Assembly (NCBI GenBank): GCA_019749835.1
Contig: JAIEPJ010000047.1
Location: 1 to 50,969 of the forward strand
DNA: 50,969 nt
From: Phreatobacter sp.
Lineage (GTDB): Bacteria; Pseudomonadota; Alphaproteobacteria; Rhizobiales; Phreatobacteraceae
Reading direction: 5' to 3'
Shown: positions 1 to 50,969 of the stretch, one piece after another
Layout of the letters: every line of letters starts with the position of its first letter
Numbering within the stretch: the first letter of the stretch is position 1
Notes under the pieces: generated by a model
The model's input: the letters and a program-made list of their open reading frames with translations, nothing else
Database searches by the model: none
Told to the model about the DNA's origin: nothing
Program-made: the position numbers and the translations under genes

Positions 1-554
1 TGACCGGGTCCAAGGCGGCGGGCGTTGTGCTGGCCTTCGCCGGCATCGCCACCGCCTTCGGCACGGCGGCGCTCGCCCGCGATGAGGCGACCTATCTGAC
101 CGGCGACGCGCTCATGCTGCTCAGCGGCCTCTGCGCCGCCCTTTCCTCGGTGTTCGGCCGTTCCACCCTCATGCGCCACGGGCCGCTGTTCGTCACGGCG
201 TTGGCCATGGTGTTCGCCGTCGTCGCCCTGTTGCCGGTCGTCGTCATCAAGGCGGGCGTCGTCGCCCTCCCGACCTTCAGCGCCGGCGGCTGGCTGGCCA
301 TCCTGTTTCTCGGATCGATTGCCGGCGCCGTCCAGTTCTCGCTCTACATGTGGGCGCTGCGCTGGCTGTCGCCGACCACCACCACGCTGTATCTGACCCT
401 CAATCCGATCACCGCAATGGTGCTGGGGATCGGCTTCCTGGGCGAACGCCCGACCCTGAATCTGATCGTCGGCATGGCCCTGGTTATCGCGGGCATCCTG
501 GTCGGCAGCGGCCTTGTCGCGGCGTGGCGGCGAGCCGCCCCGGCAGGCCCGTGA
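1..554 (+). CDS. EamA/DMT-family transporter, C-terminal part
   Basis: The open frame enters from the left edge with no stop, so the true start is outside the window; about 183 residues are visible. They form five or six hydrophobic segments joined by short loops and end in a basic tail (AAWRRAAPAGP). The segment reading LSPTTTTLYLTLNPITAMVLG followed by GERPTLNLIVGMALVIAG fits the second EamA repeat of ten-helix drug/metabolite exporters, where the NP-x-A motif and a conserved glutamate sit near the last two helices. Family members export amino acids, metabolites or drugs; the substrate cannot be told. Known from family resemblance only. Confidence 0.82.
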   Translation, partial: TGSKAAGVVLAFAGIATAFGTAALARDEATYLTGDALMLLSGLCAALSSVFGRSTLMRHGPLFVTALAMVFAVVALLPVVVIKAGVVALPTFSAGGWLAILFLGSIAGAVQFSLYMWALRWLSPTTTTLYLTLNPITAMVLGIGFLGERPTLNLIVGMALVIAGILVGSGLVAAWRRAAPAGP

Positions 555-623
555 GGCGAGGTCGCGCCGCGGGAGAGGTCGCCAGCTTGTCCGGCCGCGC
601 CGCCGCTCGCCGTCAACGCCCCC

Positions 624-1151
624 CTACCGCAACCCCGCGCTCACCCCGCAGCCCACCGGGGCCGTCTCGGGATGCGGCCGGCGCTCCAGCCGGAAGGTGG
701 TGCAGCCCTCGGCCTGCGTCACCCGGCCCGAGAGCACCGCGCCGACGCGGTCCAGCGTGCCGGTCAGCCCCACGGTCTCATAGTCGCGCGGGCGGACGAT
801 CCAGCGGCCGCCGGCCAGCGTCAGGCGGCGCGTCGCCGGGTCGTAGCGGCCGGTCTGGCTGAAGCAGCCGGAGGGGACGGCGGGGTTGCTGGGATCGGCA
901 TAGAAATGGAAGGTCGCCCGCACCCGCTCGGGGCTCGCCTCGTCGATGGTCAGGGTCAGGCCGGTGCGGCCCTGCAGGCAGGTATAGGTCCCGGCCCAGG
1001 TGCCGGTGATGTCGGCGGGCTGCCCGTCGGCCTGCTGCCCATTCGCGCCGGGCGGCGTCTCGGCGCCGGTCTTGCCCTTGGTCTGGGCCAGTGCGTCGAA
1101 AGGGCCGGCGATCAGGCTGAGGCAGGCGAGGGCGAGGATCGTCGGGCGCAT
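624..1151 (-). CDS. Small secreted protein, function unknown
   Basis: 175 residues from the ATG at 1151, which has a GGAG box in front of it; an in-frame upstream start at 1190 has none. The N-terminus (MRPTILALACLSLIAGPFDALAQ) is a clear Sec signal peptide with cleavage after ALA-Q. The mature part begins with a Lys/Gly/Gln-rich linker, then a compact domain starting ITGTWAGTYTCLQGRTGLTLTI, containing three cysteines, and resembling small lipocalin-like beta-barrel proteins that open with a GTWxGxY motif. No catalytic motif is visible. It is convergent with the EamA gene and lies upstream of, and on the opposite side from, nothing functionally linked. Function unknown. Confidence 0.7.
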   Translation of the reverse strand: MRPTILALACLSLIAGPFDALAQTKGKTGAETPPGANGQQADGQPADITGTWAGTYTCLQGRTGLTLTIDEASPERVRATFHFYADPSNPAVPSGCFSQTGRYDPATRRLTLAGGRWIVRPRDYETVGLTGTLDRVGAVLSGRVTQAEGCTTFRLERRPHPETAPVGCGVSAGLR

Positions 1152-1228
1152 CGCAACTCCGCAGGCGTGCCGGTTAGCCGGGGCTCGCACCGAGTTCGCC
1201 GTGATCGCAGCGGCGGGGTCAAGCCCGA

Positions 1229-2401
1229 TCAGCCGGCCAGGCGCATGCCGTCCTCGCGCGCGACGACGCGGTTGCGGCCGGTGCGTTTGGCCTCGTAGAG
1301 GCAGGCATCGGCGCGGTCGATGAGGTGGTCGAGGTCGGGCTTGCCACCGGCAATGGCAGAGACGCCGATGCTGATGGAGACGTGGACCGTCTCGCCCGCG
1401 GCATGGATGGCGAGGCCGGCGATGCGGGCGCGCAGGCCCTCGGCGATGACGGCGGCGGATTGTAGCGTCGTGTTGGGGAGGAGGGCGGCAAATTCCTCGC
1501 CGCCGATGCGGCCGAACGTGTCGGTGGAGCGCAGATGCGAGCGGATGGTTTCGGCGACCTTGACCAGGACCGCGTCGCCGCCGGAATGGCCGACCGAGTC
1601 GTTGATGGCCTTGAAGCGGTCGACGTCGATGACGAGCATGCAGGCGGGCCAGTGGTCGCTGTCACTCACCACCCTGTCGGCCCGGTCCATAAACGCCCGG
1701 CGGTTCGGCTGGCCGGTGAGAACGTCGGTCTCGGCGGCGCGGCGGTAGCGTTCCTCGGCGCGGTCCTTGATCAGGGACAGTTGCAGGAAGGAAATCAGCG
1801 TCACGTGGACGAGGGATTCCAACATGATCAGCGTCATGATCGGCGAGGCGGCGATCTCGTTGGACGCAGGAACCGTCGAGATGAAGGGCGGGATCATCCG
1901 AATGGTGAAGATGACGCCGTGGCAGAAGAGCCAGAAGGCGGCGGGCTTGCGGGTGACGAGATGCTCGTCCCTCAGCGTCCAGAGGGCGATGGCCGCGGTG
2001 AACGATGCGGCGGCGACGAGCCCCGAGCCGACGATCAGCCGCCATTCGACGCTGGAAATGAAGGCGGGCCAGAGGCAGAGCGCCAGCCACAGGCCGGCGG
2101 GTGCCGCGACCCAGCCCCAGGCCACCTTGCGGCGGCAGAAGTCGAGCGTGCCCTTGGCATTGAGGCTGTAGCAGAGGACGATCAGCGCATTGCCGATGAC
2201 GATGGTGAACATATCCGGCACGAAGCCGCGCAGGGACACCATGACCACGCCGATGCCGCCGAGGATGTTGGCAATGCCCCAGGTGACCAGGCTGTTCTGG
2301 TCGTTGTTCTGGCGCGACGACACCAAAAGCAACGCCCCCGTCGTCAGGGCGATGATGACGACCGCCAAGGCAATGGTGCGAGGGCTGAGAAACTCGTGCA
2401 C
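1229..2401 (-). CDS. Membrane-bound diguanylate cyclase (GGDEF)
   Basis: 390 residues from a GTG at 2401 with a GAGG box seven bases upstream; longer in-frame starts up to 2572 add an unlikely, non-hydrophobic leader. Roughly residues 1-210 form six or seven transmembrane helices, a membrane sensor without a recognised MASE motif. The C-terminal domain is a GGDEF domain: DVDRFKAINDSVGHSGGD binds metal and GTP, the active-site signature is GGEEF near residues 300-304, and RSTD lies five residues before it, matching the RxxD inhibitory I-site. The protein should make cyclic di-GMP and be feedback inhibited. No EAL domain is present. A near-CtrA motif (TTAA-N7-TCAA, 2476-2490) lies 74 bases before the start. 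The PilZ protein at 21.6 kb is a possible effector but is not linked. Confidence 0.9.
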   Translation of the reverse strand: MHEFLSPRTIALAVVIIALTTGALLLVSSRQNNDQNSLVTWGIANILGGIGVVMVSLRGFVPDMFTIVIGNALIVLCYSLNAKGTLDFCRRKVAWGWVAAPAGLWLALCLWPAFISSVEWRLIVGSGLVAAASFTAAIALWTLRDEHLVTRKPAAFWLFCHGVIFTIRMIPPFISTVPASNEIAASPIMTLIMLESLVHVTLISFLQLSLIKDRAEERYRRAAETDVLTGQPNRRAFMDRADRVVSDSDHWPACMLVIDVDRFKAINDSVGHSGGDAVLVKVAETIRSHLRSTDTFGRIGGEEFAALLPNTTLQSAAVIAEGLRARIAGLAIHAAGETVHVSISIGVSAIAGGKPDLDHLIDRADACLYEAKRTGRNRVVAREDGMRLAG

Positions 2402-2475
2402 GGACGATCCTCGGGCGGGCACGGGTGAACGTGGAGGGGGTATCCGCCTGATCGCCCACCATGGCGCTGACTTCT

Positions 2476-2490
2476 TTGAACCTTCGTTAA
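2476..2490 (-). promoter_or_regulatory. Possible degenerate CtrA site upstream of the GGDEF gene
   Basis: Read on the minus strand the sequence is TTAA, seven bases, TCAA, one mismatch from the CtrA consensus TTAA-N7-TTAA. It lies 74 bases before the proposed GTG, almost the same distance as the two perfect sites before the outer-membrane genes at 6.7 and 7.75 kb. Weak on its own. Confidence 0.3.
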
Positions 2491-2518
2491 GGCGGACGCG
2501 TTTGCGGCTCTGGCCATG

Positions 2519-2553
2519 AAAAAACGGACCGGCCGAGGGGGCAGCCGGTCCGT
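2519..2553 (-). terminator. Rho-independent terminator of the small Arg-rich protein gene
   Basis: Perfect 10-bp stem (ACGGACCGGC with GCCGGTCCGT) around a 10-base loop. On the minus strand it is followed by a run of six T, so it ends transcription of the gene whose stop is at 2582. Confidence 0.85.
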
Positions 2554-2581
2554 TCTCCGTCAGCTCACACAAGCGGCTGGA

Positions 2582-2872
2582 TTAGGACCAGCGGCACACG
2601 CGCAAGCCGCGACGGTTGATGAAGCAGCGGCGGCGACGGCTGCGCATCCAGCGCCGGCGGGGAGCCCACCGGCCGCCACGGCGCCAGCGTCGACGCTGCA
2701 TCTCTTCGGGCGAATCGGCGAGCGGTGTGGCCGGCTGCAGCACCGACCTGACAGCCGCGAGGTTGGTCGCCGGGGTCGGGATGGTCTGCGCGGCCTGGGC
2801 GAGGCCCATTCCCATTGTGGAGGTGACGGCCAGGCCGCCGGCCAGTGCGGTCAGGAAGGTCCTGCGTTCCAT
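2582..2872 (-). CDS. Small Tat-exported Arg-rich protein (paralogue A)
   Basis: 96 residues from the ATG at 2872. The N-terminus MERRTFLTALAGGLAVTSTM carries an RRxFL twin-arginine-like motif, a hydrophobic stretch and an AQA cleavage site. After a linker (NLAAVRSVLQPATPLADSPEEMQ) the protein becomes extremely basic, with clusters of Arg and Trp, and ends RRCFINRRGLRVCRWS. The gene at 3955-4356 has the same design: RR-type signal, an xxVRxxL segment, an EMQR turn, a basic middle and a CFxNRxGxxVCR tail with two cysteines. Such short periplasmic or surface proteins are frequent in Hyphomicrobiales, with no assigned role that I know. A strong terminator follows. Function unknown; nucleic-acid or anionic-polymer binding is only a guess from charge. 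Confidence 0.72.
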   Translation of the reverse strand: MERRTFLTALAGGLAVTSTMGMGLAQAAQTIPTPATNLAAVRSVLQPATPLADSPEEMQRRRWRRGGRWAPRRRWMRSRRRRCFINRRGLRVCRWS

Positions 2873-3006
2873 GTCGCTTCCTCTTCGCATGAGCAGCCCC
2901 ACCCTGCAGTCCAACACCGGGCGGCCGCTTCGGTTCCCGCGGCATCTGCCGATTTGTCGAATGACGCGCCCTTGACGCTGCACTGCGCCGGCGCCACGAC
3001 ACGACG

Positions 3007-3735
3007 ATGACCAACCTCGCCTCCCGGTTCGGCCCGCGCTTCTTCCGCCTGCTGCGTGAGGAGATCGGCCTCGTCATTGCGCTGGTGGTAATCGCCGGTG
3101 GGATCCTCGCCTTCCTGAGGCTGGCGGATGTGGTCGCCGAAGGGGAGAGCGAAGCCTTCGACCGGGCCCTGCTGCTGCTGTTTCGCGATCCCGCCAATCT
3201 CGCCCGGGGACCGGGGCCGGGATGGCTGCCGGGGGTCATGCGGGACATCACGGCTCTCGGCGGGTTCGCGGTGCTCACGCTCATCGTCGTGGTGACGGCG
3301 GTCTATCTCGTGCTCGTCGGCAAGCGGGCGGCGGCGCTGTTCGTGGTGCTGGCCGTGACGGGGGGCACGCTGCTCAGCCACGGGTTGAAGATGCTCTTCG
3401 ACCGGCCGCGCCCCGACCTCATCCCCAATGCGCCGCTGGAACTCACCGCCAGCTTCCCCAGCGGCCATGCCATGATCTCGGCCGTGACCTACCTGACGCT
3501 CGGGGTGCTGCTGACGCGTCTCGATGCGCCGCGCCGCGTTCACGCCTATTTCCTCGCCGTGGCGGTGGTGATGACGGTGATGATCGGCATCAGCCGCATC
3601 TATCTCGGTGTCCACTGGCCCACCGACGTCCTCGCCGGCTGGTGCCTCGGGGCGGCCTGGGCCCTGTTCTGCTGGCTCGTGGCGCTCTGGCTGCAGCGGC
3701 GCGGGCAGATGGACAGGGCGGATGATCGGGCGTGA
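3007..3735 (+). CDS. PAP2-family membrane phosphatase
   Basis: 242 residues with six predicted transmembrane helices. All three signature motifs of the type 2 phosphatidic acid phosphatase superfamily are present: KMLFDRPRP around residue 127 (KxxxxxxRP), FPSGH around 149-153, and SRIYLGVHWPTD around 195-206 (SRxxxxxHxxxD), which supply the catalytic His pair and the phosphate-binding Arg and Lys. Substrates in the family include undecaprenyl diphosphate, phosphatidic acid, phosphatidylglycerol phosphate and lipid A phosphates; sequence alone does not choose. It diverges from the gene ending at 2582 and is flanked by two paralogous Tat-exported proteins, which may hint at an envelope role. 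The start ATG follows CGACACGACG with little Shine-Dalgarno. Confidence 0.9.
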   Translation: MTNLASRFGPRFFRLLREEIGLVIALVVIAGGILAFLRLADVVAEGESEAFDRALLLLFRDPANLARGPGPGWLPGVMRDITALGGFAVLTLIVVVTAVYLVLVGKRAAALFVVLAVTGGTLLSHGLKMLFDRPRPDLIPNAPLELTASFPSGHAMISAVTYLTLGVLLTRLDAPRRVHAYFLAVAVVMTVMIGISRIYLGVHWPTDVLAGWCLGAAWALFCWLVALWLQRRGQMDRADDRA

Positions 3736-3899
3736 GTGCTCGTACTCGGGCCTTCTCCTGGACCGGTGAAGGGGTCATCGCTGCCGTGAATGGTCGGACG
3801 ACAGCCGTGGAACGGTGGTCTCGCGCAGGCAGGGGCCGGCTGTTTCGGCTTTGGCAGGGTGTTCCCGCGATGGCGCGGCTGCCTGTTGGCACCATGAAG

Positions 3900-3923
3900 A
3901 AAGCCCGGCGCGAGGCCGGGCTT
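3900..3923 (-). terminator. Terminator-like hairpin after paralogue B
   Basis: Nine-base stem AAGCCCGGC / GCCGGGCTT with a five-base loop, 32 bases past the stop of the gene at 3955. On the minus strand it is followed by a T-rich stretch (CTTTCTTC), so it reads as a weak Rho-independent terminator. Confidence 0.65.
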
Positions 3924-3954
3924 CCAGATGCCATGCGTGCTCTGCCGGGAGCCT

Positions 3955-4356
3955 TTACCAGGCCGGACGGCGGCAGACCCACTCACCCCAGCGGTTGACG
4001 AAGCAGCGGCGCGGAGGGCCGCCCCAGCCCGGGCCGCCCCAGCCCCGGCGATAACCGCGGCCGGGCCTGAACCCGCCGCCACGGAAGCCGCCGCGGAAGC
4101 CGCTGCCACGGAATCCTCTGCCGCCGCCCCGGAATCCCCCGCCGCCGCCACGGAAGCCGCCACCACGGCCTCCGCCGCCCCGACCACCCCCGCGTCCGCC
4201 GCGCTGCATCTCCATCGTCTCGCCAGCGCCGAGAGCGCCGCGGACACCGTCAAGCGTGGGCGTGGTCGCAGGCGCCGCTTCCGCCGCCGTCGACCCGACG
4301 GCAACCGCCGCGACAGCGCCGCCGGCGAGGCTCAACAGGAAAAATCGACGATCCAT
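3955..4356 (-). CDS. Small Tat-exported Gly/Arg-rich protein (paralogue B)
   Basis: 133 residues, ATG at 4356 preceded by GAGGAGA. The leader MDRRFFLLSLAGGAVAAVAV has adjacent arginines and a FL pair like a Tat signal, with cleavage near AEA-AP. Residues of about 50-110 are a low-complexity repeat of RGGG, FRGG and GFRG blocks. The tail RRCFVNRWGEWVCRRPAW matches paralogue A at 2582 with two cysteines ten residues apart. The Gly/Arg repeats resemble RGG boxes of RNA-binding proteins, but the export signal argues for an extracytoplasmic role. A hairpin terminator lies downstream, and an AT-rich promoter-like region with a perfect palindrome lies upstream. Function unknown. Confidence 0.72.
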   Translation of the reverse strand: MDRRFFLLSLAGGAVAAVAVGSTAAEAAPATTPTLDGVRGALGAGETMEMQRGGRGGGRGGGGRGGGFRGGGGGFRGGGRGFRGSGFRGGFRGGGFRPGRGYRRGWGGPGWGGPPRRCFVNRWGEWVCRRPAW

Positions 4357-4759
4357 GATGTCACTCTCCTCAATTCATGCCGCCCGGTGCAGAGGCTAGC
4401 ACGTCTCACCCTCCTGAAAAGGATTATTCGCATTGAGATGACGAAGCGGAAATCCAGAAAAATATTGCAATGCACCATTCAGATTCGGTTGAAATTCAGT
4501 AATTTGTCTGTCGAATGATTCTTCTCCCCTCACGCTATATTTCCGTGACACGGAATGCGCGATGTCGCCTCGGGCTGGCCGCAGGTGGCCGTTCGGAGTC
4601 TCTCGCAAGAGCCTCGCCGACGCCAGCGCCTGCTCAGCGCGTGACGGGCGGCTTCCCGCCGGTCCATGCGCCCCGGTGCCGGGCCTCGGCGGCCTTGGCA
4701 GGGCGCAAATGGGCGTCTATGTCGGGTGAAAGATCCTGCCAGCCCGCGAGGAACCTGCC
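4357..4759. other. AT-rich intergenic region with a palindrome
   Basis: About 400 bases without a convincing gene. Positions 4417-4545 are clearly richer in A and T than the surroundings, as expected for a promoter of the minus-strand gene at 4356. A 70-codon open frame on the minus strand (4396-4608) has no recognisable similarity or good ribosome site and is not called. Confidence 0.5.
4541..4555. promoter_or_regulatory. Perfect 15-bp palindrome, possible operator
   Basis: TTCCGTG-A-CACGGAA, two perfect seven-base arms around one base, inside the AT-rich region upstream of the Gly/Arg-rich secreted protein. A TATAGC hexamer lies beside it on the minus strand. The symmetry and spacing suit a dimeric repressor; which one is not known. 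Confidence 0.4.
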
Positions 4760-5002
4760 TTGACCGATGCGCCGACCCTGCCGGACCGCCTGTCGACCGA
4801 TCCCAACAGCCCGTTCTACGACGAGGCCGTTCTCTCGCGGGAGGTCGGCATCCGCTTCAAGGGCGTCGAGAAGACCAATGTCGAGGAATATTGCGTGTCG
4901 GAAGGGTGGATTCGCGTCACAGCTGGTGCCGCCAAGGACCGATTCGGCAATCCTTTGACGATCAAGCTGACCGGGCCGGTCGAGCCCTTTTTCAAGCGCT
5001 GA
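4760..5002 (+). CDS. DUF3297 family protein
   Basis: 80 residues starting at a TTG with GAGGAA placed six bases before it. The sequence has the conserved core of DUF3297: a start LSTDPNSPFYDEAVL, the block GIRFKGVEKTNVEEYCVSEG, and a C-terminal DRFGNPLTIKL followed by VEPFFK. The family is a short cytosolic protein found across Proteobacteria; no biochemical function is established that I know. It precedes glmM by 180 bases and may or may not share its transcript. The TTG start could lower translation. Confidence 0.87.
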   Translation: MTDAPTLPDRLSTDPNSPFYDEAVLSREVGIRFKGVEKTNVEEYCVSEGWIRVTAGAAKDRFGNPLTIKLTGPVEPFFKR

Positions 5003-5182
5003 GCCGCGCCGGGCGCCCAAGGGCGGCGCACCCTGCCGACCGGGCCGGCCTCTGTCATCTTTGGTTACCATATGTGAACCGCAACCGGGGACATCGGCGG
5101 CGCCTGCGCCTATAAGGTGCGCGCCATCTGATCCCAGCGAATCGCAGCCCAAGACCCTCCGAAGCCGCACGAGAGTTCGCCC

Positions 5183-6529
5183 ATGCCCCGCAAGTATTTC
5201 GGTACAGATGGCATTCGCGGCCGCGCCAACGCCTTCCCGGTCACGCCCGAATTCGCGATGAAGGTTGGGCAGGCGGCCGGCGTCGCGTTCCAGCGTGGCA
5301 CCCATCGCCACCGGGTCATGATCGGCAAGGACACGCGGCTGTCCGGCTACATGATCGAGAATGCGCTGGTTGCCGGCTTCACCTCCGTGGGCATGGACGT
5401 GCTGCTGGTCGGCCCGATGCCGACGCCGGCCGTGGCGATGCTGACGCGCTCCATGCGGGCTGATCTCGGCGTGATGATCTCTGCCTCCCACAATCCCTTC
5501 GACGACAACGGGATCAAGCTTTTCGCACCCGACGGCTACAAGCTCTCCGACGAGGTCGAGCGCGAGATCGAGGCGCTGCTCGACCAGGACCTGTCGCGCC
5601 AGCTCGCCGCCTCGCGGCTCCTGGGGCGCGCCAAGCGTATCGACGACGCCCAGGCGCGCTACATCGAATTTGCCAAGCGCACCCTGCCGCGCAACCTCGA
5701 CCTGTCGGGCCTGCGCATTGTCATCGATTGCGCCAACGGCGCCGGTTACAAGGTGGCCCCGGCGGCGCTCTGGGAACTCGGTGCCGAGGTCGTGACGATC
5801 GGCGACAAGCCCGACGGCTTCAACATCAACGATGCCTGCGGCTCCACCCACCCGGAGACGCTGGTTGAGAAGGTGCGCGAGATGCGCGCCGATATCGGCA
5901 TCGCCCTCGACGGCGACGCCGACCGCGTCCTGATCGTCGACGAGAAGGGCCACGTGGTCGACGGCGACCAGCTGATGGCGGTCGTGGCGCAGTCCTGGCT
6001 CGAGGACGGGCGTCTTGCGCAGCCGGGCATTGTCGCAACCGTCATGTCCAACCTCGGTCTCGAGCGGTTCCTCGGCGGTCTCGGCCTGCAACTCGCCCGC
6101 ACCCCGGTTGGCGACCGCTATGTGCTGGAGCACATGCGCGAGCATGGTTTCAATGTCGGCGGGGAGCAGTCGGGTCACATCATCCTGTCGGACTATTCGA
6201 CCACCGGGGATGGCCTCGTCGCCGCTCTCCAGGTGCTGGCGGTCGTGCTCAAGATGGATCGGCCCGTTTCCCAGGTCTGCCATCGTTTCGAGCCGCTGCC
6301 GCAGATCCTGAAGAATGTGCGGTTCAAGGGCGGCAAGCCGCTGGAGGCGACGAGCGTCGTCACCGCCATCGACGATGCCAAGCTGAAGCTCGGCAGCCAT
6401 GGCCGTCTCGTCATCCGCCCCTCGGGCACCGAGCCCGTCATCCGCGTCATGGCGGAAGGGGACGACCGGGAACTCGTCGAGACCGTCGTCGACCAGATTG
6501 TCGCAGCGGTTGCGAAGGCCGCCGCCTGA
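5183..6529 (+). CDS. glmM: Phosphoglucosamine mutase GlmM
   Basis: 448 residues, the usual family length. GlmM converts glucosamine-6-phosphate to glucosamine-1-phosphate, feeding UDP-GlcNAc for peptidoglycan and lipid A. Visible marks are the N-terminal [13 protein letters not shown], the phosphoserine loop [15 protein letters not shown] at about residue 101, the metal-binding DGDADRVL near 246, the sugar-binding GEQSGH near 325, and the phosphate-binding [12 protein letters not shown] near the C-terminus. All catalytic positions are intact. In many alphaproteobacteria glmM follows ftsH and folP; here its upstream neighbour is DUF3297 instead. A short palindrome with T residues (6543-6560) after the stop may be a weak terminator. 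Confidence 0.97.
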
Positions 6530-6587
6530 GCCTCGTTCCGGCACCGGATCCGGTTTCTTTACGCGGCATTGACCATGTTCGTTAGGG

Positions 6588-6602
6588 TTAAGCCGCCCTT
6601 AA
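6588..6602. promoter_or_regulatory. CtrA-type site TTAA-N7-TTAA before the first OMP gene
   Basis: TTAA (6588-6591), seven bases, TTAA (6599-6602), the full consensus of the alphaproteobacterial cell-cycle regulator CtrA. It ends 75 bases before the ATG at 6678. The same arrangement lies before the second barrel gene. Confidence 0.6.
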
Positions 6603-6677
6603 ACAATCTCTGCGATTTTTTCGGCGTTGAACCTCCGGCCACCCCGTGAAGGGCGCGGCCCCCGCCAGGACATCGCC

Positions 6678-7565
6678 ATGCGCCGCCACTTCCCAGCCGT
6701 CCTCGCCGCCGCGGCGGCGCTCATTTCCACCGCCGCCACCGCGGCCGACGTCGCGCCGGTTCTGCGCCAGTCGGTTCCCGTGGTGCAGCCCGCCGAGAGC
6801 GGCGGCTGGTATCTGCGCGGCGACATCGGTGTCGCCAGCCACAGCATCGGCACTTTCGGCGTGCTCCAGAACGGCACGCAGGTTCGCGCCGGTACCGGCG
6901 GCGTCAACGACTATGCCCTGCGCATGAAGTCGCATTCGGAAACGGTGTCGATCGGCGTCGGCGTCGGCTACCAGTTCAACTCCTGGTTCCGCGTCGATCT
7001 GACCGGCGAGTTCCGTGGCGGCGGCCAGCTGCGTGGCCTCGACTACGTCAATTTCGACCAGAACGGCGGCACCACCGCGCAGACCAATCTCTATCACGGC
7101 AACACCCGTTCGATGGTCGGCCTGGCCAATTTCTATGTCGATCTCGGCACCTTCTGCCAGATTGGCTGCCTGACGCCCTATCTCGGCGCCGGCTTCGGCT
7201 TCGCCCATACGACGGTAAGCGGCTTCACCGACACCTCGACCGGCTTCAACACGGTGACCGGTGCGACCGGCTCGCTCGGTGGTTATGCCAGCTCTGTGTC
7301 GCGCACCAGCTTCGCCTGGGCTCTGATGGCCGGCGTCGGCTACAAGGTCAACGAACGGCTGACTCTGGAAGCCGGCTACCGCTATCTCTCGCTTGGCGAC
7401 ATGCCGGCGCTGTTGCTGCGTGACCCCGCCACCGGCCAGCCGCGGCCGGGCCGGGAGACCATCCAGGCCAGCCGCCTGACCGCGCACGAGATCAAGATCG
7501 GCATGCGCTGGTCGCTCAACTGCGCCTGCGCGGTGCCGGCCGAGCCGATCGTCGCGCGCTACTGA
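6678..7565 (+). CDS. Outer-membrane beta-barrel protein (Omp25/31-like)
   Basis: 295 residues from the ATG at 6678, chosen because AGGA precedes it and a signal peptide (MRRHFPAVLAAAAALISTAATA) begins there. The mature protein opens with a Pro/Val linker then GGWYLRGDIGVASHS, the hallmark of the porin-like barrels of Hyphomicrobiales (Omp25/Omp31 group). Alternating amphipathic strands run through the rest, including YLGAGFGFAHTTVSGF and the closing strand AHEIKIGMRWSLN. Two cysteines (FCQIGC) and a C-terminal CAC are unusual for barrels. It is followed by a strong terminator and then a paralogue of similar design. A CtrA-type site lies upstream, so expression may follow the cell cycle. Whether it is a porin or structural is not visible. 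Confidence 0.87.
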   Translation: MRRHFPAVLAAAAALISTAATAADVAPVLRQSVPVVQPAESGGWYLRGDIGVASHSIGTFGVLQNGTQVRAGTGGVNDYALRMKSHSETVSIGVGVGYQFNSWFRVDLTGEFRGGGQLRGLDYVNFDQNGGTTAQTNLYHGNTRSMVGLANFYVDLGTFCQIGCLTPYLGAGFGFAHTTVSGFTDTSTGFNTVTGATGSLGGYASSVSRTSFAWALMAGVGYKVNERLTLEAGYRYLSLGDMPALLLRDPATGQPRPGRETIQASRLTAHEIKIGMRWSLNCACAVPAEPIVARY

Positions 7566-7590
7566 GCTGACCGCCGCGTCCCGGACAAGA

Positions 7591-7618
7591 CGGCGCGGGC
7601 CTGGCCCGCGCCGTTTTT
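7591..7618 (+). terminator. Rho-independent terminator after the first OMP gene
   Basis: Perfect ten-base stem CGGCGCGGGC / GCCCGCGCCG with a three-base loop, directly followed by TTTTT, 26 bases past the stop. Confidence 0.92.
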
Positions 7619-7658
7619 CATTGGGCGGGGAGGGCGGCAGCACGGTTAATTTTTAACC

Positions 7659-7674
7659 TTAAGGCGACCTTAAC
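7659..7674. promoter_or_regulatory. CtrA-type site TTAA-N7-TTAAC before the second OMP gene
   Basis: TTAA (7659-7662), seven bases, TTAAC (7670-7674), a full CtrA consensus including the trailing C, 79 bases before the ATG at 7753. A further TTAA lies just upstream (7646-7649) in the run GTTAATTTTTAACC. Confidence 0.62.
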
Positions 7675-7752
7675 CCGCATTTCCGACACTGGCCCGGCTT
7701 CTCCCCGCGTCTGAAGGCCGGGCGTCCCCCGCGCGTTGCAGGAAACGAGTCG

Positions 7753-8598
7753 ATGACAGGTCCGACCATGTGGCTGCGTATCGGAACCCGCCTTTCGGCC
7801 TTCGCCATGGCCTGCCTGGTGCTCGCCGCACTGCCGGCTCTTGCCGCCGACACGCGCGGTGCCGCCCCGCCTGCACCGCTGCTGCCCCCGGTCCTCGCGG
7901 AGGACTTCTCGTCGGGCTGGTACATGCGCGGCGACCTGACTGCGAGCCTGTTCCGTCGCCCTGCCGCGCGCTATTTCGCCGCCGTCAATCTGGCCCCGGG
8001 GGCCTGGGTGGACCTGCGCGACACGCGCGCCGGCACGGGATTCGGCGCCGGCCTTGGCGCCGGCTTCAAGTACAAGTGGCTGCGCCTCGACACGACGCTC
8101 GATATCCGCTCGACGGCGCGGCTCTCGGGTTTCGCACCGCCCGAGGGCAACTGGGCCTATGCCGGGCCGCTGCCAGTACCCGCCCGCACCGACCGTTTCG
8201 GCGTCACCGCCCATTCGCTGCTCGTCAACGCCTATGTCGATCTCGGCGGCTGGGGCGGCGTCACGCCCTATATCGGCGTCGGCATCGGCACCGCCCGTCT
8301 TGCCGCGTCAGGCTATGTCTCGACGCCGGTGCCTGCCGCCGCGCTTCTGGGCGAGACGACACGCACGCCGAACCTCGTCGGCACGGTCAAGTGGACACTC
8401 GCCTGGGCCGCCATGGCCGGTGTGACGATCGATCTGACGTCGCAGACGAAGATCGACCTCGGTTATCGCTACATGCATATGGGCGCACTGCGCTTTGCCG
8501 ATACCGTCGGCGGTGCCTACCGCACGACGGTCGCGGCGCACGAGTTCCGCATCGGTCTTCGCTACATGTTCGGCGACGGGCTGGGCGCCGGAAACTGA
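7753..8598 (+). CDS. Outer-membrane beta-barrel protein, paralogue of the preceding gene
   Basis: 281 residues. A signal peptide (about 31 residues ending LPALAAD) is followed by a Pro/Ala linker and SSGWYMRGDLTASLF, the same opening strand motif as the protein at 6678. Other shared blocks are NAYVDLGGWGGVTPYIGVGIG, the strand pair WAAMAGVTIDL and KIDLGYRYMHMG, and the C-terminal AAHEFRIGLRYMF. AGGAA sits before the chosen ATG; a second ATG five codons later is possible. With its own CtrA-type site and the terminator of the first gene in between, it is transcribed separately. The pair arose by duplication but has diverged strongly. Exact pore or structural role unknown. Confidence 0.87.
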   Translation: MTGPTMWLRIGTRLSAFAMACLVLAALPALAADTRGAAPPAPLLPPVLAEDFSSGWYMRGDLTASLFRRPAARYFAAVNLAPGAWVDLRDTRAGTGFGAGLGAGFKYKWLRLDTTLDIRSTARLSGFAPPEGNWAYAGPLPVPARTDRFGVTAHSLLVNAYVDLGGWGGVTPYIGVGIGTARLAASGYVSTPVPAAALLGETTRTPNLVGTVKWTLAWAAMAGVTIDLTSQTKIDLGYRYMHMGALRFADTVGGAYRTTVAAHEFRIGLRYMFGDGLGAGN

Positions 8599-8618
8599 CC
8601 GCGACCAATGCGGCCTGA

Positions 8619-9059
8619 TCACATCGGCAGGTCGATCGAGCCGTCCGGGCGCATCGGGAAGAACGGATTCCAGGCGAGTTCGATCGGGTGGCCGTCGGGA
8701 TCGGCGACGTAACCGGAATAACCGCCCCAGAAGACCTCCTGCGGTGGCTTGAGCGCCGTCGCTCCGCTCGCCAGGGCATGGGCATAGGCGTCGTCGACCG
8801 CCTCGCGGGAGGGCAGGGTCCGGGCGATGGTGATCCCGCCGAAGGGGGCGCGCGGCGTGGCCGGCAATCCCGCATCATCAGCGAGGGCGCGGCGGTCGAA
8901 GAGCGAGAGGACGACGCCGCCGGCCCGGAAGAAACTGACTGAGGTCTGGCTCTGCGAGGCGGATTTCTCGAAGCCGAGATCGCAGTAGAAGCGGGTGGCA
9001 CGGGGCAAGTCGTCGACACCGAGCGTGATCAGGGCGACGGCGGCGGAGGCTTTGGTCAT
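8619..9059 (-). CDS. VOC-family (glyoxalase/bleomycin-resistance fold) protein
   Basis: 146 residues with two beta-alpha-beta-beta-beta halves typical of the vicinal oxygen chelate fold: ALITLGVDDLPRATRFYCDLG at the N-terminus and the closing YSGYVADPDGHPIELAWNPFF. The second-half Glu (in HPIELAWN) is in the usual metal-ligand position; the first half lacks an obvious His ligand, so enzymatic activity is uncertain. The start lies 11 bases after the stop of the PA0069-type radical SAM gene, so the two are probably co-transcribed. Substrate unknown. Confidence 0.87.
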   Translation of the reverse strand: MTKASAAVALITLGVDDLPRATRFYCDLGFEKSASQSQTSVSFFRAGGVVLSLFDRRALADDAGLPATPRAPFGGITIARTLPSREAVDDAYAHALASGATALKPPQEVFWGGYSGYVADPDGHPIELAWNPFFPMRPDGSIDLPM

Positions 9060-9070
9060 GCGGCATCCCT

Positions 9071-10282
9071 TCAGAACAGCGACAATTGCTCAGCGGCGGC
9101 CGCTCCCTTGCGGGCAGGGGGCGTAAACTGGCCACTGTCCAGCCGCAGCGTCCGCTTGTTGAAGCCGATACGCTCGCGCGCCACCTCGAACCGGCGGCCG
9201 ATCATCCAGGCGAAGGGGCCCGTGCCCTTCTGCCGCAGGTGGAAGGTCGCGTCGTAATCCTTGCCGCCACGGGTCTGCTGCACGAGCGAGAGGACGTGGC
9301 GCGCCGCGTCCGGCCGGTTCGCCACCAGCCATTCGCGGAACAGGTCGCGGATCTCGTGCGGCAGGCGCAGGAGGACATAGCCCGCCTCGCGCGCCCCCAT
9401 GTGCCAGGCCGCATCGAGAATCCGCTCGATCTCGGCGTCGTTGACGGCAGGGATGATCGGGGCGACGAGAACCGCTGTCGGAACCCCCGCTTCCGACAGC
9501 AGGCGGATGGCTTCCAGCCGCTTCGCCGGGGTCGCGGCGCGCGGCTCCAGCGAGCGGGCGAGCTTGCCGTCGAGCGTCGTCACCGACAGCGCCACCTTGG
9601 CGAGGCCCTTGGCCGCCATGCGCGCGAGAATGTCGATGTCGCGGGTGACGAGATGGCTCTTGGTGACAATCCCCACGGGGTGGTTCGCCGCCTCCAGCAC
9701 GTCGAGGATGCGCCGTGTCAGCAGCCACTGCCGCTCGACCGGCTGATAGGGGTCGGTATTGGTGCCGAGCGCTATGGTGCGCGGCTGGTAGCCGGGCGCG
9801 GCCAGCTCCTTCTCCAGGAGGTCCGCCGCATTGGGCTTGGCAAACAGCCTCGTCTCGAAGTCGAGGCCGGGTGAGAGGCCCATATAGGCATGGGTCGGAC
9901 GGGCGAAGCAGTAGGTGCAGCCGTGCTCGCACCCCCTGTAGGGATTGATCGACCGGTCGAAGGACAGATCGGGCGAATCGTTACGGGTGATGATCCGCTT
10001 GGCCTTTTCCTCGGTCACCGTGGTGGCCAGGGCCGGCAGTTCTTCAAGGGATCCCCAGCCGTCATCGACGGCTTCCCGGCGCTCCGTCTCGAATCGCCCG
10101 GAGGCGTTGGTCAGCGTGCCGCGCCCGCGCCGCCGGGCCTCGCCGACCGCCGGACCCGACGACAGATCGAGGGCGCTGGCAGTGTTCAAACCGAAGATGC
10201 GGGCCGCCGCAGCCTCCATTCCACCGCCGTTCAGGCGGGCGGCGAGATCGTCTTGAACCGGTGAGGGGCGGGGACGGGCCAT
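9071..10282 (-). CDS. PA0069-family radical SAM protein
   Basis: 403 residues. The iron-sulfur cluster motif is CEHGCTYCFARPTH (CxxxCxxC) near residue 117, preceded by SINPYRG, the signature of the SplB-like/PA0069 group. The TIM-barrel continues with TNTDPYQPVERQW and the strand-loop VLVAPIIPAVND. The protein binds a 4Fe-4S cluster and S-adenosylmethionine; the family is widespread, but its substrate is not known to me. Spore photoproduct lyase is the best studied relative, so a nucleic-acid substrate is possible. It diverges from the methionine operon 131 bases away and heads a two-gene unit with the VOC protein. Confidence 0.9.
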   Translation of the reverse strand: MARPRPSPVQDDLAARLNGGGMEAAAARIFGLNTASALDLSSGPAVGEARRRGRGTLTNASGRFETERREAVDDGWGSLEELPALATTVTEEKAKRIITRNDSPDLSFDRSINPYRGCEHGCTYCFARPTHAYMGLSPGLDFETRLFAKPNAADLLEKELAAPGYQPRTIALGTNTDPYQPVERQWLLTRRILDVLEAANHPVGIVTKSHLVTRDIDILARMAAKGLAKVALSVTTLDGKLARSLEPRAATPAKRLEAIRLLSEAGVPTAVLVAPIIPAVNDAEIERILDAAWHMGAREAGYVLLRLPHEIRDLFREWLVANRPDAARHVLSLVQQTRGGKDYDATFHLRQKGTGPFAWMIGRRFEVARERIGFNKRTLRLDSGQFTPPARKGAAAAEQLSLF

Positions 10283-10373
10283 GGCTCAGTGCTAGCAGAG
10301 GCCCGGAGGTCTCTCAAGAACAAAAAAGGAACATCGCGCCTGTGGCTGCCGCCTTTGCCGCTGCGAATGCCCC

Positions 10374-10402
10374 TTGCCACGGCCCGTAAACGGGCATAAA
10401 GA
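10374..10402 (+). promoter_or_regulatory. Promoter of the methionine operon
   Basis: TTGCCA (10374-10379), a 17-base spacer and TAAAGA (10397-10402). The spacer contains the small inverted repeat GCCCG-TAAA-CGGGC. The -10 region lies inside the 16-bp palindrome, so a protein bound there would block it. The transcript would have a very short leader before the GTG at 10414. Confidence 0.5.
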
Positions 10403-10411
10403 TATCTTTAT
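10396..10411. promoter_or_regulatory. Perfect 16-bp palindrome, operator of the ArsR-type methionine regulator
   Basis: ATAAAGATATCTTTAT, identical on both strands, overlapping the -10 box and ending two bases before the regulator's start codon. ArsR-family dimers bind such AT-rich palindromes; the position implies autorepression of the whole regulator-metF-metH unit. Confidence 0.72.
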
Positions 10412-10413
10412 AT

Positions 10414-11472
10414 GTGAGTGAGGCTGTGACCCTGTCCTTCGGCAAACCCCTTCGGGCCCCTGCGGCCGCCTATGCGTTCGACGACGCCGTGGCGGTCCTG
10501 CGCGCTGTCGGCGAGCCGACACGGCTGCGTCTTCTGGCGCTGTTGGCCGAGGCCGAGCTCACCGTGACCGATATGGTCGACATTCTCGGCCAGTCGCAGC
10601 CGCGCATCTCACGTCATCTGAAGCTTCTCCTGGAAGCCGCGCTCGTCGAGCGGGTCAAAGAGGGGTCCTGGGCCTTCTTCCGGGCCGCCGGCGAGGGTGC
10701 GGGAGCCCGGACCGTCGCAGCGCTGGCAGCGCTGGTCGATCCGGGTGATGCCATTCTCGCCAGCGACCGCGAGCGGCTCGCCGCGGTGCGGGCCAAACGT
10801 TCGGCGGAGGCGCAGGCCTTCTTCAGCCGCCATGCTGCGGACTGGGGTCGGCTGCGGGCGCTGCATGTTCCCGAGGAGCGGGTCGAGAAGGCCGTGCGGG
10901 ACGCGCTGTCCGGTACCAAACTGCGCTCGTTGCTTGACCTCGGCACCGGTACCGGTCGGATGCTCGAGCTCTTTGCGCCTGATATCGAACGCGGGCTCGG
11001 CATCGATGCCAGCCCGGAGATGCTGACCCTGGCGCGGGCTGCGCTCGACCGTGCCGGGATCCGCCATTGCTCGGTGCGGACTGGCGACATTTATTCTCTT
11101 GCTCTGCCGCGCGATGCCTATGACGGCGTCATCATCCACCAGGTGCTGCATTTTCTCGACGACGGCGCCCGCGCCATCCGCGAGGCGGCGCGGGTGCTGC
11201 GTCCCGGCGGGCGTCTTGTCGTCGTGGATTTCGCCCCGCATGAGCAGGAATTCCTGCGTGAGGTCCAGGCACACCGCCGCCTCGGTTTCGCCCGCGACGT
11301 GATCGAGGGCTGGATGTCCGCGGCCGGCCTCATCCCGGTCCGCTTCAACACCCTTGCGCCCGAGAATTCCGGCGGTGACACGCTCACCGTCTCCATCTGG
11401 GTCGGCCGCGACCCACGTATCGTCAACGACGCCCCGGTCCTGCCGGCGGCACCTGCCATTGAGGTCGCCTGA
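10414..11472 (+). CDS. ArsR-family regulator fused to a SAM-dependent methyltransferase domain
   Basis: 352 residues from GTG at 10414; no strong ribosome site, possibly near-leaderless. Residues about 22-100 are an ArsR winged helix (GEPTRLRLLALLAEAELTV, then recognition helix SQPRISRHLKLLLEAALVE). No metal-binding cysteine motif is seen. Residues about 155-300 are a class I methyltransferase fold with the SAM loop LLDLGTGTGRMLELFAP, acidic GIDASPEML, and RVLRPGGRLVVVDF. Fusions of this kind neighbour metF/metH in alphaproteobacteria; related ArsR proteins SahR and SamR control methionine genes in response to S-adenosylhomocysteine or SAM. The methyltransferase fold may therefore act as the ligand sensor. 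Its stop overlaps the metF start by one base. Confidence 0.9.
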   Translation: MSEAVTLSFGKPLRAPAAAYAFDDAVAVLRAVGEPTRLRLLALLAEAELTVTDMVDILGQSQPRISRHLKLLLEAALVERVKEGSWAFFRAAGEGAGARTVAALAALVDPGDAILASDRERLAAVRAKRSAEAQAFFSRHAADWGRLRALHVPEERVEKAVRDALSGTKLRSLLDLGTGTGRMLELFAPDIERGLGIDASPEMLTLARAALDRAGIRHCSVRTGDIYSLALPRDAYDGVIIHQVLHFLDDGARAIREAARVLRPGGRLVVVDFAPHEQEFLREVQAHRRLGFARDVIEGWMSAAGLIPVRFNTLAPENSGGDTLTVSIWVGRDPRIVNDAPVLPAAPAIEVA

Positions 11473-12386
11473 TGTCCTCCGCCTACAAGCCCAGCCGCTA
11501 TGTCTCGCGTTCCCGCCTGAAGGTCTCCTTCGAGTTCTTCCCGCCGAAGACGGAAGAGATGGAAACGACGCTGTGGGAATCGATCGAGCGGCTCGCGCCG
11601 CTAGAGCCCTCCTTTGTCTCCGTCACCTACGGTGCCGGCGGCTCCACCCGCGAGCGGACCCACGCCACGGTGTCCCGCATCATCAAGAACACGGCGCTCA
11701 ATCCGGCGGCGCATCTGACCTGCGTCGCCGCGACCAAACCCGAGGTGGACGAGGTGATCCGCGACTACTGGTCGGCCGGCGTCCGCCACATCGTGGCCCT
11801 GCGCGGCGATCCGGTCGGCGGCGTCGGCACGACCTACGAGAGCCATCCCGGCGGCTATGAGGGCTCGCCCGAACTCGTCGCCGGCATCAAGGCTATCGGC
11901 GATTTCGAGGTTTCGGTCTCGGCCTATCCCGAACGGCATCCCGAAAGCCCCTCGCTCGACACCGACATCGAGATGCTGAAGCGCAAGGTCGATGCCGGCG
12001 CGACGCGGGCCATCACCCAGTTCTTCTTCGACAATGACGTCTACCTTCGCTACCTCGACCGCGTCCGCGCCGCCGGGATCACCATCCCGATCGTGCCGGG
12101 CATCGTGCCGGTGCAGAATTTCAAGCAGACGGCGGGCTTCGCCGCGCGAACCGGGGCGAGTGTGCCCGACTGGCTCGCCCGGCGCTTCGAGGGCCTTGAG
12201 AACGACCCGGCGACGCGCAAGCTGATCGCCGCCGCTGTGGCTGCTGAACAGGCGCTGGACCTGGTGGACCGCGGTGTCACCGAGTTCCATTTCTACACGA
12301 TGAACCGCGCCGACCTCGTCTATGCGGTCTGCCACCTGCTGGGCATGCGGCCCAAGGAAGCCACGCCGAGCGCGGTGGCAGCGTGA
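11472..12386 (+). CDS. metF: 5,10-methylenetetrahydrofolate reductase MetF
   Basis: 304 residues. MetF reduces methylene-THF to methyl-THF with FAD and NAD(P)H, supplying the methyl group used by MetH. The family opening [18 protein letters not shown], the folate-site [16 protein letters not shown], the FAD-site HIVALRGDP and the C-terminal [15 protein letters not shown] are all intact. The ATG overlaps the regulator's stop (TGATG), indicating translational coupling. metH follows after 34 bases, so regulator, metF and both metH parts form one operon. Length and motifs are standard for the bacterial enzyme, without the eukaryotic regulatory domain. Confidence 0.96.
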
Positions 12387-12420
12387 CCCTGTCAGCTTCC
12401 CTCCGGAAGGAGCTCTCCCG

Positions 12421-13506
12421 ATGACCCAGTTTCCCCATCGCCATGCCGACGGCGCCGAGGTTCTCGCTGCCCTGACCAAGGCTGCGGCCGAGCGCATCCT
12501 CATCCTCGACGGCGCCATGGGCACCATGATCCAGCGCTACAAGTTCTCGGAAGCGGATTTCCGCGGCGAGCGCTTCGCCCATTGGACCCATGATCTGAAG
12601 GGCAATAACGACCTGCTGATCCTGACCCGTCCCGACGTGGTCGAGGCGATCCATCTCGAATATTTCGAGGCGGGGTCGGACATGGTCGAGACCAATACCT
12701 TCTCCTCCACCTCCATCGCCCAGGCCGATTACGGCATGGAGTCGCTGGCCTATGAGCTCAACTACGAAGGCGCGCGGCTGGCCAAGAACGCGGCGAAGCG
12801 CGCCGAGGCGAAGGACGGCCGTCCCCGCTTCGTCGCGGGTGCCTTCGGTCCGACCAACCGCACCGCCTCGATCTCGCCGGACGTCAACAATCCGGGCTAC
12901 CGCGCCACCACGTTCGACCAATTGCGCGAGGCCTATGCGGATGAGGCGCGTGGCCTGATCGACGGCGGCTCCGACATCATGCTGGTGGAGACGATCTTCG
13001 ATACGCTCAACGCCAAGGCGGCGCTGATGGCGATCGAGGAGGTCTTCGAGGAGAAGGGTCTGCGGCTGCCGGTGATGATCTCCGGCACGATCACCGATCT
13101 TTCGGGCCGCACCCTCTCGGGCCAGGCGCCGGAAGCCTTCTGGTACTCGCTGCGCCACGCCAAGCCCTTCTCCATCGGGCTCAACTGTGCGCTCGGCGCC
13201 AAGGAGATGCGCGGCCATATCCAGGCGCTCGCCAAGGTGGCCGATACACTGGTCTGCGCCTACCCCAATGCCGGCCTGCCCAATGAATTCGGCCTCTATG
13301 ACGAGAGCCCGGAAGCCATGGCGGCCATGGTCGGCGAATTCGCGACCGCCGGCCTCGTCAATATCGTCGGCGGCTGCTGCGGTTCGACGCCCGACCATAT
13401 CGCTGCCATCGCGAAAGCGGTAAAGGGCGTGAAGCCCCGCGCCATCCCGGCCATCGAGACGAAGCTGCGTCTCTCCGGCCTGGAGGCCTTCGAGTTCGCA
13501 GCCTGA
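12421..13506 (+). CDS. metH: Split methionine synthase, homocysteine-binding subunit
   Basis: 361 residues with AAGGAG before the ATG. The whole protein is the N-terminal homocysteine S-methyltransferase barrel of MetH: it begins [19 protein letters not shown], carries [19 protein letters not shown], and has the three zinc-binding cysteines at C256 (GLNCALGA) and C319/C320 (GGCCGSTP). It activates homocysteine thiolate for methyl transfer. In Escherichia coli this is residues 1-350 of a single 1227-residue MetH; here it ends in a normal stop, and the remaining modules are a separate gene 37 bases downstream. Both parts have intact frames and motifs, so this is a true split rather than a frameshift. 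Confidence 0.93.
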
Positions 13507-13543
13507 CGCGCCGCGTCCGTCCTTCTCTTTTCGTGAGTGCCCG

Positions 13544-16240
<2,697 letters not shown>

Positions 16241-16277
16241 GGGGGCGGACCTCAGACCCTATCCGCCGCCTCCCCGC

Positions 16278-16294
16278 AGGGCGCGGCGCGCCCT
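16278..16294. terminator. GC-rich inverted repeat between convergent metH and kup
   Basis: AGGGCGCG-G-CGCGCCCT, two perfect eight-base arms around one base, in the 93-base gap between two convergent genes. It has no T-run on either side, so it is only a candidate bidirectional terminator. Confidence 0.4.
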
Positions 16295-16333
16295 GGCGCG
16301 CCGTCCCGGACAGCTATGCGCCAAGGCGTGCCG

Positions 16334-18325
16334 TCAGATCGTGACCTGGGTACCGACCTCGACCACCCGGCCCGTCGGCAGGTGGAAATAGTCCGATGCC
16401 GAATTGGCGTTCACTGCCAGGCCGATGAAGATGTAGTCCTGCCACAGCGGCATGCCGAGCTTGCCGGACGCCTTGAGATGCCGCCGTGACAGGAAGAACG
16501 AGGTCGACATCATGTCGAACTTCAGCCCGTACTTCTTGCAGGCGATAAGGGCCTTGGGGACGTGCGGAGTCTCCATGTAGCCGAAACGTACCGTCAGCCG
16601 TGAGAACCGCTCATTGATCTTCTCGTAGGAGATGCGCTCCGCGTCCGGCAGGCGCGGGACGTCGACCGTCTTCACCGCGAGGAAGACATTGTGCTCGTGC
16701 AGCACCTTGTTGTGCTTGAGGTTGTGCAGGAGCGAGGCGGGTGCATAGGACTGGTCGGAGGTCAGGAACACCGCCGTGCCGGCCACCTGGTGCGGCGGCC
16801 GCTTGTCGAAGCTCTTGAGCAGGTCGACCAGGGGCACCTCGATGCGGCGGGTCTTGTCGGCGAGGATCGCCGTGCCCTTCCGCCAGGTCAGCATGAGGAA
16901 CATGATCACCGCGCCGATGACGAGCGGCACCCATCCGCCATCCACCAGCTTCAGCATGTTGGCGCCGAAGAAAATGAGGTGGATGACGATGAGCGGCACC
17001 ATCACGACGAGCGCCAGCATGATGTTCCACTTCCACAGCCGGCGGACGACAAACCAGGCGAGCACGGCGGTGATGAACATGGTTGCGGTGACGGCGATGC
17101 CGTAGGCGGATGCGAGGCTCGACGAGGACTTGAACAGCAGCACCAGGGTTAGCACGCCGATCAGCAGGCCCCAGTTGATGGCCGGCATGTAGATCTGGCC
17201 AGCCTGTTCCTCGGACGTGTGGCGGATGGCCATGCGCGGCAATAGGCCGAGCTGGATCGCCTGACGCGACAGCGAGAAGGCGCCGGTGATCACCGCCTGG
17301 CTGGCAATGATGGTCGCCAGGGTCGCCAGGATCACCATCGGCAGCAGGGCCCAGGAGGGGGCCAGCAGATAGAAGGGGTTGGTGAGCTTGGAGGGGTCGG
17401 CCAGCACCATGGCGCCCTGGCCGAGATAGTTCAGGGTCAGGGCGGGGAAAACGAGGCCGAACCAGGCCCACTGGATGGGTTTACGGCCGAAATGCCCGAG
17501 ATCGGTGTAGAGCGCTTCGCCGCCGGTGACCGCGAGGAAGACCGCGCCGAGCGCGAGGAGGCCGATCGTGCCGTTATTGGCGATGAAGACAAGGCCATAA
17601 TAGGGATTGAAGGCATGGAAGACGCCGAGATCATCGGCGATGTGGATGGCCCCGGTAACCGCCATGGCGAGAAACCAGACGATGCAGATCGGTCCGAAAT
17701 AGCGCGCGACGCTGGCGGTGCCGTGGCTCTGGACGGCGAAGAGCCCGATGATCACCACGACGGTCAGCGGCAGGATGTAGGGCTCGAAGACCGGGGTCAC
17801 CAGCTTGAGGCCCTCGAGTGCCGACAGAACGGAGATCGCCGGGGTGATCGCCGCGTCGCCGTAGAACATGGCGGCGCCGGCCATGCCGAGAAGGGCGATC
17901 ATATAGGAGGGCTTGCCCATGGCGCGCTGGGCGAGGGCGACCAGCGTCAGGATGCCGCCTTCGCCCTTGTCGTCGGCGCGCAGCAGCAGCAGGACATATT
18001 TGCCGGTGATAATGAGGATCAGCGACCAGAGAATCAGCGACAGCACGCCGAGGACGATCTCGCGGCTCGGGGTGCCCGTCGCGCCATGGCCGGTCGCGGC
18101 AACGACGGCCTCGCGGAACGCATAGAGCGGGCTGGTGCCGATATCGCCGTAGACCACACCGATGGAGCCGACGACCAGCCCCCAGAAGCTCGCCTGGGAA
18201 GCGCCGTGGCCATGACCATGATCGCCATTTCCGCCGGCCGCACGCGATTCCGTGCGGTTGTCCTGGCCCGGGCCACCATCGGCCACGGCCGGATGCGGGG
18301 AACCGGCCGCCGTATCTTCTGCCAT
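16334..18325 (-). CDS. kup: KUP/HAK/KT-family potassium transporter
   Basis: 663 residues, normal for Kup, which moves potassium with protons across the inner membrane. A His/Gly-rich cytoplasmic leader ([16 protein letters not shown]) precedes the first helix and family signature [19 protein letters not shown]. About twelve transmembrane segments follow, including [19 protein letters not shown] and [13 protein letters not shown], both conserved in the family. The C-terminal third is a soluble domain ending in the conserved [14 protein letters not shown]. The His-rich leader is uncommon. The gene stands alone, convergent with metH; its upstream 230 bases hold no recognisable riboswitch or regulator site. 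Confidence 0.95.
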
Positions 18326-18559
18326 CGGATCGAAACCTTTGGGACGGTTCTGGGGGAGTTTCCTGAGAGCGCGCTACGTGAAACCGCGGCTGCGCCTTCT
18401 CTCTGCCGGCATCATTCAGGACGGTACACCGGCCTTGTCTTTCGTTGGCAGCGACCGATCACCGCAGACGATCTCGTCGATGCCGCGGAAAAAGGATGGC
18501 TTCCAACGGCAGCTTTTACTCCTCCCCCATTGCCGGATCAATGGGGACCCGGCAGGGCC

Positions 18560-19516
18560 TCAGCGCAACAGTGTCTCGCGGTTCTGGGTGATGTCGATGA
18601 CGCGGATGGCCGGCGTGTCGGTGGCCACGGGGCTGGAGACCGAAACGGGTCCGGCGACATCCCGTGCCCGGCCCGCGGCCGCTGCCCGCGTCGCCGGCGG
18701 CAGGCGTCCGACGGGGGCCGTGGTCGCGCTGTCACCGGCCTGGATGCCGGCCTGGATCTCCTCGACCCGGCGGCGGACATCGGCAGGCAGGCGGCCATAG
18801 GACCGCGCCGCCACGAAATCCTGCGGCTGATAGGGGAACCGTGAGGCTCCGCGAAAGACCTGGACACCGGTCTCGGTCACCACGACATCGCCGGCGCGCA
18901 AGGTGACATCGTGGGTGATGGGGAGGCGGGCGAGGCCGTTGGCGGCTGCGCCCTGGCAGGAGCAGCTTCGCTCCAGTCCCTGGCGGAATCGGAAGGCGGT
19001 CCGCAGCGCCGCATAGGTCTGGCCGCGGGCATTGACCGCATCCTCGATGCTGCCCTGGCGGCTGACCGAATAGAGCGCCACTTCGGCACCGGGACACATG
19101 GAGGCGCAGCTCTGCTGCTGGGCCTGTTGGGCGGCGCCGGCCGTGGCCGGCCCCATGGGGAAGAAGAACCCGTCGCAACTGCGCACGCAATAAGCGCGGG
19201 GCCCGCCGACATTCTCACCGGTGGCCGACCGGCTCTGCTCGCCATGGCCGCGCGGCGTTCCGCGGATGTCGTCGCCGGGGCGGACCGTGATTTCCGGAAC
19301 GTCGCGGGCGCGGGTCCCGCCGAACAGTGAAAAGAATCCCAACCCGCGGCCAGAGGCCGTCGGCGCACCGGCGCGGGGGCCGTTCTCGCCACGGGCAATG
19401 GCATAGAACTCGTCCCGGTCCTGGGCGAGAGAGGGCGCGGCGGGCATGAGCAGGGCCAGGATGGCGATTGCGCGGGCCACCAGGATGGCGCGGAGAGGCA
19501 GCGCGTGAGAGATCAT
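18560..19516 (-). CDS. DUF2865 secreted Cys-rich protein
   Basis: 318 residues. A Sec signal peptide (positively charged start, hydrophobic AIAILALLMPAAPSLAQ) precedes a Gly/Arg-rich region and then the DUF2865 core around residues 105-180: AYCVRSCDGFFFPMG, a Gln-rich stretch with SCASMCPGAEVALYSV, then QTYAALRTAFRFRQGLERSCSCQG. Six cysteines in pairs suggest disulfides in the periplasm. After it comes DVVVTETGVQVFRGASRFPYQPQDF. The C-terminal 90 residues are variable and Ala-rich. The family is common in Hyphomicrobiales and, as far as I know, functionally uncharacterised. Confidence 0.85.
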   Translation of the reverse strand: MISHALPLRAILVARAIAILALLMPAAPSLAQDRDEFYAIARGENGPRAGAPTASGRGLGFFSLFGGTRARDVPEITVRPGDDIRGTPRGHGEQSRSATGENVGGPRAYCVRSCDGFFFPMGPATAGAAQQAQQQSCASMCPGAEVALYSVSRQGSIEDAVNARGQTYAALRTAFRFRQGLERSCSCQGAAANGLARLPITHDVTLRAGDVVVTETGVQVFRGASRFPYQPQDFVAARSYGRLPADVRRRVEEIQAGIQAGDSATTAPVGRLPPATRAAAAGRARDVAGPVSVSSPVATDTPAIRVIDITQNRETLLR

Positions 19517-19728
19517 CGGTCAACCCTCGATGAGCGACGCAGAACAGGCAGGGGCTTGCGACCCTGTCTTGTCGCGCCAGCGCGGAGCCAGCGCGGCTCG
19601 GGTGGACCCTAGGGAACCGATGTTGCGAGCCAATGTCGTGGCCGCGGTGCCACCTTGAAACACGGGGCGCAGCGGTCCGGCGCAGCGCGAAGCACAAGGC
19701 CACGCTGCGCCGGCTGAGGCAGGTGTCG

Positions 19729-19812
19729 TTAGAAAGCGCCGAAAAGAATGGCCCCAACAAAGGCAAAGGCGGCGCACGCGTAAACAATGTTGACGTGACG
19801 CACGAGTTCCAC
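19729..19812 (-). CDS. 27-residue single-helix membrane micro-protein
   Basis: A short frame that standard length cutoffs would miss. It starts at GTG (19812) with GGGAG eight bases upstream, and encodes MELVRHVNIVYACAAFAFVG followed by AILFGAF and a TAA stop. Two basic residues near the start are followed by one hydrophobic helix of about 18 residues with a small-residue face (A, G). Codons at the third position are mixed. The composition, the good ribosome site and the isolated position 212 bases upstream of the DUF2865 gene on the same strand argue for a real small membrane protein. Function unknown; a chance frame is possible. Confidence 0.5.
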   Translation of the reverse strand: MELVRHVNIVYACAAFAFVGAILFGAF

Positions 19813-20108
19813 GGCTGATCTCCCATGAAGAAACCGGGTGCCCAAAGCTATGCCGGCTCAGCGCGACGCGCCAAGTGAAATCTGGCGATATCCCGAGATA
19901 AGGACATGTCGCGCGCCGCACAGCCGGGCTCCTGATTGACACGATTGCGGAAATTCCTGCGATCAACGCGGGGCGTTGGGTGAGGGTTCCTGACCCTTCG
20001 CCCGTGAGGGCCTGCGGCAGGGAGGGCCGCGCCCGCAAGCCGGTGCGCGGACGGCCGCTGCGGACCCCCTTGACGGGCTCGGGCGCAGATGTCACGCCAT
20101 TTCACATC

Positions 20109-20717
20109 ATGGCACGCCTCCCCGATTCAGAGCTGTCCGAGCGCCGTGGCTATCACCACGGCAATCTGCGTGAGGCGCTGCTGGAGGCGGCCCGACGGCT
20201 CATTGCCGAACGTGGTCCGGCGGGTTTCACGCTGTCGGATGCGGCGAAACTGGCGGGTGTGTCGCCAGCGGCGCCCTATCGCCATTTCAAGGACCGCGAG
20301 GCCCTGCTGAAGGCGATCGCCGTCGCCGGCTTCGAGGCCCTGGGCCGGCGGCTCCGCGCCGCCGCCGAGACCGGCGGTCCCGAGGGATTCGTCGCCATGG
20401 GGCGGGCCTATCTCGCCTTCGCGCGCGAGGAGCCGGCCTATTATGCCGCCATGTTCAACACGGGCCATCCCGGCGACGGGGGGGCGGGAGACGATCCGGG
20501 CTTCGCTGCGCTCCAGCAGGCGGTCGCGCAGAACATCGGCAGCGATGATCCCCAGCGGGTGAAGTTCGCGGCAACGCTTGTCTTCGCCCTGACCCATGGC
20601 CTGGCGTCCCTGTCGGCGCCGGGGTCCATCGCCATGCCGGGCGGGCTGGACGATCCGGAGCGGATGCTCGACATCGGGGTGAATGCCCTGCTGGCCGGAT
20701 TTGCCCGTATGCCGTGA
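20109..20717 (+). CDS. TetR/AcrR-family regulator with WHG-type C-terminal domain
   Basis: 202 residues from ATG at 20109. A longer frame from 19980 adds a Pro/Arg-rich stretch not typical of the family. The DNA-binding domain begins RRGYHHGNLREALLEAARRL and continues FTLSDAAKLAGVSPAAPYRHF, the helix-turn-helix of TetR proteins; the YHHGNL start is typical of the WHG-domain subgroup. The C-terminal ligand domain contains EPAYYAAMFNTGH and FALTHGLASL, matching the WHG motif region. It is convergent with the two small membrane genes that follow, so its target is not obvious from context. The ribosome site is weak. Confidence 0.88.
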   Translation: MARLPDSELSERRGYHHGNLREALLEAARRLIAERGPAGFTLSDAAKLAGVSPAAPYRHFKDREALLKAIAVAGFEALGRRLRAAAETGGPEGFVAMGRAYLAFAREEPAYYAAMFNTGHPGDGGAGDDPGFAALQQAVAQNIGSDDPQRVKFAATLVFALTHGLASLSAPGSIAMPGGLDDPERMLDIGVNALLAGFARMP

Positions 20718-20727
20718 CCGCGCCGGC

Positions 20728-21285
20728 TCAGGCGAGCGCCCGCATGAGCCCGACAATCAGGCTGACGGCGCCACTGGCGACGCCGGTGCCGAACTTCAGC
20801 GCCGATGCCCAGGGCAGGATCGCGGCGACATCACCGAGGCCGGAATAGGCGATGGCGAGAAGGACATTCTCGGTCAGGTCCATCGCCGCATAGGCGATGG
20901 GAAGGGCGAGGAGGAGTCGATGCGTGCGCTCGTTGACCGGCACGCCGCGGGTCACCAGTCCAACGGCGAGCAGGAGGCTGGCAGTGACAGCGGCGATGAG
21001 CGGCAGGTCGACGATGAGGCCGGCGAGACCCCGCCCGCGTAGCGACCAGATGGCGTCGAGATAGTCCCGGAAGGCCGCGGCGCTGTAGCCGCCGTGCTGC
21101 GTGTCCGGTCGAAGCGGCCGCAGGCAGGCGAGCCCGTCGCAGGGGGCAACGCGCAGGGACGCCTCGATGGGCGCATGGACGAGGGCGCCGGCGAGGTAGC
21201 AGGCAAGGACGGCCGCCAGCGCCAGGGCGAGGCGGGCAGGGCTGGCGCGGGCAGCGAGAGCCTCTGCGGCACCGATCAGCGTCAC
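20728..21285 (-). CDS. Hypothetical four-helix membrane protein
   Basis: 185 residues from GTG at 21285, which overlaps the stop of the DUF2798 gene (GTGA), so the two are translationally coupled. Four hydrophobic segments are visible: ALALAAVLACYLAGALV, GLIVDLPLIAAVTASLLLAVG, RLLLALPIAYAAMDLTENVL and SALKFGTGVASGAVSLIVGL. Between the first two is a soluble loop with two cysteines (APCDGLACLRPLRPD), likely periplasmic. I do not recognise a family. The third segment's MDLTEN is an unusual polar cluster inside a helix. Function unknown. Confidence 0.6.
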   Translation of the reverse strand: MTLIGAAEALAARASPARLALALAAVLACYLAGALVHAPIEASLRVAPCDGLACLRPLRPDTQHGGYSAAAFRDYLDAIWSLRGRGLAGLIVDLPLIAAVTASLLLAVGLVTRGVPVNERTHRLLLALPIAYAAMDLTENVLLAIAYSGLGDVAAILPWASALKFGTGVASGAVSLIVGLMRALA

Positions 21286-21518
21286 AGGCCCTTCGCCTCC
21301 ATCCAGGCGACGATCCGCCCGGTCATTCTCCGCGCGATCGGGATGGCGATATAGGCCGAGACGGCAGCTGCCGGCCAGGCGATGACGAAGGCGGTCAGCC
21401 AGCGCGCGAGATAGTCCGATGGGAAGCCAAGATTGAGCCAGGTGATGAGCGCGGTCATGAGAAAGGCCATGACGGCGGCCATGAGGATTGGCTGGATGAT
21501 GGCGGCTTTCGGTGGCAT
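21282..21518 (-). CDS. DUF2798 family membrane protein
   Basis: 78 residues from the ATG at 21518; an upstream start at 21572 would add a Pro/Ser-rich leader not seen in the family. Two transmembrane helices: a first in PILMAAVMAFLMTALITWLN and a second in AFVIAWPAAAVSAYIAIPI, joined by GFPSDYLARWLT. The closing PIARRMTGRIV matches the conserved arginine-rich end of DUF2798 proteins. The family has no known function that I am aware of. It overlaps the next membrane gene by four bases, forming a two-gene unit. Confidence 0.75.
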   Translation of the reverse strand: MPPKAAIIQPILMAAVMAFLMTALITWLNLGFPSDYLARWLTAFVIAWPAAAVSAYIAIPIARRMTGRIVAWMEAKGL

Positions 21519-21606
21519 GGCAGTCTCCGGACCAGGGACCGGATCACTGCCGACTGACGAGCGGCGTGGCAAGCGCCATGGGGTAATGCCGTGACGCGGC
21601 GCTGGA

Positions 21607-21978
21607 TCAGTCGGAATCGCGCGCGTTGAGGCGCTGCATCAACTTCCGGTTCTGCATTTCGAGGGTCTTCAGCTTTTCCGACAGCAAATCGGTGTCCAAG
21701 TCCTTCGCGACCAGGAAGGCCACGCCAATTTCAGGCGGGCGGCGCCAGGTCACCGAACATTCGAAGGTTTCGCCCTTCTGGGGAATCTTCAACTGGAAGT
21801 GATCCGGCACGTCGCCGACGCCACCGCAGTCGAGCCTTGCGCCGCGGTGCGTGAAGTTGCGTACCGTGCATTCGGTCGAGCGCAGGCCGCCTGGGAACAG
21901 GATCGTTCCCTTCCAGAAGGTGCGCGACCGCGGAATCGCGCGGCGCTCGATGGCTGCGGTGGTTGGCAAGGCGGGCAA
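21607..21978 (-). CDS. PilZ-domain protein
   Basis: 123 residues, apparently starting with TTG at 21978 behind a GAGACGGG stretch; no other in-frame start precedes the domain. The N-terminal ERRAIPRSRTFWKGTILF provides the paired arginines of the PilZ RxxxR motif, and RNFTHRGARLDC replaces the usual DxSxxG with a related NxTxxG turn. A short coiled-coil follows at the C-terminus (LLSEKLKTLEMQNRKLMQRL). PilZ proteins bind cyclic di-GMP and pass the signal to partners; the changed DxSxxG may weaken binding. The gene stands alone. The diguanylate cyclase at 1.2-2.4 kb is in the same window but not linked. Confidence 0.8.
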   Translation of the reverse strand: MPALPTTAAIERRAIPRSRTFWKGTILFPGGLRSTECTVRNFTHRGARLDCGGVGDVPDHFQLKIPQKGETFECSVTWRRPPEIGVAFLVAKDLDTDLLSEKLKTLEMQNRKLMQRLNARDSD

Positions 21979-22022
21979 CCCGTCTCTGACAGAAGCGTCG
22001 ATCTCAGTTTAGGCGGCAGCCC

Positions 22023-22760
22023 TTAACCGTCCGTTGCAACGGCCGCAGACGCGAATTGCCCACGATAGACCTTGGGACGCGGTGGCGCATAGCCGCCGGC
22101 CTTGGAGGTCCGCAGGCCGAGGGCATGCAGGCTCTCGGCGAGCTTTACGGCGGCCGCGACGCCATCGATGACCGGCAGCCCGTGCTCGGCCGACAGCGCT
22201 GCCGCAAGGTCGGCCATGCCGGCGCAGCCCAGCACGATCGCCTCGGCGCGGTCCTCGCTCTTCGCGCGCGCGATCTCCTCCGAGATCCGGGCACGGGCGT
22301 CGGAGGCGGGGTTTTCGAGTTCCAGAACCGGGACTTCGCAGGAGCGCACGCGCGCGCAGCGATGGGCGAAGCCATATTTGTGGACATTGTGCTCGAGGGC
22401 CGGCACCGAGACGGCCAGGGTCGTCACCACTGTGAATTTGGTCGCCAGCAGTGTCGCCACATGCATGGCCGCCTCGCCGATGCCCACCACCGGCACCGCC
22501 ATCAGCGAGCGGGCGGCATCAAGGCCGGTATCGTCGAAACAGGCGATGACGAAGCCGTCCGAGCCCGGCCGCGCGCGCATTTCCGCCAGCATGCCCGGAA
22601 TGGAATAGACCTCGTCGTAATAGCCCTCGATGGAGGCCGGGCCGCTATCGGGATTGACCGCCTCGATGGTCGTGCCGGGGGCGGCGACGGAACGCGCCGC
22701 CTCGCCGATGGCGCGGGTCATGGAGGCGGTGGTGTTGGGATTGACGATGGTCAGATGCAT
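22023..22760 (-). CDS. Aspartate/glutamate (hydantoin) racemase-family enzyme
   Basis: 245 residues. It begins LTIVNPNTTASMTRAI, the substrate-anion motif of the Asp/Glu/hydantoin racemase group, and has both catalytic cysteines, one in VIACFDDTGL around residue 75 and one in AIVLGCAGMADL around 185. The reaction is proton removal and return at an alpha carbon using the two cysteines. Hydantoin racemases and maleate isomerases share this fold. It is the last gene of the long minus-strand unit with the ABC transporter, amidase and FAD oxidase, 47 bases after the ATPase start region, which points to racemising an imported amino-acid-like compound. Confidence 0.88.
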   Translation of the reverse strand: MHLTIVNPNTTASMTRAIGEAARSVAAPGTTIEAVNPDSGPASIEGYYDEVYSIPGMLAEMRARPGSDGFVIACFDDTGLDAARSLMAVPVVGIGEAAMHVATLLATKFTVVTTLAVSVPALEHNVHKYGFAHRCARVRSCEVPVLELENPASDARARISEEIARAKSEDRAEAIVLGCAGMADLAAALSAEHGLPVIDGVAAAVKLAESLHALGLRTSKAGGYAPPRPKVYRGQFASAAVATDG

Positions 22761-22807
22761 GGCGGCGACGCTGTCCGGTTCGGCGAGGATTCGGCCAGCC
22801 TAGCCGA

Positions 22808-23803
22808 TCATGCCGCCGCCGGCGCGGTTGCATCCGTGCGGAAACAGCGGGCCTCGTGTCCCCCACCGACGGCGACGGGCTCGGGCGTCGCCTCGGAGCA
22901 GGCGGGAAGCGCCAGCTTGCAGCGCGGCGCGAAAGAGCAGCCGGGCGGCAGGTTGGCGAGGTCGGGGGGCGAGCCTGGAATGGCGTCGAGCCGGGTGCCC
23001 TTGGTCATGGCGTCATGGGCGCGGCTCTTCAGGAGGCCGATCGTGTAGGGATGGCGGGGGCTGCGCAGAATGTCGCGGATCGGTCCGGTCTCGACGATTC
23101 GGCCGCCATACATGACCGCGACGCGGTCGGCGACCTCGACGGCGACGCCGATGTCGTGGGTGACGAAGATGACGGCGATGCCGAATTCGCGCTGCAATTC
23201 GCGGATCAGCAGCAGGATCTGGATCTGGACGGTGGCATCGAGGGCAGTCGTCGGCTCGTCGGCGAGCAGGACCTTCGGGTTGCAGGCCAGCGCCAAGGCG
23301 ATCATCGCACGCTGGCGCATGCCGCCCGACATCTCGTGGGGATAGTTGTCGAGGCGGCGTTCCGGCGAGGGAATGCGCACCCGCTCGAACAGGTCGAGTG
23401 CCCGCTTCTTCGCGTCGGCCCAGGAACCGCCGTCATGCTTGACGATGGTCTCGGCGATCTGGTGGCCGAGCGTATAGACCGGGTCGAGGGCGAGCGCCGG
23501 CTCTTGGAAGATCATCGAGACGTCGCGGCCGCGGAAGGCCTGCAACTCCTTCGGACCGAGGGTGAGAACATTCTTGCCGCCGACGGTGATCGCGCCATCG
23601 ATCTTCGTGCGCTTTTCCGGGTTGAGGCGCAGCATGGCGCGCAGCGTCACCGACTTGCCCGAGCCGGATTCACCGAGGATCGCGAGGGTCTCGCCGCGGT
23701 CGAGGGCGAGATCGACGCCGTTGATGGCGCAGATCGGCTTGGGGCCACCGGTGAAGGTGACCTTGAGGTTGCGGATATCAACGAGGGGCGGGGTGGTCAG
23801 CAT
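22808..23803 (-). CDS. Dipeptide/oligopeptide-type ABC transporter ATPase (DppD-like)
   Basis: 331 residues from ATG at 23803, ten bases after the upstream ATPase's stop. Walker A is GESGSGKSV, the ABC signature is MSGGMRQRAM, Walker B is VLLADEPTTALD, and the switch is FVTHDIGV. The C-terminal extension PPGCSFAPRCKLALPACSEA is the Cys-bearing oligo_HPY region that marks the DppD/OppD/DppF/OppF subgroup. It powers uptake through the two permeases encoded upstream with its partner ATPase. All nucleotide-site residues are intact. Confidence 0.94.
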   Translation of the reverse strand: MLTTPPLVDIRNLKVTFTGGPKPICAINGVDLALDRGETLAILGESGSGKSVTLRAMLRLNPEKRTKIDGAITVGGKNVLTLGPKELQAFRGRDVSMIFQEPALALDPVYTLGHQIAETIVKHDGGSWADAKKRALDLFERVRIPSPERRLDNYPHEMSGGMRQRAMIALALACNPKVLLADEPTTALDATVQIQILLLIRELQREFGIAVIFVTHDIGVAVEVADRVAVMYGGRIVETGPIRDILRSPRHPYTIGLLKSRAHDAMTKGTRLDAIPGSPPDLANLPPGCSFAPRCKLALPACSEATPEPVAVGGGHEARCFRTDATAPAAA

Positions 23804-23813
23804 CTCTCGTCCC

Positions 23814-24815
23814 TCATGCCGCGGCTGCGGGGGCCATGGTATGGCCGGAGCCCGGCTCGGAGCGCAGGCAGGCGACGTCATGCAGAGCCGCCGCGCGGGT
23901 CAGCACCGGCTCGCGCTGGGAACAGACGCCCTCCGCGAAGGTGCAGCGGGTGTGGAAGCGGCAGCCGGGCGGCGGGTCGATGGGGTTCGGCGGATCGCCG
24001 AAGAGCGGGGCCTTCTCGGTGCGGTTGTCCGGGTCCATGGTGGGCATGGAGCGGGTGAGGGCGCCGGAATAGGGGTGGAACGGGTCCTCGAAGATCGCCT
24101 CCGACGGGCCGATTTCGGCGACCTTGCCGAGATACATGACCATGACGCGGTCCGACATGTAGCGGACGACATGGAGGTCGTGGGAGATGAAGACATAGGT
24201 GAGCTTGAACTCCTCCTTGAGGTCGAGGAGGAGGTTGAGGACCTGTGCCTCCACCGACTTGTCGAGGGCCGAGACCGCCTCGTCGAGGATGACGACCTTG
24301 GGCTGGAGCGCCAGCGCCCGGGCGATGTTGATGCGCTGGCGCTGTCCGCCGGATAGCTCATGCGGATAACGGCCGGCGAAGCGCGAGGGTTCGAGGCCGA
24401 CCTTGGCGAGCAGGTCGCGGGCGCGCTCGATGGCCTCGCGCTGCGGCACGCCATGGACCTGCGGCCCGAAGGCGATGGAGCTCTCGATGGTCAGGCGCGG
24501 ATTGAGCGAGGCGTAGCTGTCCTGGAAGACCATCTGGACCTGGCGGCGGTACTCCGTCAGCGACAGGTCCGGCGAGCCGACCTTGGCGCCGTCGAAGAGG
24601 ATCTCGCCGCGGGTCGGGTCCATCAGGTGCATCAGCAGGCGCGCGGTGGTCGACTTGCCACAGCCGGATTCGCCGACGATGCCGAGGGTCTCGCCGTCGA
24701 TCACGTCGAAATCGATGCCGTCGACGGCCCGCACCACCTTCTTCGGGCCGAACAGGCCGCCGGCGATGGGAAAGTGCTTGACCAGGCCGCGGACGGTGAG
24801 GAGGGGCAGGCTCAT
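23814..24815 (-). CDS. Dipeptide/oligopeptide-type ABC transporter ATPase (DppF-like)
   Basis: 333 residues; the ATG at 24815 overlaps the permease stop (ATGA). Walker A is GESGCGKST, signature [10 protein letters not shown], Walker [17 protein letters not shown]-loop [11 protein letters not shown]. The proline of the usual DEP is alanine (DEAVSALD), as in many DppF/OppF proteins. The N-terminal [21 protein letters not shown] insertion and the C-terminal [19 protein letters not shown] are typical of DppF. It should pair with the DppD-like subunit as an ATPase heterodimer on the cytoplasmic side. Confidence 0.94.
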
Positions 24816-25714
24816 ACCTTGACATCCATCGCGTTGCGCAGGCCGTCGGCCAGGACGTTGAAGGAGATCGAGGTGATGAAGATCATCACGCCGGGAAGGG
24901 CTGCGACCAGGGGCTGGTTGTAGATCGCGGTGCGCAGGGTGTTGAGCATCAGGCCCCATTCAGGCTCGGGCGGACGGACGCCGAGGCCGAGGAAGGACAG
25001 GCCCGAGGCGAGGATCATCGAGACCGAGATAAGGCCCGTTGCATAGACGAAGATCGGTCCGAGCACGTTGCCGAGCACATGGACGCGGATGATCGTGAGC
25101 GCATTGGCGCCGGAGGCGCGGGCGGCCTCGACATAATCGCGGTTGCGCACCTGAGTCGTCACGGCCTCGGCGACGCGGGCGATCGGCGGGATGAAGACGA
25201 CGGTGAGCGAGACGAGGGCGTTCTGGATGCCGGCGCCGAGCGCGCCGGACAGTGCCACAGCCAGCAGCACCGAGGGGAAGGCGTAGAACACGTCGATGGT
25301 GCGCATCATCACCGTATTGGTCTTGCCGCCGACATAGCCGGCGATGATGCCGATGAGGCTGCCGACGCCGAAGGCCATGAGCACGGGGGTGACCCCCATC
25401 ATCAGGGAATAGCGGGCGCCGTAGATCAGGCGCGAAAGCATGTCGCGGCCGAGCTCGTCGGTGCCGAGCGGGAAACCGTCGGTCCCCACCGGCCTGAGCC
25501 GGCGGATGGTGCGCCCCGCATAGGGGTCCATCGGGGCGATGAGCGGGGCGAAGATCGCCATCAGGATCAGCAGCAGGACGAGGATGCCGGCGGCGATGGC
25601 GAGCTTGTCATTTCGGAAGCGCTTGCCGACGCCGGACCAGTAGCCGGGCGACCTTTCGATGGGCGCGACGGTCTTGGCGGGGTCCTGGGGCAGGAGCGAG
25701 GCGACGGAGGTCAT
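24812..25714 (-). CDS. Dipeptide-type ABC transporter permease (DppC-like)
   Basis: 300 residues from ATG at 25714, four bases after the DppB-like stop. A cytoplasmic leader with an RFRNDKLA segment precedes helix 1 ([20 protein letters not shown]). The periplasmic loop has the family's PMDPYAG and [20 protein letters not shown]. The EAA coupling loop, which contacts the ATPases, is seen as [21 protein letters not shown]. Six transmembrane helices in total. It forms the membrane channel together with the DppB-like protein. Confidence 0.94.
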
Positions 25715-25718
25715 CGGG

Positions 25719-26672
25719 TCAGCTCCTCTGGATGCGCGGATCGATGGCCGTCTGGATGACGTCCACGATGAGGTTGAGGAGGACGAAGAACAACGCCAGG
25801 ACGAGGATCGTCCCCTGGAGCAGGGGAAGGTCGCGCTGGAAGATCGCCGCATTGAGCAGGAAGCCGGTACCCGGCCAGGAGAAGACCGTCTCGATGAGGA
25901 TGGACCCGCCCAGCAGATAGCCGAGCTGCAGGCCCATGACCGCGAGGGCCGTGGGGGCGGCGTTCTTCACGACATGGCCGAAGATGCCGAGTTCCGAGAG
26001 GCCCTTGGCCCGCAACGCCGGTACGAAGTCCTGGCTGAGGATGTCGGCGACGAGGGCGCGGATGGTGCGTGCCACGATGCCCATGGGAATGACGCTCATG
26101 GTGATGGCCGGCAGGATCAGGTGCCGGAAATGCGCCCAGTCCGGCTGCCAGTCTGCCGAGCCGCCGGGGCCGGCGCCGGTCGGCGGCAGCCAGTTGAGCT
26201 GCACGGAGAAGATGATGACCAGCACCATGCCGAGCCAGTAATGCGGCACGGAGACGCCGATCACCGAGAGGATGGAGGCGATCTTGTCGATGGGGCTATT
26301 GCGGAAATAGCCGGCGACGAAACCGAAGAGCAGGCCGAAGAAAAAGCCGATGAGGGTGGCGACGAAGGACAGGAGCAGCGTGTTCTTCACCGCCCGGAGC
26401 ACCTCGCTGGCGACGGATCGGCCGGTGGCGATGGAGACACCGAGGTCACCCTGCAAGGCGCGCCAGCACCACAGCAGGAACTGCTCGTAATAGGGCCGGT
26501 CGAAGCCGTAGGCCCGCATCATCTGCATCTTCAGCTCTTCCGATGCGTCCGGTGGCAGGACCGAGACCAGCGGGTCGCCCGGGGCGATGTGGACGAGGCC
26601 GAAACAGACGACCGACACGCCGATGACGATCGGGATCGTGTAGACGAGGCGTTTGCCGAGATAGACTAGCAT
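25719..26672 (-). CDS. Dipeptide-type ABC transporter permease (DppB-like)
   Basis: 317 residues, typical for DppB/OppB. The first helix follows YLGKRLVYTIPIVIGVSVV, with the periplasmic HIAPGDPL motif of the family. The coupling loop is FVPALRAKGLSELGIFGHVV, and the last part has ETVFSWPGTGFLLNAAI and a closing IDPRIQRS, all conserved. Six helices. It follows the second substrate-binding protein by 22 bases in the same operon. Confidence 0.94.
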   Translation of the reverse strand: MLVYLGKRLVYTIPIVIGVSVVCFGLVHIAPGDPLVSVLPPDASEELKMQMMRAYGFDRPYYEQFLLWCWRALQGDLGVSIATGRSVASEVLRAVKNTLLLSFVATLIGFFFGLLFGFVAGYFRNSPIDKIASILSVIGVSVPHYWLGMVLVIIFSVQLNWLPPTGAGPGGSADWQPDWAHFRHLILPAITMSVIPMGIVARTIRALVADILSQDFVPALRAKGLSELGIFGHVVKNAAPTALAVMGLQLGYLLGGSILIETVFSWPGTGFLLNAAIFQRDLPLLQGTILVLALFFVLLNLIVDVIQTAIDPRIQRS

Positions 26673-26694
26673 GCGGAGCGTCCTGCGAGCCGCG

Positions 26695-28314
26695 TCATCC
26701 GACGGTGACCGGGCTGATGTCCTGGTACCAGTTCTGTGCCTGGACGAAGCCTCTCACCCGCGGCGACATGGCGCGCGGTGCGACGTCGTGGGCGACGAAC
26801 AGGAACAGCGCCTCGTCGACGAATTTCTCATGGGCGCGCTGGATCGCGACGAGCTGCTCCGCCGGATCGAAGGATGACCGGATCCTGGCGAGACGTGCAT
26901 CCATGTCCGGATCGACATAGTAGCCCCAGTTGGTGCCAGCGGGAGGCAGGAGCCCGCCGTCGAGGTGGCGGATGAGGGCGGTGAAGGGGTCCTGGCTGAA
27001 ATAGGACGAATTGGTCGAATGGGCGCCGCGCGAGGAGGGGTGCTTCGCCCCGGCACGCCAGGAACTGACCAGCGCATTCCAGTCCATCACCTCGAACTCG
27101 ACCTTGATGCCGATCTCGCCGAGATTCTGCTGGATGAGCTCGTTCATCACCAGTGGCTGCATCTGGCCCGATCCGGAGGGCGAGATGATCGCCTTGACGG
27201 TCAGGGGCCGCGCCGGGCTGTAGCCCGCTTCGGCCATGAGCTTCAGGGCGGCGGGGACATCGGTCTTGACGTCGAAGGAGGGCTTGCCGAACCACGGACT
27301 TGAGGGCGGCACCATGCCCTTGGCGGGCAGCATCATGCCGCCGAGCAACTCCACCATGCCGGCCCGGTCGACGGCGAGGTTGGCCGCCTTGCGGATGCGG
27401 ATATCGTTCCAGGGCGAGCCCTCGACCCGCGAGAAATGCCAGGTCCAGTTGTGCGGATAGACGTTGGAGGTGATCTGCATGCCGCGGGACCGCAACTGCT
27501 GCAGGGCGTCGGTGGCGGGCGCCTCGATCCAGTCGACCTGCCCGGAGAGGAGTGCGGCAGTGCGCGCATTGGGCTCCGGCATCGGCACCAGCACGACACG
27601 GTCGAGCTTCGGCCGGCGGGCGGGGTTCCAGTAGGCGGCGTTCGGGACGAGTTCGAGCCGCTCGCGGGGTGTGTAGCGATCGACCTTCCAGGGGCCGGTT
27701 CCCGACGGGCTGCGGATGAAATTGTCCCAGTTGCGCCCGACCTTTTCCCATTGGGCCGGCGATGACATCAGGATCCACGAGATCTCGTAGGGAAAGAGGG
27801 CGTTCGGCGTGTTCGATACGAATTCGACCGTCATCGGGTCGAGCGCGCGATAGCTCTTCACCGAGGGGATGCGGGTGCGGCCCTGACCGGCCTGACGCGG
27901 GTCGTGCTGGGGTGAATCAGCCTTGAGGATCTTGTCGAAGTTCCAGATGACGGCCGCAGCGTCGAAGGCGGAGCCGTCATGGAAGGTGACCCCGGGGCGC
28001 AGCACGAAGGTCCAGCGTGTCGGATCCGCCGGATCGACGCGCCATGACGTCGCGAGACCGGGAATGAGACCGCCGGGCGTGTCGGCCTTGGTGAGGTCCC
28101 ACAGGATGAGGGAATCGAAGACGTTGAAGCCGACGAAGCGCATGCCCTCGGCGCCCTGGTCGGTCTGGCCGTTCGGCAGCGGAATGTCCGAGGCCGTCAT
28201 GGCGATGCGCAGGACGCCCGAGCCCTGGGCGCTGACCTGCGACAGGTCGAGGAATGACACCGTGGTTGCAGCAAGACCACCGGCGAGCACCTGCCGCCTG
28301 TCGAAAGAACGCAT
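26695..28314 (-). CDS. Solute-binding protein of the ABC transporter, Tat-type leader
   Basis: 539 residues, family 5 extracellular solute-binding protein. The leader MRSFDRRQVLAGGLAATTVS has the RRxVL pattern of a Tat substrate. The mature protein has LRIAMTASDIPLPNGQTDQG, the family 5 signature TFVLRPGVTFHDGSAFDAAAV, and LSGQVDWIEAP. It is a paralogue of the next protein (28391-30058): they share the N-terminal LRIxMTAxDIP, DQGxEG and the tail PRAMSPRVRGFVQAQNWYQDI/VTGVVQPRSWFIDI. Having two related binding proteins for one channel suggests a broadened substrate range. The substrate is unknown; peptides, amides or hydantoin-like compounds fit the neighbouring enzymes. Confidence 0.92.
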   Translation of the reverse strand: MRSFDRRQVLAGGLAATTVSFLDLSQVSAQGSGVLRIAMTASDIPLPNGQTDQGAEGMRFVGFNVFDSLILWDLTKADTPGGLIPGLATSWRVDPADPTRWTFVLRPGVTFHDGSAFDAAAVIWNFDKILKADSPQHDPRQAGQGRTRIPSVKSYRALDPMTVEFVSNTPNALFPYEISWILMSSPAQWEKVGRNWDNFIRSPSGTGPWKVDRYTPRERLELVPNAAYWNPARRPKLDRVVLVPMPEPNARTAALLSGQVDWIEAPATDALQQLRSRGMQITSNVYPHNWTWHFSRVEGSPWNDIRIRKAANLAVDRAGMVELLGGMMLPAKGMVPPSSPWFGKPSFDVKTDVPAALKLMAEAGYSPARPLTVKAIISPSGSGQMQPLVMNELIQQNLGEIGIKVEFEVMDWNALVSSWRAGAKHPSSRGAHSTNSSYFSQDPFTALIRHLDGGLLPPAGTNWGYYVDPDMDARLARIRSSFDPAEQLVAIQRAHEKFVDEALFLFVAHDVAPRAMSPRVRGFVQAQNWYQDISPVTVG

Positions 28315-28390
28315 CTCAGCCTCATGGAAATCGGGGGTGATGAACCGGGCGACCCGCAGGGGCCGCCCGGCCTTGTGAGATCGACCGGGA

Positions 28391-30058
28391 TTACGATCCC
28401 GGGCGGATGTCCATCGGCGCGATGTCGATGAACCACGAGCGCGGCTGGACGACCCCGGTCACCCGGGCCGACATGGCGCGCGGACCGACGTCATGAGCAA
28501 CCCAGAGGAAGGGTGCTTCCTCAACGATGCGCTTGTGGAGTGCGGCGAGGGCCCGGTCGCGGCCGGCGTCGTCGAAGGTCGAGCGGGCCGTCGCGGCGAG
28601 CTGGTCGAACTCGTCGGAGTTGAAGAATCCCCAGTTGTTCGAGGCCGGCGGGTTGGTCTGCCGCGTCACGAAGCGGATCATGGCGAAGAAGGGGTCCATG
28701 GCCGCAAAGGTGACGTTGGTGGCATTGGCACCGCGGGCATTGGCGTGGCCCGCGCCCTCACGCCAGTTGGTGAAGACCGCGTTCCACTCGGCCACTTCCA
28801 GCTCGACGTTGAAGAAGCATTCCTTCAGCGCCTGCTGCAGCCACTCGTTCATGACGATCGGCTGCATCTGGCCGGAGCCCGAGGCCGAGGTCAGCACCTT
28901 GACGCTGAGCGGGCGGGCGGCGGAGAAGCCGGCCTCCTGCATCAAACGGCGGGCTGCCGGCAGGTCGTACTTGATCTGGAAGGACGGGTTGCCCCACCAG
29001 GGATGGCCCTGGGGAACCGTGCCGACCGGGATCTCCATCAGGCCGCCCAGCAGTTCTTTCAACTCGGCGCGGTTGATGCAGAGATTGGCGGCGTGGCGCA
29101 CCCGGCGGTCAAGCCACGGCGAACCCTCGCGGAACGAGAACTGCCAGGGCCAGACATGCGGCTGGGCGTTGGTGTACATGGTGAAGCCGCGCTGGCGGAT
29201 CTGCGGCACCGAATCCGGGGCCGGTGCCTCGATCCAGTCGACCTGGCCAGAGAGAAGGGCCGCGGTGCGGGCATTCGGCTCGGGCAGCGGCAGGAGGACG
29301 ACGCGGTCCACCTTCGGCCGGCGGGCGGCGTCCCAGTAGTCCTTGTTGGCGACCATCTCGAAACGCTCGCGCGGCACAAGGCGCACGCCGCGGAACGGTC
29401 CGGTTCCCGAGGGATTGGCCGCGAAGGCGGTCCACGCGGCAGCAGCCCGCGCCTTCGGATCGGCGACCGAGGCCGGAACCTCGCCCAGCAGCTTCTGCCA
29501 ATGGGCCGGCGAGGCCATGAACAGGTTGGTGAGGTTGATCGGCAGGAAGGAGTCAGGGTTGCGGGTCGTCAGTTCGACAGTCAGTTCGTCGATGGCGCGG
29601 GCCGAGGCGAGGTTCGGCATGCGCGAAACGGTGACGCCGACCTGGCTCTGGTCGAAATGGGCGGCGTTCTGGTCCAGCACTTTCTGGACGTTCCAGACCA
29701 CAGCCGCCGCGTTGAACGGCGAACCGTCATGGAACTTCACGCCGGGGCGCAGGCGGAACGTCCATTTGGTCTTGTCCGTCGCGTCCACCGCCCAGGACAG
29801 GGCGAGGCCCGGGACGATGACGGAGGCGGCATCGGCCTTCGACAGGTCCCAATGGACCAGCGCGTCATACATCGGAATGCCGGTAAAGCGGTTGCCCTCG
29901 AAGCCCTGGTCGGGCTGCCCATGGGTGCGCGGAATGTCGGCGGCCGTCATGCCGATGCGCAGGACCTTTTCCTGGGCCATGACGGAGGCCGAGGTCAGCA
30001 ACGCACCCGCAAGGGCAAAGGCGCCGGCGATCAATGCCGGACGGAATCTGGTTCGCAT
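28391..30058 (-). CDS. Solute-binding protein of the ABC transporter, Sec-type leader
   Basis: 555 residues from ATG at 30058, with GGGAGA upstream; an in-frame start 13 codons earlier lacks a leader. The signal peptide MRTRFRPALIAGAFALAGAL ends at VMA-QE. Family 5 marks include LRPGVKFHDGSPFNAAAVVWN, LSGQVDWIEAPAPDSVPQ and RHAANLCINRAELKELLGGL. It is collinear with and clearly related to the Tat-type protein that follows after 76 bases. The use of Sec by one paralogue and Tat by the other is uncommon. It heads the transporter part of the operon after a 250-base gap from the amidase gene. Confidence 0.92.
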   Translation of the reverse strand: MRTRFRPALIAGAFALAGALLTSASVMAQEKVLRIGMTAADIPRTHGQPDQGFEGNRFTGIPMYDALVHWDLSKADAASVIVPGLALSWAVDATDKTKWTFRLRPGVKFHDGSPFNAAAVVWNVQKVLDQNAAHFDQSQVGVTVSRMPNLASARAIDELTVELTTRNPDSFLPINLTNLFMASPAHWQKLLGEVPASVADPKARAAAAWTAFAANPSGTGPFRGVRLVPRERFEMVANKDYWDAARRPKVDRVVLLPLPEPNARTAALLSGQVDWIEAPAPDSVPQIRQRGFTMYTNAQPHVWPWQFSFREGSPWLDRRVRHAANLCINRAELKELLGGLMEIPVGTVPQGHPWWGNPSFQIKYDLPAARRLMQEAGFSAARPLSVKVLTSASGSGQMQPIVMNEWLQQALKECFFNVELEVAEWNAVFTNWREGAGHANARGANATNVTFAAMDPFFAMIRFVTRQTNPPASNNWGFFNSDEFDQLAATARSTFDDAGRDRALAALHKRIVEEAPFLWVAHDVGPRAMSARVTGVVQPRSWFIDIAPMDIRPGS

Positions 30059-30308
30059 ACGAAGTCTCCCTGAAGCTTCCTCGGCAGAGGCTGGCAAGGC
30101 ACATGCCAGACAGCCTGATGAGCCGGTTGCTCCGGCTTCTCATCGCCTGCCCCTCCGTCATCGGCCTGAAATTGCTGACCGGAAGTGCGGATTGCCTAAT
30201 GTGTGAGCAGTTTCGCGGGGAGATCAAGACGCGAGACGGCCGCCGCCGAAGAAATGATCAGTCCTTGATGTGATGCCGCTGCAGGCAGGGCGAGGTGGCG
30301 GCCGGCGA
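30059..30308. other. Intergenic gap within the catabolic locus
   Basis: 250 bases between the amidase and the first solute-binding protein. An imperfect hairpin (GATGAGCCGG ... CCGGCTTCTCATC, 30117-30144) may be an attenuator or a processing site. A second promoter for the transporter genes here is plausible, but no clear -35/-10 pair stands out. Confidence 0.35.
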
Positions 30309-31712
30309 TCAGGCCGGCAGCGGCAGCGGACCGCCGACAGCCTGTTCGACGCTGCGGGCGATGCGCAGGGCCATGGCGTCGCGGAACTGCGGCGCGACGA
30401 TCTGGAAGCCGACGGGCAGACCCGCAGGCGTGGGCGCGACGGGCACCGAGACGCCGCACCATTCGAGGTAATTGGCGAACCGGGTGAAGATGCCCGGCGC
30501 CGCCGTCTCGTCGACCTGCGACAGCGGCACGGCGGGAGCCGGTGTCGTCGGCAGGATCAGTGCGTCGATGCCGTTGTCGGCAAGCAAGGCGTTCGCCGCC
30601 GCTATGCGGATCCGTCGCGTCTCGACCCCGGCGAAATAGCGCGTGGCGGCAATGTCGAAACCGCCGCCGATGCGCCGTGCCGCCCAGTCGCCGAGACGGG
30701 ACGGGGTCTCCCGCGCGAGGGCGCCGTGGTGGTGGGCCCCCTCGACCATCATCAGTTCGCCGGCGTCCAGCGCGTAGGTCCGCAGGCTGTCGGGCAGGGC
30801 GAAGGACACGAGGCGGGCGCCGGCCTTTTCAAGGGCCGCGGCGGCAGCGTTGAAGCTGTTGGCCACGGCGGGGTCGACGGCGATGTCCGGATCGAGGGCG
30901 AGGACACCCAGCGTCAGGCCGCGCACGCCCATGTCCAGTCCGGCGACGAGGTCGAGACCGGGGGCGCCCCCGGTCGAAGCATCGGCCGGATCGGAGCCGA
31001 GCATGACCTGGCTCATCACCGCGGCGTCGCGCACGCTGCGCGCCAATGGGCCGATCGTGTCGAAATGCAGCGCCAGCGGCACGACGCCGGCCCTGCTGAT
31101 AAGACCCATCGAGGTCTTGTGGCCGACCGTGCCGCACCAGGCGGCCGGCAGGCGGACCGAGCCACCGGTATCGGTGCCGAAGCCGATGGGAACGAGGCCT
31201 GCACCGACCGCGACGCCGGTCCCGGACGATGACCCGCCGGGGACACGATGGGTCGCGCCGTCATGGGGGTTCACCGGCGTACCGGCGATCGGGTTGGTGC
31301 CCCAGCCGCCGAAGGCATATTCGACCGTGTGGGTCTTGCCGACGACGATGGCGCCGGCGGCCCGCAGCCTCGACACGCACCAGGCGTCGGCCGCGGCGGC
31401 CGGCAGGTGGTCGCGGGTGATGGATCCGGCGCGCGTGCGCTGGCCGGAGACGTCGATGATATCCTTCACCGCGACGGGAACGCCATGCAGGGGCCCCCGG
31501 CGCTGGCCGCGCGCCTGGAGGGCATCGAGCATGTCGGCCTCGGTACGCGCCTCGTCAGCGAGGACCGTGATGAAGGCATGGAGCCGGGTGTTGCTGGCGG
31601 CGATTCGCGCCAGCGTCGTCTCGACCACGGCCCGCGCGCTGGTGCGACCGTCGGCGATGGCCTCCGCCGTGACGACGGCACCGGCGGCAAGGACAGTGGC
31701 AGCTTCGGTCAT
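30309..31712 (-). CDS. Amidase-signature family hydrolase
   Basis: 467 residues from ATG at 31712, which overlaps the FAD oxidase stop (ATGA). The Ser-cisSer-Lys triad is complete: Lys in GVPVAVKDIIDV, the cis-Ser in RVPGGSSSGTGVAVGAG, and the nucleophile Ser in GFGTDTGGSVRLPAA. The C-terminal LPTTPAPAVPLSQ is typical of the family. Members hydrolyse C-N bonds of amides, N-carbamoyl compounds, aryl amides or Glu-tRNA(Gln); the absence of gatB and gatC here and the transporter context argue for small-molecule catabolism. Co-transcribed with the FAD oxidase upstream. Confidence 0.93.
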   Translation of the reverse strand: MTEAATVLAAGAVVTAEAIADGRTSARAVVETTLARIAASNTRLHAFITVLADEARTEADMLDALQARGQRRGPLHGVPVAVKDIIDVSGQRTRAGSITRDHLPAAAADAWCVSRLRAAGAIVVGKTHTVEYAFGGWGTNPIAGTPVNPHDGATHRVPGGSSSGTGVAVGAGLVPIGFGTDTGGSVRLPAAWCGTVGHKTSMGLISRAGVVPLALHFDTIGPLARSVRDAAVMSQVMLGSDPADASTGGAPGLDLVAGLDMGVRGLTLGVLALDPDIAVDPAVANSFNAAAAALEKAGARLVSFALPDSLRTYALDAGELMMVEGAHHHGALARETPSRLGDWAARRIGGGFDIAATRYFAGVETRRIRIAAANALLADNGIDALILPTTPAPAVPLSQVDETAAPGIFTRFANYLEWCGVSVPVAPTPAGLPVGFQIVAPQFRDAMALRIARSVEQAVGGPLPLPA

Positions 31713-32842
31713 GGCACGGTCTCCAGGGCGGGCAGGTCCAGGCGGGCTGCCACAAGGTCGGCGAGGGCGAGTGAGGCGGTCAGGCCCGGGCTCTCGATGC
31801 CGAGCAGGTTGACGAGGCGGGGAACGCCGTGAACCTCGGGGCCATCGACCCGGAAATCCGGCATGGGCATGCCCGGTCCGTGCAGCTTCGGCCGGATGCC
31901 GGAATAGTCGGGCTGCAGCGCGCCGTCGGGCAGGTCCGGCCAATAGGCGCGGATGGCGGCATAGAAGCCGTCCGCGCGGCGCGGGTCGACGACGAGATCG
32001 GTCTCGCTCTCCACCCATTCGACATCGGGGCCGAAGCGGCAGCGGCCCTGCAGGTCGATGGTGGCGTGGACGCCGAGGCCGGCGCCGTCGGGCATGGGAT
32101 AGACGAGGCGGGAGAAGGGCTGCCGGCCGACGAGGGAGAAGTAGTTGCCCTTGGCGTACCATTGCCGCGGCGCATGCTCCTGCGGGAATCCGTCCAGCGC
32201 CGCCAGGAATTTCGGCGCGTAATGGCCCGCCGCATTGACCACGATTCGCGCCGTGATCTCGGCGGCTTCGGCGCCGCCGGTGCGAAGGACGATGCCGTCC
32301 GGCGTCACGCTCGCGCCGAGGATGGGCGTCTCGAAAGCGACCATGCCGCCGGCATTCTCGAGGTCGCCCTGCAGCGCCAGCATGAAGCCGTGGCTGTCAA
32401 CGATGCCGGTCGACGCGGAAAAGAACGCGCGGATACAGGAGACTTCCGGCTCAAGGGCGCGCACCTCGTCAGGAGTCTTCCAGGAAAGGCCCTCGACACC
32501 GTTGACATGGGCCTGGTCCCAGATCGCCTGAAGCTTCGGCAACTGGTCCTCCGATGTCGCCACCATCAGCTTACCGCAGGCCTTCGCCTTGACGCCGCGG
32601 TCCGCGCAGTAGCGGTAGAGGAGGTGCTTGCCGCGCAGACAGGCGGCGGCCTTGATCGAACCAGTCGGATAGTAGAGCGAGGCATGGATGACCTCGCTGT
32701 TGCGCGACGAGGTCCCGGTGCCGATAGCGTCGGTCGCCTCAAGGACGAGGGTGTCGAGCCCGGCGAGCGCCAAGCGGCGAGCGGCGGCGAGGCCGACGAC
32801 CCCGGCGCCGATCACGACGGCATCAATGGACCAGTCTGTCAT
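31709..32842 (-). CDS. FAD-dependent oxidoreductase, LhgO/DAO-like
   Basis: 377 residues. The N-terminal Rossmann segment is DAVVIGAGVVGLAAARRLAL with the ribose-binding LVLEATDAIGTGTSSRNSEV. The TSSRNSEVIHASLYYPTGS block and the C-terminal RLVNLLGIESPGLTASLALA match the L-2-hydroxyglutarate oxidase-like group of the DAO superfamily. It likely oxidises a 2-hydroxy acid or an amino acid and passes electrons to quinone or oxygen. As first gene of the minus-strand unit, its product may act on material released by the amidase and racemase. The native substrate is not shown by sequence. Confidence 0.9.
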   Translation of the reverse strand: MTDWSIDAVVIGAGVVGLAAARRLALAGLDTLVLEATDAIGTGTSSRNSEVIHASLYYPTGSIKAAACLRGKHLLYRYCADRGVKAKACGKLMVATSEDQLPKLQAIWDQAHVNGVEGLSWKTPDEVRALEPEVSCIRAFFSASTGIVDSHGFMLALQGDLENAGGMVAFETPILGASVTPDGIVLRTGGAEAAEITARIVVNAAGHYAPKFLAALDGFPQEHAPRQWYAKGNYFSLVGRQPFSRLVYPMPDGAGLGVHATIDLQGRCRFGPDVEWVESETDLVVDPRRADGFYAAIRAYWPDLPDGALQPDYSGIRPKLHGPGMPMPDFRVDGPEVHGVPRLVNLLGIESPGLTASLALADLVAARLDLPALETVP

Positions 32843-32986
32843 GGGGCGGGGGCGGGGGCGGGGGATGTGAAGGCAGGGCTCATGCCCTCTTCTTACGGCG
32901 GGCCCGTCCCGGAGGAAAGCGTCCGCCCCGCGCGGCTGTTCTCCCGCTGCAGCCGACCGGCAGGCTCCGGTCGGCCGCGCGCCGGG

Positions 32987-34060
32987 TCACTCGATCAGAC
33001 GGACGACGGTTGTGGCCGTGCTGCTGACCTTCGGGCATTCGACGATGACGCGGATGTCGTCATAGTCGCCGTCGGTCCAGCCATAGCCCGGCGGGCGGTC
33101 TTCCCAGCCGAAATACATGAACTTGCCGGGCTCACAGGCCTTCGTGGCCTGCTGCGGCGTGCGGTTCTTGCCTTCGGGAATGATGCCGCCTTTCCCTTTG
33201 CCCTTGCACTGGCCGAGGTTGTCGCAGATCACGGTCTCGAGGATCGGCACGGCATTGGTGAAGTTATGCGTCGGGACGCCGGCGGTCAGGGTCGTGTCGG
33301 AATAGTAGTTGTAGGAGAGGTTGTTGGACCAGGGCGAAGCCCAGTCCGCCGGGTTGTTGGGGATCAGGGTGCCGGGGGTGGCATTGTCCCACAGAAGCGG
33401 CTTGGTCCGGGCGTTGCGGACGTTGTAGAGGCGATAGGAGATGGTCTCGCCCTCCTTGCAGGCGGGCATGTTGAAATTGTACTTCGTGCCGGCATTGTCG
33501 GCGATGGCCGTCATCTGCGAACGGCCGAAATCGGCGTGGTTCTGCCGGCTCTTGTCGAAGCAATAGACATACATGCGGTTGTAGTCGCCGGCCTCCGGAT
33601 CGAGCTCGGCCATGATCGGCTTGGCGCTGGTCACGGTGTGGAAGGTGGTCGACGTCGCCGCCGATTTCGCCACGACATTGAGGGTCGGCATGCCGATCAC
33701 GCCGAGGATCGACGTCGGCATTGTCGCGCCGTCGGTCCGGATGCGCACCGTCTTGCCACCGTCGGAGGTCTCGATCGCCACCGGATAGCTTTTCAGGTGG
33801 CCAGCGAGGTGCCCGTCGATATGTCTCTGGGCGGTCTGCTTGACAACGGCCTCACCGAGGGCGGCCTGGCGAACCCCGGCGAGCGCCGCTGCATCGAAGA
33901 CGCCCTGCAGTTCGGCGGCGTCACGCGACGCCCGATGGAAATCGACGGCGCCGCCGACGGTCGCGAACAGCGGCACGGCTGCGATGGCCAGCGTCATGGC
34001 GACATTGCCGCGCCGGTCCTTGGCGAACCTCTTCAGACGATCCTGGTCCATGATGGTCAT
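32987..34060 (-). CDS. TadE/TadG-like protein, orphan
   Basis: 357 residues from ATG at 34060, six bases after a strong AGGAGG; an earlier frame start at 34117 and a later ATG at 34051 are less suited. Residues about 10-45 (RRGNVAMTLAIAAVPLFATV) are the TadG-type hydrophobic N-terminus with the GNVA motif. No von Willebrand A domain is present, in contrast to longer TadG proteins. The C-terminal part contains six cysteines and FGWEDRPPGYGWTDGDYDDI, an aspartate-rich turn like the FxWEDxxxGDxDYNDx motif of exported calcium-binding domains. No other tad or cpa genes are nearby, so its role in pilus assembly is not supported here. Confidence 0.8.
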   Translation of the reverse strand: MTIMDQDRLKRFAKDRRGNVAMTLAIAAVPLFATVGGAVDFHRASRDAAELQGVFDAAALAGVRQAALGEAVVKQTAQRHIDGHLAGHLKSYPVAIETSDGGKTVRIRTDGATMPTSILGVIGMPTLNVVAKSAATSTTFHTVTSAKPIMAELDPEAGDYNRMYVYCFDKSRQNHADFGRSQMTAIADNAGTKYNFNMPACKEGETISYRLYNVRNARTKPLLWDNATPGTLIPNNPADWASPWSNNLSYNYYSDTTLTAGVPTHNFTNAVPILETVICDNLGQCKGKGKGGIIPEGKNRTPQQATKACEPGKFMYFGWEDRPPGYGWTDGDYDDIRVIVECPKVSSTATTVVRLIE

Positions 34061-34334
34061 GCCAGCCTCCTGGGGCACGTTGGCGGACCACGAACCTACG
34101 AGACGACAAATTGCCATCAGGTTTCATAAAATGCGGCCAATCGGAAACGGCCGTTAACGATGTCACGGCACTCTTCGGCATCGACGCTGTGACGCGAAGC
34201 GGATCTTCGATGGTTCGCGCCTGGCCCGCGAGCGGACGGTCCCATCAGGGCAGCCGGCGCCTCGGTCTCGGACTAGCGCGTTCGGCAGGTTGGCCTGGGG
34301 CGGAGGACCCGCCAGGCGGTCTTGTGCTTTGGCC

Positions 34335-34643
34335 TCAGGGGTGGATAACGCTCACTTCGCGGCCGACATGGTTGCGCAGGGTCGGGTCGGTGGTCCCGTG
34401 ATCGCGGCTCGGCAAAACAGGCATGATCGATAAGGAAAGCCGTGTCTGGCCGAGGACAATGGCGGCGAGGCGCTGGCCCGCCGCGAGCGTGGCATTGACG
34501 CAGCGGCCCTCGCGCGTGCGTCCTTCGGGACAAACACTCTGGGCCTGCGCGGACGAGGCGGCGGGCGCGGCAAGCAGGCCGATTGTCGCCAAGGTGACCA
34601 GGCGGGCTCGGATCGGCCGTGACCGGAAGGCGGAGGGGTTCAT
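34335..34643 (-). CDS. Small secreted protein downstream of the barrel gene
   Basis: 102 residues from ATG at 34643 with AAGGA eight bases before it, only 17 bases after the barrel gene's stop, so the two form one unit under the MarR-type operator at 35.98 kb. A Sec signal peptide (IRARLVTLATIGLLAAPAAS, cleaved near AQA-QS) precedes a short mature chain with two cysteines (VCPEGRTREGRCVNATL). The rest reads AAGQRLAAIVLGQTRLSLSI and ends VSVIHP. The paired cysteines, short length and export signal resemble the two neighbouring secreted proteins in style but not in sequence. No family recognised; function unknown. Confidence 0.65.
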   Translation of the reverse strand: MNPSAFRSRPIRARLVTLATIGLLAAPAASSAQAQSVCPEGRTREGRCVNATLAAGQRLAAIVLGQTRLSLSIMPVLPSRDHGTTDPTLRNHVGREVSVIHP

Positions 34644-34660
34644 GAAACTGTCCTTGATGG

Positions 34661-35962
34661 TCAATAGGTGATCGTGCCGCCGAGCGACACCGTCCAGCCG
34701 GTATAGGCGAGGGCGGGAACGGCGGTGTCGGCGAAGGGCCCAAAGAAGGGATCGACGACGTCCGGGCGGCTGCGCTGCGAAACCCAGAAGTGCTCGGCGC
34801 GGAAGGTGACGGCGGCGTTCCGCGACATCTGGTAGCGAGCCGAGCCGCCGAGCGCGATTCTGGTCTTGGCCGGCGAGAAGGCGCCCGCCGCCGGGATATA
34901 GGCATTGGCGTCGCGATTGAACCAACTGGCGAACGCGCCCAGTGTCCATTGCGCATCAAGGCGGTAGTTATGGTCTAGCCGCAGCCGGATCGCTTGGCTA
35001 TTGGAATTGAACGCCTCGCGGACGGCGGCTGGGATGGTCGGATCGAGCACGAGGTTGGGCGCGGCGCGACTGAATGAACCGCTGAGCGTCGTGTTGTGGT
35101 CCGTGTTCCAAGTGTAGCCGGCGGAAGCGGTCAAAGCGATTGTATCGCCCATGCGGCTGATATAGGCGCCGTCGATCCGTGTACCTTGATTGACGATGTA
35201 CGTCGCGCCGGCCTTGAGGAGCAAGGCGCCGAGCACATGGGCGATCTGCAGCGAGCCGGAGGACGAGGCGCCCGGCTGGAAACGGTTGTCGGGGTCGCCG
35301 AAGCCGGTCACGGGGTCGCGGGTGAAGCCGCCGCGGTGCGTGTGGCTGAGACTGGCTGTTAGCAGCGTCCATTCGCCGATCGGAACGTTGACGCCCATGG
35401 TGGCGCCGAGATTGAAGCCCTCGCCGTAGTTGGGCACCTCAACCAGGTCCGGGTCCATGCGGGAGAAGGCGCGGGTGCCGGGAAGGTTGGCCGAGCCGGT
35501 CGGCAGGTTCGCGTTAAGCGATATGAAGGGCTGCCAGCCCGGCGTCGCGAGATAGGTGAAGGTACCCGAGACCACAGTGTCGGTGAGCGTCGAGACCGAG
35601 CCGGCGAGGCCGCCACCGCTGTCCTGCCGGGCATGGACCCAACCGGTGCGCGCCATCAGTTCGACCCGGTAGTCCGGGCTTGGCTGTCCAACAATCTGGA
35701 CGGCCAAGGGCGCGTAGAACTGCGAACCCCGGCCCGGGGAGCCGAGGGCATAGCCGCCAGGAAAGCCGCGGTTGCCTGACCAACTGGTAAAGCGTGCATC
35801 GAAATCGACCAGCATGGCCCAGGTCGCCTGGAAGGCCGCGGCGGCCGGCGCCGGCAGACCCGAATCGACAGCCCTGGCCTCGGCAACTGCACCGAGTAAG
35901 CCCATCGCGACGACAGGCGTCACGACCAGGCGATGCAGGCGAAACCGGACAACAGACGGCAC
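34661..35962 (-). CDS. Outer-membrane beta-barrel protein of the MarR locus
   Basis: 433 residues if started at GTG 35962, which has GGAG six bases upstream and begins right at a signal peptide (MPSVVRFRLHRLVVTPVVAM ending AEARA). ATGs at 35974 and 35992 are in frame but lie in or next to the operator and probable -10 box. The mature chain is long runs of alternating polar and hydrophobic strands, for example FQATWAMLVDFDARFTSWSG, ALLLKAGATYIVNQGTRID and the closing TGWTVSLGGTITY, as in 14- to 18-stranded transport barrels. It has no cysteines. I do not recognise a specific family. It is co-transcribed with a small secreted protein. Confidence 0.72.
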   Translation of the reverse strand: MPSVVRFRLHRLVVTPVVAMGLLGAVAEARAVDSGLPAPAAAAFQATWAMLVDFDARFTSWSGNRGFPGGYALGSPGRGSQFYAPLAVQIVGQPSPDYRVELMARTGWVHARQDSGGGLAGSVSTLTDTVVSGTFTYLATPGWQPFISLNANLPTGSANLPGTRAFSRMDPDLVEVPNYGEGFNLGATMGVNVPIGEWTLLTASLSHTHRGGFTRDPVTGFGDPDNRFQPGASSSGSLQIAHVLGALLLKAGATYIVNQGTRIDGAYISRMGDTIALTASAGYTWNTDHNTTLSGSFSRAAPNLVLDPTIPAAVREAFNSNSQAIRLRLDHNYRLDAQWTLGAFASWFNRDANAYIPAAGAFSPAKTRIALGGSARYQMSRNAAVTFRAEHFWVSQRSRPDVVDPFFGPFADTAVPALAYTGWTVSLGGTITY

Positions 35963-35975
35963 AGGACACTCCATT

Positions 35976-35994
35976 AAATGCTCACTGGTCATTT
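35976..35994. promoter_or_regulatory. MarR-locus operator copy 1 (barrel gene)
   Basis: AAATGCTCA-C-TGGTCATTT, seven of nine positions symmetric, inside a wider 7-9-7 repeat TTAAATG/CATTTAA (35974-35996). It covers the likely -10 region downstream of TTGCCA (minus strand, 36024-36019) and so would block transcription when bound. Confidence 0.65.
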
Positions 35995-36089
35995 AAGGCC
36001 AGGCGTCGGGTCACTTGGCAAGGGGTACCGACGCTTGTCTGGCCGTTGCCGGCCGACTGATGCAGCGGCGCACCAGTCGGTGGCATCGG

Positions 36090-36518
36090 TCAGCGGCGGA
36101 GGCCACCGCCCTGATCGGAGAGGATGTTGCCGCGGGCCCTGAGGCTCGCGCCGTCATTGGCGATGAGCCCCGGATTGCGGTTGCCCGGGCTGAGCAGCCC
36201 CCCACCATTGTCGGTGATCAGGCGGTTCTGGCTTGTAGGCGTCACGATTGGGCGCTGTGGCACAACGGGTTGCTGGACCCGGCCGGCAATGGTCGGCGTC
36301 GTCGCCCGCGGCGGCGGCTGCAATGTCGGACGAGGCGCCTGATATCCGGGGGCGCCGGGCATGCGGCGGGCGTTGTTGTCCCAAGGGGCGCAGCCCGACA
36401 CGAAGACGTTGACATAGCCACCGCATCCCGCGGCGGCCGCGGGGTGAATGGCAAACAGCGAGGCGGCTCCGGCGAGGGCGACCGCGATGGCGACAGAAGC
36501 TTGGGACGAGCGGGGCAT
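36090..36518 (-). CDS. Short secreted protein with CGGYVNVFVSGC module (paralogue 1)
   Basis: 142 residues. A signal peptide (SVAIAVALAGAASLFAIHPA, cleaved near AAA-G) is followed at once by the module CGGYVNVFVSGCAPWDNNAR, continuing RMPGAPGYQAPRP, which is nearly identical to the same stretch in the gene at 36564. A Pro/Thr/Gln linker follows, and then Gly/Asn-rich turns such as LITDNGGGLLSPGNRNPGLI and a final LSDQGGGLRR. The two cysteines of the module probably form a disulfide. It is the second gene of an operon with its paralogue, 45 bases apart. The Gly/Asn repeats hint at a beta-stacked or amyloid-like extracellular chain. No known family recognised. Confidence 0.7.
   Translation of the reverse strand: MPRSSQASVAIAVALAGAASLFAIHPAAAAGCGGYVNVFVSGCAPWDNNARRMPGAPGYQAPRPTLQPPPRATTPTIAGRVQQPVVPQRPIVTPTSQNRLITDNGGGLLSPGNRNPGLIANDGASLRARGNILSDQGGGLRR
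36334..36431. repeat. 98-bp direct repeat, copy 1
   Basis: Encodes the shared CGGYVNVFVSGC module. It matches 36796-36893 at 94 of 98 positions by eye, in the same orientation, 462 bases apart. Identity falls off sharply on both sides, so duplication was followed by selection or gene conversion in this block. Confidence 0.85.
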
Positions 36519-36563
36519 GGGACTTTGCTTCCTGTTGTTTGGGGAGAGGTGAGTAATGCGGCT

Positions 36564-36977
36564 TCAGCGGCGGAAGCCGCCACCCTGGTCGGAGATGAAG
36601 GTGCCGCCGGCATTGCCGACCAGGCCTGTCCGGTTGCCGGGGCTGATCAGCGTGCCGCCGGCGTTGCCGACCAGGCCCGTCCGGTTGCCAGGGCTGATGA
36701 GGCCGGTGGCGGTGGCGGGCTGGCCCACGACGCGTTGCGTCCCCGTGTAGCCGACGGTCGGCTGGCGCAGATTGTTCACCGGCGCGGCGGGGCGGGGCGC
36801 CTGATATCCGGGGGCGCCGGGCATGCGGCGGGCGTTGTTGTCCCAAGGGGCGCAGCCGGACACGAAGACATTGACGTAGCCGCCGCATCCCGCTGCGCGG
36901 GCCGGTGTCTCGGAGGCGAGGGCCGCTCCGGCGAGAACCGAGGCGATGAGGAGGGCTCGGGGTGCTGACACGCGCAT
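36564..36977 (-). CDS. Short secreted protein with CGGYVNVFVSGC module and 17-residue repeats (paralogue 2)
   Basis: 137 residues from ATG at 36977, with GGAG upstream. A signal peptide (RALLIASVLAGAALASETPA, cleaved near ARA-A) precedes the CGGYVNVFVSGCAPWDNNAR module shared with paralogue 1. The C-terminal half has two tandem copies of a 17-residue unit reading LISPGNRTGLVGNAGGT, preceded by a partial copy and followed by FISDQGGGFRR. The unit has a regular G-N-G pattern typical of turn-strand repeats. It is the first gene of its operon and is driven by a well-formed promoter whose spacer carries the operator. Function unknown; possible roles are a surface fibre, matrix protein or signal peptide, none established. 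Confidence 0.72.
   Translation of the reverse strand: MRVSAPRALLIASVLAGAALASETPARAAGCGGYVNVFVSGCAPWDNNARRMPGAPGYQAPRPAAPVNNLRQPTVGYTGTQRVVGQPATATGLISPGNRTGLVGNAGGTLISPGNRTGLVGNAGGTFISDQGGGFRR
36601..36702. repeat. Two tandem 51-bp repeats
   Basis: Units 36601-36651 and 36652-36702 differ at a handful of bases and encode the 17-residue repeat of paralogue 2. The frame is kept. Confidence 0.85.
36796..36893. repeat. 98-bp direct repeat, copy 2
   Basis: Second copy of the module-coding block described at 36334-36431. Confidence 0.85.
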
Positions 36978-37008
36978 GACGTTCTCCAGGCGACGCAAGG
37001 ACAGGCTC

Positions 37009-37037
37009 TCTATAGAATAGCTCACTGAGCAATTCAA
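37009..37037 (-). promoter_or_regulatory. Sigma70-type promoter of the secreted-protein pair
   Basis: On the minus strand TTGAAT (37037-37032), a 17-base spacer and TATAGA (37014-37009). Spacing is ideal and both boxes are close to consensus. Operator copy 2 fills the spacer. Confidence 0.72.
37016..37034. promoter_or_regulatory. MarR-locus operator copy 2 (secreted pair, near MarR gene)
   Basis: AATAGCTCA-C-TGAGCAATT, eight of nine positions symmetric, the best of the three copies. It lies between the -35 and -10 boxes of the secreted-pair promoter and 100 bases before the divergent MarR gene, so it could also act in autoregulation. Confidence 0.72.
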
Positions 37038-37134
37038 GAGTGCGAGGCATGGGTGACACCGCTTTGACGGACAGGCATTGTCGCGGCGGCAGCCGGGCCC
37101 GAGTCGCTAGGCGGCGGATTGGAACACTTCACCG

Positions 37135-37581
37135 ATGGCGCGTAAGCTGATTAGAGCCGACGCCCTGGCGCGGCTGTTCGAACAGTCGACAAGGGCCCTT
37201 CATTCCACCGGGCACAGCCATGGGCTGTTTCCGGCCCAATGGACGGCGCTGCGCTATTTCGCGGCGGCGGATCGAAGCCAGTGCACGGCCATCAGCCTGG
37301 CGCGGTTCCAGGGCATGGCCTTTGGGCCCGTTTCACGCACGGTCCGCACGCTGATCAGCAAGGGATTGCTGCGTAAGGCCGGATCGGCCGGAAGGGGCAG
37401 GGCGGAGCTTCTCGAACTGTCCGACGAGGGCTATCAGCTCCTGGCGAGCGATCCCATCCGTGCAGTGGTTCAGGTGCTGGAGGACCTTGATGATGCGCAG
37501 CGGCTGGCGCTGGCTACGGCACTGGAGCAGATCCTGCTGTCGATTCAGCCGGCGGAGCCCGGTAACGCTCTCGGGGAATAA
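37135..37581 (+). CDS. MarR-family winged-helix regulator
   Basis: 148 residues, usual for the family. Helices at both ends form the dimer interface (RADALARLFEQSTRALHSTG and the C-terminal DAQRLALATALEQILLSI). The centre is a winged helix: LFPAQWTALRYFAAAD, the recognition helix FGPVSRTVRTLISKGLLRKA, and the wing GSAGRGRAELLELSDEGYQL. It diverges from the secreted pair and converges on the receiver gene (13 bases). Three copies of a 19-bp GCTCACTG palindrome before the three flanking units are natural targets. No Cys or metal motif is visible that would identify the signal. Confidence 0.88.
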   Translation: MARKLIRADALARLFEQSTRALHSTGHSHGLFPAQWTALRYFAAADRSQCTAISLARFQGMAFGPVSRTVRTLISKGLLRKAGSAGRGRAELLELSDEGYQLLASDPIRAVVQVLEDLDDAQRLALATALEQILLSIQPAEPGNALGE

Positions 37582-37594
37582 ACGCCGCCGAACC

Positions 37595-37990
37595 TCATTG
37601 GCGGGCGACGATCGCATCGATTGCCTTCACCAGAACATCTTCATCGAAAGGTTTGACGAAAACCCGCTCGGCGCCCCAGACCTCGGCGAGAGCGCCAGCC
37701 GTTTCGATCGTCAGCCGAGGTCCGCCGCCGGTCATCGCGAGGATCGGTAGGTCCCGGTTGGTGTCGCGGATGAGCTTGATGAGTTTCAGTCCATCGATCC
37801 CCGCCATCCAGATGTCGGTCACGGCGACGGCGAATGGCCGGTTCGCGATCTCGGTCAAGGCTTCATGGCCTGAGGCGACACAGATCGGATTGTATCCGGC
37901 GCCACGGAGGGCCTCCGCAAGCGACACGCGCACCGCCTCGACATCGTCGACGACGAGGACATCAGGCTTGGGCGGCATGCTGAGCGACAT
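37595..37990 (-). CDS. Single-domain response regulator (receiver only)
   Basis: 131 residues, a receiver domain with no output domain. The acidic pair is in VLVVDDVEAVRV, the phosphate-accepting Asp in VAVTDIWMAGIDGL, the switch Thr in ILAMTGGGP and the Lys in VFVKPFDED, so phosphorylation chemistry is intact. The start overlaps the end of the histidine kinase gene by 29 bases, implying coupled translation; a second ATG four codons in is possible. It probably takes phosphate from that kinase and passes it on or acts as a sink. No DNA-binding domain, so gene control here would fall to the MarR protein or an unlinked partner. Confidence 0.88.
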   Translation of the reverse strand: MSLSMPPKPDVLVVDDVEAVRVSLAEALRGAGYNPICVASGHEALTEIANRPFAVAVTDIWMAGIDGLKLIKLIRDTNRDLPILAMTGGGPRLTIETAGALAEVWGAERVFVKPFDEDVLVKAIDAIVARQ

Positions 37991-40265
37991 GGGTCGGTTC
38001 CGTTTCTGACAGTGTCGGGCCCGGGACGGCGATGGTCACGCGCGTACCAACGCCGGATTGGGATTCAATGTCGATCGTGGCTTTCCACGCATGGATGATG
38101 CCATAGACGATGGGCAGGCCAAGACCCGTGCCCTGTCCGGGCTGTTTGGTCGTGAAGAAGGGCTCCATTGCGCGCTGGCGTGTCTCGTGGTCCATTCCCT
38201 CGCCATTGTCCTTGACAGTGAGGATAAAGCCGGCCGCCCCCGATCCCTTGAAACGGACGTCGACATGGCCCTCCCCACGCGTCGCATAGACGGCGTTGGC
38301 GACCAGATTGGCCAGTACCTGGAAGGCTTCATTGGCATCGACCATCGGGCCGGGCTCGCCGTAGTTCTCGAAACTGAGCGCGAGCTTGTCGGGCAATATG
38401 CTGCGCAAGCTGCGTATAGCCTCTCCCAGCGCCTGCCCGAGCGGAGCGTGGCTGTCGGCGCGCGGTGTCGGCCGCACACTGGTCAGAAGACCCGCGACGA
38501 TCGTTGCGGCGCGGGTTCCGGATTCGGCAACGATCTCCAGCAGGCGGCGCCGGTCGTCGCCAGCTGGAATACCGCCGGCGACGCGTCGCGACAGGTTCAC
38601 GATCGGGTGGAGGAGATTGTTGATCTCGTGGGCGACGCCGCCGGCGAGTTGGCCGATGGCCGCCATCTTGCGCTGTTGAGCGATCCGCTCTTTGGCCGCG
38701 GCCTCCGCGGTGTCGTCCGTGACGATGCCTTGCAGGCCGCCGCCCGCGCCGGAGGGGCGCGCCCTGAAGCTGACAAGCCGATGGTCTAGACCGCCTTCGG
38801 TTACCGGCAGGGTTATGCTGGCACGGAACTCGGACGTGTTCACCAGACTGTTGGCGAGTTGGTCGCGCGCACTGATCTCTCCGGACTGCTGATCCTGACC
38901 GAGGAGATCTGCGAGGTTCCGGCCCGGCGTCAGCCCGATGGCCTGCGCGGTGGGGCCCGAGGCGAAGATGACCGTACCGTTGCGGTCGCTTTCCCAGAAG
39001 CTGTCGGAGGCGCTCTCGGCGAATGCGCGCAGGCGAAGGGCCGCGTCCTCTGCGGCCCTTCGCGCCTCGCGCTCGCGGCTCTGCAGGTCGATGGCATTGG
39101 CGATGCCGGAGAGCAGCAGAGACAGGCAAGTGGCGAGATAGTTGACGTTGACCGCGATGGGGTTCGCGCCGATGGCTGGCAGGGCATCGTGCAGCATGCG
39201 GACGAGGCCGCCAGCGAACATCGGACCCCAGCAGGCGATAAAGACCAGAGTGCGGCGGCGCTCCGAGCGCCATGAAAGGACGACGAGCAACACACACAGC
39301 GCGATAGACGCGATTCCGATCGGCGCGGAAAAGCGCCTCAGCGTCGGATTGTCTGTCAATACCGATACCAAAGCCATAACGCTCAATCCCAGCATGGCGA
39401 TCGCCACGCCCCGCACGGCAGCTGCCACGCGTGGGAAATGGGTGCTGACACGCAAGAAATAGGGGCTGTAGAACAAAATCATCGCGAAAAGGAGAAAGGT
39501 GCCGCCGAACGACATGACTCGCGCGGCCACGATGCCCCCGGGCCAGAGGATGCTGCCGACGAAACCCTGATCGCCGAGGACATAAGCGAGATAGGCCAGC
39601 ACCAGACCGGAAAGCATCGCCGAGGTTGGATCGCGGGCGATGAGGGCAGCGGCGGCCAAATACATGGCCAATGCGGCGAGCATGCCGAAGACGACGCCGA
39701 ACATCAGGTTCTCGGCGCCGCTCGCACTGACGAAATCCATATCGGCGTGGAGCCAGAGCGAGGCGCGCATGGAAGACGGCGTCTGGATGCGCAGATAGAC
39801 GGTGCTATCCGCAACCTCCGTCGTCGGGACGATGAGAACTGGATAGCGGGTGGGAAAGCCCGATCCCGCCTGCGAGCGGCCGATGACCCAGCGCAACTCG
39901 CGCCAGCCCTCCGCATCTTGGATGAAGAGCGAGACGTTTCGGATGCGTGGCTCTCGGAGAGCTAGTACCCAGTCGCCGCCGGCACGTTCGGCGAGGGTGG
40001 GGATGACCACGCGTAGCCACAGAGCCGCCTCAGGGGCTGGACTTGGGCCGTAGTTTGCGGCCCTTCGCCCGTCATGCTGCTGAAATGCGACCGTCGACCC
40101 CGGCGCCGTGATGTCAGTGATCGCCAGGCGGCCCGATCGGTCAAGAAGATGGTCCGCGAGCGGGCCGATGAAGCGGACGGTAGTCTCCGCTGCAGCACGG
40201 GTCGGTCCCACAAACGCAAGCAAAATCAGGCACATGAAAAGCCGCGCGCCGTAGCACAGGCTCAC
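37962..40265 (-). CDS. 7TMR-DISM sensor histidine kinase with PAS domain
   Basis: 767 residues from GTG at 40265, chosen because a signal peptide follows ([20 protein letters not shown]). Alternatives are ATG 40235 and a TTG at 40412, which overlaps a likely -35 box. The order is a periplasmic 7TMR-DISMED2-like beta domain ([20 protein letters not shown]), seven helices (7TMR-DISM), a short coiled coil, a PAS domain ([20 protein letters not shown]), then HisKA with phospho-His in [16 protein letters not shown] near residue 546, and HATPase_c with [16 protein letters not shown] and [16 protein letters not shown] kinases are thought to sense sugars or other ligands in the periplasm. Operator copy 3 lies upstream; the receiver gene overlaps its end. 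Confidence 0.88.
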
Positions 40266-40418
40266 TCGGTAGGTCAGCAGGCCATGAACCGACCGGCGAC
40301 GACCGGCAAAGCGGGGGATGGGAATAGTCAAAGGAACGCCGATTGATCCGCAACTCGTCCCATCCGGGCGGCTGGGTTTCCCTATAGGAACATCAAAATG
40401 GCGGGTTGCCAACAGGCT

Positions 40419-40437
40419 TGAGGCTCACTGAGCATTT
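40419..40437. promoter_or_regulatory. MarR-locus operator copy 3 (kinase gene)
   Basis: Core GCTCA-C-TGAGC (40423-40433) perfectly symmetric, with the right flank ATTT as in copy 1 and a diverged left flank. It lies just upstream of a TTGGCA hexamer (minus strand, 40412-40407) that may be the kinase -35 box, a position that would also allow activation. Confidence 0.55.
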
Positions 40438-40457
40438 TCTGTGCCGCCGAGCCGCCG

Positions 40458-41372
40458 TCACCGCCAGCGACGGTGCAGCCAGAGCCATTGCTCCGGATGT
40501 TCGCGCACCCAGCCCTCGACGATGTCAGTCAGCATCTGCATCGTCGCCTTCACGTCGACGCGGCCCTCGCCGTCGCGCGGCAGGACGAGCTCCTCCGTCG
40601 CCTCGAGCCGGACGCGGTTGCCGGGCAGGCGAATGACGCGGACGCCATGGACCGGGCAATCGAACTCGCGGGCGAGCCTGGCTGCGGTCGGGTTCGCCTT
40701 GGCGGGTCGGCCGAAGAAGGTGACGTCGACGCCGCGCTGGAGATGCTGGTCGATCAGCATGCCCACATGGTTGTTGGCCTCCAGTTCGCGGGCGAGCTGG
40801 AGCACGCCGCTGCCGCCGGAGGCGACCAGCTTGCCCATGGTCTTGCCGCGAATCCGGTGGATGGCGCGGGCGACGAAGCGGTTGTTCGGCATACGGTAGA
40901 GCGCGGTCGTGTCGAGACCGTGGGCGGCGGCGGCCACCGCCGGCATCTCCCAGTTGGCGAGATGGGCGGCGAAGAAAATGGCCGGCTTGCCGTCATCGCG
41001 CAGACGCTCGTAGAGGGCGACGTCGTCGGTGACGATGCGGCCCTGGTTGGGACGGGTGGGGTCATAGTCCCACAGGTCGTCCATGCAGGCATATTCGAAG
41101 GCGGTGCGGCCGAGATTCTGCCAGCAGCCGTCGAGGATCGCCTGGATCTCGGCTTCCGGCTTGTCGGGAAAGGCGGCCTTGAGATTGGCATGGCCAATGC
41201 GGTTGACCGGCAGCAGGCGGCCAATGCGCGGCAGGATCCAGGCACCGATGTCGCTCGCCCTGTCGGGGCCGAGCGCGCTGATGGCCCGCAGCGCGCCGAG
41301 CACCAGCATGCCGACAATCCAGTCGAACGGCAGCATGGCGGCAGGATAGTTGTGGCGGATCCAGCGGACCAA
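40458..41372 (-). CDS. lpxXL: Lipid A VLCFA acyltransferase LpxXL
   Basis: 304 residues from TTG at 41372; ATG at 41336 is an alternative. LpxL/HtrB-family acyltransferases have the HxxxxD/E motif, here HLANWE near residue 137, with LIDQHLQRGVDVTFFGRPA as the second conserved block. A hydrophobic N-terminal segment anchors it to the inner membrane. In rhizobia LpxXL moves the 27-hydroxyoctacosanoyl chain from AcpXL to lipid A. Its place 12 bases after the adh2XL gene and opposite the acpXL arm makes this assignment far better than a general lauroyltransferase. Confidence 0.9.
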   Translation of the reverse strand: MVRWIRHNYPAAMLPFDWIVGMLVLGALRAISALGPDRASDIGAWILPRIGRLLPVNRIGHANLKAAFPDKPEAEIQAILDGCWQNLGRTAFEYACMDDLWDYDPTRPNQGRIVTDDVALYERLRDDGKPAIFFAAHLANWEMPAVAAAAHGLDTTALYRMPNNRFVARAIHRIRGKTMGKLVASGGSGVLQLARELEANNHVGMLIDQHLQRGVDVTFFGRPAKANPTAARLAREFDCPVHGVRVIRLPGNRVRLEATEELVLPRDGEGRVDVKATMQMLTDIVEGWVREHPEQWLWLHRRWR

Positions 41373-41384
41373 GGCTAGCCGCCG

Positions 41385-42407
41385 TCAGATCTGGACGAGG
41401 ATCTTGCCGAAGACCTTGCGGCCCTCGAGCCGATCGAGGGCCTCGGAGAACCGGTCCATCGGCAGTTCCGTGTCGATGACCGGCGTAACGCCCGCCTCGA
41501 TACGCTTCAGGCCGTCAGCGATGGCGCGGATGGGGGCGCCGAAGGACCCGAAGATCTTGTACTGCTGCTGGAAGAGCTGCATCAGGTTGAAGGTGATGGT
41601 GGCGCCCGATGTGGCGCCGCAGGTGGCGAGCCTGCCGCCACGCCTCAGGCAGAACAGCGACTGGTTGAAGGTGTCGGCGCCGGTATGTTCGAAGGCGACG
41701 TCGACGCCCTTCTTCTTGGTGATCTTGCGCACCACGCCCTCGAACCGCTCGGTGCGGTAGTTGATAGCGTGGTCGGCGCCGATGGCGAGCGCCTTGGCGG
41801 CCTTTTCGTCGTCGCCGACCGTCGTGATCACCGTGCAGTCGAGCGCCTTCGCCACCTTGATCGCGACGGTCCCGATGCCCGACCCGCCGGCCTGGACGAG
41901 GACGGTCTCGCCGGGCTGGAGGCGGCAATTGTCGAAGAGCATGTGCTCGACGGTGGAGAAGGTGATCGCTGCGGTGGCGGCATCGCGCAGCGAGACGGAG
42001 GCGGGCACCGGAACGACATGGCGGGCTTCCATCGTGACGAATTCGCGCGCGAAGCCGTCGATGTGGAAGCCCATGATGCCCTGCACGTCGGTGCAAAGGT
42101 TATCCTGGCCGGCCCGACAGAACTGGCAGGTCCCGCAGGTCTTGGCGCCGAACATGACGACCTTGTCGCCGGTCTTGAAGGCGGTGACGCCCTCGCCGAC
42201 GCTCTCGATCGTGCCGGACGCCTCGGCGCCCACCACCAGCGGCATCTGGCGCTTGGCGAAGGCCATGCCGCGGAAACCCCAGACGTCGATGTGGTTGAGG
42301 GCGACGGCGGCCACCTTGATGCGGACTTCGCCGGGAGCCGGGGCGGGGGCGTCTGCGATCTCCTCGATGCGGAGGTCACGGTCACCGTGAAGGCGCAGGG
42401 CGCGCAT
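41385..42407 (-). CDS. Zinc-binding dehydrogenase of the VLCFA cluster (Adh2XL)
   Basis: 340 residues in the medium-chain dehydrogenase/reductase family, with AGGAT before the ATG. The N-terminal substrate domain has GAEASGTIESVGEGVTAFKTGDKV and a structural zinc site with cysteines in KTCGTCQFCRAGQDNLC. The cofactor domain has VLVQAGGSGIGTVAIKVAKAL, an NAD(P)-binding GxGxxG variant. In rhizobial acpXL clusters a dehydrogenase of this type (adh2XL) sits just before lpxXL and may act in chain elongation or in making the 27-hydroxyl group; its reaction is not settled. Likely starts a two-gene operon with lpxXL. Confidence 0.87.
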   Translation of the reverse strand: MRALRLHGDRDLRIEEIADAPAPAPGEVRIKVAAVALNHIDVWGFRGMAFAKRQMPLVVGAEASGTIESVGEGVTAFKTGDKVVMFGAKTCGTCQFCRAGQDNLCTDVQGIMGFHIDGFAREFVTMEARHVVPVPASVSLRDAATAAITFSTVEHMLFDNCRLQPGETVLVQAGGSGIGTVAIKVAKALDCTVITTVGDDEKAAKALAIGADHAINYRTERFEGVVRKITKKKGVDVAFEHTGADTFNQSLFCLRRGGRLATCGATSGATITFNLMQLFQQQYKIFGSFGAPIRAIADGLKRIEAGVTPVIDTELPMDRFSEALDRLEGRKVFGKILVQI

Positions 42408-42721
42408 GGGGAAGATCCTCTTCAGGGCGGAATAGCCCGCTGGGTGGCGGATCGGGACGCCTCGCCAGCAAAGAATGCAAGGCGCCGCTGCCTAAAGGCC
42501 CGGGGCGGGCTCGTCAACCAAAGGGCGACTGACTGCGCGCCCGGCCGCGTCGCCGCGCCCCAGCGCGCCGGCTCGACCGGAGCCACGAGACGAAGGGTTG
42601 ATGCGGCCTGCCGCCTCATCTATAGCAGCAGCTTACTGTTCGGGGCGCCCTGTACGGGTGATTGCCTTGTTTCGTGCCGCTTTGATCACCATCTGACGGC
42701 CGCCACGGAGATTGCGCCACC
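42408..42721. other. Divergent promoter region of the VLCFA cluster
   Basis: 314 bases between the divergent adh2XL and acpXL starts, so it must hold both promoters. The half next to acpXL is less GC-rich (CATCTATAGCAGCAGCTTACTG, with a TATAGC hexamer at about 42620). No clear operator or riboswitch is seen. Confidence 0.45.
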
Positions 42722-43003
42722 ATGTCGTCCACCTTCGAAACCGTCTCGAAGATCATCTCGGAAACCTGTGACATCCCGCTTGAGAAGATCACGCCCGAGA
42801 GCCACGCGATCGACGATCTCGGTATCGATTCGCTCGACTTCCTCGACATCGCCTTCGCCATCGACAAGGCGTTCGGCATCAAGCTGCCGCTTGAGAAGTG
42901 GACGCAGGAGGTGAACGAGGGCAAGGCGAAGACGGAAGACTATTTCGTCCTCGGCGCCTTGTGCGGGAAGATCGACGAACTGGTCGCCGCCAAGGGCGCC
43001 TGA
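42722..43003 (+). CDS. acpXL: Acyl carrier protein AcpXL
   Basis: 93 residues, longer than housekeeping AcpP. The phosphopantetheine attachment Ser is S37 in [19 protein letters not shown], and the phrase [20 protein letters not shown] with [10 protein letters not shown] is particular to AcpXL. It carries the growing C28 chain for lipid A. It leads the plus arm of the cluster; a hairpin between it and fabZXL may keep its level above that of the enzymes, as ACPs usually need to be abundant. Confidence 0.95.
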
Positions 43004-43043
43004 TCCCGGCGGTCCACCCGGCCGCGACAGCTTCTTCTGCATG

Positions 43044-43072
43044 ACCGGCCGGACCCTCCGGCCGGTTTCGTC
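43044..43072 (+). terminator. Hairpin between acpXL and fabZXL, partial terminator
   Basis: Perfect ten-base stem ACCGGCCGGA / TCCGGCCGGT with a three-base loop, followed by TTCGTC, 40 bases past the acpXL stop. The T-run is short, so leaky termination is likely. Confidence 0.65.
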
Positions 43073-43119
43073 ATCCAAACCCTGTCGAAAGCCTCCCGGC
43101 ACGGGAGATCAATCCTCCC

Positions 43120-43593
43120 ATGCGGCTCGAATATTTCCAGATGATCACGCGCGTCGTGTCCTTCGACGCGCAGGCAAAGACCCTGACGGCGGCGGCGGAT
43201 GTTCCTGCCGAGAGCCCCGTCTTCGAAGGCCATTTTCCCGGCTATCCGCTGCTGCCGGGCGTGCTGATGATCGAGGCCATGGCGCAGACCTCGGGATGGC
43301 TGATCCTCGGTCTCAACCGCCTTACCGCCATGCCCTTTCTGGTCGGTACCAACAGCACCAAGATGCGTGACTTCGTGCAGCCTTCGACACCGCTCGTCGT
43401 CCATGCGGAAATGGTCGGCGACGGATCGGGCTATGCCGTCACCAAAGCCTTCATCACCCGCGAGGGCAAGAAGGTCGCCGAGGCGGAGATCAAGTTCGCG
43501 GTGAAAACCTTCCCTGATCCGAAATTCGCCTTGATGATCCGCGAGTGGGGGGAACGTCTCCAGTTCCCGTTCGAGAAGCTGGAAACGGCCTGA
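43120..43593 (+). CDS. fabZXL: 3-hydroxyacyl-ACP dehydratase FabZXL
   Basis: 157 residues. Hot-dog fold dehydratase with the catalytic His38 and Glu52 in GHFPGYPLLPGVLMIEAMAQ. It removes water from 3-hydroxyacyl-AcpXL in each elongation round. The tail (MIREWGERLQFPFEKLETA) is longer than in FabZ of primary metabolism. FabF2XL starts nine bases after its stop, so they are co-transcribed. Confidence 0.92.
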   Translation: MRLEYFQMITRVVSFDAQAKTLTAAADVPAESPVFEGHFPGYPLLPGVLMIEAMAQTSGWLILGLNRLTAMPFLVGTNSTKMRDFVQPSTPLVVHAEMVGDGSGYAVTKAFITREGKKVAEAEIKFAVKTFPDPKFALMIREWGERLQFPFEKLETA

Positions 43594-43602
43594 AGGGAGT
43601 GC

Positions 43603-44808
43603 ATGATGGCGATTGCCCCGGAACGTGAGGCCTGGATCACCGGAATCGGCCTCGTCTCCGCGCTCGGCGAAGGGCTGGACGCCCACTGGGATGCCCTGAA
43701 CGGCGACCGCGAGGCCTGGCTGAAACTCGATTCGACCACCCATGCGCCGTATCAAGTCCATCCCGCCGTCGCACTGGATCTCGCCAAGCAGATTCCCGAC
43801 CGTGGCGACCGCCGGCAGATGGAAGGCTGGCAGCGCCTCGGCACCTATGCCGCGGGGCTGGCGCTCGAGAATGCCGGGGTCAAGGGCCAGGACGATCTGC
43901 TCAAGAGCATGCACATGATCGTCGCCGCTGGCGGCGGCGAGCGCGACTATGCCGTCGACGGGCAAATCCTGTCGGGGCTCGAGGCCTCCAACGAGCCCGC
44001 CAAGTTCCTCAACGAGCGGCTGATGAACGACCTCAGGCCCACCCTGTTCCTCGCCCAGCTTTCCAACCTGCTCGCCGGCAACATCTCCATCGTTCATGGC
44101 GTGGTCGGTTCTTCGCGCACCTTCATGGGCGAGGAGATGGCAGGCGTCGACGCGGTGCGCGTCGCGCTTGGCCGCTGTCACGCGAGCCAGGGCGACATCT
44201 TCCTCGTCGGCGGTGCCTATTCAGCCGAGCGCCCGGACACGATCCTGCATTTCGAACTCGGCCACATGAACTGGACCAGGCCCTGGGTGCCGGTCTGGGA
44301 GCGGCCCAAGGACGGCGGCGGTACCATTCTCGGCTCGGTCGGCGCCTTCCTCGTGATCGAGGCGCGGGAACATGCGGAGAAGCGCGGCGCGACGCCCATC
44401 GCCAAACTGTCGAAGGTCTCCTCCGACCGTGCCCGCCGCAGGGACGGCGATGCCGAGCACTCCATGGCGGTGCAATGGAACGAGATTTCGCCGGGACTCA
44501 TCCCCGGCGCGACGATCGTGGTCTCCGGTGCCACCGGCGTCAGCGAGGCGGTGGCGATCGAGAGGGACATTCTCGACCAGCGCCGGGTGCCGACGCGGGC
44601 GACCGGCTCGGTCATCGGCCACAGCGTCGAGGCGACCTTCCCGGCCAACGTCGCGCTCGCCGCCATGATGGTGGCGCGCGGCGAAGCCGTGCCGCCCATC
44701 GGCGGCTCGAAGGACGAGGCGCGCATGACCCGCAAGGTGAAGCAGGCGGTCGTCACCTCGGTCGGGCACTGGCGCGGCGAGGGCATGGCCCTCGTCGAGG
44801 CGATCTGA
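43603..44808 (+). CDS. fabF2XL: Ketosynthase-like FabF2XL with degenerate active site
   Basis: 401 residues with thiolase-fold layout (WITGIGLVSALGEG, FVAA-type core, GSVGAFLVIEAREHAEKRG). Aligned with the next protein, the catalytic Cys is Ser (S171 in VVGSSRTFMGEE), the first catalytic His is Ser (S308 in IVVSGATGVSE), and only the last His (H340 in VIGHSVEA) remains. This looks like chain-length-factor subunits of type II polyketide synthases, which pair with an active ketosynthase and set product length. GGGAG precedes the first of two adjacent ATGs. It is coupled to fabZXL and fabF1XL. Confidence 0.9.
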   Translation: MMAIAPEREAWITGIGLVSALGEGLDAHWDALNGDREAWLKLDSTTHAPYQVHPAVALDLAKQIPDRGDRRQMEGWQRLGTYAAGLALENAGVKGQDDLLKSMHMIVAAGGGERDYAVDGQILSGLEASNEPAKFLNERLMNDLRPTLFLAQLSNLLAGNISIVHGVVGSSRTFMGEEMAGVDAVRVALGRCHASQGDIFLVGGAYSAERPDTILHFELGHMNWTRPWVPVWERPKDGGGTILGSVGAFLVIEAREHAEKRGATPIAKLSKVSSDRARRRDGDAEHSMAVQWNEISPGLIPGATIVVSGATGVSEAVAIERDILDQRRVPTRATGSVIGHSVEATFPANVALAAMMVARGEAVPPIGGSKDEARMTRKVKQAVVTSVGHWRGEGMALVEAI

Positions 44809-44818
44809 GGAGGCCACC

Positions 44819-46093
44819 ATGGCTCACATGAAGGACAAGCATGGCCGCCCTGTCGTCGTCGTTACCGGAATGGGCGTCGTCACCTCGCTCGGCCAGGGCA
44901 AGGACGAGAACTGGGCAAAGCTGACGGCTGGCCAGTCCGGCATCCACACGATCACCCGTTTCCCGATCGAGGGTCTGCGCACCACCATCGCCGGCACGGT
45001 CGATTTCGTGCCCTTCGACAATGCTCCCGACCTCACCACCAAGATGGCGGCGCTGGCCGGCGCGGAGGCTGTGGGCGAAGCCAAGATCGGCGCCGAGGGC
45101 AAGTTCCCCGGGCCGCTCTTCCTCGGCATGCCGCCGGTGGAACTGGAATGGCCGCAGCGGCAGGACCTCGCCCGCGCCTCCGGCAAGAGCGCCGACATCA
45201 CCTATACCGACATTCTCAAGGGCGCTGCGGCGAAGGATTTCTCCGCCATGCAGACGCGCTTCCTGTTCGGTTCAGTGGGCGATGCGCTCGCCGACCGCTT
45301 CGGCACCAAGGGCGCGCCCATCTCCATCTCCACCGCCTGCGCCACCGGGGCGACCGCCATCCAGCTCGCCGTCGAGGCGATCCGACGCGGCGAGACCGAG
45401 GCGGCCCTGGTCATCGGCGCCGACGGTTCCGCCAACCAGGAATCGCTGGTGCGCTTCTCGCTGCTGTCGGCGCTGTCGACCCGCAACGGCGATCCGACCG
45501 CCGCGGCGAGGCCCTTCTCCAAGGACCGTGACGGTTTCGTCATGGCAGAGGGGGCAGGGGCCCTGGTGCTGGAATCCTTCGAACACGCCACGGCGCGTGG
45601 CGCGTCCATTCTCGGCGTCGTCGAGGGCTGCGGCGAGATGGCCGACAGCTTTCATCGCACCCGGTCCAGCCCGGACGGCGCGCCGATCATCGGCTGTATC
45701 AGGAATGCCCTTGACGATGCCGGCGTGACACCGGCCGACGTCCAGTATGTCAATGCCCACGGCACTTCGACGCCCGAGAACGACAAGATGGAATATGTCG
45801 GGCTCGCTGCCGTCTTCGGCGATCACCTCCCAGCCATCGCCGTGTCGTCCAACAAGTCGATGATCGGCCATACGCTGTCGGCAGCCGGCGCCATCGAGGC
45901 GGTGTTCACGCTGATGACCATCCGCAGCGGCATCATTCCGCCAACGATCAACCATACAGAGGCGGACCCCGCGATCAAAATGGATCTCGTGCCCAATGTC
46001 GCCCGCAAGGCGACCGTCACCCGTGCCATCTCCAATTCCTTCGGTTTCGGCGGTCAGAACGTCTGTCTGGTCCTCGCCGCGGAGCCAGCGTGA
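44819..46093 (+). CDS. fabF1XL: 3-oxoacyl-ACP synthase FabF1XL
   Basis: 424 residues with GAGGAGG before the ATG. The Cys-His-His triad is complete: C174 in ISTACATGATAIQ, H314 in YVNAHGTSTPEND and H351 in SNKSMIGHTLSAAG, with the closing ISNSFGFGGQNVCLVL. It condenses malonyl-ACP onto the acyl-AcpXL chain. Its longer N-terminal cap (residues 55-140) is typical of the XL type. Ten bases separate it from FabF2XL, supporting a heterodimer. The SDR gene overlaps its stop. Confidence 0.95.
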   Translation: MAHMKDKHGRPVVVVTGMGVVTSLGQGKDENWAKLTAGQSGIHTITRFPIEGLRTTIAGTVDFVPFDNAPDLTTKMAALAGAEAVGEAKIGAEGKFPGPLFLGMPPVELEWPQRQDLARASGKSADITYTDILKGAAAKDFSAMQTRFLFGSVGDALADRFGTKGAPISISTACATGATAIQLAVEAIRRGETEAALVIGADGSANQESLVRFSLLSALSTRNGDPTAAARPFSKDRDGFVMAEGAGALVLESFEHATARGASILGVVEGCGEMADSFHRTRSSPDGAPIIGCIRNALDDAGVTPADVQYVNAHGTSTPENDKMEYVGLAAVFGDHLPAIAVSSNKSMIGHTLSAAGAIEAVFTLMTIRSGIIPPTINHTEADPAIKMDLVPNVARKATVTRAISNSFGFGGQNVCLVLAAEPA

Positions 46094-46842
46094 TGGGGCG
46101 CGTCCTCGTCACCGGTGGCGCCAAGGGCATGGGCGCTGCCATCGTCCGCGCGGTGGTCGCGAGCGGCCATGACGTGACCTTCACGGTCCGGTCGTCGGGC
46201 GAGGCAGCCGAGGCTCTGATGGCCGAGCTCAAGGCCTCTCACCCCGACCGCGATGTCGCCGTCGCATCGCTCGACCTCGCCGACAAGACGGCGGTCGACG
46301 CCTTCTGCGCCGAACTCGAGAAGGGGGAAACACTCTACGGCCTCGTTCACAATGCCGGGCAGCCCTACGACCAACTCGCCGCGGTCATGGACCAGGCCAA
46401 GGCCGAGGCGGTCATGCAGATCAATTTCTTCGCCTTCACGCGCCTCGTGAGTGCCGTGGTTCGCCCGATGATGCGGGCCCGGAACGGCCGGATCGTCGCG
46501 ATTGGGTCGGTGACGGCGGAGCGCTCGAACCAGGGCAATGCCGCCTATGGGGCCTCCAAGGCGGCGCTCGCCGCCTATTGCCGGACGCTGGCGATCGAGA
46601 GCGCCAAGCGCGGGGTATCGGTCAATGTCGTCGCCCCGGGGTTCGTCGATACAGACATGATTGCGAAATACGCCGACTATCGCGAGGCTATGGAGAAGCA
46701 GATCCCGGCCGGACGCTTTGCTCGGCCCGAGGAAATCGGCGGTCTCGTCGCCTATCTGTTGTCACCGCTTGCAAGTTACCTGACAGGCGCTACCCTTTCC
46801 ATCGATGGTGGACTGACAGCTTCGATGGGGCTGCAGCGATAG
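46093..46842 (+). CDS. FabG-like short-chain dehydrogenase of the VLCFA cluster
   Basis: 249 residues from ATG at 46093, overlapping the FabF1XL stop (TGATG); a GTG one codon earlier is possible. Classical SDR: RVLVTGGAKGMGAAIVRAVV binds NADP(H), HNAGQ is the middle motif, and the Ser-Tyr-Lys site is IGSVTAERSNQGNAAYGASK. The C-terminal GATLSIDGGLTASMG is typical of FabG. It likely reduces 3-oxoacyl-AcpXL, completing a dedicated elongation set (synthase, reductase, dehydratase). An enoyl reductase is not present in the window and may be the general one or the MDR protein. Confidence 0.92.
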   Translation: MGRVLVTGGAKGMGAAIVRAVVASGHDVTFTVRSSGEAAEALMAELKASHPDRDVAVASLDLADKTAVDAFCAELEKGETLYGLVHNAGQPYDQLAAVMDQAKAEAVMQINFFAFTRLVSAVVRPMMRARNGRIVAIGSVTAERSNQGNAAYGASKAALAAYCRTLAIESAKRGVSVNVVAPGFVDTDMIAKYADYREAMEKQIPAGRFARPEEIGGLVAYLLSPLASYLTGATLSIDGGLTASMGLQR

Positions 46843-46858
46843 GGCAGTTGCAGTTGTC

Positions 46859-48193
46859 ATGAGTTTCATGAATGGACCGCCAAAAACCTCCTCGCGACCG
46901 GGCTTCTTCTTAGCCGCATGGAGCTGGGTCCGTGCAACCATCGACGATCCCAACCGCATCGCCTATCTCTACGTGCCGGTGCTCGCCTTGCTCCCGCTGA
47001 CTCTCGGCAGCGTTGCGACCTTCTTCTATTTCGGCGCTTGCATCTATATCGGCTTGATCTTTCTAGGCCGGCGCATCTCCTGGGTCTGGCCGCCGACGGT
47101 GTCCGTCGGTTGCTTCGTCACCCTCGGCTACTTCTTGGTGACGATGATCTCGCCGCTCGCCTTCGCCAACAAGGCCGCGGGCTGGCTCGACGTGGGCACG
47201 GCAATGCATTTCCTGGCGCTGACGTTCCTGGTCTGCACCCTGGTGCAGACGCCGAAAGTCGATGTCTTCGATCTCTTCCTGAACGGGGTCCGTGCCGCGG
47301 CCATCGTCTCCTTCGTCCAGGCGGTGGTGCAGGTCTTCGTTTTCGGGCAACCGCGGGCCACCGCCGGAATGATCAACGCTATTCCCTTCGGGGGGACAGC
47401 CATGCTCGCGGCCGGACTGTCGATGGTCGGGTTCGCCCGGCTTTCCTCGGGGATGAGAATTGTCGCCGTCATCGCGCTCGCATGTGGCATTGGCGGCAGT
47501 TTCCTGTCGCAGTCGCGCGGCGCGCTGCTGGCCTTGCCACTGGTCGCCGTCGTGGTCGGCATGCATGTCTGGCCGATGATCCGGTTGCGGATCGGGCCGG
47601 CCGTGCTGGTGGCCTCGACGCTTGCTGCCGCGCTCGCGGTCTTCGCCATTGGCATCAAGGTGCCCGAGCGGTTCGCCGAGGTGCTCCATGCTCTGCAGAG
47701 CGAGACCTTGGGTCTCGAACTCGATCCCTCGACGGCCCATCGGGTCATGCTCTGGAGCCATGGGTTCGACGCCTTCCTCGATCGCCCCGTCTTGGGCTAC
47801 GGCAGCCAGAACGCTGTGGCGGAGGTGCGAACCCGGGCCGCGCAGGAGGGCATCGCCATTCCGGCTTATCGTCATCTCCACAACGAGTACCTCTCAGTGG
47901 CGGTCGGTCGCGGTCTCGTCGGCCTCTGCGCCCTGGTGTTGCTGCTCGTTTCGCCGCTGATCGTCGTGGCACGGGCACCACGGGATGGTCGTCAACGTGA
48001 TCGCTGGGCTTTCGCGGTGCTTCTGTCGGGGAGCTATGCGATCTTCGGCCTGACCAACCTCCTGTTCAGCCACGATCAGACGAACACGGTTTTCGCGACC
48101 GGCTACCTCGTCCTCGTCGTCGCAGCGCATCAGGCGCGGGTGGGGATCACGGTGTTCCACCGCCCGTTCCTCGGTGTCCCCGCCAGGCCCTGA
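46859..48193 (+). CDS. O-antigen ligase-like (WaaL/Wzy family) membrane protein
   Basis: 444 residues with ten to twelve transmembrane helices. The long periplasmic loop holds VMLWSHGFDAFLDRPVLGYG and the family signature YRHLHNEYLSVAVGRGLVGL (HxxN..). It also contains SQSRGALLALPLVAV, the typical SRG motif of O-antigen ligases and Wzy polymerases. Such proteins attach or polymerise polysaccharide on undecaprenyl carriers; ligase and polymerase are not separable by sequence. It follows the VLCFA arm by 16 bases and opens the polysaccharide region, linking lipid A with surface glycan. Confidence 0.88.
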   Translation: MSFMNGPPKTSSRPGFFLAAWSWVRATIDDPNRIAYLYVPVLALLPLTLGSVATFFYFGACIYIGLIFLGRRISWVWPPTVSVGCFVTLGYFLVTMISPLAFANKAAGWLDVGTAMHFLALTFLVCTLVQTPKVDVFDLFLNGVRAAAIVSFVQAVVQVFVFGQPRATAGMINAIPFGGTAMLAAGLSMVGFARLSSGMRIVAVIALACGIGGSFLSQSRGALLALPLVAVVVGMHVWPMIRLRIGPAVLVASTLAAALAVFAIGIKVPERFAEVLHALQSETLGLELDPSTAHRVMLWSHGFDAFLDRPVLGYGSQNAVAEVRTRAAQEGIAIPAYRHLHNEYLSVAVGRGLVGLCALVLLLVSPLIVVARAPRDGRQRDRWAFAVLLSGSYAIFGLTNLLFSHDQTNTVFATGYLVLVVAAHQARVGITVFHRPFLGVPARP

Positions 48194-48259
48194 AAGCCGC
48201 GGCGTTGACCATTCCGACAGATGGCTGTGGCGTATCGGACGGCCAGCGGCTAGGTAATG

Positions 48260-48275
48260 GCTCAACATGCTGAGC
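48260..48275. promoter_or_regulatory. Imperfect palindrome before manC
   Basis: GCTCAACATGCTGAGC, symmetric at seven of eight pairs, 23 bases before the proposed manC start. It shares GCTCA/TGAGC arms with the MarR-locus operators, but with six bases between instead of one, so it is probably different. Confidence 0.3.
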
Positions 48276-48298
48276 GAAGAGTGAAGGATATGCGTTCG

Positions 48299-49738
48299 AT
48301 GTCGAAGCAGACGCGGATCGTTCCGGTCATCCTCTCCGGCGGTGCGGGAACGCGCCTCTGGCCCGCCTCCCGCGAAGCCTATCCGAAGCAGTTCCTACCT
48401 CTTCTAGGCGATCGTTCGACCTTCGAGGAGACCCTGGCCCGCGTCGGCGACCGCGCCATCTTCACCGATCCGGTGATCGTCACCGGCGAGGATTTCCGCT
48501 TCCTCGTCGCCGACCAGCTGGCGCGCGCGGGCACGCCCGGTCGCATCGTGCTGGAGCCGATGCGGCGGGATTCCGGTCCCGCCATCGCGGTGGCCGCCGA
48601 ACTCGTCGCCGCGGCCGATCCCGATGCTGTCATGCTGGTCCTGGCGGCAGACCACCTCGTCACAGATGCTGCTGCCTTCGCCGCAACGGCCGAAGCGGGC
48701 CTGGCGGTTGCCGAGGCCGGAGCCCTGGTCACCTTCGGCATCCGCCCGACCCACCCGGCCACGGGCTACGGCTATATCCGCCCTGGCGACGTCATGGACG
48801 GCCGGGTGCGGATGGTCGCCGCCTTCGTGGAAAAGCCCGACGCGGATAAGGCGAAGACCTTCGTGGCCGAGAATTATCTCTGGAATTCGGGCAATTTCCT
48901 GTTCCGCGCCGACGTCTTTCTCGCCGAACTCGCGCGGTTCGAGCCGGAGATCGCCGCCGCGGCCAAGGCCGTTGCAGGGTCCATGAGCGTCGATCAGGCC
49001 GGCAACGTCACTTTCGAGCGTATCGATCGTGAGGCCTTCGCCGCCTCTCCCGCGAAGTCCGTCGACTATGCCGTGATGGAGCGCACCGACCGCGCCGCCG
49101 TCGTCGAGGCGGACTATGCCTGGTCGGATCTAGGCTCGTGGGACGCGCTGTGGGATGCGTCGACGAAGGACGGCGACGGCAACGCCGTCCGCGGCGCCGT
49201 CTCGCTGGTGGGGACGCGCAATTCCTATGTCTCGAGCGACGACGTCCATACGGCGGTGATCGGCCTCGACGACGTGGTCGTGGTTGCTACCAAGGATGCG
49301 GTTCTGGTGGCAGGCCGTCAGGTTGCAGGTGAGCTCAAGACTCTCGTGGCTGACCTGCGCGGGGGGGATGTCCAGCGCCGCCGACTTGCCGAAGAGCATC
49401 GCAAGGTGCTCCGCCCCTGGGGCTCCTATGAGAGCGTCGACCGGGGCGAGCGTTTCCAGGTGAAGCGTATCGTGGTGAAGCCCGGCGCCCGGCTGTCGCT
49501 GCAGAAGCATTTCCACCGCGCCGAGCACTGGATCGTCGTCAAGGGCACCGCGACGGTCGAGGTCGACGCGGTCTCGAAGATCGTGCGCGAGAACGAGAAC
49601 GTCTATATCCCACTCGGTGCCTGGCACCGCCTTTCGAATGACGGGAAGATTCCCCTCGAGCTCATCGAGGTCCAGTCGGGCAGCTATCTCGGCGAAGACG
49701 ACATCGTCCGAAGCGAGGACGACTACAAGCGTATTTGA
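48299..49738 (+). CDS. manC: Mannose-1-phosphate guanylyltransferase/mannose-6-phosphate isomerase
   Basis: 479 residues from ATG at 48299, ten bases after AAGGA; ATG 48290 is too close to it. Residues about 5-285 are a nucleotidyltransferase with VILSGGAGTRLWPASREAYP followed by KQFLPL, plus FVEKPDADKAKTFVAENYLW and DYAWSDLGSWDALW. The C-terminal third is a type II phosphomannose isomerase cupin, with GARLSLQKHFHRAEHWIVVK and EVQSGSYLGEDDIVRSEDDY. It makes GDP-mannose, the donor for mannose, fucose and related sugars in capsule or O-antigen. Its last 16 bases overlap the convergent epimerase gene. Confidence 0.95.
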   Translation: MSKQTRIVPVILSGGAGTRLWPASREAYPKQFLPLLGDRSTFEETLARVGDRAIFTDPVIVTGEDFRFLVADQLARAGTPGRIVLEPMRRDSGPAIAVAAELVAAADPDAVMLVLAADHLVTDAAAFAATAEAGLAVAEAGALVTFGIRPTHPATGYGYIRPGDVMDGRVRMVAAFVEKPDADKAKTFVAENYLWNSGNFLFRADVFLAELARFEPEIAAAAKAVAGSMSVDQAGNVTFERIDREAFAASPAKSVDYAVMERTDRAAVVEADYAWSDLGSWDALWDASTKDGDGNAVRGAVSLVGTRNSYVSSDDVHTAVIGLDDVVVVATKDAVLVAGRQVAGELKTLVADLRGGDVQRRRLAEEHRKVLRPWGSYESVDRGERFQVKRIVVKPGARLSLQKHFHRAEHWIVVKGTATVEVDAVSKIVRENENVYIPLGAWHRLSNDGKIPLELIEVQSGSYLGEDDIVRSEDDYKRI

Positions 49739-50667
49739 GCACCGGCCGCCCGCATGAGCCGGCCGAGACCCGCACCGGACGGCTCGACCGGCCTCCAGCC
49801 GCGCGCGCGCAGCGCGCCGTCATCCACCACGAGGTCGCCTAGGACTTGATCGGCCATGCCGGGGGCAAGGCGTGCAATCATGCGCTGGGCGAGGGCGAAG
49901 GGCAGGGCGACGATGCCCGGAGCACGGCCGATGGCCTGCCGCATGGATGCGGCCATCTCCGGCAAGGTCAGAGGCTCACCGTCGCCGAGGTGGAACACGC
50001 TCCCCTGCGTCTCCGGATGATCCAGGATGAAGGCGACGGCGCTGGCGAGATTGGCGTCGGACACGATCGACCGCCGACCTGCCAGCCCACCGAACGGCAG
50101 CGGCATGGGCAGGCTGGCGAAGCGGGCGAGGCGCGCCATATTGCCCTTGGCTCCTGCGCCATGGATGATTGGGGGCCGCAGCACCGTCGCCGCCGGTTGG
50201 GCTGCCTGGACAGCCTGTTCCGCCGCGCGCTTCGATCGGCCGTAGGCGTCGGTTGGGCTGGCTTCCGCCGTCTCCGCCAGGGTCTCCGCGGCGGATGGCC
50301 CGCTTACCGCCCTGATCGATGAGATTAGCACGAAGCGCCCGATTCCCTGCCGGCATGCGGCGCGGGCTAGGCGCGCCGCGGCGTCGGCGTTGACGGCCTG
50401 CATGGCTGCCTCGTCGATCCCCGCGGGCTGGTGAGCAAGTCCGGCGGCATGGATGACGGCATCGATGCCATCGAGGATCTGCGCGAAGGCCTCGTCGAGG
50501 GCCGGGCCGGATGCGAGGTCGGGCAGTACGGCGGGCGTGATGTGGTCCGCCAAGCCGGTGGCAAGGGGGCCACGCGCCGCCGCAAGGACGGTATGACCCC
50601 GGGCGGCTAGGTCGGCGGTGAGCGCCGTGCCGACAAAGCCGTTTGCGCCGGTGACAAGGACCCTCAT
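49723..50667 (-). CDS. NAD-dependent sugar epimerase/dehydratase
   Basis: 314 residues, extended SDR. RVLVTGANGFVGTALTADLA is the NAD site, VIHAAGLAHQP the strand-4 motif, VLISSIRAVSG holds the Ser, and DAYGRSKRAAEQAV the YxxxK pair. The C-terminal half (FHLGDGEPLTLPEMAASMRQ) fits UDP-GlcNAc or UDP-glucose 4-epimerase-like proteins of O-antigen loci such as WbpV. The start overlaps the end of the upstream transferase gene (ATGA) and its end overlaps manC on the other strand by 16 bases. Confidence 0.88.
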   Translation of the reverse strand: MRVLVTGANGFVGTALTADLAARGHTVLAAARGPLATGLADHITPAVLPDLASGPALDEAFAQILDGIDAVIHAAGLAHQPAGIDEAAMQAVNADAAARLARAACRQGIGRFVLISSIRAVSGPSAAETLAETAEASPTDAYGRSKRAAEQAVQAAQPAATVLRPPIIHGAGAKGNMARLARFASLPMPLPFGGLAGRRSIVSDANLASAVAFILDHPETQGSVFHLGDGEPLTLPEMAASMRQAIGRAPGIVALPFALAQRMIARLAPGMADQVLGDLVVDDGALRARGWRPVEPSGAGLGRLMRAAGAQIRL

Positions 50668-50969
50668 GGGCTGCGCCTCGGTCGCCTGAGCCAGGTGATG
50701 ACGGGCAAGAGCACCACGACAATCCCGTTGGCGAGCGCTGCTGCCACCCCGGCACTTTCCGAGCGGACGGAGACGAGGGCGAGAGCGCCGCAGACGACCG
50801 AGACCAGAGCGACGGTAAAAGCGACCTGCGGCGCTCTTAGGCCATTGTCGACGGCGCGCTGGTAGGCGTGGTCACGATGGGGCTCAGTGAGCCTGCGGCC
50901 TGCCAGGAAACGCCGTAAGAGGGTCAGGCCGCCATCGACGAGCGGGTAGAGCAGCACGAGGAGCGCTGC
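50664..50969 (-). CDS. WecA/WbpL-like undecaprenyl-phosphate sugar-1-phosphate transferase, C-terminal part
   Basis: About 101 residues are seen; the gene begins beyond the right edge. LLYPLVDGGLTLLRRFLAGR followed by EPHRDHAYQRAVDNGL is the cytoplasmic HxDHxYQR loop of the WbpL/WecA family, which binds the nucleotide sugar. Two helices follow and a basic end. These enzymes start glycan synthesis by moving a sugar phosphate from UDP-sugar to undecaprenyl phosphate. It is coupled with the epimerase, matching wbpV-wbpL pairs of O-antigen loci. Confidence 0.87.
   Translation of the reverse strand, partial: AALLVLLYPLVDGGLTLLRRFLAGRRLTEPHRDHAYQRAVDNGLRAPQVAFTVALVSVVCGALALVSVRSESAGVAAALANGIVVVLLPVITWLRRPRRSP

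Follow-up and report, generated by a model that had tools for sequence, protein, structure and literature searches.

The window analysed here is the whole 50,969-nucleotide stretch of contig JAIEPJ010000047.1, from a genome grouped with Phreatobacter. It carries a MarR-family gene together with genes for a predicted outer-membrane beta-barrel, a small secreted protein, a pair of secreted proteins, a lone receiver domain and a 7TMR-DISM sensor histidine kinase, among which lie three copies of a 19-bp palindrome (Table 1). A preliminary description of this DNA had named these genes, which profile searches and alignment bear out, and the three copies, all of which were found again; they are the three best matches in the window (32.2, 25.7 and 21.4 bits, copy 1 being the third; next best 9.7) to a weight matrix built from 19 sites of other genomes, with the window left out.

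Table 1. Genes and palindrome copies of the MarR locus, in order along the window.
Feature	Position	Strand	Basis or remark
Small secreted protein, last gene of barrel operon	34335-34649	-	homologues in relatives
Predicted outer-membrane beta-barrel (some 16 strands, our own count)	34661-35974	-	AlphaFold, Foldseek
Palindrome copy 1, AAATGCTCACTGGTCATTT	35976-35994	-	adjoins beta-barrel gene start; weakest copy
Secreted protein 2, a paralogue of secreted protein 1	36090-36518	-	alignment
Secreted protein 1, CGGYVNVFVSGCAPWDNN domain and repeats	36564-36977	-	secretion judged by eye from N-terminus
Palindrome copy 2, AATAGCTCACTGAGCAATT	37016-37034	-	before secreted-protein pair
MarR-family regulator, candidate DNA-binding protein	37135-37581	+	Pfam MarR_2 (E=1e-5), AlphaFold, Foldseek
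Lone receiver domain	37595-37990	-	Response_reg (E=9.1e-19)
7TMR-DISM sensor histidine kinase	37962-40412	-	Pfam domains
Palindrome copy 3, TGAGGCTCACTGAGCATTT	40419-40437	-	upstream of kinase-receiver operon and of TTGGCA box

The Pfam match of the MarR protein covers the whole profile and scores 26.0 bits, where the cut-off is 27. Its AlphaFold model (monomer, pLDDT 84) has helices at 8-24, 33-44, 52-59 and 63-75, strands at 79-85 and 90-95, and then C-terminal helices, the winged helix-turn-helix with flanking dimerisation helices that marks the MarR family. The 50 rows listed by Foldseek against the PDB are MarR-type (TM 0.45-0.62 of query), some so assigned by title and others because we take them to be so. 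The putative recognition helix, GPVSRTVRTLI, is identical in 9 of 12 MarR proteins aligned. The kinase exceeds the Pfam cut-offs for the extracellular (DISMED2, PF07696, E=4.1e-12) and 7TM (7TMR-DISM_7TM, PF07695, E=6.5e-17) DISM domains and for HATPase_c, while HisKA, at 22.6 bits, falls short of its 26.9-bit cut-off; its H-box and ATP-binding motifs are present (HEINN and GTGLGL in 11/11 kinases compared, D[DN]GxGM in 10/11), and its true start is probably downstream of 40412. The receiver, of 131 aa, is a receiver domain alone, with no response-regulator output domain found by profile search; the motifs VTD[IL]WM and KPF, with the phospho-acceptor Asp and the Lys, are kept in 11/11.

The barrel, the small protein and the secreted pair each lack a Pfam or NCBIfam match that passes its cut-off. 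The barrel model (pLDDT 69, pTM 0.68) matches, among the Foldseek hits listed, porins, FadL/TodX, COG4313 and other barrels (E 5e-10 to 3e-7, TM 0.26-0.45 of query); as this resemblance is to barrels generically, we claim no transport substrate, and the PDB gave no sequence match at E<=10. A barrel-only scan, which needs exact short peptides, confirmed no relative in the named genomes, although relatives exist there by the MarR alignment. Homologues of the small protein lie directly after the barrel in the main locus of G005, in G007, in G011 and in a Pseudolabrys metagenome-assembled genome (MAG). The secreted proteins 1 and 2 are homologous (53-54% over the aligned part), and among 297 genomes of the order five have their repeat-bearing family, namely the Phreatobacter that carry the MarR gene; it was not found at the non-Phreatobacter loci. 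The locus gives this family, which lacks a Pfam or NCBIfam match, its first functional context.

The preliminary description had also placed each palindrome copy relative to a promoter. Copy 2 does lie inside the spacer of a promoter-like arrangement (TTGAAT, 17 bp, TATAGA) and copy 3 beside the TTGGCA box, but copy 1, which differs at two bases from the core GCTCACTGAGC and had been put on a -10 region, is found directly beside the likely start codon of the barrel gene (35974). An inverted repeat was also seen beside the kinase promoter. The exact sequence GCTCACTGAGCA occurs in its own genome only as copies 2 and 3 (4.43 Mb searched, 85% complete), and the 11-bp core GCTCASTGAGC three times; the third of these, at 50882 in the window, is inside a reading frame with GC-rich flanks and was treated as chance.

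Twelve MarR loci were compared, window included, the relatives being 47-78% identical. A palindrome near genes, a sensor kinase and a lone receiver accompany MarR in 11 of the 12, the kinase-receiver pair in G011 lying on a separate contig. Within 17 kb the twelfth shows neither motif nor kinase-receiver pair. The expectation that orthologous loci should keep the motif is therefore upheld at identities of at least 47%, and the one exception lacks the kinase and receiver also. Among the relatives at or above 47% it is that in G633 (52%) that is without the motif, and one at 41% (G011:C14) has no palindrome in 17 kb. For all seven MarR genes that one search gave at or above 58% identity (window included) a palindrome lies within 450 bp of the start, whereas none lies near the marR start in Rhizobiales bacterium 64-17 or G576. 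The receiver and marR genes stand tail-to-tail in all ten contiguous loci, their stops overlapping by up to 17 bases or lying up to 13 apart. The site is directly before the kinase in 8/11 kinase sets and, in two more (G005b, G576b), before a gene that we take to open the kinase operon; the remaining kinase, G001b, has no upstream site.

Sites matching the place of copy 2 are found in G001, G005, G007 and G011; that of Pseudolabrys precedes the barrel. A site between the secreted-protein gene and the barrel, as for copy 1, is present in G001:C9 and absent from G005 and from the main locus of G011. The combination of MarR, receiver, kinase and site extends to the Pseudolabrys MAG, to 64-17 and to two loci of G576, which belongs to another family than the window; Pseudolabrys and 64-17 are nearly one case, since their MarR proteins are 98.7% identical. 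Exact cores are confined to the locus in 64-17 (2/2), Pseudolabrys (3/3) and G007 (2/2). Further sites in other Phreatobacter (G005 and G011, with complete maps, and also G001) lie upstream of genes for what appear to be exported or membrane proteins, a TonB receptor among them, which fits the envelope regulon proposed in the preliminary description. Across the class, 38 of 289 genomes hold distant MarR relatives at E<=1e-15 (44 matches, including the window's); no such palindrome was found at 14 of the 43 distant loci outside the window, those scanned, over 2.3-3.4 kb each.

The promoters themselves are inferred, and the placing of the site on them is suggested by a TTG that abuts it in 9 of 22 non-kinase rows, the next commonest offset outside the site having four. 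Left out of these 22 rows are site L062 and, for two sites, the divergent orientation; site L066 enters twice, once per side. Many rows are orthologues and most loci are of one genus, so that the sites are not independent. One of the omitted cases, 159 of G011, also has an abutting TTG.

What these genomes contain is a set of sites that hold their positions both within Phreatobacter and in one further family at least, in company with MarR, kinase and receiver, and the recurrence of the same MarR-kinase pairing in related bacteria makes it look like a real control circuit. It is very probable, as judged from sequence, that the MarR-family protein binds the palindrome as a dimer and controls the exported and outer-membrane proteins together with the operon of the membrane sensor kinase and lone receiver. 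We infer that it would act as a repressor of the surface genes and of its own kinase: at the surface-protein promoters bound MarR would most likely block RNA polymerase, as the site covers the -35/-10 spacer at several of them, while at the kinase promoter of the window the site, upstream of the presumed -35 box, could serve to repress or to activate. An outside signal read by the kinase would presumably feed into the same MarR switch.

How the switch is thrown may be considered in two forms. MarR proteins commonly bind small molecules, and there is about an even chance that this one is a conventional ligand-sensing repressor that also regulates a two-component system, without feedback. The matched structures include ligand-bound ones; the co-occurrence with kinase and receiver, however, is closer than would be needed for an unrelated target. 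It is possible, if less readily believed, that the phosphorylated receiver acts on MarR as anti-repressor or co-repressor, in one chain that refines the same explanation. The three genes keep company in 11/12 loci (in G011 on two contigs) and the tail-to-tail order is constant; the locus without kinase and receiver in its 17 kb is also the one without motif, and the receiver has intact motifs and no output domain. Yet a kinase and receiver that were mere regulated targets would give the same neighbourhood, and the receiver could serve another partner. The fullest version, a split response regulator in which the DISM kinase phosphorylates an output-less receiver that removes or places a separate MarR on the shared palindrome, switching the surface programme and its own kinase operon in a feedback loop, we regard as rather doubtful. 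In alphaproteobacterial single-domain receivers and partner switching (MrrA, PhyR-NepR), a receiver without DNA-binding output acts via another protein; here the presumed partner would differ in being a MarR-type DNA-binding protein. The locked arrangement of kinase, receiver and MarR poses the testable question of whether an output-less receiver can work through a MarR protein.

Classical MarR-family operators are palindromes over promoter elements, which the window locus appears to share, and by structure match the modelled fold is common to MexR, MepR and MarR. The window regulator differs from these repressors in falling just under the MarR_2 cut-off and in its likely targets, which are a two-component system along with exported proteins and an outer-membrane barrel, instead of an efflux pump or catabolic operon. 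To our knowledge little is known of how the surface-protein programme of Phreatobacter and its relatives is regulated, and a literature search on MarR in Phreatobacter returned only unrelated titles; for this programme the locus defines an operator and points to a candidate regulator and a list of targets. In the literature searched, with subscription papers mostly outside it, we found no description of a MarR protein, DISM kinase and lone receiver on a shared palindrome. The letters of the core occur in 11 papers; judged by their listing, none of the ten displayed deals with such a system. The nearest likeness, by description rather than by comparison of sequence or motif, is RtrC of Caulobacter crescentus, annotated as a hypothetical protein and largely restricted to Caulobacterales and Rhodospirillales, which has a MarR-like predicted fold and a pseudo-palindromic site, acts below a two-component set, and controls a surface adhesin programme among others, as activator or repressor according to site position (PMC9648850). 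The passages of that report consulted mention no fixed kinase-receiver-MarR gene set such as the one seen here (PMC9648850).

It is improbable that some other transcription factor, with its gene elsewhere, binds the palindrome and that MarR merely lies nearby. Site, MarR and kinase accompany one another at paralogous loci as well as across at least two families, MarR alone among the proteins of the set gives a DNA-binding match in Pfam, and six of the seven Phreatobacter genomes without a close MarR have no core. The seventh, G002, speaks for such a factor, with two cores, one at 25.7 bits like true sites, as do the marR genes of 64-17 and G576 with no close site of their own. In G576 one altered helix, GPTTR, is accompanied by two sites of the GATCA type and another, GPTAR, by an exact core, so that recognition helix and site do not track cleanly.

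Counts of the motif are a poorer guide than its position, AT-rich flanks and conservation, which form the evidence for it. The preliminary description had taken an excess in coding DNA as a mark against the motif; the genome of the window has just one exact core more, and this lies within a reading frame. The exact core is not rare in the order, being found at least once in 35 of 54 other genomes searched (maximum six). The 12-mer with up to two mismatches is not enriched across the whole window (7 found, 5.1 expected). Although the core is short and palindromic, at about one to two per genome in the order, chance or a repeat artefact is in practice refuted by the ranking of the three copies under the outside-trained matrix, by the lack of any hit reaching the score of copy 1 when 2 Mb of first-order Markov sequence were scanned (under each of three pseudocount settings), and by the conserved site position across loci. 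Thirteen regions (114 kb), picked round known loci and two of them with none, hold 19 cores as against 0.06 in shuffles. G476, G609 and G634, with more distant MarR hits, have a single core each, on contigs other than that of MarR. Of the four cores of G576, one is in a MarR locus; among the remaining three, two are in reading frames (one of which we take, by eye, to be Rho) and one is ambiguous, and none of these three was counted for the regulon; the G005:C21 core, in a reading frame, was treated as chance. In the five MarR-bearing Phreatobacter genomes, by our own reading, which discounts mechanical 5' extensions of reading frames, 20 of 22 cores are intergenic and upstream of at least one gene.

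The preliminary description placed three palindromes around a single MarR-family gene together with a set of surface and signaling genes, and both the positions and the gene reading in the window bear this out (see table). The window makes up a single contig of a genome of 4.43 Mb and 85% completeness, which we assign to Phreatobacter, a genus of the order Hyphomicrobiales. Most likely the MarR-family protein binds at the palindrome and represses the surface and kinase genes, a reading well supported by genome comparison.

Features of the window and of related loci (L numbers are fetched locus sequences)
Feature	Sequence	Position	Strand	Remarks
Gene cluster	window	34335-40437	minus	small secreted protein, beta-barrel, two homologous secreted proteins, lone receiver, DISM histidine kinase
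MarR-family gene	window	within 34335-40437	plus	single gene
Palindrome copy 1	window	35976-35994
Palindrome copy 2	window	37016-37034
Palindrome copy 3	window	40419-40437
Inverted repeat TTCC-YWWR-GGGAA	window	40378-40390		window and G001 read by eye from printed strand
Inverted repeat TTCC-YWWR-GGGAA	L058	6227
Inverted repeat TTCC-YWWR-GGGAA	L067	6843
Site scoring 25.7 bits	L074	7053-7071		G002, contig C12
Palindrome ATTGGAAAACTTCCAAT	L118	7932-7948		G633
Peptidase_C93 gene	L068	7812-8480		G011; downstream of site-bearing small-gene promoter
Peptidase_C93 gene	L072	6230-6898		G005; downstream of site-bearing small-gene promoter
Distant barrel relative and ~800-residue protein	L119	8625-12684		cysteine-rich
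Distant barrel relative and ~800-residue protein	L120	5598-9974

A MarR search of 61 genomes gave some match in 27 at E ≤ 1e-3, with close relatives (76-80%) in the Phreatobacter-group genomes G001, G005, G007 and G011 and second copies (58-59%) in G001 and G005. For all seven of these MarR genes, the window's included, the palindrome lies no more than 450 bp from the start of marR and a kinase and receiver are present; the secreted proteins, barrel and small protein are found around most. The main G001 locus is without the barrel, the second reaches the contig end, and the G011 gene set is split over two contigs, where a transposase-like gene was recognized by eye. A more distant MarR relative in G011 (41%, contig C14) has no palindrome. 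A scan of named genomes added Rhizobiales bacterium 64-17 and a MAG of Pseudolabrys (Xanthobacteraceae), which, with 98.7% identity between their MarRs, represent little more than one case. Each carries the set of MarR, receiver and kinase, and sites precede the kinase and a further outer-membrane barrel; in Pseudolabrys the barrel and small protein are present as well, again preceded by a site.

Ten of 397 genomes of the order match the MarR at E ≤ 1e-25: five Phreatobacter, G576, G633 and three more distant. In G576 there are two kinase-receiver-MarR loci: the first has the sites AAAAGATCACTGAGCTTTT and AAATGATCACTGATCATTA, the second has AAAAGCTCACTGAGCATTT. Because the family of G576 differs from the window's, the system spans at least two families, a lower bound, as G576 and Pseudolabrys may share one. 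G633, whose MarR relative is 52% identical, has no core (GCTCASTGAGC) anywhere in its genome, and 17 kb around the gene contain no homologue of the kinase or receiver. Thus the motif and the co-conserved neighbours sought near MarR orthologues, here kinase and receiver, occur together at 11 of the 12 MarR loci of at least 47% identity, the twelfth being without all three. The palindrome ATTGGAAAACTTCCAAT upstream of the motif-less G633 gene is perhaps that MarR's own, different operator.

In the window's own genome the exact GCTCACTGAGCA occurs twice, both times at this locus, and the core three times. The third core lies inside a reading frame near the contig end. A loose 12-mer count in the window (up to two mismatches) shows no excess, 7 against 5.1 in shuffles. 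With a weight matrix trained with 19 sites, all from other genomes, the three highest scores in the window (32.2, 25.7 and 21.4 bits) fall on the three copies, of which copy 1 is the weakest, and no other match exceeds 9.7; copy 1 is a significant match despite two deviating core bases, since nothing in a 2-Mb Markov sequence reached its score. The five Phreatobacter genomes with the MarR hold 3, 6, 7, 2 and 4 cores, the seven without a close MarR 2, 0, 0, 0, 0, 0 and 0, and the reversed control pattern gives 0 or 1 within the genus. One site of high matrix score was seen in a Phreatobacter genome without a close MarR, G002. Outside the genus the core is commoner (one to six in 35 of 54 genomes, a set taking in G576, G633 and the three with distant MarR matches), so that its count alone is no proof. 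The evidence, as we read these sequences, comes from core positions rather than number: all cores lie within the MarR locus in 64-17 (2/2), Pseudolabrys (3/3) and G007 (2/2), and on manual reading, discounting mechanical 5' gene extensions, 20 of 22 in the five Phreatobacter genomes are intergenic and upstream of at least one gene.

TTG directly precedes the 19-mer in 9 of 22 site-target rows (21 hand-chosen sites, kinase targets left out, many orthologous), the next commonest offset outside the site having 4, and TATA-like sequence follows the site in several. Copy 2 does sit in the 17-base spacer of a promoter-like sequence, TTGAAT-17-TATAGA, which to judge from sequence is the layout of a site blocking RNA polymerase. 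A site stands directly before the kinase in 8 of 11 kinase sets and, in the second sets of G005 and G576, before a gene read as head of the kinase operon; the second G001 kinase has none. Kinase upstream regions in four Phreatobacter genomes show the site, then a TTGGC box, in keeping with the -35 box suspected beside copy 3, and a conserved inverted repeat; here activation would be as possible as repression. The repeat, about 28 bp downstream of the site, could serve as a second operator or as an RNA element.

The structure model of MarR shows the fold of its family (pLDDT 84), and its PDB matches, among those listed, are MarR-type proteins such as MepR, MarR and MexR. The putative recognition helix, GPVSRTVRTLI, is identical in all nine Phreatobacter, Pseudolabrys and 64-17 rows; the G576 variants are GPTTR with GATCA-type sites and GPTAR with the exact core, and G633 has GAVAR without the motif. 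The receiver and kinase motifs tested are kept in 11 of 11, save one ATP-box variant (L117), and in all ten contiguous loci MarR and receiver genes lie tail-to-tail, their stops overlapping or at most 13 bases apart. Kinase, receiver and MarR being so strictly linked, the receiver may act on MarR; possibly, kinase and receiver are plain regulated targets of it. With MarR as repressor on the palindrome, the surface genes and partner kinase operon would be held down until release, perhaps when the DISM kinase senses a change outside the cell or when MarR binds a small molecule. The barrel model, of moderate confidence, has only a general likeness to porins, FadL-type and COG4313 channels. A distant barrel relative (31%) in G007 and G006 precedes a secreted-looking protein of about 800 residues, with no MarR site.

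The system is not a new class. Of the described cases that we found, RtrC of Caulobacter is nearest in kind: in those portions of the account drawn on here, this MarR-like factor acts below a two-component set and controls an adhesin, and its effect depends on site position (PMC9648850). The target genes described there differ, and the fixed kinase-receiver-MarR set distinguishes the present system.

Other exact sites, with signal peptides and membrane helices judged by eye, point to further candidate genes. Away from the main locus, a G001 site precedes a secreted-looking protein of about 380 residues, and a G005 site precedes one 69% identical to it that lies behind a repeat-protein gene; another G001 site lies between a TonB-dependent receptor and a TPR protein and precedes both. 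In both G005 and G011, one site precedes two divergent genes for small membrane proteins, downstream of which lies a Peptidase_C93 gene (the LapG-type family), and another precedes an exported-looking protein of 156 residues, with a small membrane protein on the opposite side. The loci of 64-17, Pseudolabrys, G576 and G633 gave no copy of the secreted repeat protein. Among 297 genomes of the order, the five that encode it are precisely the MarR-bearing Phreatobacter; all 17 copies are in MarR loci or on contig C9 of G001, which carries a site.
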